From: Candidatus Omnitrophota bacterium
GTDB taxonomy: Bacteria > Omnitrophota > Gorgyraeia > Gygaellales > Profunditerraquicolaceae
Assembly (NCBI GenBank): GCA_026387265.1
Contig: JAPLLZ010000031.1
Span: 1 to 47,075 of the forward strand
DNA: 47,075 bases
Direction of reading: 5' to 3'
The translations under genes were made by a program, and so were the position numbers. Below, in pieces: positions 1 through 47,075 of the stretch (its first letter is position 1; the number at the start of each line of letters is the position of its first letter). The notes beneath the pieces are model-generated. The model was not told the origin of the DNA. It did no database searches and saw only the letters and a program-made list of their open reading frames with translations.

Positions 1-1
1 T

Positions 2-1309
2 GGCTTGCGTGGAAGAGGCGGGGCAGGTTATCCTACTTGGATGAAATGGAATTTTGCCCGTGAGGTAGTTTCGGCGGAAAAGTTTGTTATTTGTAACGCT
101 GATGAAGGGGATCCGGGTGCCTATATGGACCGTAGTATCCTGGAAGGTGATCCACATTCAGTGATTGAAGGTTTAATTATTGCGGCTTTTGCTATTGGAG
201 CTTCTAAAGGTTATTTTTATATCCGCGCCGAATATCCTCTGGCAGTGGAAAGGATTAATAAAGCGATTAAACAGGCCTATGATTACGGCTTGTTAGGAAA
301 AAATATATTGGGTAGTTCTTTTAATTTAGATTTGGAAATAAGATTAGGTGCTGGGGCGTTTGTTTGCGGAGAAGAAACTGCGTTAATTTCTTCAATCGAG
401 GGTAAAAGAGGCACTCCTCACCCGCGTCCGCCGTATCCATCAGTAAAAGGCCTCTGGGGTAAACCCACGGTAATTAATAACGTTGAGACATTAGCGAATA
501 TTGCGATTATTATCTCTAAGGGTGGTAAATGGTTTGCTCAGATAGGTACGGCTACTTCTAAGGGTACTAAGGTTTTTGCGGTTACCGGGAAAGTTAAGAA
601 TTCCGGGTTAGTGGAAATTGCTATGGGTGCTACTTTAAGGGATATTGTTGTGGATATCTGCGGAGGAACATTTTCCGGTAAACCGATTAAAGCCGTGCAG
701 ACTGGCGGGCCTTCCGGAGGGGTTATTCCTAAAGAATTGTTGGACACCCCGGTAGATTATGAAAATCTTCAGAAGTTAGGTTCGATTATGGGTTCAGGCG
801 GGATGATCGTAATTGATGAAGATGATTGTATGGTAGACATCCCTAAATTTTATCTGGGGTTTTGCGTGGAAGAGTCTTGCGGAAAATGTGCGCCTTGCCG
901 TATCGGCGGTTTCCAGATGCTAGGTTATCTGAAAAAAATATCCGAAGGAAAAGGCAAGCCCGAGGATTTAGGCCAATTAAGAAGAATATCGCAGGCGATG
1001 CAGAAGGCTTCTTTATGTGGCCTGGGGCAAACTGCTTCCAATCCCGTACTTTCTACTTTAAAATATTTCGAAGCTGAATACAATGAACATATTATTAATA
1101 AGCGATGTCCGGCGGGTAAATGCAGCCACTTGGTGACCTATACGATAGTGGCAGATAAATGTAAACGTTGCGGAATTTGCGCGATTAATTGTCCGGTAAA
1201 AGCAATTCCTGGGGATAAAGAAGCCGGCTATAGTATTATCCAGGACAAGTGCATTAAGTGTGGACGGTGTTTTGATGTTTGTAAATTTAAGGCGGTGTTA
1301 AAAAAATAA
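2..1309 (+). CDS. hydB: NuoF-like/HydB subunit of [FeFe] hydrogenase, 5'-truncated by window edge, with C-terminal 2x[4Fe-4S] ferredoxin domain
   Basis: RGRGGAGYPTWMKW, GAGAFVCGEETALISSIEG, ESCGKCAPCRIG and two CxxCxxC...CP ferredoxin motifs; directly precedes hydA. Confidence 0.9.
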   Translation, partial: GLRGRGGAGYPTWMKWNFAREVVSAEKFVICNADEGDPGAYMDRSILEGDPHSVIEGLIIAAFAIGASKGYFYIRAEYPLAVERINKAIKQAYDYGLLGKNILGSSFNLDLEIRLGAGAFVCGEETALISSIEGKRGTPHPRPPYPSVKGLWGKPTVINNVETLANIAIIISKGGKWFAQIGTATSKGTKVFAVTGKVKNSGLVEIAMGATLRDIVVDICGGTFSGKPIKAVQTGGPSGGVIPKELLDTPVDYENLQKLGSIMGSGGMIVIDEDDCMVDIPKFYLGFCVEESCGKCAPCRIGGFQMLGYLKKISEGKGKPEDLGQLRRISQAMQKASLCGLGQTASNPVLSTLKYFEAEYNEHIINKRCPAGKCSHLVTYTIVADKCKRCGICAINCPVKAIPGDKEAGYSIIQDKCIKCGRCFDVCKFKAVLKK

Positions 1310-1310
1310 A

Positions 1311-3062
1311 ATGGTAAAAATAGTTCACGCAAAAATTAATGGTATTTTATTAAGAGTCGAAGCCGGTACTACTATTTTAGAAGCAGCCAAAAGGGTGCAG
1401 ATAAAAATCCCTACGCTTTGCAAGCATCCGGATCTGCCTGCTTCGGCATCCTGTGGTATCTGTATTGTTAAAAATAAGGGTTCGAACAAAATGCTGCGGG
1501 CCTGCTGTACCCCAGTAGAAGAAGGAATGGATATTATTACGCATGATCCGGAGATTGTCGAGATCAGAAGAACGGTGATTGAACTGATTTTGTCTAATCA
1601 CCCCAATGATTGCCTTAAGTGTGGCAGGAATAATGAGTGTGAATTACAGAAATTGACCGCGGAGTTTGGGATCAAAGAAGAATCATTTCCGCAATTCCTC
1701 AGAGACCTGCCGATAGATACTTCAACTCGTGCGGTTGACCTGGATCCTAAAAAATGTATTCTTTGCGGCCGTTGCGTGTATGTTTGCCAGGAATGCCAGG
1801 ATGTTTGGGCGTTATCATTTTTGGAAAGAGGGATTAAGACCAGGATTTCTCCGGCTGGCGATATTCAGCTGGCCGATTCTCCTTGCGTGCGTTGTGGACA
1901 ATGTTCTGCGCATTGTCCTACCGGAGCTTTTGTTGAGCAGGACCATACCGCCCAGGCTTGGAAAGCTTTACAGGATCCGGATAAATACTGTGTAGTGCAG
2001 ATTGCTCCGGCAGTCCGGGTTTCTATCGGGGAAGCTTTTGGCCATGTCGGTAAGAATTATACTAAAAAACTTTATGCATTATTACGGCGCTTAGGATTTA
2101 ATGCGGTTTTTGACACTTCGTTTGCAGCAGATGTTACGATTATGGAGGAGGCTAGTGAATTTGAAGAAAGGTTGTTAACGGGTAAAAGGCCGCTCCCTCT
2201 AATTACTACCTGTTGTCCTTCCTGGGTTGATTTTATGGAGAAGTTCCACGGGGATATGATTGAACATTTTTCTTCCTGTAAATCACCGCATGAGATTTTG
2301 GGAGTGTTGTCTAAAACTTATTATGCCCAAAAGAATAAAATTGATCCGTCTAAGATTTTTATGGTTTCGATCATGCCTTGTACTTCCAAAAAATACGAGA
2401 TTACCAGGAATGATGAGATGTCGGCTTCGGGTTTTCAGGATATTGATGTAGTTTTGTCGACCCGGGAACTGGTACGGATGATTAAACAGGCCGGAATTGA
2501 TTTTGAGAGTTTGCCTGATGAAGAAAGCGATTGTATCCTTGGCGAATATGCCGGGGCTGGAGTAATTTTCGGGGCAACCGGTGGAGTAATGGAGGCAGCT
2601 TTAAGGACAGCGCATTATTTTGTTACGGGCCGTGAATTGAAAAAAGTTGAATTTGAAAATGTCCGCGGCCTAAAAGGAGTTAAGGAAACCGAAATTGAGA
2701 TTGGTGGGAAAAAACTCAAGATTGCGATTGCCCACGGCTTAAGCAATGTAGAATACATCATTAATAAGATCAGAGAAGCCAAAAAGAATAATCAGGAAAT
2801 GCCATATCATTTTATTGAAGTAATGGCTTGTCCGGGTGGCTGCGTAGGCGGCGGCGGCCAGCCTTATATGGTGACCGATGAGCTACGGATTAAAAGGGCT
2901 CAGGCCTTGTATGAGGATGATGACCAGAAAGAAGTACGCACCAGCCATCAGAATCCTTACGTGAAAAGGCTTTATAAAGAATTCCTGGGTAAGCCTTTAG
3001 GAGAGCAATCCGAAAAGCTTTTGCATGTTCATTATAAGGCCAGGCCGATTTACGTAAAATAA
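1311..3062 (+). CDS. hydA: [FeFe] hydrogenase catalytic subunit
   Basis: N-terminal 2Fe-2S and ferredoxin domains; H-cluster motifs TTCCPSW, MPCTSKKYE, EVMACPGGCVGGGGQP. Confidence 0.95.
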   Translation: MVKIVHAKINGILLRVEAGTTILEAAKRVQIKIPTLCKHPDLPASASCGICIVKNKGSNKMLRACCTPVEEGMDIITHDPEIVEIRRTVIELILSNHPNDCLKCGRNNECELQKLTAEFGIKEESFPQFLRDLPIDTSTRAVDLDPKKCILCGRCVYVCQECQDVWALSFLERGIKTRISPAGDIQLADSPCVRCGQCSAHCPTGAFVEQDHTAQAWKALQDPDKYCVVQIAPAVRVSIGEAFGHVGKNYTKKLYALLRRLGFNAVFDTSFAADVTIMEEASEFEERLLTGKRPLPLITTCCPSWVDFMEKFHGDMIEHFSSCKSPHEILGVLSKTYYAQKNKIDPSKIFMVSIMPCTSKKYEITRNDEMSASGFQDIDVVLSTRELVRMIKQAGIDFESLPDEESDCILGEYAGAGVIFGATGGVMEAALRTAHYFVTGRELKKVEFENVRGLKGVKETEIEIGGKKLKIAIAHGLSNVEYIINKIREAKKNNQEMPYHFIEVMACPGGCVGGGGQPYMVTDELRIKRAQALYEDDDQKEVRTSHQNPYVKRLYKEFLGKPLGEQSEKLLHVHYKARPIYVK

Positions 3063-3091
3063 TCACTTGGCTTTTAGTAGATAATTTTAAA

Positions 3092-3200
3092 TCCTGCGGT
3101 AAGGAGTAATTTACTCTGAGTCCAAGGGGGATGAAAATTTCAGAATCCCAACCTTTCTGCAGGAAAAGTTTTTTAAGCAGAGAGGCTGGGATTTTTATTT
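3092..3200 (+). promoter_or_regulatory. Structured leader or attenuator: P1 TCCTGC/GCAGGA, inner GAGTA/TACTC and GGGAT/ATCCC stems, overlapping a terminator-like hairpin (3144-3193)
   Basis: TCCTGC 3092-3097 complements GCAGGA 3159-3164; AATCCCAACCTTTCTGC 3144-3160 pairs with GCAGAGAGGCTGGGATT 3177-3193 followed by TTTTATTT; the two folds share bases. Confidence 0.5.
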
Positions 3201-3208
3201 AAAGGAGG

Positions 3209-3331
3209 TTCCGCCTCAGATGCTAGTCAAAATTCTCTAGAATTTTGACTATTCGGCGGAATAAATTCGCAGACGGCCTAACGGCCTACGACTTACGTCG
3301 CTGGCGCTTCCGTAAGTCGTCTGCTCATTTA
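3209..3331 (+). repeat. Nested TC/TC-hairpin intergenic element, copy A
   Basis: TTCCGCC-TC-...-TC-GGCGGAA enclosing the 13-bp palindrome TAGTCAAAATTCT/AGAATTTTGACTA, then TAAAT-TC-GCAGACG...CGTCTGC-TC-ATTTA. Confidence 0.85.
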
Positions 3332-3344
3332 AAGGAGGCGTAAG

Positions 3345-3596
3345 ATGGAAAAACGTTTAGGATTTGTGGGGATAATTATTCATAACCGTAAAAAGGCTGC
3401 TCCGGAGGTCAATAATATTCTGACGGAGTTTGGGGATTTAGTTGTTGGCCGGATGGGGATTCCTCACGTTAAAAGAGAGTTAAGTGTAATTGTGTTAATT
3501 GTTAACGCTACTACAGATGGTTTAGGGGCTTTGACCGGAAAATTAGGCAAGATCGCCGGAGTTTCCGTGAAATCAGCCTTGAGTAAAGCTGAATAG
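3345..3596 (+). CDS. Iron-only hydrogenase system regulator (TM1266-type, ACT-like)
   Basis: 83 aa, MEKRLGFVGIIIHNRKKAAPEVNNILTEFGDLVVGRMGIPH; lies between hydA and hydG; SD aaaggagg. Confidence 0.85.
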   Translation: MEKRLGFVGIIIHNRKKAAPEVNNILTEFGDLVVGRMGIPHVKRELSVIVLIVNATTDGLGALTGKLGKIAGVSVKSALSKAE

Positions 3597-3628
3597 TTAG
3601 CGTCACCTGTGATCAATAAGGTAAGGTT

Positions 3629-5017
3629 ATGAAATATATTAACGACGAGAAAATTAATAATTTATTGGTTGGTTCAGCTAAGCTCGATTCTTCGCATTTA
3701 GATATTATTCTGAATAAAGCTAAGGCCCTTAAACGCTTAACGCTTGAGGAGTCTGCGCTATTGTTGTCAGTTTCTAAGCCGCTTGATGTGCAAAAAATAT
3801 TTGCTGCGGCAAGTTTTGTTAAAGATGCAATTTACGGCAGACGGGTGGTTTTGTTTGCTCCGCTTTATATTAGTAATCTTTGTGCTAACACATGTTTGTA
3901 TTGTGCATTTAAGTCGGATAACGATTTGATTAAGCGTAAGGCCTTGACTGCCTCTGAAATTAAAAGCCAGACAGAATGGTTATTAAACCGTGGGCACAAA
4001 AGAATATTGATGGTTTGTGGAGAGCAGGCGCCAAAAGGAAAATCTGATATTAGTTATTATCTGGAGGCAGTGAAAGCAATCTATGAGGCGCAAATAGGCA
4101 AGAATAAAATAAAGAGAGTGAATGTAAATTGCGCTCCGCTTGGCGTTGATGAATTTAAGCAACTCAAATCTTCCGGTATCGGTACTTACCAAATATTTCA
4201 AGAAACATATCATGACCAAACTTACCGCCTGATGCATCCGGCAGGGACCAAAAGCGATCCGGATAACCGGATTACTGCGCCTGATCGTGCATTTAAAGCG
4301 GGTATTGATGATATCGGTATTGGAGCTCTTTTTGGTTTATATGATTATCGTTTTGAAACTTTAGGGTTGCTTAGCCATATCGAGCATTTGGAAAAAGAGT
4401 TTAATGTTGGCCCCCATACAATTTCGGTGCCGCGGATTGAACCGGCAGAAGGTTCAGAGCTGTCTTTGCATCCTCCACATAGAATTTCTGATGACGAATT
4501 TAAAAAGGTGGTTGCGATTTTGAGGCTTTCGGTGCCTTACACGGGAATTATTATGTCTACCCGCGAGAGTGCTTTACTGCGCGATGAATTGCTTAGTTTA
4601 GGAGTTTCTCAGGTTAGCGCTGAATCCAATACTTCTCCCGGGGGATATTCTGCCGATAGTCGCAAGCAGGCAGCCAGTCAATTTTCAGTTGGCGATCAGC
4701 GTAGTTTGGATGAGATCGTAGCAACCCTGATTAATCATGACTACATACCTAGTTTTTGTGCCGCTTGTTATCGTATGGAAAGAACCGGTGAAGCCTTTAT
4801 GCAATTAGCTAAGCCCGGGACAATTAAGGGTAAGTGTAGCATGAATGCTTTAATTACTTTGCAGGAATATCTTGATGATTTTGCATCTAGCGCAGTAAAA
4901 GCGGAAGGCTATAAAATGATTAGCCGCTATTTTAAACAGTTAGACGCCGCAGATCAGGATAAGTTAAAACTTTTCTTTGCGCATGTTGTCCAGGGCAGGC
5001 GAGATGAATATGTCTGA
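3629..5017 (+). CDS. hydG: [FeFe] hydrogenase H-cluster radical SAM maturase HydG
   Basis: ThiH-like radical SAM protein with CxxxCxxC (CANTCLYC), C-terminal Cys motif CxxCYRMERTGEAFM; followed by hydE. Confidence 0.93.
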   Translation: MKYINDEKINNLLVGSAKLDSSHLDIILNKAKALKRLTLEESALLLSVSKPLDVQKIFAAASFVKDAIYGRRVVLFAPLYISNLCANTCLYCAFKSDNDLIKRKALTASEIKSQTEWLLNRGHKRILMVCGEQAPKGKSDISYYLEAVKAIYEAQIGKNKIKRVNVNCAPLGVDEFKQLKSSGIGTYQIFQETYHDQTYRLMHPAGTKSDPDNRITAPDRAFKAGIDDIGIGALFGLYDYRFETLGLLSHIEHLEKEFNVGPHTISVPRIEPAEGSELSLHPPHRISDDEFKKVVAILRLSVPYTGIIMSTRESALLRDELLSLGVSQVSAESNTSPGGYSADSRKQAASQFSVGDQRSLDEIVATLINHDYIPSFCAACYRMERTGEAFMQLAKPGTIKGKCSMNALITLQEYLDDFASSAVKAEGYKMISRYFKQLDAADQDKLKLFFAHVVQGRRDEYV

Positions 5018-6074
5018 GTTGATTAAGCTTTTAAATAAGATTTATCAGGCCCCTTTGCCAGAGATTAAGGATTTAGAACAAGTTTTATCTTTAAGCGCTG
5101 CGCAGGAGTTGGATGTTTTATTTGGTTTTGCGGATAATGTCCGGAAAGAGCTTTGCGGCGATGGAATTCTCCTGCGCGGGATTATCGAATTTTCTAATTT
5201 TTGCGATAAAGAGTGTTTTTATTGCGGGCTAAATAAAAATAACCGCAAACTTAGTCGTTACCGGATGAGCCGGGAGGAGTTGTTGAGAAGTGTGGAATTT
5301 TTGTCCTCTTGTAATATTAAGACAGTTGTTTTGCAATCCGGCGAAGATCAGGGTTTAGATGTTTCCTGGTTGTCAGAGATAATCCAGCAGATCAAATCAA
5401 GATTTAGTTTGGCAATCACTCTTTCCGTGGGAGAAAGAAGCCTGGATGATTATAAACTCTGGCGAAAAGCAGGGGCGGATCGGTATCTGCTTAAAATAGA
5501 AACTTCGGATGAAGCTTTATATGCTTCTATGCATCCGCAAATGAGCTTTGCGCAGCGGTTAAACTGTTTGGATATGTTGCGCCAATTAGGATATCAGGTG
5601 GGTTCAGGAAATATCATCGGCCTTCCCGGACAGAATCTAAAAACTATTGCTCAGGATATTCTGTTTTTTAAGCAGGGTAATTTTGACATGATTGGTATCG
5701 GGCCGTTTATCCCGCATCAGGATACGCCGTTTGCCGCAGAACAAAAAGGGCAAGTGTTGCTTACTCTTAAGGCAGTTGCACTGACTAGGATTGTTACTAG
5801 AAATGCGCACTTGCCGGCAACCACTGCATTGGGTAGCCTGGATCAGGATTATCGGGCGCAGGGTTTAAAATGTGGAGCAAATGTTTTAATGCCGAATTTT
5901 ACTCCTGAACCCTATCGTAAGCTTTATGAAATATATCCACAAAAAAGATGCGTTAGCGAACCGGTGGGTGCATGTAATTTCTGCATGGATGAAATGGCCA
6001 AAAGCATTAATCGGTCAATAGATTACTCAAAAGGCGATTCTTTGAAACAAGGAAAGGCGGATGTAAATGTATAA
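5004..6074 (+). CDS. hydE: [FeFe] hydrogenase H-cluster radical SAM maturase HydE
   Basis: BioB-like radical SAM CDKECFYCGLNKNN; start chosen at ATG 5004 overlapping the hydG stop (the ORF track extends to TTG 4977). Confidence 0.9.
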   Translation: MNMSELIKLLNKIYQAPLPEIKDLEQVLSLSAAQELDVLFGFADNVRKELCGDGILLRGIIEFSNFCDKECFYCGLNKNNRKLSRYRMSREELLRSVEFLSSCNIKTVVLQSGEDQGLDVSWLSEIIQQIKSRFSLAITLSVGERSLDDYKLWRKAGADRYLLKIETSDEALYASMHPQMSFAQRLNCLDMLRQLGYQVGSGNIIGLPGQNLKTIAQDILFFKQGNFDMIGIGPFIPHQDTPFAAEQKGQVLLTLKAVALTRIVTRNAHLPATTALGSLDQDYRAQGLKCGANVLMPNFTPEPYRKLYEIYPQKRCVSEPVGACNFCMDEMAKSINRSIDYSKGDSLKQGKADVNV

Positions 6075-7302
6075 AACACCGGCAAGTAATAGGTTGCACA
6101 TTGGTATATTTGGTAAGCGCAATACCGGTAAATCCAGTTTGATTAATGCGGTTACGGGGCAGGATACGGCGATTGTTTCTGCAGTGGCCGGGACAACTAC
6201 TGACCCGGTATATAAGGCAATGGAAATTATGCCTATCGGACCGTGTATGCTCATTGATACTGCCGGTATTGATGATCAAGGATTATTAGGCGAGGAACGG
6301 GTTAAGCGTACTTTAGTGGTGTTAAGAAAAACAGATTTGGGTTTGATTGTTGTTTCTCCGGATACCGTCATTGATAATTTTGAAGAAGAACTGGCGGAGA
6401 CATTCCAAAAAAAGAAACTGCCGTTTTTATTTGTGATCAATAAGTGTGATCTAGCTGGCCGGCAGGCACAGGGCTATCTAGAAAAAAATAAGCTTGCATT
6501 TATCAAGGTAAGCTCAAAAACAAAACAGGGGATTGAAGAATTAAAAAATAAGATTATGGATTTGGCTCCTGGTCATTGGTCGCCTGTTCCTTTAGTTGGC
6601 GATATTATCAGTCCTAAAGATGTGATTATTTTGGTCTGTCCTATTGATAATGCTATGCCGCAAGGCCGGTTGATCCTGCCGCAGGTACAGGTTATGCGCG
6701 ATTGCCTGGATAATAATGCCACTGCTTTAGTTACCAAAGAGACGGAATTATTAGATTGTCTTAAAGCTTTGAAAGAAAAGCCCCGTTTAGTGATTACAGA
6801 TTCACAAGTGTTTGAAGATGTGCGCGATATGTTGCCACAGGATATTCCTTTAACCTCATTTTCTACCCTGTTTGCCCGGCATAAAGGTGATCTTAATGCT
6901 TATATCCAGGGTGTATACGTTTTGGAAGAATTAAAAGATGGCGATGAAATCTTGATTGCTGAGGCATGTACGCATCATGTTCAGCCGGAAGATATCGGCC
7001 GTACTAAGATCCCTACTTGGCTCCTGAATTATACAAAAAAAGACCTGCATTATGAAGTAACTGCCGGCGGGGATTTCCCGGAGGAGTTGGGCCGCTATAA
7101 ATTGATTATCTCCTGCGGCGGGTGTATGGTTAATCGCCGGGAGATTATGCAGCGTATTGAAAAGGCGGTTAGTGCAGGCGTAGCAATCACTAATTACGGG
7201 GTATTAATGGCTTATTTATCCGGTATACTCAAACGGGTAATTGCGCCCTTTGAAGGCGGACTAGTAGAGCTAGACCAGAAAATTTTACAAAAATTAAGAT
7301 AA
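6067..7302 (+). CDS. hydF: [FeFe] hydrogenase H-cluster maturation GTPase HydF
   Basis: GKRNTGKSSLINA P-loop, C-terminal cluster Cys residues (ACTHHVQPEDIGR, ISCGGCMVNRREI). Confidence 0.93.
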   Translation: MYKTPASNRLHIGIFGKRNTGKSSLINAVTGQDTAIVSAVAGTTTDPVYKAMEIMPIGPCMLIDTAGIDDQGLLGEERVKRTLVVLRKTDLGLIVVSPDTVIDNFEEELAETFQKKKLPFLFVINKCDLAGRQAQGYLEKNKLAFIKVSSKTKQGIEELKNKIMDLAPGHWSPVPLVGDIISPKDVIILVCPIDNAMPQGRLILPQVQVMRDCLDNNATALVTKETELLDCLKALKEKPRLVITDSQVFEDVRDMLPQDIPLTSFSTLFARHKGDLNAYIQGVYVLEELKDGDEILIAEACTHHVQPEDIGRTKIPTWLLNYTKKDLHYEVTAGGDFPEELGRYKLIISCGGCMVNRREIMQRIEKAVSAGVAITNYGVLMAYLSGILKRVIAPFEGGLVELDQKILQKLR

Positions 7303-7305
7303 ATC

Positions 7306-7334
7306 TTGACAAACATGTTAATCAGTAATAATAT
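7306..7334 (+). promoter_or_regulatory. sigma70-type promoter TTGACA-17-TAATAT
   Basis: Near-consensus hexamers with 17-bp spacing. Confidence 0.6.
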
Positions 7335-7362
7335 ACTGCAGATTTGCTTCAACGCTAGGACA

Positions 7363-7398
7363 AGGACGTCCGAACAGTTGTTCGGTCGTCCTTTTTTT
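7363..7398 (+). terminator. Terminator-like hairpin with T-run between promoter and the NfnA-like CDS (possible attenuator)
   Basis: AGGACGTCCGAAC AGTT GTTCGGTCGTCCT then TTTTTT. Confidence 0.8.
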
Positions 7399-7432
7399 GT
7401 CATTTCTGCATAAAAATTAGGCAAAATTAGAT

Positions 7433-8263
7433 ATGAAAATACTCAATAAACAGATTATTAATGATGTAGCCGGGGTAAAAATCACGCAACTGGATATTTT
7501 GGCTCCGGATATCGCCGCCAAGGCTGCGCCCGGGCAGTTTATAATGCTCATGGCCAGCGAAAATGGAGAACGCATTCCTTTAACTTTGGTGGATACGGAT
7601 AAGCTAAAAGGAACAGTGAGTTTGATTTTTCAGGAAGCAGGTTTTACCACCCGGAGCCTGGGCAGATTAAATTCTGGGGATGTGCTTTATTCTTTAGTGG
7701 GTCCTTTGGGGCATCCTACAGAAATTAAGAAATATGGGAAAATAATCCTGGTAGGCGGAGGAGTAGGAATTGCCGAAATTCTCCCGGTAGCCCGCGCGTT
7801 AAAGAAAGCAGGCAATCAGGTTACTACTATTTTGGGATCCCGGAACAAAGAGTTATTGATTTTGGAGGAGGAACTTAAAAGTACATCAGATCAGTTTTAT
7901 GTAATGACTGATGACGGTTCCTACGGTAGAAAAGGTTTTACTACTGATATGCTTAAGGAACTTTTGGATAAAGATAAATATGATTTAGTTTATTCGGTGG
8001 GGCCGATTCCGATGATGAAAAAAGTGGCAGAAACAACCCGGGCCTACAACATAAAGACGTTGGTTTCGTTAAATGCCTTGATGGTAGATGCTACCGGAAT
8101 GTGCGGTTGTTGCCGGGTAACCGTCGGCAAAGAAGTAAAATTCAGCTGTATAGATGGCCCGGATTTTGACGGCCACGGTGTTGATTGGGATGAGTTACAG
8201 AAGAGAAATAAAGTATATAGTGTGCAAGAGAAGCATATTTGCAACCTATTTCCAGCATCATAA
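7433..8263 (+). CDS. Ferredoxin-NADP+ reductase alpha / NfnA-like FAD/NAD-binding subunit
   Basis: FNR fold, C-terminal 2Fe-2S Cys motif DATGMCGCCRVTVGKEVKFSCIDGPDFDGHGVDWDEL; adjacent GltD-like gene. Confidence 0.87.
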   Translation: MKILNKQIINDVAGVKITQLDILAPDIAAKAAPGQFIMLMASENGERIPLTLVDTDKLKGTVSLIFQEAGFTTRSLGRLNSGDVLYSLVGPLGHPTEIKKYGKIILVGGGVGIAEILPVARALKKAGNQVTTILGSRNKELLILEEELKSTSDQFYVMTDDGSYGRKGFTTDMLKELLDKDKYDLVYSVGPIPMMKKVAETTRAYNIKTLVSLNALMVDATGMCGCCRVTVGKEVKFSCIDGPDFDGHGVDWDELQKRNKVYSVQEKHICNLFPAS

Positions 8264-8266
8264 AAT

Positions 8267-9688
8267 ATGAAAAAAGAACCGGTAAAAGTTAAAGAAGCAT
8301 CCGCCGAAATCAGGGTGGGTAATTTCGCCGAAGTAGTCCAAGGTTATTCTGAAGAAGAAGCCTTGGCTGAATCTTCCCGGTGCCTGCAGTGTAAAAATCC
8401 TTTGTGTACCAGCGGTTGTCCGGTAGGTATCGATATCAAAAAATTTATTTATCATATTACACAGAAAAATTACCAGGCGGCGTATTTTACGATTAGAGAA
8501 AAAAGTAATTTTCCTTCTATCTGCGGCAGGGTTTGCCCGGCTGAGTATCAGTGCCGCAAAGAATGCATACTTACCAAAAAAGGTTCTCCTTTTGCCTCGG
8601 AGCAGGCGATTAATATTCATTTTCTTGAGCGTTTTATCGGAGATTATGGTAAGAATAATAATCTAAATGTTCCGGAAGAAAAAGAAGAAAGATTTACTAA
8701 ATTTAAGGTAGCGGTAGTGGGATCGGGACCGGCAGGTTTGTGTTGTGCCGGAGAATTAGCGCGCAAGGGAGTCAAAGTTGATATCTTTGAAAGTTTACAT
8801 AAAACCGGGGGGGTTTTAAGGTATGGAATTCCTCCTTTTAGGCTGCCTTGGGATATTTTGGATTTTGAGATAAATTACCTGAAGAAGTTAGGGGTAAATT
8901 TTATTACAAATTTTCTGGTCGGTAAGGCCAAGGCCGTTAAAGAATTGTTTAGTGAGGGGTATTCTGCAGTTTTTTTGGGGTTGGGAGCGGGAGTGCCTTC
9001 ATTCCTTGGGATTCCCGGGGAAAACTCGTGTAATATTTATTCGGTGAATGAATTCTTGACCCGCGTGAATCTGATGTCTGCTTATAAATTTCCGGAGTTT
9101 CATACTCCGGTGAATATTGGTAAGCATGTTTTAATTGTGGGTGGCGGCAATACCGCGATGGACTCCGCCAGGGTGGCATTGCGGTTACAAAAATTAAAAG
9201 GTTATCCGCTGAATACTACGGTTATTTACCGCAGGACAGAAGTGGAGATGCCGGCCAGGCGCTTGGAGATAGAGCATGCCAAGGAAGAAGGGATAAAATT
9301 TGAATTTTTAGTTCAGCCAAAAGAATTTATCGCAGATGAACAAGGGTTTGTTAAGAAGTTGATTTGCCTTAAATCTAAATTAGGAGAACCGGATAGTTCA
9401 GGTAGGAGAAGGCCGGTAATTATCGAAGGCAGCGAATTTGAACTTGATTGTGATTTGTGTGTGATTGCCGTGGGATTAAAAGCCAACCAGATATTAATTA
9501 ATGCTACGCCGGACTTAAAAACTGATAAATATTCAGATGTCATCGTGGACTCTGAAAGCATGGAAAGTTCCATTAAAGGTGTTTTTGCCGGTGGGGACAT
9601 TGTGGGCGGGGAAGGTACGGTTATTGAAGCGATGGGGATGGCTAAAAAAGCAGCTCAATCAATAATCGGTGAACTTTCTGGAAGATAA
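8267..9688 (+). CDS. GltD-like / NfnB-like NADPH-binding subunit (glutamate synthase small-chain family)
   Basis: RCLQCKNPLCTSGCPVGIDI, SICGRVCPAEYQC, GSGPAGL, GGGNTAMDSAR. Confidence 0.88.
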   Translation: MKKEPVKVKEASAEIRVGNFAEVVQGYSEEEALAESSRCLQCKNPLCTSGCPVGIDIKKFIYHITQKNYQAAYFTIREKSNFPSICGRVCPAEYQCRKECILTKKGSPFASEQAINIHFLERFIGDYGKNNNLNVPEEKEERFTKFKVAVVGSGPAGLCCAGELARKGVKVDIFESLHKTGGVLRYGIPPFRLPWDILDFEINYLKKLGVNFITNFLVGKAKAVKELFSEGYSAVFLGLGAGVPSFLGIPGENSCNIYSVNEFLTRVNLMSAYKFPEFHTPVNIGKHVLIVGGGNTAMDSARVALRLQKLKGYPLNTTVIYRRTEVEMPARRLEIEHAKEEGIKFEFLVQPKEFIADEQGFVKKLICLKSKLGEPDSSGRRRPVIIEGSEFELDCDLCVIAVGLKANQILINATPDLKTDKYSDVIVDSESMESSIKGVFAGGDIVGGEGTVIEAMGMAKKAAQSIIGELSGR

Positions 9689-9698
9689 GGAAAATATA

Positions 9699-9760
9699 TC
9701 CCGCCTCAAATTATTCGGCGGGATAAATTCGTCCGCCACAAATCATGGCGGACTCATTTA
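9699..9760 (+). repeat. TC/TC-hairpin intergenic element, copy B (no inner palindrome)
   Basis: TCCCGCC-TC-AAATTAT-TC-GGCGGGA then TAAAT-TC-GTCCGCCA caaatca TGGCGGAC-TC-ATTTA; SD AAAGGAG follows. Confidence 0.88.
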
Positions 9761-9773
9761 AAGGAGAGATCAG

Positions 9774-11111
9774 ATGGTAAAAAAAGTTGAAGAGTTTATG
9801 GATTTAGTAGTAAGGAAGAATCCGGGTGAAGTAGAATTTCATCAGGCAGTAAGAGAGGTTGTCGAATCGGTTATGCCTTTTATTGAGAAAAATCCTAAAT
9901 ATCAAAAAGGCAAGATATTGGAAAAAATGATTGAACCGGAAAGAACAATAATTTTCCGCGTTCCCTGGCTTGATGACCAAGGAGAAATCCAGATTAACCG
10001 CGGTTATCGTATCCAAATGAGCAGCGCCATTGGGCCTTATAAGGGCGGAATACGTTTACATCCCAGTGTGAATTTAGGTATCTTGAAATTTTTAGCTTTT
10101 GAACAGGTTTTTAAGAATGCGCTTACTACTTTACCTATGGGCGGGGCTAAAGGCGGCTCAGATTTTGATCCCAAAGGTAAATCAGATAATGAAGTTATGA
10201 AATTTTGCCAAAGTTTTATGACTGAGCTTTCCCGGTATATCGGCCCTAATACTGATGTGCCTGCTGGAGATATCGGTACTGGTGGTAGGGAAATTGGGTA
10301 TATGTTTGGTCAATATAAAAGATTACGCAATGAATTTACCGGTGTTTTAACCGGCAAAGGCCTGAATTGGGGCGGTAGCTTGATTCGTCCGGAAGCTACA
10401 GGTTATGGTTGTGTATACTTTGTTGAAGAGATGCTTAAAACGCGCGGGGATTCATTAAAAGGCAAGGTTTGTGCGGTCTCTGGTTCAGGTAATGTTGCTC
10501 AATACACCGTAGAGAAACTTATACAAATGGGAGCTAAAGTAGTTACTCTGTCTGACTCTGATGGGTATATTTATGATAAAGACGGTATTGACACTAAGGA
10601 GCTGGCTTGTGTTTTAAATTTAAAAAATGTTAAGCGCGGCAGAATTAAAGAATGTGCCAAAGAATTTAACTGCAAGTATTTTGAAAAACAAAGGCCTTGG
10701 AGCGTTAAATGCGATGTGGCATTTCCTTCGGCTACTCAGAATGAGATAGATGAAAATGATGCCAAGACTTTGGTGAAAAACGGCTGTATCGCCGTTGGTG
10801 AAGGGGCGAATATGCCTACTACGCCGCAAGGGGTGGAGGTATTTCAGAAGGCAAAAATTCTTTATGCGCCCGGTAAAGCTTCTAATGCCGGTGGAGTAGC
10901 AACTTCTGGTTTAGAGATGTCTCAGAATAGTATGCGTTTATCCTGGAGCCGTCAGGAAGTGGATAAGAAACTGCATGAGATTATGGTGGCTATTCATGAG
11001 AGCTGCGTTAAATACGGCAAAGAAGATAAGTATGTGAATTATGTTAAAGGAGCTAATATTGCTGGTTTTGTAAAAGTCGCAGATGCTATGTTGGATCAGG
11101 GATTGGTGTAA
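9774..11111 (+). CDS. gdhA: Glutamate dehydrogenase
   Basis: GGIRLHPSVNLGILKFLAFEQVFKNALTTLPMGGAKGGSDFDPKGKSDNEVMKFCQSFMTEL signature. Confidence 0.96.
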   Translation: MVKKVEEFMDLVVRKNPGEVEFHQAVREVVESVMPFIEKNPKYQKGKILEKMIEPERTIIFRVPWLDDQGEIQINRGYRIQMSSAIGPYKGGIRLHPSVNLGILKFLAFEQVFKNALTTLPMGGAKGGSDFDPKGKSDNEVMKFCQSFMTELSRYIGPNTDVPAGDIGTGGREIGYMFGQYKRLRNEFTGVLTGKGLNWGGSLIRPEATGYGCVYFVEEMLKTRGDSLKGKVCAVSGSGNVAQYTVEKLIQMGAKVVTLSDSDGYIYDKDGIDTKELACVLNLKNVKRGRIKECAKEFNCKYFEKQRPWSVKCDVAFPSATQNEIDENDAKTLVKNGCIAVGEGANMPTTPQGVEVFQKAKILYAPGKASNAGGVATSGLEMSQNSMRLSWSRQEVDKKLHEIMVAIHESCVKYGKEDKYVNYVKGANIAGFVKVADAMLDQGLV

Positions 11112-11145
11112 GGATTCCCTAGAAAAACAAAAGAAATAGTCTTAA

Positions 11146-11180
11146 AAGCGCCCCGGAATTCTTCCGGGGCGCTTATTTTA
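11146..11180 (+). terminator. Rho-independent terminator after gdhA
   Basis: AAGCGCCCCGGAA TTC TTCCGGGGCGCTT followed by ATTTTA. Confidence 0.85.
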
Positions 11181-11189
11181 TAATTATAG

Positions 11190-11218
11190 TTGCAAGCTTA
11201 AGCGTAACGTTGTAAAAT
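11190..11218 (+). promoter_or_regulatory. sigma70-type promoter TTGCAA-17-TAAAAT, 7 nt upstream of the GTG start
   Basis: Spacing places the TSS at or next to GTG 11226. Confidence 0.5.
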
Positions 11219-11225
11219 AATCTCC

Positions 11226-13145
11226 GTGAATAAAGAAGAACTTGCTGAAGAATTTTTCCGTAGCTTAAGGTCCACGCTTACCAACTCTTTTTCTTATCCG
11301 AAAAATCACCCCTATTTTATTAAATCTGTCGAACAATTTAAGCTTAAGCTTGAAGAACTTCTTGCTGTTTGGAATCCATTTAAAATCGGTGTAACCATTT
11401 CAGGAATTGTTGTAGAGGGCATGATTTTAGCCCGGGTGGATCTGTATACAGAATTAGCCCAACTCCTACATCGGCGTAAAATAAAAAGCATAGAAATCAA
11501 AAATGGCGTAACTTTTAATGAGCTAGTAAATTTCTTTTCGGTAATCTCACTGCCTCAGGATGAAATTACAAAAGGCGGCGGTATTAATGTCTTGTTAAGC
11601 AGACAACCACAACATAATTTTACGATTGAAGAATTGGATTACTCAACACTTTTACATGCTGATGGCCAGGAATGTAGCGACGTCTGGAGCTATATGTTTA
11701 AGGATGCGGTACAGAGCAATGATGAAACTAAAATCAGTAATCTGGCGGATAATTTTGGTACTTTAATTAAAGGAGCTAGCCAGGACGATATATTTCAGGC
11801 GCAAGAGACGCCCGCGATGATTAAGGATTTTCTGGCTTCATTGAAAAATAAGGATCAAGAAAAATTTGCTAAATGCTCAAAAGACATTTTCTTGTGGTTA
11901 TTGAATAATAAGAAATCAATCGATGAAGAAAAATTGCTTAAACTTAAACAGGTTTTTGAGAGTTTAAATCCTGATGATCTTAGCGTGCTGCTTTGGGAGG
12001 GGCTTTCTCAGGAGGACAGTTTTGATGCTTTAAGCTTGCACCTTTTTTCTAAGATTGCCGAACAAAAAAATTCCACGGAGATTGTTCGGGGTACGATAAG
12101 TAAAATTAATGCCGCCCAAGGGTTAAAAAGCAATCCTCGGGTAGTAAAAAGAATCCAGAATTTATTAGCTGGTTCTGAAGTTGATAATTTATCTGCAGTA
12201 TACCGTAACACCCTGGAATCCTTAGTTAAGGGGATTTCTTTCTCCGGAGAACTTCTTTTTGATCAGCAGGCCCTCAGAAGTAATTACCGTTACATAGTTT
12301 TGAACATACTTTCTGCTGATGAAGATCAAGATAATTTGTTGTTGGCAGCAGGAATTTTAGAACAAGAACTTCCTAGTATTCTTGAGGAGAATGATTTCAA
12401 TTTTTTAAAAGATTTGCGCAGCCTCTTGATTAAAAGAAAAAAAGAAGGCAATGGCGTATGTATTGATCTGGAAAAGAAACTTTCTACTTTTATTGAAAAT
12501 ATTGTGTTAAATCAGAGTTTGTTGCCGGAACAGGAGTTTTTTCTTTATTTTATCTCTTCTCCCAGCCAGGAAGCAGGTTTTTATCTGCATAAAATATTTT
12601 CCGGGGAGAAAACAAATCAATATGTTTTAAAATTATTCTTTAAATTTTTCCCAGGTAACCTGGATATCTTTTATAAAAAAGTAGAAGAAAAACTTCAGGA
12701 TATTGATTTTATTTTTGACCTGGTAGAAGCTCTAGGCCAACTTACGGCACCCGTAACTAAGGGGATTTTAGATTATATTTATTCTTCGGTTAACGAAATA
12801 ATCAAAGTTCAGATTTTAAATATTATGCGCAAATTAAAAAAGGTGGATGTGGAGTTTTTAATGCGTCAATTAAATACGGATTCCCCGTCACTTAGGAAAA
12901 ATTTGCTTTCTGTTTTGATGCTGGATAGCCAGGCTAAGGATGGAGCTTTAGACCTTTTGTTTAAAATTCCCAGTTTTTTTGGCGGGAAAAATGAGTTACT
13001 TATGGAAAATCTGCAGATTGTTTCTGACCTGGGTTTTAAGGAGGCTACCAGTTGGGTTAATGAGTTAAGCCGCAGGAGATTCTTTTGGAACCGCAAATTA
13101 CGCGATAAGGCAAAACAGATTTTAAAGGAGTGGAATGTTAAATAA
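11226..13145 (+). CDS. HEAT-repeat-like protein of unknown function with an N-terminal domain shared with the next gene
   Basis: 639 aa, GTG start; N-terminal HPxFxKS...IG...GxxxxELxxF pattern matches the N terminus of 13135-14466; C-terminal alpha-helical repeats. Confidence 0.65.
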   Translation: MNKEELAEEFFRSLRSTLTNSFSYPKNHPYFIKSVEQFKLKLEELLAVWNPFKIGVTISGIVVEGMILARVDLYTELAQLLHRRKIKSIEIKNGVTFNELVNFFSVISLPQDEITKGGGINVLLSRQPQHNFTIEELDYSTLLHADGQECSDVWSYMFKDAVQSNDETKISNLADNFGTLIKGASQDDIFQAQETPAMIKDFLASLKNKDQEKFAKCSKDIFLWLLNNKKSIDEEKLLKLKQVFESLNPDDLSVLLWEGLSQEDSFDALSLHLFSKIAEQKNSTEIVRGTISKINAAQGLKSNPRVVKRIQNLLAGSEVDNLSAVYRNTLESLVKGISFSGELLFDQQALRSNYRYIVLNILSADEDQDNLLLAAGILEQELPSILEENDFNFLKDLRSLLIKRKKEGNGVCIDLEKKLSTFIENIVLNQSLLPEQEFFLYFISSPSQEAGFYLHKIFSGEKTNQYVLKLFFKFFPGNLDIFYKKVEEKLQDIDFIFDLVEALGQLTAPVTKGILDYIYSSVNEIIKVQILNIMRKLKKVDVEFLMRQLNTDSPSLRKNLLSVLMLDSQAKDGALDLLFKIPSFFGGKNELLMENLQIVSDLGFKEATSWVNELSRRRFFWNRKLRDKAKQILKEWNVK

Positions 13146-14466
13146 TATTGAAGCAGCTTTTAAAGGTTTTTTTGCCTGTCTTCAGGCCCTAAAAATGTAC
13201 GGGTCAGCACATCCGATGTTTCTGAAATCACTGGATAGGTCATTTGAGGCTTTTACAGAAGTGTTATCTTTGCGCCAGGAGATGGTGATTGGTATTGTCG
13301 GTGAAGAATTAGCTTTTGAAAAAGAAATTTTATTTGATTTAGCGAAATTTTTACGTTCGGTCATTCTTTATTTGAAAGAAAGAAATATAGAAAGAATTGC
13401 ATTTTATCGCGGGCTAAATAAAGATGAGTTGTCCAGATTTGTTAGTTTTATCGCTGGGCCCAAAGAATATTTTAAGGGCGATTTGCAGGATGCTCTTAGC
13501 CAAATTGGGGTTGAACATATCATTATCGGTAAACTTAAAGTTGATTCTCAACAGGGCAGGGATAGTTTTACGCTGGCTCAAGCGGAACTTTATGATTCTT
13601 CCGCGGATGTGGTGGGGCAGGCCCTGGATCGGGTGCTTAATTCCGAAAAGATTGATCATCAGGGGCTTGAATTTTCTTTAAGCAGTATTATGGAAAATTT
13701 TAGTTCTCAGCGTCAGGAAATGCTTAAGTTGGCTACTTTAAAAAGGTATGATACCGAAACCTACATGCATATGCTTAATGTTTCTATTTTTTCTATGTAT
13801 TTTTCTTCGCGTTTAGGTTTTGATCAGAAAGATATTTTAAGTATTGGAATTGCGGCAATGTATCATGATATTGGTAAGTTATTTATTTCGCGTAGAATAC
13901 TGCATAAGCCGGGGCAATTGACAGACCAGGAGTTTGGCAGGATGAAAAGTCATACCTTGCTGGGGGCGGAAATTATGCTTAAGTATGTGCACACTCTAGG
14001 TATCCTGCCGGTGGTTGTTTGTTTTGAGCATCATTTAAAGTATGACTCTTCCGGATATCCACGGTCAATTTTTCCAAGAAAACAGCATATTGCTTCATTG
14101 ATTGTTTCTATCTGCGATGTTTATGATGCTCTTTCGCAAAGGCGGGGTTACAAACAGGATTATTCCCCGGATGTGGTGTATGGCATAATGAACCGGGATA
14201 AAGGCAGTGCTTTTGATCCTGAGTTATTGGATAAATTTTTTGGAATTATGGGATTTTGGCCGGTTGGTTCAGTGGTGGCTTTAAGCGATGGCAGCATAGC
14301 ATTAGTTAGAGGACAAAATGAAGCTGATATCCGTAGGCCCAAGATTGAAATAGTTTTTCCGGCCGATAAGAAGCGTACTGTGGATTTAGTGCAGGATGGT
14401 AGTTTGAATATTGAGCGGTATCTTAATCCTTGGAAAGAAGGGAAAGATTATCTGAAATTGGGCTAA
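13135..14466 (+). CDS. HD-GYP domain protein (putative cyclic-di-nucleotide phosphodiesterase) with shared N-terminal domain
   Basis: MYHDIGKLFISRRILHKPGQLTDQEFGRMKSHTLLGAEIM ... EHHLKYDSSGYPR ... ICDVYDAL; overlaps the upstream CDS by 11 nt. Confidence 0.88.
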   Translation: MLNNIEAAFKGFFACLQALKMYGSAHPMFLKSLDRSFEAFTEVLSLRQEMVIGIVGEELAFEKEILFDLAKFLRSVILYLKERNIERIAFYRGLNKDELSRFVSFIAGPKEYFKGDLQDALSQIGVEHIIIGKLKVDSQQGRDSFTLAQAELYDSSADVVGQALDRVLNSEKIDHQGLEFSLSSIMENFSSQRQEMLKLATLKRYDTETYMHMLNVSIFSMYFSSRLGFDQKDILSIGIAAMYHDIGKLFISRRILHKPGQLTDQEFGRMKSHTLLGAEIMLKYVHTLGILPVVVCFEHHLKYDSSGYPRSIFPRKQHIASLIVSICDVYDALSQRRGYKQDYSPDVVYGIMNRDKGSAFDPELLDKFFGIMGFWPVGSVVALSDGSIALVRGQNEADIRRPKIEIVFPADKKRTVDLVQDGSLNIERYLNPWKEGKDYLKLG

Positions 14467-14585
14467 GTATTTTTGTTCTTAAGTTATAGGGATATATTCT
14501 TGTTGTTTTGCGGTAATCAAGCCTTCGCAGAAAGCGCAAGGGTTTGGCTCTAGATAAAAGTTTAAAGAGTTTGACTTAAAAGAAT

Positions 14586-14613
14586 TTGACATTTCCGGAT
14601 ATTATGTTATATT
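14586..14613 (+). promoter_or_regulatory. sigma70-type promoter TTGACA-16-TATATT upstream of pyrG
   Basis: Hexamers and spacing. Confidence 0.55.
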
Positions 14614-14626
14614 TATATAAACAAAG

Positions 14627-14666
14627 GCGTTTAGCAGCCGGATTATCGGCACTAAACGCTTTTTTT
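14627..14666 (+). terminator. Terminator-like hairpin in the pyrG leader (candidate attenuator), T-run ends 10 nt before ATG
   Basis: GCGTTTAG ca GCCG gattat CGGC a CTAAACGC TTTTTTT. Confidence 0.82.
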
Positions 14667-14676
14667 GTGTAAACCT

Positions 14677-16278
14677 ATGACTAAATATATTTTTATAACT
14701 GGTGGTGTTATTTCAAGCTTAGGCAAGGGGATTGCCGCTGCCTCTATTGCTAAAATCCTGGAATCCAGAAGCCTTAAGGTAACCTTGATGAAGCTTGACC
14801 CGTATATTAATGTTGATCCGGGAACAATGAACCCTTATCAGCATGGAGAGGTTTATGTTACTGAAGACGGTGCGGAAACCGATCTAGACTTGGGGCATTA
14901 TGAAAGATTTACCAAGGCTTCCATGACTAAATTTAATAATGCTACTACCGGACAGGTTTATAATACGGTAATTTCGCATGAGCGCCGCGGGGATTATTTA
15001 GGTAAAACTATTCAGGTTATTCCGCATATTACCGGTGAAATAAAAAATAGGATTAAAAAGGTAGCGGAAGTCAGCCAGGCGGATATTGTGTTGATTGAAA
15101 TTGGCGGCACAGTTGGAGATATTGAAAGCCTTCCTTTTCTGGAAGCTGCGCGGCAATTTAAGCTGGATGTTGGTGAAAAGAATGTTTTATATATTCATTT
15201 AACTCTAGTCCCCTATATCAAGGTTGCCGATGAAATTAAGACTAAACCTACTCAGCATAGCGTGCAGACTTTACGCCAGATCGGTATTTTGCCGGACATA
15301 TTGATTTGCCGTACGGAAAAACCGCTTTCTGATGAGGTTAAGGAAAAAATATCTTTATTTTGTAATGTAAGAAAAGAAGCCGTAATTGAGTCTCCCGATG
15401 TAGAGTCAATTTATCAGATCCCGTTAGTTTTTAAAGAGCAGATTCTGGATGAGATAATTTTGAGCCATTTTAGCCTGATTTCTAAGCCTTCAAACTTGCA
15501 GGATTGGCAGAAAAATGTGGTGGAGCGCCTTTTTTCTCCGAAGAAAACTGTACAGGTGGCAGTAGTGGGTAAATATATCGGTTTGCAGGATGCCTATAAA
15601 TCTATTTATGAAGCGATTACTCATGCGGCAATCAATAACCAGGTAAAAGTTGAAGTCAGTAAAATTGATTCAGAGGATATCGAAAAGCATGGGCCGGAGA
15701 AATTACTTAAGGGCATGGATGCAATTTTAGTTCCTGGGGGTTTCGGCGGCCGTGGTATTGAAGGTAAGATTAAAGCAATTGGTTTTGCCCGCAAGAATAA
15801 GGTGCCGTTTTTAGGGCTTTGTTTAGGAATGCAGTGTGCGGTTGTAGATTTCGCACGAGGAGTCTGTGGTTTAAAAGATGCCAATTCTACAGAGTTTAAG
15901 CCTAAGACCAAAAATCCTGTGATCAGCCTTTTGCTTGAGCAAAAAGAGGTTAAAGATCTGGGCGGTACTATGCGTTTGGGTGCTTATCCTTGTAAAATTA
16001 AAGCCAATACTCTGGCGGCTAAAGTTTATAAGCAAAGTCTTATTTCAGAGCGGCACCGCCACCGGTATGAATTCAATAATAAATTTCGTAAATTACTTGA
16101 ATCTTGCGGTATGGTTTTCTCCGGGATTTATCAGAAAAAGAACCTGGTGGAAATTATAGAGTTAAAAAATCATCCGTATTTTATCGCAGTGCAGTTTCAC
16201 CCGGAATTTAAGTCCAAACCCGACGCTGCGCATCCCTTGTTTAGCCAGCTTATCCGCGCTGCGGCAGAAAAAAAATAA
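14677..16278 (+). CDS. pyrG: CTP synthase
   Basis: [78 protein letters not shown]; start chosen at ATG 14677 instead of TTG 14665. Confidence 0.97.
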
Positions 16279-16280
16279 CC

Positions 16281-17372
16281 ATGCAGGCAATCCTTGTTTT
16301 AGAAGACGGTACAATATTTAAAGGCTATTCCTTTGGCGCCAGCGGGGAGTCGCTCGGGGAGGTTGTTTTTAATACCAGTATGGCTGGATACCAGGAAATT
16401 ATTACTGATCCTTCTTATAAGGGCCAAATTGTGACGATGACCTATCCTTTAATCGGAAACTATGGAATTAATAAGGAAGATGTAGAAAGCCGTCGGCCTT
16501 TCTTAGAGGGGTTAGTGGTTAAGGAATATAGTAAGATTGCCAGTAACTGGAGAAAAGAACAGGGGCTGGGCGAATATTTGAAAGAGAATAATATTTTGGG
16601 GATTGAAGGCATTGATACCCGCCAATTAACTTTGCGCATTAGGGAACAGGGTTCAATGAAATCAATTCTATCGACTGTAGATTTTGACGAAAATAGTCTG
16701 ATGAATAAAGTGAAGGCTAGCCGAGGCTTGGTGGGAGTAGATTTAGTTAAAGAGGTTACTATTCCCAGGAAATACACTTATACGCAGATTAAAGATGCTA
16801 AATTTAAGGTAGTAGTTTTAGACTGTGGAGTAAAATATAATATATTAAGAGAATTGTTGCGCTATAAATGTAATGTTACGGTATTGCCAGCGCAGGCAAC
16901 TGCTAAAGAGATACTCGATATTCATCCTGATGGAGTTTTGCTCTCCAATGGCCCTGGTGACCCAGCGGCAGTAGGTTATGTGGTCAAGACCGTGGCTGCG
17001 CTTATTGGACATGTTCCTATCTTTGGGATTTGCCTGGGGCATCAAATGCTGGGATTAGCTTTGGGAGGTAAAACTTATAAACTTAAATTCGGGCATCACG
17101 GCGCCAATCATCCGGTCAAGGATCTTAAAACGGGAAAAGTTTATATTACCAGCCAGAATCACGGGTTTTGTGTGGATATCGATTCTTTATCCAAGAAAGA
17201 TGTCCAGCTGACCCATGTAAATTTGAATGATGGTACTTTAGAAGGGTTAAGACATAAAAAGCTTCCGGTATTTTCTGTGCAGTTTCATCCGGAAGCAGCT
17301 CCGGGGCCGCATGATGCCGAATATCTATTTGCGGAGTTTGCCCGTTTAATGCAAAAATCAAAAAAAAGATAA
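16281..17372 (+). CDS. carA: Carbamoyl-phosphate synthase small subunit
   Basis: [39 protein letters not shown]. Confidence 0.96.
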
Positions 17373-17376
17373 AACA

Positions 17377-18966
17377 ATGCCCAAAAGAACAGATATTAAA
17401 AAAATTTTAATTATTGGATCCGGCCCGATCGTGATCGGCCAGGCCTGCGAATTTGATTATTCGGGTACTCAGGCCTGTAAAGTCTTAAAACAGGAAGGTT
17501 ACCATATAGTTTTGGTTAATTCCAATCCGGCAACGATTATGACTGATCCGGGAATTGCGGATAAAACTTATATTGAACCAATTACTGTAGAAGTCGTGGA
17601 GAAGATTATTGCTAAGGAGAAACCTGATGCATTATTGCCTACCCTTGGCGGCCAGACTGCTTTGAATACGACGATGGGATTAGCGCAAAAGGGCGTATTA
17701 AAAAAATATAAAGTCGAAACTATTGGTGCCGATATTAATGCGATAAAGAAAGGCGAAGATCGCCAATTATTTAAAGCGGCCATGAAAAAAATCGGTTTTT
17801 CCATAATTATCCGGCCCAGTTTTACAATGGGAGGAGCCGGAGGGGCGATCGCCTACAATATTGAAGAATTTAAGATATTAGCCAAGCGTGGGTTAGAATC
17901 TAGTATCATTAGCGAAATTTTAGTTGAAGAGTCAGTGATCGGTTGGAAAGAATTCGAGTTGGAAGTAATGCGTGATTTAAAAGACAATGTGGTGGTTATC
18001 TGTACGATTGAAAATTTTGATCCAATGGGTGTGCATACTGGAGATAGCATTACTGTAGCGCCAATTCAAACGCTTACCAATAAAGAGTACCAGATAATGC
18101 GTAATGCTGCCATTGCCTGTATTCGCGAGATTGGTGTCTCTACCGGTGGTTCAAATATCCAATTTGCCATACATCCGGAAACCGGTAGGATGGTAGTTAT
18201 TGAAATGAATCCGCGGGTTTCCCGTAGTTCAGCACTATCTTCCAAAGCTACAGGTTTTCCTATTGCTAAGATTGCCGCTAAACTGGCTGTAGGGTATACC
18301 TTAGATGAGATTCCCAACGATATAACTCAGTTAACCCCTGCTTGTTTTGAACCAGCGATTGATTATTGCGTAGTAAAGATACCCCGTTTTACTTTCGAAA
18401 AATTTGCTTTAGCCGATAGCACATTAGGAATATCTATGAAGTCAGTCGGTGAAGCGATGGCGATCGGGCGTACATTTAAGGAAGCCCTGCAGAAAGGCCT
18501 GCGGGCGTTAGAACTTAAGAAATTTGGTTTAGAAAGCATTCTCTTTAAGGATCAGGAAGAGGTAAAAATTGAAAATGATGTTTTGGATAAGCTTTATCGG
18601 AAATTAAGGCAGCCCAATGCTGAAAGGATTTTTTATATCGGCGATGCTTTTCGCGCTAAATTAGATATTGAGATGATCCATGATCTAACTAAGATTGACC
18701 GCTGGTTTTTGCACAATATTAAAGAGATTATCGATTGTGAAAGAGAAATACTTAATAATAAAAACGATCTTCCTCCGGAGCTTCTGAAAAAAGCCAAGGA
18801 ATATGGATTTAGCGATAAACAGTTAAGCCAGCTTCTATCTTTAAGTGAAGCAGAGATTTATAATCTAAGAAAATCGCTGAATATTATTCCGGATTTTAAA
18901 TTAGTAGATACTTGCGCAGCAGAATTTAAAGCTCACACTCCTTATTTTTATTCGACCTACGAATAA
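17377..18966 (+). CDS. carB: Carbamoyl-phosphate synthase large subunit, N-terminal half only
   Basis: [33 protein letters not shown] ends ...[20 protein letters not shown], the boundary before the second synthetase half. Confidence 0.93.
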
Positions 18967-18980
18967 GCTCGTTTCTAGCC

Positions 18981-19009
18981 TTTACAAACAAGTCGACCTA
19001 TAATATAAT
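18981..19009 (+). promoter_or_regulatory. sigma70-type promoter TTTACA-17-TATAAT
   Basis: Consensus -10, 5/6 -35, 17-bp spacing; 21 nt before ATG 19031. Confidence 0.65.
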
Positions 19010-19030
19010 AACTCCAACAACGAGGAAGCG

Positions 19031-20557
19031 ATGATTAAAAAAACTGGTTTTGATAATGAAAAATACCTTAAAGATCAGACTGCCGCTATTTTGGATAGAG
19101 TAAAGAATTTTGATAATAAGCTTTACTTGGAGTTTGGCGGTAAGCTTTGCTTTGATTATCACGCCGCACGTGTCCTGCCGGGTTATGATCCTAATGTAAA
19201 AATAAGGTTATTGCAGTGTTTAAAAGACAAGATTGATATCGTGCTTTCCATATATGCTTCAGATATTGAAAAGGGCAGGGTGCGCGGAGATTTTGGTATT
19301 ACTTATGATGCGGCTACTTTAAAATTAATTGATGACTTAAGGAAATGGGGGTTGGATATTCTGGCGGTAGTGATTACGCGTTTTACCAACCAGCCTTCGG
19401 CAGTAATATTTAAAAATAAGCTGGAGCGTCGCGGAGTAAAAGTTTATTTGCATTATCCGATTGCGGGCTATCCGGTAGATGTGGATGCGATTGTCAGTGA
19501 AAATGGTTTCGGGAAAAATGATTATATTCAGACCAAAAACCCGATTGTGGTGGTGACTGCTCCTGGGCCCAATAGCGGCAAGCTGTCTACCTGTCTATCG
19601 CAGTTATTCCATGAGCATAAACGCGGGATAAACGCCGGATACGCAAAATTTGAAACCTTTCCGATATGGAACTTGCCTTTAAAACATCCGGTCAATGTTG
19701 CCTATGAAGCAGCCACAGCTGATATTCAGGATTTTAATTTAGTTGATCCGTTTCACCTGGATAAATATAAACAGACCACGATTAATTATAACCGTGATGT
19801 GGAGAGTTTTCCTATTTTGAAGCTTATGCTCAGCCGGATTTTTACTAAGAATTTTAATTTTCCCACTTATAACTCTCCGACGGACATGGGGGTGAATCGC
19901 GCCGGCTTTGGAATTGTTGATGATCAGGCCGTACAGGATGCGGCTAAACAAGAGCTTATCCGCCGGTATTTTCGATATAACAGTGAATATGTTTTAGGTA
20001 TTGAAAAAAAAGAAACCGTAGACAGAGTAGTTTTACTGATGAATGAGATGGGGGTAAAAGTTACCGACCGGTTGGTGGTGGAAGTAGCCAGAAAAGCCGC
20101 AGAAGACGCGGAGAGAGCGGATAAAGGGCATGACGGAATATTCTGTGGAGCGGCAATCCAGTTAGATAATGGAGAGATAATTACCGGGAAGAATTCCCGG
20201 CTTATGCATGCTGCATCCAGTTTGGTGATGAATGCGCTTAAAGTTTTAGCGCGCATTCCGGATGAGATACTGCTGTTGAGCCCGCATGTTATAAATCAGA
20301 TTGCTAAATTAAAAAAAGATATCTTAAGGTCAGATTCAGAAAACTTGGATCTGGAGGAATGTTTGATTGCTCTGGCGATCAGCGCGGCGACCAGTCATAC
20401 TGCTGAATTGGCCATGCAGAAGCTCGAGCAGCTAAAAGGCTGTGAAGTGCATATGACCCATATTCCTACCCCGGGAGATGAAGTAGGTTTAAAACGTTTA
20501 GGAGTAAATTTAACTACTGACGGGAAATTTTCTTCCCGCAATCTTTTTGTAACTTAA
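19031..20557 (+). CDS. DUF1846 family protein
   Basis: 508 aa, FDNEKYLKDQTAAILDRVKNFDNKLYLEFGGKLCFDYHAARVLPGYDPNVKIRLL. Confidence 0.8.
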   Translation: MIKKTGFDNEKYLKDQTAAILDRVKNFDNKLYLEFGGKLCFDYHAARVLPGYDPNVKIRLLQCLKDKIDIVLSIYASDIEKGRVRGDFGITYDAATLKLIDDLRKWGLDILAVVITRFTNQPSAVIFKNKLERRGVKVYLHYPIAGYPVDVDAIVSENGFGKNDYIQTKNPIVVVTAPGPNSGKLSTCLSQLFHEHKRGINAGYAKFETFPIWNLPLKHPVNVAYEAATADIQDFNLVDPFHLDKYKQTTINYNRDVESFPILKLMLSRIFTKNFNFPTYNSPTDMGVNRAGFGIVDDQAVQDAAKQELIRRYFRYNSEYVLGIEKKETVDRVVLLMNEMGVKVTDRLVVEVARKAAEDAERADKGHDGIFCGAAIQLDNGEIITGKNSRLMHAASSLVMNALKVLARIPDEILLLSPHVINQIAKLKKDILRSDSENLDLEECLIALAISAATSHTAELAMQKLEQLKGCEVHMTHIPTPGDEVGLKRLGVNLTTDGKFSSRNLFVT

Positions 20558-20561
20558 ATCT

Positions 20562-21956
20562 ATGCCGGTTAAAATAAAATTTTTAGGAGGCGCAAGGACA
20601 GTTACCGGTTCAAGCCATTTGGTTTCCGCGGGCAATACGGATATACTGCTGGATGGTGGACTTTTCCAGGGGCATCGCGAAGCTTTCTATAAAATCAACA
20701 CGACCTTTCATTATAATCCGCGAACAATTAAAGCCATGGTTTTGTCGCATGCGCACATTGATCATTGCGGTAATATTCCTAATTTAATTAAACAAGGATT
20801 ACGCTGTAAGATTTATACTACCTCAGCCACTAAGGACTTAGCAGACCTGATGCTGGTGGACTCTGGTAAGATTCAGGAAGAAGATGTGCGCTATGTAAAT
20901 AAAATAAACCGGCGCCTGGGGCTGCCTTTGCGTAAAGCCCTCTATACCGCTAAAGAAGCTTCCAGAGCGACGCGGATATTCCGTTCGATTTCTTATAATC
21001 AGAAATTTTGTATTGCTAAAGACATATTTGCTACGATTGTTGATGCCGGGCATATTCTAGGCTCTGGCATTATTGTTTTAGATATTAAAGATACAGATCG
21101 CTGTATACGTTTAGGTTATGCTGTGGATTTAGGAAGAAAAAATCTTCCGCTTTTAAGCAATCCGGTAATTCCTAAGGGGTTGGATTATTTAATTTTAGAA
21201 TCTACTTATGGCGGCCGGATGCACCGGCCAATTGATGAAGCGCAGTCAAAATTAAGAGAAGCTATCTCCCGGGCGGTGAAAAGAGGGGGCAAGGTGATTA
21301 TTCCTTCGTTTACTTTGGAGCGCACACAGGAAGTAATTTACTTTTTGAATGAATTGCTTAAAGAAAAGATTATTCCTTCGGTACCCATCTATGTCGATAG
21401 TCCCTTAGCGACTAATATTACTGATCTGTTTAAATATCACCTGGATTTTTTAAACGAAAGGACCCGCCAGGCTTTTAGCCGGGGGGATAATCCGTTTGAA
21501 CTGTTAAATTTACGTTTTGTCCGCGATCAAAAAGAATCCAAGGCATTGAATGCCGATCGGCGCCCGATGATTATTATTGCCGGAAGCGGAATGTGTGAAT
21601 CCGGTAGAGTACTACACCATTTGCAAAATAATATTGAAGATTCACGCAATATGATTCTGGTCGTCGGGTATATGGCGCAGGATACTTTAGGCAGAAGAAT
21701 AGTGGAGAAGACGCCTTTTGTAAAAATATTCGGAGTAGAGTATGAGCTTAATGCCGAAGTAGTGGTGATTAACTCTTTTTCTGGCCATGCTGATCAGGGG
21801 GAGCTGTTAGATTTTGTCTCCGGTTGCCTGCCGCTTAAGCGGATCTTTTTAGTGCATGGAGAACTTGAGCAATCTAAGATGCTGGCGGATATACTAACTC
21901 AAAAAGGGTTAGCGGTGTATATTCCGGATAAGGACGAAGAAGTGTTGCTTAATTAA
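20562..21956 (+). CDS. MBL-fold/beta-CASP RNA-processing-type metallohydrolase
   Basis: SHAHIDHCGNIP, GSGMCESGRVLHHL, NSFSGHADQGEL. Confidence 0.88.
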   Translation: MPVKIKFLGGARTVTGSSHLVSAGNTDILLDGGLFQGHREAFYKINTTFHYNPRTIKAMVLSHAHIDHCGNIPNLIKQGLRCKIYTTSATKDLADLMLVDSGKIQEEDVRYVNKINRRLGLPLRKALYTAKEASRATRIFRSISYNQKFCIAKDIFATIVDAGHILGSGIIVLDIKDTDRCIRLGYAVDLGRKNLPLLSNPVIPKGLDYLILESTYGGRMHRPIDEAQSKLREAISRAVKRGGKVIIPSFTLERTQEVIYFLNELLKEKIIPSVPIYVDSPLATNITDLFKYHLDFLNERTRQAFSRGDNPFELLNLRFVRDQKESKALNADRRPMIIIAGSGMCESGRVLHHLQNNIEDSRNMILVVGYMAQDTLGRRIVEKTPFVKIFGVEYELNAEVVVINSFSGHADQGELLDFVSGCLPLKRIFLVHGELEQSKMLADILTQKGLAVYIPDKDEEVLLN

Positions 21957-22040
21957 TGGATTTGTGGTAATATCTTGTCTTGTTGTGAGCTGGCTTGGCC
22001 GGCTAGAGTTTTACTAAAACATTAACGAAAGGACCTTAAA

Positions 22041-22289
22041 ATGATCGGTGGTTTTTCAACTCCTAAAAAAGATAAAGCGCTTAAAACCAGCGGTGGTAAG
22101 CTTGTGAAGACTGGCGAGATTCTGGTACGCGGGGTGGATACTTATAAGGCCGGAGTAAATGTCCGCGGCTTAGGGACTCTATTTGCCGCCTGCCCGGGTA
22201 AAATATATTTTACCCGTAAAAAAACCAGCCATGGTAAGTTGCGTACTTTTGTAAATGTGGCACCTGTAGCAAAAGCAGCCAAGAAGTAA
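22041..22289 (+). CDS. Divergent bL27-like ribosomal protein
   Basis: SGGKLVKTGEILVRG..YKAGVNVRGLGTLFAACPGKIYFTRKK...RTFVNVAP resembles the L27 core; N terminus atypical. Confidence 0.7.
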   Translation: MIGGFSTPKKDKALKTSGGKLVKTGEILVRGVDTYKAGVNVRGLGTLFAACPGKIYFTRKKTSHGKLRTFVNVAPVAKAAKK

Positions 22290-22290
22290 G

Positions 22291-23424
22291 ATGTTACTGA
22301 GTCTTAAGCTAAAGTTCGCATTATTTATCGAAGACTCAGTAAGTTTAGCCAAAAGCTATTCTCATCAGAAATATACCTTTAGCATAATTGACATGGTTTA
22401 TGGCATAGCCCTGATCCTGATTTTTTTAGGTTCAGGGCTTTCTTTGTTTCTGGAAGATTTTTTTAAGGGTATCTGTTTGCCGCATTACTTGTTGATTGCT
22501 GCATTTTTGTTGGTTAGTTTTTTTCTTTATTATTTATTGAACCTGCCGATTAATTTCTATTCTAGTTTTAAATTAGAGCACAAATTTAAACTTTCGGAGC
22601 AAAAAATCGGGGCATGGTGGATGGATCAGTTAAAATCCGGAGTATTGGGTTATATTATTTCTTTGATCCTGATTTTGTCTTTTTATTGGATTTTGAGTAA
22701 GTTTAATCAATGGTGGCTGGTGGTTGCTATTCTATGGATAGTTTTTAGCTTGATTTTGGCTAAATTAACACCGGTTTTAATTATTCCGCTGTTTTTTAAA
22801 TACAAAAAACTGGATGATGAAGTCTTGCGCCAAAGGATTTTTAAGCTCGCCGGCAAGATGCAGGTTAAATTATTGGATGTTTTCCAAATTGATTTAAGTA
22901 AAAAATCGCTTAAGGCCAATGCTGCTTTTTGCGGTATGGGTAAAAGTAAACGCGTGCTTCTTGCGGATACTTTGAAAGACAAATATACGCATGATGAAGT
23001 GGAAGTAATTTTAGCGCATGAATTTGCGCATTATCGTCTTAAACATATCTTTAAGCTAATCGCTGTAAATTCGCTGGTGACTTTGGGGCTATTTTATCTA
23101 ATTTTTAAGACCAGTATTTATACTTTGGCGTTCTTTAAGTTGAATTCTTTGGAGCAAATAGCCAGCTTGCCGCTGGTTTTTCTGTATTTTATGCTTTTTG
23201 GAGTATTGCTGCAGCCGCTGGAGGCATATGTAAGCCGCCGGTTTGAAAAAGATGCAGATTTAATGGCGTTAAAAGCTACTGGAGCCAAAGAGGCATTTAT
23301 CAGCCTTATGGAAAAGCTGGCTGAACAAAACCTTGCCGATCGTTCGCCTCATCCGCTAATTAAGTTTTTCTTCTTTAGCCACCCGCCGATTGATGAGCGT
23401 ATAAAGCTAGCCAGAGAAAAATAA
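22291..23424 (+). CDS. M48-family (HtpX/Ste24-like) membrane metallopeptidase
   Basis: Multiple TM segments, HEFAH motif (ILAHEFAHYRLKH), SHPPIDERIKLA. Confidence 0.88.
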   Translation: MLLSLKLKFALFIEDSVSLAKSYSHQKYTFSIIDMVYGIALILIFLGSGLSLFLEDFFKGICLPHYLLIAAFLLVSFFLYYLLNLPINFYSSFKLEHKFKLSEQKIGAWWMDQLKSGVLGYIISLILILSFYWILSKFNQWWLVVAILWIVFSLILAKLTPVLIIPLFFKYKKLDDEVLRQRIFKLAGKMQVKLLDVFQIDLSKKSLKANAAFCGMGKSKRVLLADTLKDKYTHDEVEVILAHEFAHYRLKHIFKLIAVNSLVTLGLFYLIFKTSIYTLAFFKLNSLEQIASLPLVFLYFMLFGVLLQPLEAYVSRRFEKDADLMALKATGAKEAFISLMEKLAEQNLADRSPHPLIKFFFFSHPPIDERIKLAREK

Positions 23425-23484
23425 AAATCCTCCTTCTTTAGATTAATTTTGGAGGAAATCGAGGATTGCTTTAGCTAAAAACTA

Positions 23485-23530
23485 GGGGACGGTTCTCTCA
23501 AGCCAAAAATACAAAAAGAGAACCGTCCCC
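23485..23530. repeat. Inverted repeat GGGGACGGTTCTC ... GAGAACCGTCCCC between convergent genes
   Basis: 13-bp perfect arms, flanked by T-rich sequence. Confidence 0.85.
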
Positions 23531-23531
23531 T

Positions 23532-24776
23532 TTATTTTTGAAGGAATTCTAAGATGAGCTTAGCTGCGCGTTCTGCTGCTCCAGGCTCTCCCAGTGTATC
23601 TTTTACTATTTTTAGATCCTGAATCATTTTTTGGGCAGAGAGAGAGTTTTGTAAAAGTTCAATAATAGATTTAGCAATAATTTTGGGCCGGGCGTCGAAT
23701 TGGATAAATTCCGGAACTATCTTTTTTCCTGCCACAATGTTGACTATTCCGATATAAGGAACCTTTATTTGTGGTCGATAAAGTAAATAATTGAATAAGT
23801 TAGTTTTATATACAATTACAAAAGGTTTTTGTATAATTGCTGTTTCTAAAGTAGCGGTTCCCGAACAAACTATCCCGGCTTGGGCGATGTTTAAGCAATC
23901 GTAAGCCTGGTTATCAATAATTTTTAAATCCAAGGCAAATTTTTTACATTCTGCCAAATATATTTGAGCGTCTAGGTTGGGTGTTTTAGCGATAATAAAC
24001 TGTGTTTCAGGGATTATTTTATTGATGAGTTGAGCAGCTTTAAGCATTATGGGCAGGATTAATTTGATTTCCTGTTTACGCGATCCGGGAAGCAGGGCGA
24101 TAATTTTTTTAGCTGGATCTATTTTCAAGCGGTTTAAGAAAATCGGTTTATCCGTAGATGGGTGTACTAGGTCTATTAAGGGATGGCCGACAAAAGTTGC
24201 CTTGATTTGATACTTATGGTAGAATTTTTCTTCAAATTTAAAAAGTACAAAGATTGTTGAGATAAATTTTTTAATGCAATTGATTCGGCCTTCTCGGGAA
24301 GCCCAGATTTGCGGGCTGACATAGTAAATAACCGGGATACGTTTATTGACCGCTTTAGCTAAACGCAGGTTAAAGCCTGAAAAATCAACTAAAATCAGGC
24401 AATCAGGTTTATCTGTATCGATCTTTTCCAAGACCATTTTTTTTAACTTCAGGAAGCGGGGTAGTTTTTTTAAAACATCAAAGAATCCCATTACAGAAAG
24501 TTCGCTGATATTGTAAAAGATGCTGGCTCCGGTTTTAGCCAGGCGTAAGCCTCCAACTGCGGAAAATTCAATCTGGGGTTGTAATTTCTGGATTGCCGAT
24601 ACTAGATCGCCCGCCAAGAGATCTCCGGAGGGCTCCCCGCAAATAATGAAAACTTTCCTTATGCTCCGCGGCTCAAAGTCGTGCTTATCGGAAAGCGGAT
24701 AGGTGATGGCCGCTTGAGTATTTCGCTCACCGGAATTATTGAGGCAATGTGTTGTGGATTGGTTTATTTGTGCCAT
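23532..24776 (-). CDS. lpxB: Lipid-A-disaccharide synthase
   Basis: FIICGEPSGDLLAGDLVSAI, YVSPQIWASREGRI, LLPGSRKQEI, VCSGTATLE; true start may be internal. Confidence 0.92.
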   Translation of the reverse strand: MAQINQSTTHCLNNSGERNTQAAITYPLSDKHDFEPRSIRKVFIICGEPSGDLLAGDLVSAIQKLQPQIEFSAVGGLRLAKTGASIFYNISELSVMGFFDVLKKLPRFLKLKKMVLEKIDTDKPDCLILVDFSGFNLRLAKAVNKRIPVIYYVSPQIWASREGRINCIKKFISTIFVLFKFEEKFYHKYQIKATFVGHPLIDLVHPSTDKPIFLNRLKIDPAKKIIALLPGSRKQEIKLILPIMLKAAQLINKIIPETQFIIAKTPNLDAQIYLAECKKFALDLKIIDNQAYDCLNIAQAGIVCSGTATLETAIIQKPFVIVYKTNLFNYLLYRPQIKVPYIGIVNIVAGKKIVPEFIQFDARPKIIAKSIIELLQNSLSAQKMIQDLKIVKDTLGEPGAAERAAKLILEFLQK

Positions 24777-25720
24777 ATCTGTTCTTGGATAGTTAAAGCA
24801 ACTGCTAAGGCTTCTCTGGCGACTGGTCCTGAAACCAGAGGTTCTTTTTTATTAATTACGCAGTCAACAAATGATGCCAGTTCTTTTTGTAAGGGTTGTT
24901 CTTTTTCAATCGGCAGGCGTTCTTTAGTTATTTTATCCTGGACTTTGCGGTATACGCAAGCTGCGGCATTTTTATAATCCAAAGATATATAAGTATTTTC
25001 CTGAAATATACGGATTTTGCGCATTATTTCGTCAGATACGCGGCTGGCAGTAAGGTTGGCGATACAGCCGTTTTTAAAGGTTAATCGGGCGTTGGCGATA
25101 TCTTCAAAAGAAGTAAGTACATTAATTCCAACGGATTCTGTTTTCTCCAACGGCGAATTTACTAGCCCTAAAACGATATCTATGTCGTGGATCATGATGT
25201 CTAAAACAGCGCCTACATCCAGCGAGCGGTTCGGGAAGGGGGAGAGGCGGTGGCATTCAATAAATTTCGGGTTGCTGATTATTTTCTGAGTAGCATTAAA
25301 AGCAGAGTTGAATCTTTCGATGTGTCCGACTTGCAGAATGAGCCCCTGTTTTTGTGCTAATTCAATTAGTTGATCTGCTTCTTCCAGGTTAACGGTAAAT
25401 GGTTTCTCAACCAGAAGATGTATATTGTGTTTTAAAAGCTCTTCGGCTACTTTATGGTGCAGGCGGGTAGGTACAGCCACACTGGCAGCATCAATTTTAC
25501 CCAATAGCTGCGCAATATCGGTATATCCGGGTACTCTTAGGGAACCGGATACTTCTTTTAGCCTCGCCGGGTCAGAGTCACATATCCCAACCAAGGTACA
25601 TCCGGGAATTTGCTTATAAATTTTAGCATGAATACTGCCTAGATGTCCAACTCCTATTACGCCTATCCTTAATTTATTATTCATGCTTAAAATCATAGCA
25701 GAGCTATAGGGTACTTGCAA
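24764..25720 (-). CDS. Gfo/Idh/MocA family oxidoreductase
   Basis: RIGVIGVGHLGSIHAKIYKQ, VPTRLHHKVAEELLKHNIHLLVEKPFTVNLEEADQLIELAQ; start may be internal at MNNKLRIGV. Confidence 0.9.
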   Translation of the reverse strand: MQVPYSSAMILSMNNKLRIGVIGVGHLGSIHAKIYKQIPGCTLVGICDSDPARLKEVSGSLRVPGYTDIAQLLGKIDAASVAVPTRLHHKVAEELLKHNIHLLVEKPFTVNLEEADQLIELAQKQGLILQVGHIERFNSAFNATQKIISNPKFIECHRLSPFPNRSLDVGAVLDIMIHDIDIVLGLVNSPLEKTESVGINVLTSFEDIANARLTFKNGCIANLTASRVSDEIMRKIRIFQENTYISLDYKNAAACVYRKVQDKITKERLPIEKEQPLQKELASFVDCVINKKEPLVSGPVAREALAVALTIQEQIWHK

Positions 25721-25829
25721 TAGGAATTTTTAATGGGGGGGTGTTGTTTTTATGGATGCACAAATGGCATAAGCTATATGTTTTTGTTAAAGAAAGGACA
25801 GCTCTGTCCCTATTTGCTTCTGGGTTTTT

Positions 25830-26303
25830 CTAGTCAGTACTAAAAGTTATGGTGTTGTTTGTTTTAAATGTTTTAATAATTTCATCGGATGTCATAATAT
25901 TACGAGCTGGTGTTGGGCTAACAGTTGGCCTGGGAGTTGGTGTTGGAGTAGCAGTTAGTTTAGAAGTAGTATTGGAGGAAACGAAATTGCCGGCTTCACT
26001 AAAAGTTACTGTTTTACCCGATTTCAATGCTTTAATAAATGCATCACTTGTCATTATTCCTTTATTAGGAGTTGTTGTTGGAGCAACAGTTGTTTTCGTA
26101 ATTTTCGAGGTTATAGATATATAACAACCGACCATAGGTTTAGTAGAGCTAATGGTTGGCCTGGGAGTTGGTGTTGGAGTAGCAGTTAATTTAGGGCTTA
26201 ATGTTTCTTCCATTGTTCTCACGCCTTTTACGTTTGCCCATGCATTACTTGATACTACCGATAAAAACATTGCTACTGCGAGAATTCCAATTATTTTAAT
26301 CAT
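25830..26303 (-). CDS. Small secreted low-complexity protein with two TPTPTPRPT / MTSDxxIK modules
   Basis: Signal peptide MIKIIGILAVAMFLSVVSSNAWA; start at the second ATG after AAGGAGGACATT; duplicated TATPTPTPRPT...IMTSD(A/E)(F/I)IK...TFS. Confidence 0.6.
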   Translation of the reverse strand: MIKIIGILAVAMFLSVVSSNAWANVKGVRTMEETLSPKLTATPTPTPRPTISSTKPMVGCYISITSKITKTTVAPTTTPNKGIMTSDAFIKALKSGKTVTFSEAGNFVSSNTTSKLTATPTPTPRPTVSPTPARNIMTSDEIIKTFKTNNTITFSTD

Positions 26304-26481
26304 AATGTCCTCCTTAGCTAATGCTTTCATTAAAGTATCAGAAAAATCTAACCGCTATAATAAAGTTTACTGTCGATTTATTCTTTTTTCAAGCCTAAAA
26401 GACAGGAAAAAGAAAGCATTTTCCAAAAGACAGAATTCATCTTATTTTGAATATTACCCTTTATTTTTAGCCAAACATAAT

Positions 26482-26509
26482 GTAGAGACGCAAAATTTTG
26501 CGTCTCTAC
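26482..26509. repeat. 28-bp perfect palindrome GTAGAGACGCAAAATTTTGCGTCTCTAC, copy 1
   Basis: Exact match to the copy at 38247-38274. Confidence 0.95.
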
Positions 26510-26549
26510 TAATAAAGTCCTAAAATCATTAAAAAAGCAATAAAAAGGT

Positions 26550-26578
26550 TTGCTATGGCCAATGGTATATGTTAAAAT
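26550..26578 (+). promoter_or_regulatory. sigma70-type promoter TTGCTA-17-TAAAAT
   Basis: Hexamers and spacing upstream of the ABC transporter. Confidence 0.4.
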
Positions 26579-26602
26579 AACTTTCTTAAAGAAAGGTAAA
26601 AG

Positions 26603-28393
26603 ATGAAGGATTATCTGAAGTTATTGCAATTTGTCAAACCTTATAAGTGGCTTTTTTTCGTGGCGATTGTTTGTATGGGGTTTTCGGCTGTGTTTGATGG
26701 GGTATCTTTAGCCATGATGGTACCTTTGGCAGATAAGGTCCTGACTAACAAAAAGATTATTATCCCTACCAAATTACCTGATTTTATGACAAGTTTTGTA
26801 GATAAAATAAATAATACTCCCCCGGAAATCCTGCTTAATTACATGGTAGTTGTTGTTCTGTTTCTTTTTTTATTCAAAGGCATTTTTGGGTTTTTTCAGA
26901 GCTATTTCATGTCAGATATTGGCCAGCGGGTGGTCCGGGACATCAAGAGCCAGCTTTACGCTAAAATTCAATCCTTATCTCTTAACTATTTTACGCATAA
27001 ACGCGGTGGCGAGCTGATGTCGCGGATTACTAATGATGTTAGGCTTGTGGAGAATGCCGTATCTTATGGTTCAACGGATTTAATCTATCAGAGCCTGCAG
27101 GTAGTTATTTTTGCTGCGGTTATTTTCTTTATCTATTTTAAAATGGCTTTGGTTTCGTTTGTTTTCTTACCTTTAATTAGTTTTCCGATTATAAAAGTTG
27201 GCAAAGCATTGAGGAAGCTTTCCAAGCGTTCCCAGGAAAAGATCGCTGATACGAATTCTTTGCTTTATGAGACGATTATGGGAGCTAGGGTGGTTAAGGC
27301 TTTTAATATGGAAGAGTATGAAGTGAATAAATTTAACCGGGTAAATGCAGATTATTATAAGATTTGCATGAAAACGATTAAGCGTACGCTTTTGCTTAAC
27401 CATTCCACGGAATTTTTAGGAGTAGTCGCTGGTGTTTTGGTTTTCTTTTGGGGAGGCCGGGAGGTGATTACCGGAAGGTTATCTTTTGGGGTTTTTGGCC
27501 TTTTTCTTGGTTCATTGCTATCCTTGATCCGGCCGTTTAAGAAATTAAGCCAAGTTAATGTTTTGAATCAGCAGGCTATGGCCGCTAGTGAGCGTATTCA
27601 TGAAGTGTTGGAAACAGAAGCTAGCGTAAAAGAATCCTTATCAGCAAAGGTTTTGAGCGGTTTTAATAAGAGTATTAAATTTAGTAATATTTGCTTTAGT
27701 TATGCGGATGCACAAATCTTAAAAGGCGTTAATTTAGATATTGAATATGGCCAGATGCTGGCAATTGTCGGCCCGAGCGGTTCGGGTAAAAGTACCCTGG
27801 TAGACCTTATCCCGCGTTTTTATGATCCGCAGAGCGGAGAGATATTGATTGATGGAGTGAATATCCGGGAGTTTAGCTTAAAGTCATTACGCAGCCAAAT
27901 AGGTATAGTTAATCAAGAGACCATGTTGTTTAATGATACGATACGTTCCAATATTGCTTATGGTAAGCCCAATGCCTCTTTTGCACAGATAGAAGAAGCA
28001 GCTAAGAGAGCGCATGCGCACGATTTTATCCTTAACTGCCCGCAAGGTTATGATACAATTATTGGTGACCGGGGAGTAATGATTTCCGGCGGGGAACGTC
28101 AGCGGATTGCGATCGCCCGTGCACTACTTAAGGATGCTCCGATATTAATTTTAGATGAAGCTACTTCGCAATTGGATTCTACATCTGAGCGTATTGTGCA
28201 GGAAGCGCTAGACCGCTTGGTCACCGGCAGAACGGTATTTATGATTGCACACCGGCTTTCTACGGTAAGAAACGCTAACAGGATTGTAGTTTTGGATAAA
28301 GGAATGATTGTTGAGCAGGGAACCCACAGCCAGTTGTTGGAAAAGGGTGGTTTATATAAACGGCTTTACACAGCACAAGAACTACAAAAGTAG
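26603..28393 (+). CDS. MsbA-like ABC exporter (permease-ATPase fusion)
   Basis: VGPSGSGKSTLVDLIPRFYDP, MISGGERQRIAIARALLKDAPILILDEATS. Confidence 0.92.
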   Translation: MKDYLKLLQFVKPYKWLFFVAIVCMGFSAVFDGVSLAMMVPLADKVLTNKKIIIPTKLPDFMTSFVDKINNTPPEILLNYMVVVVLFLFLFKGIFGFFQSYFMSDIGQRVVRDIKSQLYAKIQSLSLNYFTHKRGGELMSRITNDVRLVENAVSYGSTDLIYQSLQVVIFAAVIFFIYFKMALVSFVFLPLISFPIIKVGKALRKLSKRSQEKIADTNSLLYETIMGARVVKAFNMEEYEVNKFNRVNADYYKICMKTIKRTLLLNHSTEFLGVVAGVLVFFWGGREVITGRLSFGVFGLFLGSLLSLIRPFKKLSQVNVLNQQAMAASERIHEVLETEASVKESLSAKVLSGFNKSIKFSNICFSYADAQILKGVNLDIEYGQMLAIVGPSGSGKSTLVDLIPRFYDPQSGEILIDGVNIREFSLKSLRSQIGIVNQETMLFNDTIRSNIAYGKPNASFAQIEEAAKRAHAHDFILNCPQGYDTIIGDRGVMISGGERQRIAIARALLKDAPILILDEATSQLDSTSERIVQEALDRLVTGRTVFMIAHRLSTVRNANRIVVLDKGMIVEQGTHSQLLEKGGLYKRLYTAQELQK

Positions 28394-28421
28394 TTGCAAA
28401 TAAGTAAAATTTTGCTATAAT
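28394..28421 (+). promoter_or_regulatory. sigma70-type promoter TTGCAA-16-TATAAT upstream of rpsB
   Basis: Consensus -10; leaves an approximately 190-nt leader. Confidence 0.6.
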
Positions 28422-28619
28422 TACCCGATTAACTTTCTACCGCAGCATTTTGTTCTATAAAAGATGTTGAACGTGTTGTTTTCGCGGCGTAGCCCCGTTA
28501 TTGGGGATCGGATACGTTGCTTCCGCAACCAAAGGTCAGAAAACATACTAACCAGTTAAATTATGAAACTTGGCCTGGCGATTTAAAAAGCCAAAGCCAA
28601 AAAAAGGGGGATAAAAGAC

Positions 28620-29510
28620 GTGCCATCAGACTTAATCAAGCAACTTTTAGAAGCAGGTGTACATTTTGGTCACCAGACTAAACGCTGGAATCCCAAAATG
28701 AAGAAATTTATCTTTGGAGCCAGAAGCGGTATCTATATTATTGATTTGGAAAAGACCGAGGAGTGTATTAATGCTGCCCGGGATTTCTTAATGGAGATAA
28801 CCTCTAAAGGGGAATTTGTCCTTTTTGTGGGGACGAAAAAGCAGGCTCAGGATGTAATTAAGCAAGAGGCTATCCGCAGCGGAATGTATTATGTTACTGA
28901 CCGTTGGCCGGGCGGCATGTTGACTAATTTTGCCACGATTAAAAAAAGTATTAACCGTCTTAAGGACATTGAGAAGATGCGTACTGACGGGACATTTGAG
29001 AAGCTGACTAAGAAAGAGATTGCCCGCCTGGAAAAAGAGTTGGCTAAGCTTAATAAGAACTTTTCAGGAATTGTGCCCATGGAGCGTATGCCTAAGGCGG
29101 CATTCGTTGTGGATACTAAAAAAGAAGAGACCGCAGTGCGCGAGGCGCGCAGATTGGGGATTCCGATTATTGGATTAATTGATACTAATTCCAATCCGGA
29201 TTTAGTAGATTATCCGATTCCGGGTAATGATGATGCTACCAAATCTATCCGTACCGTAGTTACGATTATTGCCGATACAATTATCGAAGGAAGGAAGAAG
29301 TTCCTTTCTTATCTTGCTCAGGAAGGGGTTAAAGTAGAAGAGGCCAAAGCGGATATTTCTCCAGAAGTCCTTCCGGAAGAAGAGATCAAAATTAAAGAAA
29401 TTGAAGAAATTGTTGAGGATAGCCAACCTACTGATGAAGCAGCAGCGGTAAAAAGGGCGCATTTGAAAGCCGCCGTAGAAGTTAAACCGAAACTAAGGAA
29501 AAAAGGGTAA
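28620..29510 (+). CDS. rpsB: 30S ribosomal protein S2
   Basis: [39 protein letters not shown]; start TTG or GTG at about 28620. Confidence 0.97.
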
Positions 29511-29600
29511 CTCCACTCCGCATCAGATATTGTTAGTTAATGTTTGAAGGTTTGGAATAAAATTATAAAATATTATTAAACAGGAAAGAGAAGGTGTAGG

Positions 29601-30161
29601 GTGAAAAGTTCAGTTAATGCAATTAAAGAATTAAGAGATTTAACATGCGCAAGTGTCGCGCATTGTAAAAAAGCCCTAGAGGAGACCAAGGGGGATATAA
29701 AACAAGCAGTGATTTTATTGCGTAAGCAGGGCTTAGAGATTGCTGCTAAGAAACAGGGACGGGCTGCCAAAGAAGGTAGGGTTGATTGCTATATACATCA
29801 TGGCAATAAAATCGGAGTTTTATTGGATATCCATTATGGCAATAAAATCGGAGTTTTATTAGAGGTTGATTGCGAATCTGATTTTGTGGCTAGAAATGAA
29901 GATTTCATGAAGTTTACTAAGGACCTGGCCATGCAGATTGCCGCAACCAGCCCTGAATATATCAAAAAAGAAGATGTTCCGGAAGAAGTGTTAAAGCATG
30001 AAAAAAATAAAGAAGAATATTATAAAAACAGTTGTTTGTTGGAGCAGGTTTTTGTGAAAGACTCAAGCTTACTGATTAAAGATTATTTAGGCAGCATTGT
30101 GGCAAAACTGGGTGAAAATATTGTTATCCGCAGGTTTATCCGCTACAAGATTGGCGAATAA
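29601..30161 (+). CDS. tsf: Elongation factor Ts with internal 12-residue tandem duplication
   Basis: LRDLTCASVAHCKKALEETKGDIKQAVILLRKQGLEIAAKK, EVDCESDFVARNEDF. Confidence 0.94.
   Translation: MKSSVNAIKELRDLTCASVAHCKKALEETKGDIKQAVILLRKQGLEIAAKKQGRAAKEGRVDCYIHHGNKIGVLLDIHYGNKIGVLLEVDCESDFVARNEDFMKFTKDLAMQIAATSPEYIKKEDVPEEVLKHEKNKEEYYKNSCLLEQVFVKDSSLLIKDYLGSIVAKLGENIVIRRFIRYKIGE
29793..29864 (+). repeat. 36-bp tandem duplication inside tsf (32/36 identical)
   Basis: ATACATCATGGCAATAAAATCGGAGTTTTATTGGAT / ATCCATTATGGCAATAAAATCGGAGTTTTATTAGAG. Confidence 0.97.
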
Positions 30162-30869
30162 ATGACCAAACCGGCTTACAAGAGAATTGTCCTTAAACTT
30201 AGTGGTGAGGCACTTCAGGGTAAGCAGACACACGGTATAGACCCGCAAGTCCTTTTATCTATCTCGCGTCAGATTAAAGAAGTTAGGGAGCTGGCGGTAG
30301 ATGTAGCGGTAGTTTTAGGCGCAGGAAATATTCTGCGCGGCCAAGAAAACACTGCTTGCCGGGGGCTGGATTTGGATCGCAGTGTAGCAGATTACATGGG
30401 GATGTTGGCTACTGTAATTAATGGGCTTTCTCTCCAGGATGCTTTAGAAAAAACCGGCGTACCTACCCGGGTAATGACTGCAATTGAAATGCAAAGGATT
30501 GCTGAGCCTTATATTAAAAGAAGGGCGATTCGGCATTTAGAAAAAGGCAGAGTAGTTATTTTCGTTGCCGGAACCGGCAATCCTTATTTTACTACCGATA
30601 CTGCGGCTGCTTTGCGGGCGATGGAGATTAATGCCGATGCTATTTTGAAAGCGACTAAAGTTGACGGAGTTTATTCTGCTGATCCGATGAAAGTAAAGGA
30701 TGCCAGAAAATTCGCGCAATTAAAATATATCGATGTGCTTAAAAAAGGTTTAAAAGTAATGGATGCTACGGCAATCAGTTTATGCATGGATAATAAATTA
30801 CCGATTGTTGTGTTCAATCTTAATTGCGTGGGTAATATTAAGCGTGTAGTTTTAGGTCCAGGGTACTGA
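30162..30869 (+). CDS. pyrH: UMP kinase
   Basis: [36 protein letters not shown] terminus short (VVLGPGY*). Confidence 0.95.
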
Positions 30870-30876
30870 AGAGAAA

Positions 30877-31398
30877 ATGAAAAAGGCTTTTGAATCGATG
30901 AATCGCCAATTTCATGAAGTAAGAACGGGCAGGGCATCTCCGAGTTTAGTGGAAGGTTTGCATATTGATTATTATGGAACTTTGACTATGTTAAAACAGC
31001 TGGCGGCAATATCTGCGCCGGATGCGCATTTAATTGTTATTCAACCCTGGGATGTTACGGCGATTGTGGAGATTGAAAAGGCAATTTTAAAATCTAATCT
31101 GGGGGTTAGTCCTTCCAATGATGGTAAAGTTATTAGAATTGCTGTTCCGCAGCTGTCTAAAGAGAGACGCCAGGAAATGGCTAAGTTGTTACATAAAATG
31201 TCTGAAGATGGCCGGGTATCCATGCGTACGATTAGAAGAGACGCTAAAGAATCCGTGGAAAAGATGGAAAAAGATAAACTGATTTCTGAAGATGAAAAAT
31301 TCCGCGGTATTGATGAATTACAAAAAGTAGTAGATAGATATATTGCTAAGATTGATGAACTTCTGAAGTCTAAAGAAAAGGAAGTTTTGGAGTTTTAG
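30877..31398 (+). CDS. frr: Ribosome recycling factor
   Basis: FHEVRTGRASPSLVEGLHIDYYGT...DELQKVVDRYIAKIDELLKSKEKEVLEF; N terminus appears short. Confidence 0.94.
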   Translation: MKKAFESMNRQFHEVRTGRASPSLVEGLHIDYYGTLTMLKQLAAISAPDAHLIVIQPWDVTAIVEIEKAILKSNLGVSPSNDGKVIRIAVPQLSKERRQEMAKLLHKMSEDGRVSMRTIRRDAKESVEKMEKDKLISEDEKFRGIDELQKVVDRYIAKIDELLKSKEKEVLEF

Positions 31399-31454
31399 AT
31401 TTTGTTGGGAATGTCCCCGCAGCTTCTCTATATTTGAAGCTAAGCGCGGGGATT

Positions 31455-31507
31455 AATTCGCACATTGACTTACTCGCACTGGCGTGCTCGTAAGTCAAGT
31501 GCTCATT
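31455..31507 (+). repeat. TC/TC-hairpin intergenic element, copy C, immediately 5' of tRNA-Lys
   Basis: AAT-TC-GCAC a TTGACTTAC-TC-GCAC tggc GTGC-TC-GTAAGTCAA GTGC-TC-ATT. Confidence 0.85.
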
Positions 31508-31514
31508 ACATTTT

Positions 31515-31587
31515 GGGCCTCTAGCTCATCAGGTAGAGCACCACACTTTTAATGTGGTTGTGCCGCGTTCGAGTCGCGGGAGGCTCA
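31515..31587 (+). tRNA. tRNA-Lys (TTT)
   Basis: Cloverleaf with GGGCCTC/GAGGCTC acceptor, anticodon loop CTTTTAA, T-arm CCGCG TTCGAGT CGCGG. Confidence 0.93.
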
Positions 31588-31684
31588 GTATAATTTGTAC
31601 CGCGACGAGGGTATGCGTTCTTGAGCCACCGTTATATTTGTGGTGGCGAAATCCCGCCTGTGTCGCTCGATAGATTTGATTTAC

Positions 31685-31766
31685 GCGGACGTGGCGAAAT
31701 TGGCAGACGCGATAGCCTTAGGAGCTATTGGGGCAACCCTTGAAGGTTCAAATCCCTCCGTCCGCA
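31685..31766 (+). tRNA. tRNA-Leu (TAG)
   Basis: GCGGACG/CGTCCGC acceptor, anticodon loop CTTAGGA, long variable arm, GGTTCAAATCC T-loop. Confidence 0.93.
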
Positions 31767-31842
31767 TTATTAGGTGTGGTGAAGGGCAGAAAATTGGCGG
31801 GAAAATCCTCTTCCGCCCAATAAGGTTTTCACTAGGCATGCA

Positions 31843-32033
31843 CACCCAGCGCTAAGCGGAATTGCGTTGGTGCGCAATAGGTATCTTGCAGCACCCGACG
31901 CAGATTCGGTCACCCAACGCTTATTGGAATTGCGTTGGTGTTCGCCAGGTGGCGAAATTGCGCAAGTGCCGTGTTCGTTAGGCAACGCAGCACCCCGCGC
32001 TGATTGGTATTGCGCGGGTGCGCGACAGGTGTC

Positions 32034-32035
<2 letters not shown>
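31843..32035 (+). repeat. Three diverged double-hairpin units between tRNA-Leu and tRNA-Gly
   Basis: CACCC-stem-...-stem'-GGTG followed by stem2-AGGT-stem2', starting at 31843, 31911 and 31991. Confidence 0.7.
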
Positions 32036-32110
<75 letters not shown>

Positions 32111-32180
32111 TTAAAATATAATACAAGAATTTGCTCGCCGCAAAATTGGCGGAAATAAAACACTTAAAAAGGAGTAACAA

Positions 32181-32651
32181 ATGCAGATAATGGATTTTCT
32201 CTCGAAAAAAGCTATTCTTACTGATATTAAATCCACTAGCAAAGAAGATGTAATCAAAGAAATGGTGGATTTTTTAATTGAAGCCGGTGATGTAGAAAAA
32301 CGTAATCGCAATAAGCTTATTGATGCGTTGATGTCTAGAGAGGCTTTAGGCTCAACAGCCATCGGTCAAGGTATAGCTATACCACATGCAAAGTGTGATT
32401 GTGTGGATAAGCTCGTGGCCGCTTTTGGCCTTTCTAAAAAAGGCGTGGATTTTGATTCCCTAGACGGTGAATTAGCTTATATTTTCTTTTTACTGGTTGC
32501 CCCGCAGGATTCCGCCGGCCCTCATCTTAAAGCATTAGCTAGAATATCTCGTCTTTTAAAGGATAAATACTTCCGCGATACACTGCGTACCTGCATGGAT
32601 GAAAAATCCGTGATTAAGGTTATTACGCAGGAAGATGAAAAAAAGATTTAA
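32181..32651 (+). CDS. PTS EIIA (PtsN/fructose-type) domain protein
   Basis: SREALGSTAIGQGIAIPHAKCDCVDKLVAAFGLS. Confidence 0.9.
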   Translation: MQIMDFLSKKAILTDIKSTSKEDVIKEMVDFLIEAGDVEKRNRNKLIDALMSREALGSTAIGQGIAIPHAKCDCVDKLVAAFGLSKKGVDFDSLDGELAYIFFLLVAPQDSAGPHLKALARISRLLKDKYFRDTLRTCMDEKSVIKVITQEDEKKI

Positions 32652-32738
32652 TCTAATTGTCTTTATTGAATAAATTTCTTACTAACGTAGGCGAGTAAGG
32701 ATTATCCTTTTAATTATATACTGCAAAAAGTATTAAAG

Positions 32739-33980
32739 ATGAAAACTGATGCTAGCGATATCTTAAAATGGTTTTCTCCAGGTATAGGAATTAAGCGCTG
32801 GGTAGGTTTAAGTGCTTTCGGGGTCGTGCTTTTAATTTTAGGTACGGCTAATCTGCGCAGCGAAGAATTTTGGTTAATTCAGATTCTGGATGCCTTAATT
32901 GTAATTTCCGGAATTATTATTTTAATTCTGGGTATTAAGCGCCTGATGCGTTCTTTTATTGCTATATTTGTTCCATCCTCCAGGGGAACAGAGTTAATTG
33001 ACATTTTGTACCAAAAGAAACAGTTAAGCCGCGGGCCGCGGATTGTTACTGTTGGCGGCGGGACAGGGTTGTCTGTTCTTTTGAGCGGGTTAAAGAATTA
33101 CACCTCCAACATTTCTGCTGTAGTTACGGTGGCGGATAATGGTGGTTCTAGCGGACGCCTACGGCAGCAATTTGATGTTTTGCCTCCTGGGGATATCCGT
33201 AACTGTCTGGTGGCTTTAGCTGATGCACCGACATTGATGCGCGATCTTTTTCAGTTCCGGTTTGATGCTAATTCAGAATTTTCCGGGCACTCATTCGGTA
33301 ATCTTTTCCTGACAGTAATGACGCGCCTGACTGGCGATTTTGAAAAAGCGATTAAGGAAACGAGCAAAGTTTTAGCCTTGCGAGGGCAGGTTATCCCCTC
33401 GACATTAGGTGATGTTACGTTGGTAGCACATTATTCAGATGGTTCAATGGTTGCCGGGGAAGAACAAATTCCCAAAGCTAAAAAGAGGATTAGTATGGTA
33501 AGTCTTACTCCTGAACATCCGTTAGCTACGCCTGATGCCTTAAAAGCGATTAAAGAAGCGCAGATTATTGTCTTGGGGCCGGGTTCTTTATATACGAGCA
33601 TAATCCCGAATTTGTTAATTAAAGAGATTGCTCAAGAAATCGAAAAATCAGAAGCAGTCAAGGTTTATGTTTGTAATGTAATGACTCAGCCGGGGGAGAC
33701 CGATGGCTACAGCGTTTCCGATCATATTAAGGCTTTATTAAAACATAGCAATGAGGAAATATTGGATTATTGTGTGATAAATAACGGCGAAGTTCCTGAT
33801 GAGATTTTAAAGCGCTACTCTAAGGATAATTCTATTTTAGTGGTTAATGACCGCAAAAAGATTGAGAATCTTGGGGTGCGGGTAGTTGAGGAAGATTTCA
33901 GCATGATTCAGGATGGGGTGATTCGCCACGATGCGGAAAAGTTAGCCAAGATTATTTTAAGCTTTATTGAGGAGATTTAG
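32739..33980 (+). CDS. yvcK: YvcK/CofD-like protein with N-terminal TM segments
   Basis: RIVTVGGGTGLSVLLSGLKNYTSNISAVVTVADNGGSSGRLR; N-terminal hydrophobic pair. Confidence 0.9.
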   Translation: MKTDASDILKWFSPGIGIKRWVGLSAFGVVLLILGTANLRSEEFWLIQILDALIVISGIIILILGIKRLMRSFIAIFVPSSRGTELIDILYQKKQLSRGPRIVTVGGGTGLSVLLSGLKNYTSNISAVVTVADNGGSSGRLRQQFDVLPPGDIRNCLVALADAPTLMRDLFQFRFDANSEFSGHSFGNLFLTVMTRLTGDFEKAIKETSKVLALRGQVIPSTLGDVTLVAHYSDGSMVAGEEQIPKAKKRISMVSLTPEHPLATPDALKAIKEAQIIVLGPGSLYTSIIPNLLIKEIAQEIEKSEAVKVYVCNVMTQPGETDGYSVSDHIKALLKHSNEEILDYCVINNGEVPDEILKRYSKDNSILVVNDRKKIENLGVRVVEEDFSMIQDGVIRHDAEKLAKIILSFIEEI

Positions 33981-34081
33981 GGGATTTGAAGCTTAGGGCT
34001 TTGCGCTACGCGCAAGGATTTCGCTAGATTTTTATTAGTGCTCAAATTTCGATAAAATTAATAGTAAGGTGTTTGCTAACT

Positions 34082-34351
34082 ATGCCACTAGTTAAAAAAG
34101 AATTAATCGTAAAAAATAAACAAGGGTTGCATGCGCGGCCTGCTGCTGTATTTGTGCAGATTGCTAATAAATTTGATGCCCGGATTACTGTGCGTCATGA
34201 TACCGAAGAAGTAAATGGTAAGTCCATTATGGGTATTCTTATGTTAGGAGCAGAGCAGGGTAGCGAGATAATTCTGGAAGCGGACGGCAAAGACGCGGAA
34301 GTCGCTTTGGTGGAACTGGAAAAGGTGGTAGCTCGGGAGGATTTGGCATGA
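34082..34351 (+). CDS. ptsH: HPr phosphocarrier protein
   Basis: NKQGLHARPAAVFVQIANKF with active-site His; NGKSIMGILML with regulatory Ser; start chosen at ATG 34082. Confidence 0.93.
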   Translation: MPLVKKELIVKNKQGLHARPAAVFVQIANKFDARITVRHDTEEVNGKSIMGILMLGAEQGSEIILEADGKDAEVALVELEKVVAREDLA

Positions 34352-34488
34352 TAAAGTTAAAAGGCATAGCTGCGTCGCCTGGAATCAGTATTGCCAAGGC
34401 TTATAAGATTGGTAAAGAGGAATTTGATATTCCCAGAGATCCAATAAGGCCTGACGAGATTTCCCGGCCCGGCTTATATGCTGGGTAA
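34348..34488 (+). pseudogene. ptsI: N-terminal 46-codon fragment of PTS enzyme I, out of frame with the rest
   Basis: MIKLKGIAASPGISIAKAYKIGKEEFDIPRDPIRPDEISRPGLYAG*; EI N-terminal signature. Confidence 0.9.
34398..34478 (+). repeat. 73-bp segment bounded by 8-bp direct repeats GGCTTATA; its sequence is a diverged copy of the following approximately 60 bp
   Basis: GGCTTATA at 34398-34405 and 34471-34478; 37/60 identity between the segment from 34402 and that from 34475. Confidence 0.9.
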
Positions 34489-36151
34489 AGAAGAACTTAT
34501 TATTTCCCGGGAAACAATCGCCTGGTCAGATATTCCTGCGCAAATTCAACTTTTTGAAGAAGCATTAATTCAGACGCGCCGTGAAATTATTGAATTGCAG
34601 AAGAAAATCAGCACGGACATGGGGCAGCAGGAGGCGCAGATTTTCGATGCGCACCTGTTAGTTTTGGAAGACCGGATGCTCATCGAAGAGGTGATCAGCC
34701 GTCTTAAAAAAGAACAGCTAAATGTCGCGTATATTTTTTCTGAAGTTTTAAAAAAATATATCAGCGTGTTTTTAAAAATTGAAGATGAATATCTTAAGGA
34801 ACGCATTGCAGATATTAGTGATGTCGGCAAAAGGATTTTAAGGAATCTTCTGGGCAAAAAAAGGAAAGGGTTAGATGATCTTGAGGGCAGGGCGATTATT
34901 GTTGCGCATGATATTTCTCCCTCGGATACCGCAGCAATGCACTCCAAGAATGTTGCTGCTTTTGTTACGGATATTGGCGGTAAGACTTCACATACTGCCA
35001 TTATGGCTAAATCTCTGGAGATACCGGCAGTTGTGGGCTTGGAAGGGGTTACCTCTAGAGTTAACCCGGGAGATGTACTGATTGTTGACGGCAGCACAGG
35101 GATTGTCATTGTTGATCCTGATAAAGAAACGCTCAATAATTATCAGAAGAAACTTGAAAAGTTAAAAGGTATTACCGATAAATTTTTATCGGTAAAAGAT
35201 TTAGCGACGGTTACTACCGATGGCCGTATAGTTTTAATTAATGCGAATATTGAATTTCCGGATGAGGTCCCGAGTGTTAAATTGCACGGCGGCCATGGAA
35301 TTGGCCTATACCGAACAGAGTTTTTCTATATGAACCGTCAAGATTCTCCTACTGAAGAGGAACATTACCAGGCTTATAAGTATGTAGCTGAAGAAATGAG
35401 CCCGCATTCAGTGGTGGTGCGTACTTTGGATATAGGTGGTGATAAATTTTTGTCGCAATTCAAGATTCCTCATGAAATGCAGCCATTCTTAGGGTGGAGG
35501 GCAATTCGGTTTTGCCTGGCACGCCCGGATATATTCAAGTTGCAGTTACGTGCTATCTTGAGGGCTTCCGTGCACGGGAATCTTAAATTGATGTATCCGA
35601 TGATTTCCGGGGTTGAGGAATTGCGTCAGGCAAATCAGTTGCTTGAAGAGGCTAAGAAAGAGTTAAAAAGAAGCGGCCAGAAGTTTAATGATAAAATTGA
35701 AGTCGGGGTAATGGTTGAGGTTCCTTCGGCAGCAATGACCGCGGACATCTTGGCTAAGGAGGCGGATTTCTTCAGTATCGGGACGAACGATTTAATTCAG
35801 TATTCTCTAGCTGTTGACCGCAGTAACGAAAAGGTCGCTTATCTTTATGATCCGGCGCATCCGGCAGTTTTGCGGTTAGTTAAGAATATTATTGATGCAG
35901 CGCATCAGGCAAAAATTAAGGTGGCGATGTGCGGAGAGATGGCCGGGGAGCCGTCTTTAGCGCTTATTCTTTTGGGTTTAGGTTTAGATGAATTTAGCTT
36001 ACCGCCGCAGGTAATCCCGGAATTAAAATACATAATTCGCGCGATAGGCTTTAAGGCTGCTCAAGAGATTGCACTGCAGGCGTTGAAGCTTTCCACCGGT
36101 AAAGAAGTTGATGAATTTTCGCAGAAAAAGTTAGCGGAAATTTTGAAATAA
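34478..36151 (+). CDS. ptsI: PTS enzyme I (phosphoenolpyruvate-protein phosphotransferase), main part
   Basis: GGKTSHTAIMAKSLEIPAVVGL, GIGLYRTEFFYMNR, FFSIGTNDLIQYSLAVDRSNEKV. Confidence 0.93.
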   Translation: MLGKEELIISRETIAWSDIPAQIQLFEEALIQTRREIIELQKKISTDMGQQEAQIFDAHLLVLEDRMLIEEVISRLKKEQLNVAYIFSEVLKKYISVFLKIEDEYLKERIADISDVGKRILRNLLGKKRKGLDDLEGRAIIVAHDISPSDTAAMHSKNVAAFVTDIGGKTSHTAIMAKSLEIPAVVGLEGVTSRVNPGDVLIVDGSTGIVIVDPDKETLNNYQKKLEKLKGITDKFLSVKDLATVTTDGRIVLINANIEFPDEVPSVKLHGGHGIGLYRTEFFYMNRQDSPTEEEHYQAYKYVAEEMSPHSVVVRTLDIGGDKFLSQFKIPHEMQPFLGWRAIRFCLARPDIFKLQLRAILRASVHGNLKLMYPMISGVEELRQANQLLEEAKKELKRSGQKFNDKIEVGVMVEVPSAAMTADILAKEADFFSIGTNDLIQYSLAVDRSNEKVAYLYDPAHPAVLRLVKNIIDAAHQAKIKVAMCGEMAGEPSLALILLGLGLDEFSLPPQVIPELKYIIRAIGFKAAQEIALQALKLSTGKEVDEFSQKKLAEILK

Positions 36152-36176
36152 AATAAGATAAAGGGGTGTTTTTTAA

Positions 36177-36914
36177 GTGAAAGCTTTAATTCTGGCTGCC
36201 GGATATGCTACCCGGTTATATCCTTTAACTAAAAAGTATCCTAAGCCGCTCCTAGAGGTAAAAGGGCGGCCGATTATAAATTATATTATTGATAAATTAG
36301 AATTAGCTGATGAGATTAATGAGATTTTTATCGTTACCAACAGTAAATTTATATCAGATTTTAGAAAGTGGGTTAAAACAGTAAGATTCCATAAAAAGAT
36401 TATTTTAGTGGATGATCTGACTAAGAATAACCAGGATAGGTTGGGGGCGATTGGAGATATAAATTTCGTAATCAAAAAGAAAAAGATCGGAGAGGATCTT
36501 CTGGTAGTTGGCGGCGATAATTTATTTAGTGGTTCTTTACAGAGGTTTTTGTCCGCTGCCAGGAATAATAATGCCGCTGCTAGTATAGGTTTGTATAGAT
36601 TAAAGCGCATTAAAGATGCTTGCCGCTATGGCGTAGTTAAGCTGGATAGGTCCAGAAAAGTAATTAGTTTTCAGGAGAAGCCCAAGCATCCGGATTCGAA
36701 TTTAGTGGCGATGTGTTTGTATTATATACCGAAGAATAGTTTTAATTTGATTGATAAATATTTATCCGGGAAAAAAATAAAAGCTGATGCTACCGGAAGT
36801 TACATTGCTTGGCTAAAGGATCGGGCTGATGTTTATGGGTATGTTTTTAATGGGTCTTGGTTTGATATTGGTGATTATAAATATTTAAACGCGGCAAAAA
36901 ATAATTTTGTTTAA
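36177..36914 (+). CDS. Sugar nucleotidyltransferase (NTP_transferase family)
   Basis: MKALILAAGYATRLYPLTKKYPKPLLEVKGRPII; GTG start. Confidence 0.88.
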   Translation: MKALILAAGYATRLYPLTKKYPKPLLEVKGRPIINYIIDKLELADEINEIFIVTNSKFISDFRKWVKTVRFHKKIILVDDLTKNNQDRLGAIGDINFVIKKKKIGEDLLVVGGDNLFSGSLQRFLSAARNNNAAASIGLYRLKRIKDACRYGVVKLDRSRKVISFQEKPKHPDSNLVAMCLYYIPKNSFNLIDKYLSGKKIKADATGSYIAWLKDRADVYGYVFNGSWFDIGDYKYLNAAKNNFV

Positions 36915-36926
36915 TAATCAACAGGA

Positions 36927-37038
36927 CACCCGCGCTACAAAGCGCGCACTTGCGCAATACAAATTAGCGCAAGGTGCAAGCTAATGCGTTGGTACCCGGC
37001 GTAGATAGGATTTACGCCGGTATGCGCCATATGGTGCA
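36927..37038 (+). repeat. Cluster of GC-rich hairpins upstream of metK
   Basis: CGCGC tacaaa GCGCG; TTGCGC...GCGCAA; CCGGCGTA gataggatt TACGCCGG; TGCGCCA/TGGTGCA. Confidence 0.8.
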
Positions 37039-37058
37039 TGCTATTATAAGGAGGAGTC

Positions 37059-38228
37059 ATGGCTGTGCAGAAACATTATTTTAGTTCAGAATCGGTAACT
37101 GAAGGGCATCCGGATAAATTATGTGAGCAAATATCAGACGGAGTTTTAGATGCCTGTTTAAAAAATGATCCTTATTCGCGCGTAGCCTGCGAAACTTATG
37201 TTACTATGGGGCTTTTAATTGTCGGAGGTGAGATTACTACGCGGGGATTTATTGATGTGCATGAAATAAGCAGAAAAGTAATTGAAGAAATTGGTTATGA
37301 TCATCCTAAATATGGTTTTGATTTTCATACTTGTGCTATTCTTAATGCAATTCATTCACAATCACCGGATATATCGCAAGGCGTGGATACCGGCGGAGCA
37401 GGGGATCAGGGGATAATGTTTGGCTATGCTTGTAATGAAACCAAGGAATTAATGCCGTTGGCTTTAATGTTAGCGCAAAAATTAGCTATGCGTTTAACTT
37501 ATGTACGTAAAGAAAAGATTTTAAAATACCTGGGCCCGGATGGAAAAACTCAGGTAACTGTGGAATATGATAATGGCCGGCCTGTGCGTGTAGATTCAGT
37601 GGTATTAGCTTCGCAGCATACTGAAGACATTCTAGATAAAAGCGGCAAGCATATTACGGAAAAATCCCGCCAAGAGATTATTCGTAATGTTGCCGGGCCG
37701 ATCCTCAAGGGTTGGGTAGATAAAAATACCAAATATTTTGTTAATCAGACCGGGAAATTTGTAATTGGCGGCCCGCAGTCTGATACCGGTATGACTGGTA
37801 GAAAAATAATTGTGGATACTTATGGTGGTGCAGTGGCCCATGGCGGTGGGGCATTTTCGGGTAAAGACCCAACTAAAGTGGACCGTTCCGCAGCTTATAT
37901 GTGCCGGTATATTGCCAAGAATATTGTGGCAGCAGGCCTGGCGGAAAAATGCCTTATTCAGTTGGCTTATGTAATCGGCCGGGCAGATCCTTTGTCGGTT
38001 ATGGTGAAAACCGACGGGACCTCCGTTATTTCTGAAGAAGCTTTAGGTAAGTTGATTCGGCATAATTTTCAGCTTACTCCTAAAGGAATTATTGAATCGC
38101 TAAAGTTGCGTCGGCCGATATATAGAAAGACTGCCAGCTATGGCCATTTTGGCAGGATGGAGCCGGAGTTTCATTGGGAAAAATTAGATAAAGTAGTGGA
38201 TTTGAAAAAACAGGCAGCGAGGTTATAA
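37059..38228 (+). CDS. metK: S-adenosylmethionine synthetase
   Basis: [55 protein letters not shown]. Confidence 0.97.
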
Positions 38229-38246
38229 AAAATCGTTATTGCCAGC

Positions 38247-38274
38247 GTAGAGACGCAAAATTTTGCGTCTCTAC
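38247..38274. repeat. 28-bp perfect palindrome GTAGAGACGCAAAATTTTGCGTCTCTAC, copy 2
   Basis: Exact match to 26482-26509. Confidence 0.95.
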
Positions 38275-38313
38275 AAAATAATAAATTCAGCCGTCATTAT
38301 TAAAGGAGATAAC

Positions 38314-39570
38314 ATGCAATATGATATTAAAGACATAAAATTAGCAAAGAAAGGCGCTTTAAGGATTGAATGGGCAGCTAAGAATATGCCGGTTTTAGGT
38401 TTGATTAAGCAAAGATTTTCTAAAGAGAAGCCTTTAGCTGGCTTGAAGATTGCTTGTTGTTTGCACGTTACCACGGAGACCGCTGTTTTGGCGGATGTTT
38501 TAAAATCCGGCGGAGCAGACGTTTATTTATGCGCATCCAATCCGCTTTCTACGCAGGATGATGTAGCGGCATCTTTAATTAAAGATCAAAAAATGTCGGT
38601 TTTTGCGATTAAAGGCGAAGACACCAAAACTTATTATATGCACATGAAAGCAGCTTTAGCGATTAAGCCGGATATTACTATGGATGATGGAGCGGATTTG
38701 GTAAGTACAATCCATCAACGTGCTCCAGAAATGCATGCCAATATTATCGGTGGCACGGAGGAGACGACCACTGGAGTAATCCGGTTGCGGGCTTTAGCGC
38801 AAGAAGGTAAATTGCGTTATCCGATTATTGCGGTTAACGATGCGCAAACTAAGCATCTTTTTGATAATCGTTATGGCACAGGCCAGTCTACGCTGGATGG
38901 AATTATCCGCGCGACGAATAAATTAATCGCCGGATCTAATTTTGTAGTTTGCGGTTATGGCTGGTGCGGTAAAGGCGCGGCGATGCGTGCCAAGGGTATG
39001 GGGGCAAAGGTGATCGTGGTTGAAGTAGACCCTCTGCGGGCATTAGAGGCAACGATGGATGGTTTCGAAGTAATGCCGATCAAAGAGGCTGCTAAGGTTG
39101 GAGATATTTTTGTTACGGTGACTGGTGATATTAATGTAATTCGGCAAGAGCATTTTGGTTTAATGAAAGATGGTGCTATCGTATCTAACTCTGGGCATTT
39201 TAATGTTGAGATTGATATTCCGGGATTGGAGAAAATTGCAAAAGCTAAACGCTCAACCCGTGATTTTGTTGATGAGTATACCTTAAGAAATAACCACAAG
39301 ATTTATCTTCTGGGGCAAGGCCGTTTAATTAATCTGGCCGCTGCTGAAGGGCATCCAGCCAGCGTTATGGACATGTCTTTTGCTAACCAGGCTTTTTCTG
39401 CCGAATATATGGCTAATAATTACCGCCGCCTGCAGAAACAAGTTTATACGGTTCCGGAGGATATTGATAAAAATATTGCTGCGCTTAAACTTAAATCCAT
39501 GGGAATTAAGATTGATGTTTTAACGCCGCAGCAGAAAAAATATTTAGCTAGCTGGGAGATGGGAACCTGA
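38314..39570 (+). CDS. ahcY: Adenosylhomocysteinase
   Basis: [45 protein letters not shown]; start at ATG 38314 after aaaggag. Confidence 0.96.
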
Positions 39571-39578
39571 TTTAATGA

Positions 39579-39719
39579 AAAACTCTAAATTCGAAACCCG
39601 AAACTCTAAACAAACTTGAAACTCTAAACTCGAAACTAAAGCATTGTTTTTAGAGTTTTGGGTTTAGGATTTGTTTAGGATTTGTTTAGGATTTGGAGTT
39701 TAGAATTTCGAGTTTAGCG
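39579..39719. repeat. Long imperfect inverted repeat built from AAACTCTAAAYnCGAAA-like units, copy 1
   Basis: Left arm units of CTAAAC/CGAAA, right arm reverse-complementary, including tandem GTTTAGGATTT. Confidence 0.85.
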
Positions 39720-39743
39720 TCTATTTTTAGGATTATTTAAAAT

Positions 39744-40706
39744 ATGATTAAAAAAATTGCTGTGTTGACAACAGGTGGTGATGCTCCGGGGATGAATCCG
39801 GCTATTCGTTCCGTAGTGCGCTATGGAATTAGCCAGAAACTGGAAGTGATGGGTGTTTTTCGCGGATGGTGGGGCCTGATTAACGAAGAGTTGAAACCTT
39901 TGAGTCATCGTTCTGTATCGGGAATCATCGGCCAGGGCGGGACAATCCTTAAGACCGGCCGTTGCGCAGAGTTTAAAACTGAAGAAGGCCAGAAGCGGGC
40001 GTATGAGACAATTAAAAAGAACAATATTGATGGTTTAGTGGTTATCGGAGGTAATGGATCTTTTGCCGCCGCGCATGAGTTTTATAAAAAGTTTAATGTT
40101 CCTTGTGTTGGAGTTGCAGCTTCCATCGATAATGATGTTAATGGCATAGATTATACTATTGGTACAGACACGGCGGTTAATACTGCTTTGGATGCGATTG
40201 ATAAAATCCGCGATACAGCTACCAGTATGGAGCGTATTTTTGTAGTTGAGGTAATGGGCAGAGACTCGGGGTTCATCGCTTTGACCGTGGCTCTTGCCGG
40301 CGGATGCGAGGATGTGATTATTCCCGAAAGAGATTTAGATCTGAATGCAGTTTGCCATGATATCGTGCACGGTAATTTAGTCGGGAAAATGAGTTGGATT
40401 ATTGTGGTTGCCGAAGGCGCAGGCAAGGCGGAAGATATTGCCAGGCAAATAACGGATATGACCAGCCTTGAGACGCGCACAGTGGTATTGGGCCATGTGC
40501 AAAGAGGCGGCCGGCCAACAGCAGTGAGCAGGGATATAGCTTTAAATGTCGGCAAAGCAGCAGTAGATTGTTTAATTGCAGGTAAAACCGATATTGCTTT
40601 AGGTTTAGCTGCAGGTAAGATTGTAGAGGTGGATTTTGAAACAGCGATAAAGAAAAAAGAATTAAAAATTGATAATTTTTATAAACTAATTAAAACTTTA
40701 ACATAG
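39744..40706 (+). CDS. pfkA: 6-phosphofructokinase
   Basis: KKIAVLTTGGDAPGMNPAIRSVVR, GIDYTIGTDTAVNTALDAIDKIRDTA, EVMGRDSGFIAL. Confidence 0.95.
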   Translation: MIKKIAVLTTGGDAPGMNPAIRSVVRYGISQKLEVMGVFRGWWGLINEELKPLSHRSVSGIIGQGGTILKTGRCAEFKTEEGQKRAYETIKKNNIDGLVVIGGNGSFAAAHEFYKKFNVPCVGVAASIDNDVNGIDYTIGTDTAVNTALDAIDKIRDTATSMERIFVVEVMGRDSGFIALTVALAGGCEDVIIPERDLDLNAVCHDIVHGNLVGKMSWIIVVAEGAGKAEDIARQITDMTSLETRTVVLGHVQRGGRPTAVSRDIALNVGKAAVDCLIAGKTDIALGLAAGKIVEVDFETAIKKKELKIDNFYKLIKTLT

Positions 40707-40711
40707 GAAGT

Positions 40712-40853
40712 TTCCGCCTCAAATACTAGTTAAAATTCTCTAGAATTTTAACTATTCGGCGGAATAATCCTTGCTCGTTTCACTCGCAAGGATTTCGTTA
40801 AACAAAAGCATGAGGTGCTCAAATTCGCCCGCTACGATCATGGTGGGCTCATT
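40712..40853 (+). repeat. Nested TC/TC-hairpin intergenic element, copy D
   Basis: TTCCGCC-TC-..TAGTTAAAATTCT/AGAATTTTAACTA..-TC-GGCGGAA; AATCCTTGC-TC-GTTTCAC-TC-GCAAGGATT; AAT-TC-GCCCGCTA cgatca TGGTGGGC-TC-ATT. Confidence 0.88.
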
Positions 40854-40870
40854 AAAAGGAGAAAGGGAAA

Positions 40871-42196
40871 ATGGGAAGGAAACCGTTGGAAATTGATAAG
40901 ATTGTAATGGATTTGATTATGACCGATGATGTAATTTTGAAGAAGAAATTAGCCAAGAAAATTTGTGATATTGCTTATAAAAAAGGAATTTATCCTTCCA
41001 GTATTCAAGATTATTATATGGCACGCGGTAAAGAAGAGTTCAGCGGTTCAACCGTGCCGGCGATTAATATCCGCAGTTTAACTTATGATTTGGCGCGGGC
41101 AATTTTCAGGGTCGGCAAAAAGAATAATTCTAAAACATTCATCTTTGAAATTGCTAAATCTGAAATGGGCTATACCGCCCAGCCGCCGGTAGAGTATTCT
41201 GCGGTTATTCTGGCTGCGGCAATCAAAGAAAATTATAGCGGACCGGTATTTATTCAGGGTGATCATTTTCAGGCTAATCTGAAAAAATACAAGGAGAATC
41301 CGGATAAGGAACTGGAGGCGTTGCAGACAATAATTACTGAGGCTATTGGTGCAGGTTTCTATAATATTGATATTGATTCTTCGACTTTGGTAGATTTAAG
41401 CAAACCTAAGGTAGCTGATCAGCAGTATTTAAATTATGAAGTATGCGCAAAGCTTACGCAATTTATCCGCCGGATTGAGCCTAAAGGGATTACGGTTTCT
41501 GTTGGTGGAGAGATTGGGGAAGTTGGGCATCAGAATTCTACGCCTGAAGATTTACGGGCATTTATGAATGGTTTTAAGCAACGCCTGCGTAAAGGTTTAG
41601 TAGGAATCAGCAAGATTTCTATTCAAACCGGGACTTCTCATGGCGGGGTGGTTTTACCGGATGGTTCTATTGCCCAGGTAAAACTGGATTTTGAAACTTT
41701 AAAAAATCTTTCGGCATTAGCGCGTAAAGAATTTAGTTTAGGCGGAGCAGTGCAGCATGGAGCTTCGACCTTGCCGGAGGAGGCATTTCATAAGTTTGCC
41801 GAATGCGAAGCTTGCGAGGTACATTTAGCCACACAGTTTCAGAATATGATTTTTGATTCTAAACATTTTCCTGTAGAATTAAAGAAAAGAATTTATGACT
41901 GGCTGAAAGTTAATGCGGCTAATGAAACTAAGGTTGGGGAAACAGAAGAGCAGTTTTTTTATAAGACCAGAAAGAAAGCCTTGGGACCATTTAAGAAAGA
42001 GATTATGAGTTTACCTCAAGGCCTTCGCGATGCGATTGCCGCAGAGATTGAAAACAAATTTGATTTTCTTTTTAAACAACTTAATGCTGTAAATAACGCG
42101 GCTTTAGTGGATAAATATGTTACTTTAAAAAGAGTAATTGTGCGTAAGCGCCAGGATGCTGCAGCTGTTGTGCATGACGGAGAAGGCGCTGACTAA
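40871..42196 (+). CDS. Class II fructose-bisphosphate aldolase-family protein
   Basis: QGDHFQ, GEIGEVGHQNSTPEDL, QTGTSHGG, LGGAVQHGASTLPEEAF. Confidence 0.78.
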   Translation: MGRKPLEIDKIVMDLIMTDDVILKKKLAKKICDIAYKKGIYPSSIQDYYMARGKEEFSGSTVPAINIRSLTYDLARAIFRVGKKNNSKTFIFEIAKSEMGYTAQPPVEYSAVILAAAIKENYSGPVFIQGDHFQANLKKYKENPDKELEALQTIITEAIGAGFYNIDIDSSTLVDLSKPKVADQQYLNYEVCAKLTQFIRRIEPKGITVSVGGEIGEVGHQNSTPEDLRAFMNGFKQRLRKGLVGISKISIQTGTSHGGVVLPDGSIAQVKLDFETLKNLSALARKEFSLGGAVQHGASTLPEEAFHKFAECEACEVHLATQFQNMIFDSKHFPVELKKRIYDWLKVNAANETKVGETEEQFFYKTRKKALGPFKKEIMSLPQGLRDAIAAEIENKFDFLFKQLNAVNNAALVDKYVTLKRVIVRKRQDAAAVVHDGEGAD

Positions 42197-42225
42197 ATCA
42201 GCAGTTAGAATGCAGGGGGTGTTAA

Positions 42226-43878
42226 ATGAGATCTGACCAAATAAAAAAGGGTTTAGAGAGAGTGCCGCATCGGGCGCTTTTACATGCTACGGGTTTATCG
42301 CGTAATGATTTGAAACGCCCGTTCATCGGAGTAGCTACATCTTTTACGGATCTTATTCCCGGTCATGTTGGTATGCGCGATATGGAAAGATTTATTGAGC
42401 GCGGAGTTTGTTATGGTGGAGGTGTGCCGTTTTTATTTGGTGTCCCGGGTATCTGTGATGGGATTGCCATGGGCCATTTAGGAATGTGTTATCCTCTGGC
42501 TCTGCGTGAGCTGGTTGCTGATATGATTGAAACAGTTTGTAACGCGCATCAATTAGATGGGGTTATCTGTCTGACTAATTGCGATAAAATTACCCCGGGC
42601 ATGTTAATGGGGGTAGCGCGTTTAAATATTCCGGCGATTATTGTTACCGCCGGGCCGATGCTCTCCGGGCATTTTAATAAAAGAAAATTAGCTTTTGTGC
42701 ATGATACCTATGAAGGCATGGGGCGGGCAAAAAAAGGCGATATTTCCGAAGAGGAATTAACTTGTTTAGAGATGGAGGCTTGTCCGGGGCAAGGCTCATG
42801 CCAGGGATTGTATACTGCTAATACGATGGCTTGTCTTACTGAAACTATGGGCATGTCTATTCCAGGTTGTGGTACGGCTTTAGCTGGTTCTGCTAAAAAA
42901 CGCCGGATTGCCCAGGCCAGCGGCGAGCGGATTGTTGAATTGGTTAAACAGAATATTAAGCCACGCGATATTATTACCAAAAAGTCTCTGGAGAATGCCA
43001 TAGTCGTAGATATGGCATTGGGTGGTTCTAGTAATACAGTTTTGCATTTGATGAGCATTGCGCATGAAGCAGGTATTGATTTGGATTTAAAGACTTTTGA
43101 CAGAATTAGTAAGACTGTCCCGCATATCACTAATATCGAACCGGCGGGTACTCATTTTATGGAGGATGTGGAATATGCCGGGGGAATTCCAGCGGTATTA
43201 AAAAGGCTCAAATCTAAATTAAATAATACTTTAAATGTGAATGGGCAGAAGACGTTTCAGATAGCAGATAGTGTAACTATTGTAGATTCTGAGGTAATTC
43301 GTCCGTTCAATCAGGCATATCATAAACAAGGCGGGATTGCGGTTTTATACGGTAATCTTGCGCCGGGTGGGGCAGTGGTTAAACAATCCGGAGTTAATGC
43401 TAAAATGATGCAGTTTACGGGCCGGGCACGTGTATTTAACCGCGAAGAGCAGGCGATGCAGGTGATTATGAGTAATAAAATAAAAAAGGGTGATTGCATT
43501 GTCATTCGTTATGAGGGGCCTGCAGGCGGGCCGGGGATGCGTGAGATGTTGGCGCCGACTGCCGCTATTGTCGGGTTGGGCCTTGAAGATTCTGTGGCTT
43601 TAATTACCGACGGTCGTTTTTCCGGCGGGACTAAAGGCCCTTGTATTGGGCATATTTCTCCGGAGGCTTCTGCCGGCGGACCGATTGCAATTATTAAAGA
43701 TGGTGATACAATTATTATTGATATTCCTAATCGCAAGTTAGAAATTAAATTAACCAAAACAGAAATCGAAAAAAGGTTTAAGCATTGGAAGAGCATAGAG
43801 CCGAAGATTAAAACCGGCTATTTATCCCGTTATTCCAGGATGGTGAGTTCTGCAGATAAAGGAGCGGTATTAGATTAA
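42226..43878 (+). CDS. ilvD: Dihydroxy-acid dehydratase
   Basis: [61 protein letters not shown]. Confidence 0.97.
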
Positions 43879-43879
43879 T

Positions 43880-45547
43880 ATGGTTGGCGCCAGAATATTA
43901 TTAGAGTCTTTAAAAAAAGAGGGTGTTGAGGTAATTTTTGGTTACCCCGGAGGCCAGGTTCTGCCTATTTTTGATCAGCTTTATGATTTTGGCCTAAAAC
44001 TTATCTTAACCCGTCATGAACAGGGGGCAGCGCACGCTGCGGATGGATTTTCCCGCGCTACTGGTAAAGTGGGGGTTTGTTTAGCTACTAGCGGGCCAGG
44101 TGCAACAAATTTAGTTACGGGTATTGCTACTGCGTATATGGATTCTATTCCGATGGTGGCAATTACCGGACAGGTCGGTACGCATTTAATTGGTAATGAT
44201 GCTTTTCAGGAGGCCGATGTCACCGGGATTACCCGTCCAGTGACTAAACATAATTTTTTGGTTAAGGATGTAAAAGATTTGGCGCGTACTATCGCAGAAG
44301 CATTTTATATTGCTTCTAGCGGTCGTCCCGGCCCGGTGTTAGTGGATATTCCTTTGGATGTACAACGGGCAGATACAGAATTTATCTGGCCGGAGAAAGT
44401 AAATATTCGTAGTTATCAGCCGACTTATTCCGGACACCCTGGTCAGATTAAAAAAGCAGCAAAGTTAATTTCAAACAGCAAGAAACCGATTATTTATGCC
44501 GGTGGCGGCGTGATTACTTCTGGGGCGGCTTTAGAATTAAAGGAATTAGCAGAAAAATTACAGGCTCCGGTAACGACAACTTTTATGGGGTTGGGAGGTT
44601 TTTCTGGCGCGCACAAATTATTTTTAGGCATGTTGGGAATGCATGGTACTGCTTATGCAAATCACGCGGTAATGGAATCAGATTTAATTATTGCCGTTGG
44701 CGCGCGTTTTGATGATCGGGTAACCGGAAGATTAGATGACTTTGCTCCGGGAGCAAAAGTTGTCCATATTGATATTGATCCTTCATCGATCAGTAAAAAT
44801 GTCCGGGTGGATGTGCCGATAGTAGGGGATGCTAAAAATATCCTTTTGGAACTGATTAAGGAAATTAAAAAATCCCCGGATACTACGGAATGGCTCAGGA
44901 CTGTTGAAAATTGGAAGAAAAAGCATCCATTAACCTACAAAGATGATAGTGCAATGATTAAGCCGCAGTATATCCTTGAGCAGCTTTGGGATTTAACTAA
45001 GGGCGATGCAGTGATTTGTACTGAAGTTGGACAGAGCCAAATGTGGGCTTGTCAATGGTATCAATATTTGACTCCACGCACATTTATCTCCAGCGGTGGA
45101 TTGGGCACGATGGGGTTTGGATTTCCGGCGGCAATGGGAGCAAAGATCGGGCGTCCCGAAAAAGAAGTGTTTAATATTGCCGGAGATGGTTCTATCCAGA
45201 TGAATATCCAGGAGTTGGCTACTTGCGTGGCGAATAAAATTAACGTGAAAGTATTAATATTTAATAATGGTTTCTTAGGCATGGTTAGGCAGTGGCAGGA
45301 GTTATTTTATAAAAAACGTTATTCTTATACGCCGATTACTAGCCCGGATTATGTTTTATTAGCTCAAAGTTATGGGGCGGTAGGAATGTGTGTTACTAAG
45401 AAATCCGAAGTGCGTGCGGCACTGCAAAAAGCGATCGAAACTCAAAATACGGTTTTTATTGATTTTCGTATTGAGCCGGAAGAGAATGTTTATCCGATGG
45501 TTCCTTCCGGGCAAGCAATTAATAAGATGATTGAAGGGTTGGCATAA
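43880..45547 (+). CDS. ilvB: Acetolactate synthase large subunit
   Basis: GYPGGQVLPIFDQL, THP enzyme motif GDGSIQMNIQELAT. Confidence 0.97.
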   Translation: MVGARILLESLKKEGVEVIFGYPGGQVLPIFDQLYDFGLKLILTRHEQGAAHAADGFSRATGKVGVCLATSGPGATNLVTGIATAYMDSIPMVAITGQVGTHLIGNDAFQEADVTGITRPVTKHNFLVKDVKDLARTIAEAFYIASSGRPGPVLVDIPLDVQRADTEFIWPEKVNIRSYQPTYSGHPGQIKKAAKLISNSKKPIIYAGGGVITSGAALELKELAEKLQAPVTTTFMGLGGFSGAHKLFLGMLGMHGTAYANHAVMESDLIIAVGARFDDRVTGRLDDFAPGAKVVHIDIDPSSISKNVRVDVPIVGDAKNILLELIKEIKKSPDTTEWLRTVENWKKKHPLTYKDDSAMIKPQYILEQLWDLTKGDAVICTEVGQSQMWACQWYQYLTPRTFISSGGLGTMGFGFPAAMGAKIGRPEKEVFNIAGDGSIQMNIQELATCVANKINVKVLIFNNGFLGMVRQWQELFYKKRYSYTPITSPDYVLLAQSYGAVGMCVTKKSEVRAALQKAIETQNTVFIDFRIEPEENVYPMVPSGQAINKMIEGLA

Positions 45548-46020
45548 TGCGTCATACGATATCAGTCTTAGTGGAAAATAAATTTGGTGTTTTAGCGCGG
45601 GTGGCCGGGTTGTTTAGTGCGCGCGGCTATAATATTGCTTCTTTGGCGGTTTCTGAAACTCTTGACCCGCAGATATCTTATATGACCATTGTGGTAGAAG
45701 CTAAAGATGCAAAAGTATTGGAGCAGATTAATAAGCAGTTGAATAAATTAATTGATGTGATTACGGTCACGGATTTTACTAATAAAGAATATCTGGATCG
45801 GGAATTGGTTTTAGCAAAAATAAATTATGCTCCCAAAGATAAGTCTAAATTAGAGACAATCTTCAATAAATTTGTAGGTAAGATTATTTATCATAAGGCG
45901 GATGTTGCAATTATTGAAGCAGTGGGTGATCAGCATCAGATCGGCGAGCTTTTGAATGAATTGGATAAATTCGGGATTAAAGAGTTAGTGAGGACAGGAA
46001 AATTAGCTATTTCTAATTAA
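45547..46020 (+). CDS. ilvN: Acetolactate synthase small subunit
   Basis: ACT domain, HTISVLVENKFGVLARVAGLFSARGYNIASLAVSET. Confidence 0.96.
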   Translation: MRHTISVLVENKFGVLARVAGLFSARGYNIASLAVSETLDPQISYMTIVVEAKDAKVLEQINKQLNKLIDVITVTDFTNKEYLDRELVLAKINYAPKDKSKLETIFNKFVGKIIYHKADVAIIEAVGDQHQIGELLNELDKFGIKELVRTGKLAISN

Positions 46021-46027
46021 AATAATG

Positions 46028-46154
46028 TTAAACTCTAAATACGAAATCCTAAACTCTAAACAAACTCAAAACTCTAAACTCGAAACCAAAGCGTCATTTT
46101 TAGAGTTTCGGATTTAGAATTTGTTTAGAATTTCGGGTTTAGGATTTAGCGTTT
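46028..46154. repeat. Long imperfect inverted repeat built from AAACTCTAAAYnCGAAA-like units, copy 2
   Basis: Same unit vocabulary and same central AAAGCRTYRTTTTTAGAGTTT as 39579-39719. Confidence 0.85.
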
Positions 46155-46179
46155 AACCAATCAATAACGGAGGATAAAG

Positions 46180-47075
46180 ATGGCAAAGATTTATTATGAT
46201 AAGGATGCGGATTTAAATTTATTAAAGGATAAGACGGTGGCAATTATTGGTTATGGTATTCAAGGCCGCGGTCAATCTTTATGTTTACGTGATTCAGGAA
46301 TAAGAGTGGTGGTTTCAGAAATGGAAGGAACTCCTAATTTTGCGTTGGCTAAACAGGATGGGTTTACTCCGGTGAGCGCAGCCGAAGCTGCTAAAGCTGC
46401 AGATATTATTCAGATTCTTACGCAAGACCATGTACAGGCCAAGGTTTATACCGAGTCCATCAAGCCGAATTTAAAAAAAGGTAAAGCGCTTTGTTTTTCT
46501 CACGGGTTTAATATCCGTTTTAAGCAGATTAAGCCTCCGAAAAATGTAGATGTGTTTATGGTGGCTCCCAAGGGCCCGGGCGCATTAGTGAGAAAAATGT
46601 ATGAAGAGGGCAAAGGTGTTCCTTCATTAATTGCAATTTATCAGGATGCCAGCGGCCAGGCTAAAGATTTAGCTTTAGCTTATGCCAAAGGGCTTAAAGC
46701 TACCACCGCCGGAGTAATTGAAACAACTTTTGATGAAGAGACAGAGACTGATCTTTTCGGAGAGCAAGCAGTGCTTTGCGGCGGAGCCAGTGAATTGATT
46801 AAAGCAGGTTTTGATACTTTGATCAGCGCAGGTTACCAGCCGGAGATTGCTTATTTCGATTTGCATGAGTTAAAATTAATCACAGATCTTATTCAGGAAC
46901 GTGGTATTTCGGGAATGCGCAGGGGAGTTTCCAATACTGCTTGTTACGGCGATTTAACCCGTGGTCCCAGGTTGATTACGCAAAAAACACGTAAAGAAAT
47001 GCAAAAGATTCTTAAAGAAATTAAAACCGGGAAATTCGCTAAAGAGTGGATTAAAGAAAATGAAACCGGACGCAA
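46180..47075 (+). CDS. ilvC: Ketol-acid reductoisomerase, 3'-truncated by window edge
   Basis: Manual translation [40 protein letters not shown]...; absent from the ORF track because it has no stop in the window. Confidence 0.93.

Follow-up and report, generated by a model that had tools for sequence, protein, structure and literature searches.

GTAG-tagged REPs, BIMEs and REPINs with RAYT are dispersed intergenic hairpins with interrupted stems, often arranged as inverted pairs, which are patchy between species and thought to move as single strands (PMC2817692, PMC3116915, PMC3733652, PMC8266576). CGTC-tagged REPs, for which no dedicated transposase is known, are palindromes found in several phyla, mostly as head-to-head dimers, with an 8-9 bp stem, an unpaired CGTC tag and a CCA tail (PMC3733652). 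The end hairpins of IS200/IS605 and related Y1 repeats are read as single-stranded DNA, in which unpaired bases serve as recognition marks (PMC6006769).

The window analysed here, a stretch of 47,075 nucleotides, comes from a Candidatus Omnitrophota assembly of 1.56 Mb in 73 contigs, placed in that phylum by the named close relatives of its phosphofructokinase gene, and holds hairpins that we think probably belong to an Omnitrophota-wide family of small non-autonomous DNA elements of mobile type, with a build like that of REPs and BIMEs (REPINs). Rfam contains no family that matches the hairpin element above the curated threshold. Within the subset of the open-access literature searched, no paper links Omnitrophota to REP or similar repeats, none links tandem G-A mismatches to extragenic palindromes and no description of this phylum-scale repeat family was found; a 2025 survey of REPs makes no mention of Omnitrophota.

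Hairpin modules in the window and its genome

The first-pass annotation of the window had reported intergenic hairpins with a TC/TC internal loop at 3209-3331, 9699-9760, 31455-31507 and 40712-40853, and the helices and loops it described are present at all four loci. These hairpins are real, but they are modules of a larger mosaic rather than the whole element. Scanning the window for 2x2 TC/TC loops with eight or more closing Watson-Crick pairs gave 10 matches, two of which fall inside a tRNA-Gly gene; 30 dinucleotide shuffles gave 0.63 on average and never more than 2.

All modules described below lie on the forward strand. Module A, TTCCGCC-TC-(AT-rich hairpin)-TC-GGCGGAA, is found at 3209..3261 and again at 40712..40764, both copies being read directly and recovered by the loop scan, the second also by repeat comparison; the first matches the copy at 40709-40767 with 92% identity, although the two sites are unrelated and their flanks differ. 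A minimal form, TATCCCGCC-TC-AAATTAT-TC-GGCGGGATA, lies at 9697..9725 (read directly; loop scan). Module B, the AAATTCG..CTCATTT hairpin, is one arm of a three-hairpin unit. At 3262..3331 this arm comprises a GGCC side hairpin and an ACTTACG core (35 bits, E 2.7e-5, with the covariance model R1, the E-values of which come from a short calibration), and its end adjoins the Shine-Dalgarno sequence AAAGGAGG of the following gene. A short module B, TAAAT-TC-GTCCGCCA..TGGCGGAC-TC-ATTTA, at 9724..9760 (R1 28.6 bits) has AAGGAG directly 3' of it, and another module B, at 31454..31508 (R1 68 bits, E 2.4e-14), has a second TC/TC loop at 31474-31490 and a tRNA-Lys gene downstream.

At the fourth locus module A is accompanied by module C, AATCCTTGC-TC-GTttcAC-TC-GCAAGGATT (40766..40794; read directly, loop scan), by module D, ATTTCG...GTGCTCAAAT (40792..40824; read directly), which overlaps the ends of C and B, and by a short module B, AAT-TC-GCCCGC..GTGGGC-TC-ATT (40822..40853; read directly), with AAAAGGAG of an fba-like gene directly 3'. 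The order D plus B, as at 40792..40853, recurs beside other elements. A degenerate relative had been suspected at about 33997-34052; it is indeed present, and consists of a C-type followed by a D-type hairpin (ATTTCG...CTCAAAT) without a B arm (33999..34047; read directly). The window elements are shortened mosaics of the form A+B, A+C+D+B or B alone.

Searches of the host genome covered about 1.5 Mb (about 96% of it). In 135 kb of its intergenic DNA, crudely defined from gene calls that are crude ORFs, the TC/TC and GA/GA classes gave 44 matches and the median 2x2 loop type gave one; the other strongly enriched class in this DNA, CT/GA, gave 47 and derives at least largely from an unrelated low-complexity AAACTCTAAACAAACTCG repeat. 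Genome-wide, module B reads AAATTCG...GCTCATTT, usually around a conserved ACTTACG...CGTAAGT core, module A reads CCGCCTCA...TTCGGCGG, module C ATCCTTGC-TC..TC-GCAAGGAT and module D ATTTCG...CTCAAAT, with B commonly last in the array and adjoining the downstream gene. R1 gave 34 matches at E<=1 in this genome, or about 30 copies.

Several other repeats were seen in the window. Inverted repeats of the AAACTCTAAACAAACTCGAAA type, dispersed in the genome, lie at 39573-39716 and 46023-46157, and were the source of the CT/GA class in the matches inspected. Three CACCC..GCGCT..AATTGCG..GGGTG hairpin repeats stand between tRNA-Leu and tRNA-Gly genes at 31843-32020, and similar hairpins occur at pfk-fba junctions of other Omnitrophota (L171 and L174, for example). 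A perfect palindrome, GTAGAGACGCAAAATTTTGCGTCTCTAC, occurs twice in the window, at 26482-26512 and 38247-38277, and L202 has it in its pfk-fba spacer. Finally, a leader-like stretch at 3118-3200, TCCTGCGGTAAGGA..CCAAGGG..CAACCTTTCTGCAGGA and then a terminator-like hairpin, recurs before the same regulator gene in most congeners examined; it had no Rfam match at the gathering score and is a candidate riboswitch or leader RNA.

The three-hairpin unit and its TC/TC step

The larger structure to which module B belongs was seen in G027, a copy-rich relative, where 60 of the 69 listed matches lie close together in twos. Every one of these 30 pairs runs minus/plus, the inverted-pair arrangement of BIMEs and REPINs, with the arms 40-95 nt apart in 29 pairs and 304 nt apart in one, so that each strand of a pair has its GA arm at the 5' end and its TC arm at the 3' end. 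The centre between the paired arms also folds into a hairpin (often CCCTTGACA...TGTCAAGGG in G027), and the complete element is therefore a three-hairpin unit, B' - central hairpin - B, composed of a GA-strand arm, the centre and a TC-strand arm. Each arm is a long hairpin of about 60-100 nt with a tandem mismatch near its foot, which reads 5'-TGAG../..CGAA-3' on one strand and 5'-TTCG../..CTCA-3' on the other; in copies from many genomes the ends of the unit read T-N-AAT-GAG / CTC-ATT-N-A. The unit is about 145-260 bp long in most copies; the 27 complete units inspected have extremes of 105 and 356 bp, and no consistent direct repeat of the kind left by target-site duplication was found around them.

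An autonomous form, in which the two arms would enclose a gene, was also considered and rejected, two widely spaced arm pairs having proved to hold ordinary genes, skp/ompH-like in one (G027:C108) and rho- and coaE-like in the other (G043:C220), all named by eye. The wide pair in G027:C108 is in fact two complete units, one on each side of the skp/ompH-like gene.

Pairing is maintained as the arm sequences diverge. Eleven arms that lack side hairpins, aligned with MAFFT, yielded a structure of 20 pairs, 14 of which had changed on both sides; such two-sided change was found in all 20 pairs among 79 distinct copies from many genomes, and in 19 of 20 in a second set of 58 copies from other genomes, the two sets having a few copies in common. 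Covariation scores were 0.56 (79 copies) and 0.54 (58 copies), compared with 0.16 for shuffled and at most 0.09 for slid alignments; these two alignments were fitted to R1, which favours the structure, but both the sliding controls and the initial MAFFT alignment point the same way.

The first-pass annotation had named three outcomes that would tell against a family: copies confined to those already seen, TC/TC positions no more conserved than the helices, and no significant covariation. Instead, the covariance model it had proposed returned many copies with strong covariation, and the loop persists while the helices vary, as had been claimed, with TC on both sides of the basal loop in 71 of 79 and 49 of 58 copies. 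Among the pairs that close this loop, 126/126 and 124/127 paired cells read Y-TC-R on the TC strand, whereas stem pairs 1, 6 and 7 flip freely. Its complement on the GA strand is 5'-Y-GA-R-3', a context known to yield sheared tandem G·A pairs in both DNA and RNA. The orientation of the closing pairs is that expected for sheared G·A, and the earlier suggestion of a sheared tandem GA/GA step would fit it.

In a survey made up of Omnitrophota genomes, at least 257 of 386 (about two thirds) had one or more matches at E<=1e-4, phylum-wide counts that are lower bounds because the filters were strict and 13 candidates per genome were scored. Like REPs, these are intergenic palindromes dispersed in many copies. 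Their number per relative ranges from 0 to 66 and is patchy inside a single genus, whole congeners being without any. In a control of 703 kb of viral DNA picked for a similar motif, 80 pattern loci yielded zero R1 matches; plasmid records gave no match to one G027 unit, and phage records none to a window copy.

If the family is of mobile type, a strand might become single during replication or transfer, allowing the arm to fold, and the tandem G·A step in the folded arm could then serve as a structural mark for some enzyme that carries the unit, or a copy of it, into gene junctions. The A/C/D + B mosaics of the window would be left by loss of modules and recombination. A more far-reaching reading, which we regard as a serious contender though a rather doubtful one, is that these are a separate Omnitrophota superfamily of single-stranded DNA mobile elements, marked by the tandem sheared G·A step, moved by an activity outside the Y1/HUH, IS110, reverse transcriptase, TnpB and integron families, and adapted at their ends to operon junctions, with stop codons on one side and a Shine-Dalgarno sequence or start codon on the other.

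Gene junctions and the paired molecule

The outward CTCATT end adjoins a Shine-Dalgarno sequence at an offset of 0-2 in 32 of 126 distinct copies and lies within 30 nt of one in 6 more; other CTCATT ends stand directly before a start codon. On the opposite side of B a Shine-Dalgarno sequence occurs within 30 nt in only 2 of the 126. Of 23 ends that face the 3' end of a gene, 21 take in its stop codon, either in the terminal stem or in the TGAG step. Part of this overlap is automatic, since the end sequence TNAATGAG itself includes stop codons; it shows reading frames extending as far as the edge of the element. In G027 two consecutive junctions of an apparent bamA-skp-lpxD operon (L395 650-1565, G027:C108; names by eye) consist wholly of one unit each, and the lpxD-like gene there may start on a GTG directly after the element, without a Shine-Dalgarno sequence. 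This exact siting of the ends at stop codons and Shine-Dalgarno sites counts against the mobile-type reading to the extent that the elements may have a role at gene junctions.

Comparison of orthologous loci with and without the element, as the earlier annotation had advised, revealed empty and filled sites at both the pfk-fba and the hydA-regulator junctions. Most of about 65 Omnitrophota pfk-fba junctions are short spacers without the element; arrays are present in the window and in L210, L211, L213 and L223, and other or decayed hairpins in L169, L176 and L177. The array at the hydA-regulator junction is common to only one congener (G007, L239), with the B arm broken. These are differences between species, each represented in the set by one genome, and no recent transposition event was seen among them; together with the patchy copy number they are more readily explained by a mobile repeat that spreads and decays than by a conserved regulator.

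A cis-acting RNA, folded in the mRNA as a leader hairpin directly 5' of the ribosome-binding site or as an operon-junction signal, would account for the one-sided proximity of CTCATT ends to Shine-Dalgarno sequences (32/126 at offset 0-2 against 2/126 within 30 nt), for the single B arms of the host genome, which mostly face a downstream start, and for the strong covariation, but we judge it unlikely. Most orthologous junctions and whole congeners are without the element, the genes downstream of copies are unrelated, copies also lie beside genes in other orientations, and the unit is an inverted pair, so both arms are present on each strand. Of the features of a structured cis-regulatory RNA, stem covariation was found, but conservation upstream of orthologous genes and G·U tolerance on the transcribed strand were not; strong covariation upstream of genes is by itself no proof of a riboswitch or leader RNA.

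Selection for a folded RNA would be expected to leave G·U better tolerated than A·C. Counting the 18 main pairs over two copy sets (about 2400 cells) gave 2327 Watson-Crick cells (1339+988), 26 G·T (14+12) and 27 A·C (16+11), unlike 43 tRNAs of the same genome, in which there were 47 G·U, 0 A·C and 900 Watson-Crick pairs. Relative to Watson-Crick pairs, G·U is 4.7-fold rarer in the stems than in the tRNAs (odds ratio 4.7, p 1.8e-10, the p value being a guide only, as cells are non-independent and the tRNA pairs are those accepted by a tRNA finder). That G·U is as rare as A·C is evidence against a functional RNA and points instead to the DNA, in which the pairing of the stems looks to have been selected, or generated. 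The first-pass annotation had inferred selection on a folded strand, RNA or single-stranded DNA; the covariation and the kept loop bear out the folded strand, whereas the rarity of G·U speaks against RNA as the selected molecule.

Carrier enzymes and known systems

The same architecture of interrupted-stem hairpins in inverted pairs between genes would be expected of a true REP/REPIN family with an unusual foot sequence, mobilized by Omnitrophota Y1 (RAYT) transposases, and Y1 genes are common in the group (50 of 58 relatives). Several observations nonetheless make such an origin improbable. Y1 count and element copies are uncorrelated (Spearman -0.06, p 0.66), G037 having 18 copies and no Y1 and G006 six Y1 and no copies; 31 Y1 loci gave one weak element match, about 1 kb away, the Y1 genes not being flanked by the element; and the ends have no GTAG or GTGG tetranucleotide 5' to the hairpin foot. 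The Y1/REP-type transposase that had been proposed as a partner neither correlates with the copies nor adjoins them, and was rejected as the carrier on both counts. Y1 loci are enriched for a different, GGGGAC repeat; GGGGAC motifs are about 4x denser around Y1 genes than in the genome and may be Y1's own REP. The window has a AGGGGACGGTTCTCT..AGAGAACCGTCCCCT repeat at 23477-23538.

Four further carriers were rejected, none of them being present in the host genome: IS110 and TnpB (zinc ribbon), each in few genomes of the set, reverse transcriptase, which is rare in the set, and integron integrase, in one of 58 relatives (G047:C16:3307-4263, well above cut-off at 414 bits). Integron attC sites are folded single-strand sites that lie between genes and have an unpaired step near the foot. 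Folded imperfect hairpins exactly between genes would suit attC-like recombination sites of an integron-type tyrosine recombinase, but the scarcity of the integrase contradicts this for the families tested, and the elements occupy conserved operon junctions, not cassette arrays, leaving it very improbable. Hardly credible either are neutral palindromes from template switching or arm-to-arm correction, or ordinary terminators: arm-to-arm correction would fit stems so nearly perfect and almost free of intermediates, yet it should also erase the TC/TC mismatch, one of the best-conserved features; specific ends and a specific orientation recur across the phylum, and no T tract follows the hairpins examined.

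The reading as a family of small mobile-type elements makes an enzyme common to copy-rich genomes a clear target for naming a new mobilizing activity, and the family offers many natural variants for finding a reader of the tandem G·A step in single-stranded DNA. Among known systems, MITEs are likewise short inverted-repeat units without genes, but here the arms differ in sequence, each is its own hairpin, and the target-site duplication of a MITE of a DDE transposase was not found. In contrast to IS200/IS605, the arms neither enclose nor adjoin a Y1 gene, and they show no evident CnGA foot of the kind described for such repeats (PMC6006769). Palindromic repeats that lack a dedicated transposase have a precedent in the CGTC class (PMC3733652), but the Omnitrophota element does not fit the definition of that class, its stem being long and interrupted by an internal TC/TC loop and the CGTC tag being absent. 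With RAYT REPs it shares dispersed interrupted-stem hairpins, inverted pairs and a patchy distribution across species. Because it fails the GTAG and RAYT tests it is not a REP in the strict sense, although its architecture is REP-like; it differs in the absence of any RAYT association, in its fixed TC/TC (GA/GA) step, its third, central hairpin and its arms of about 60-100 nt, and in ends that adjoin start codons and Shine-Dalgarno sequences besides stop codons.
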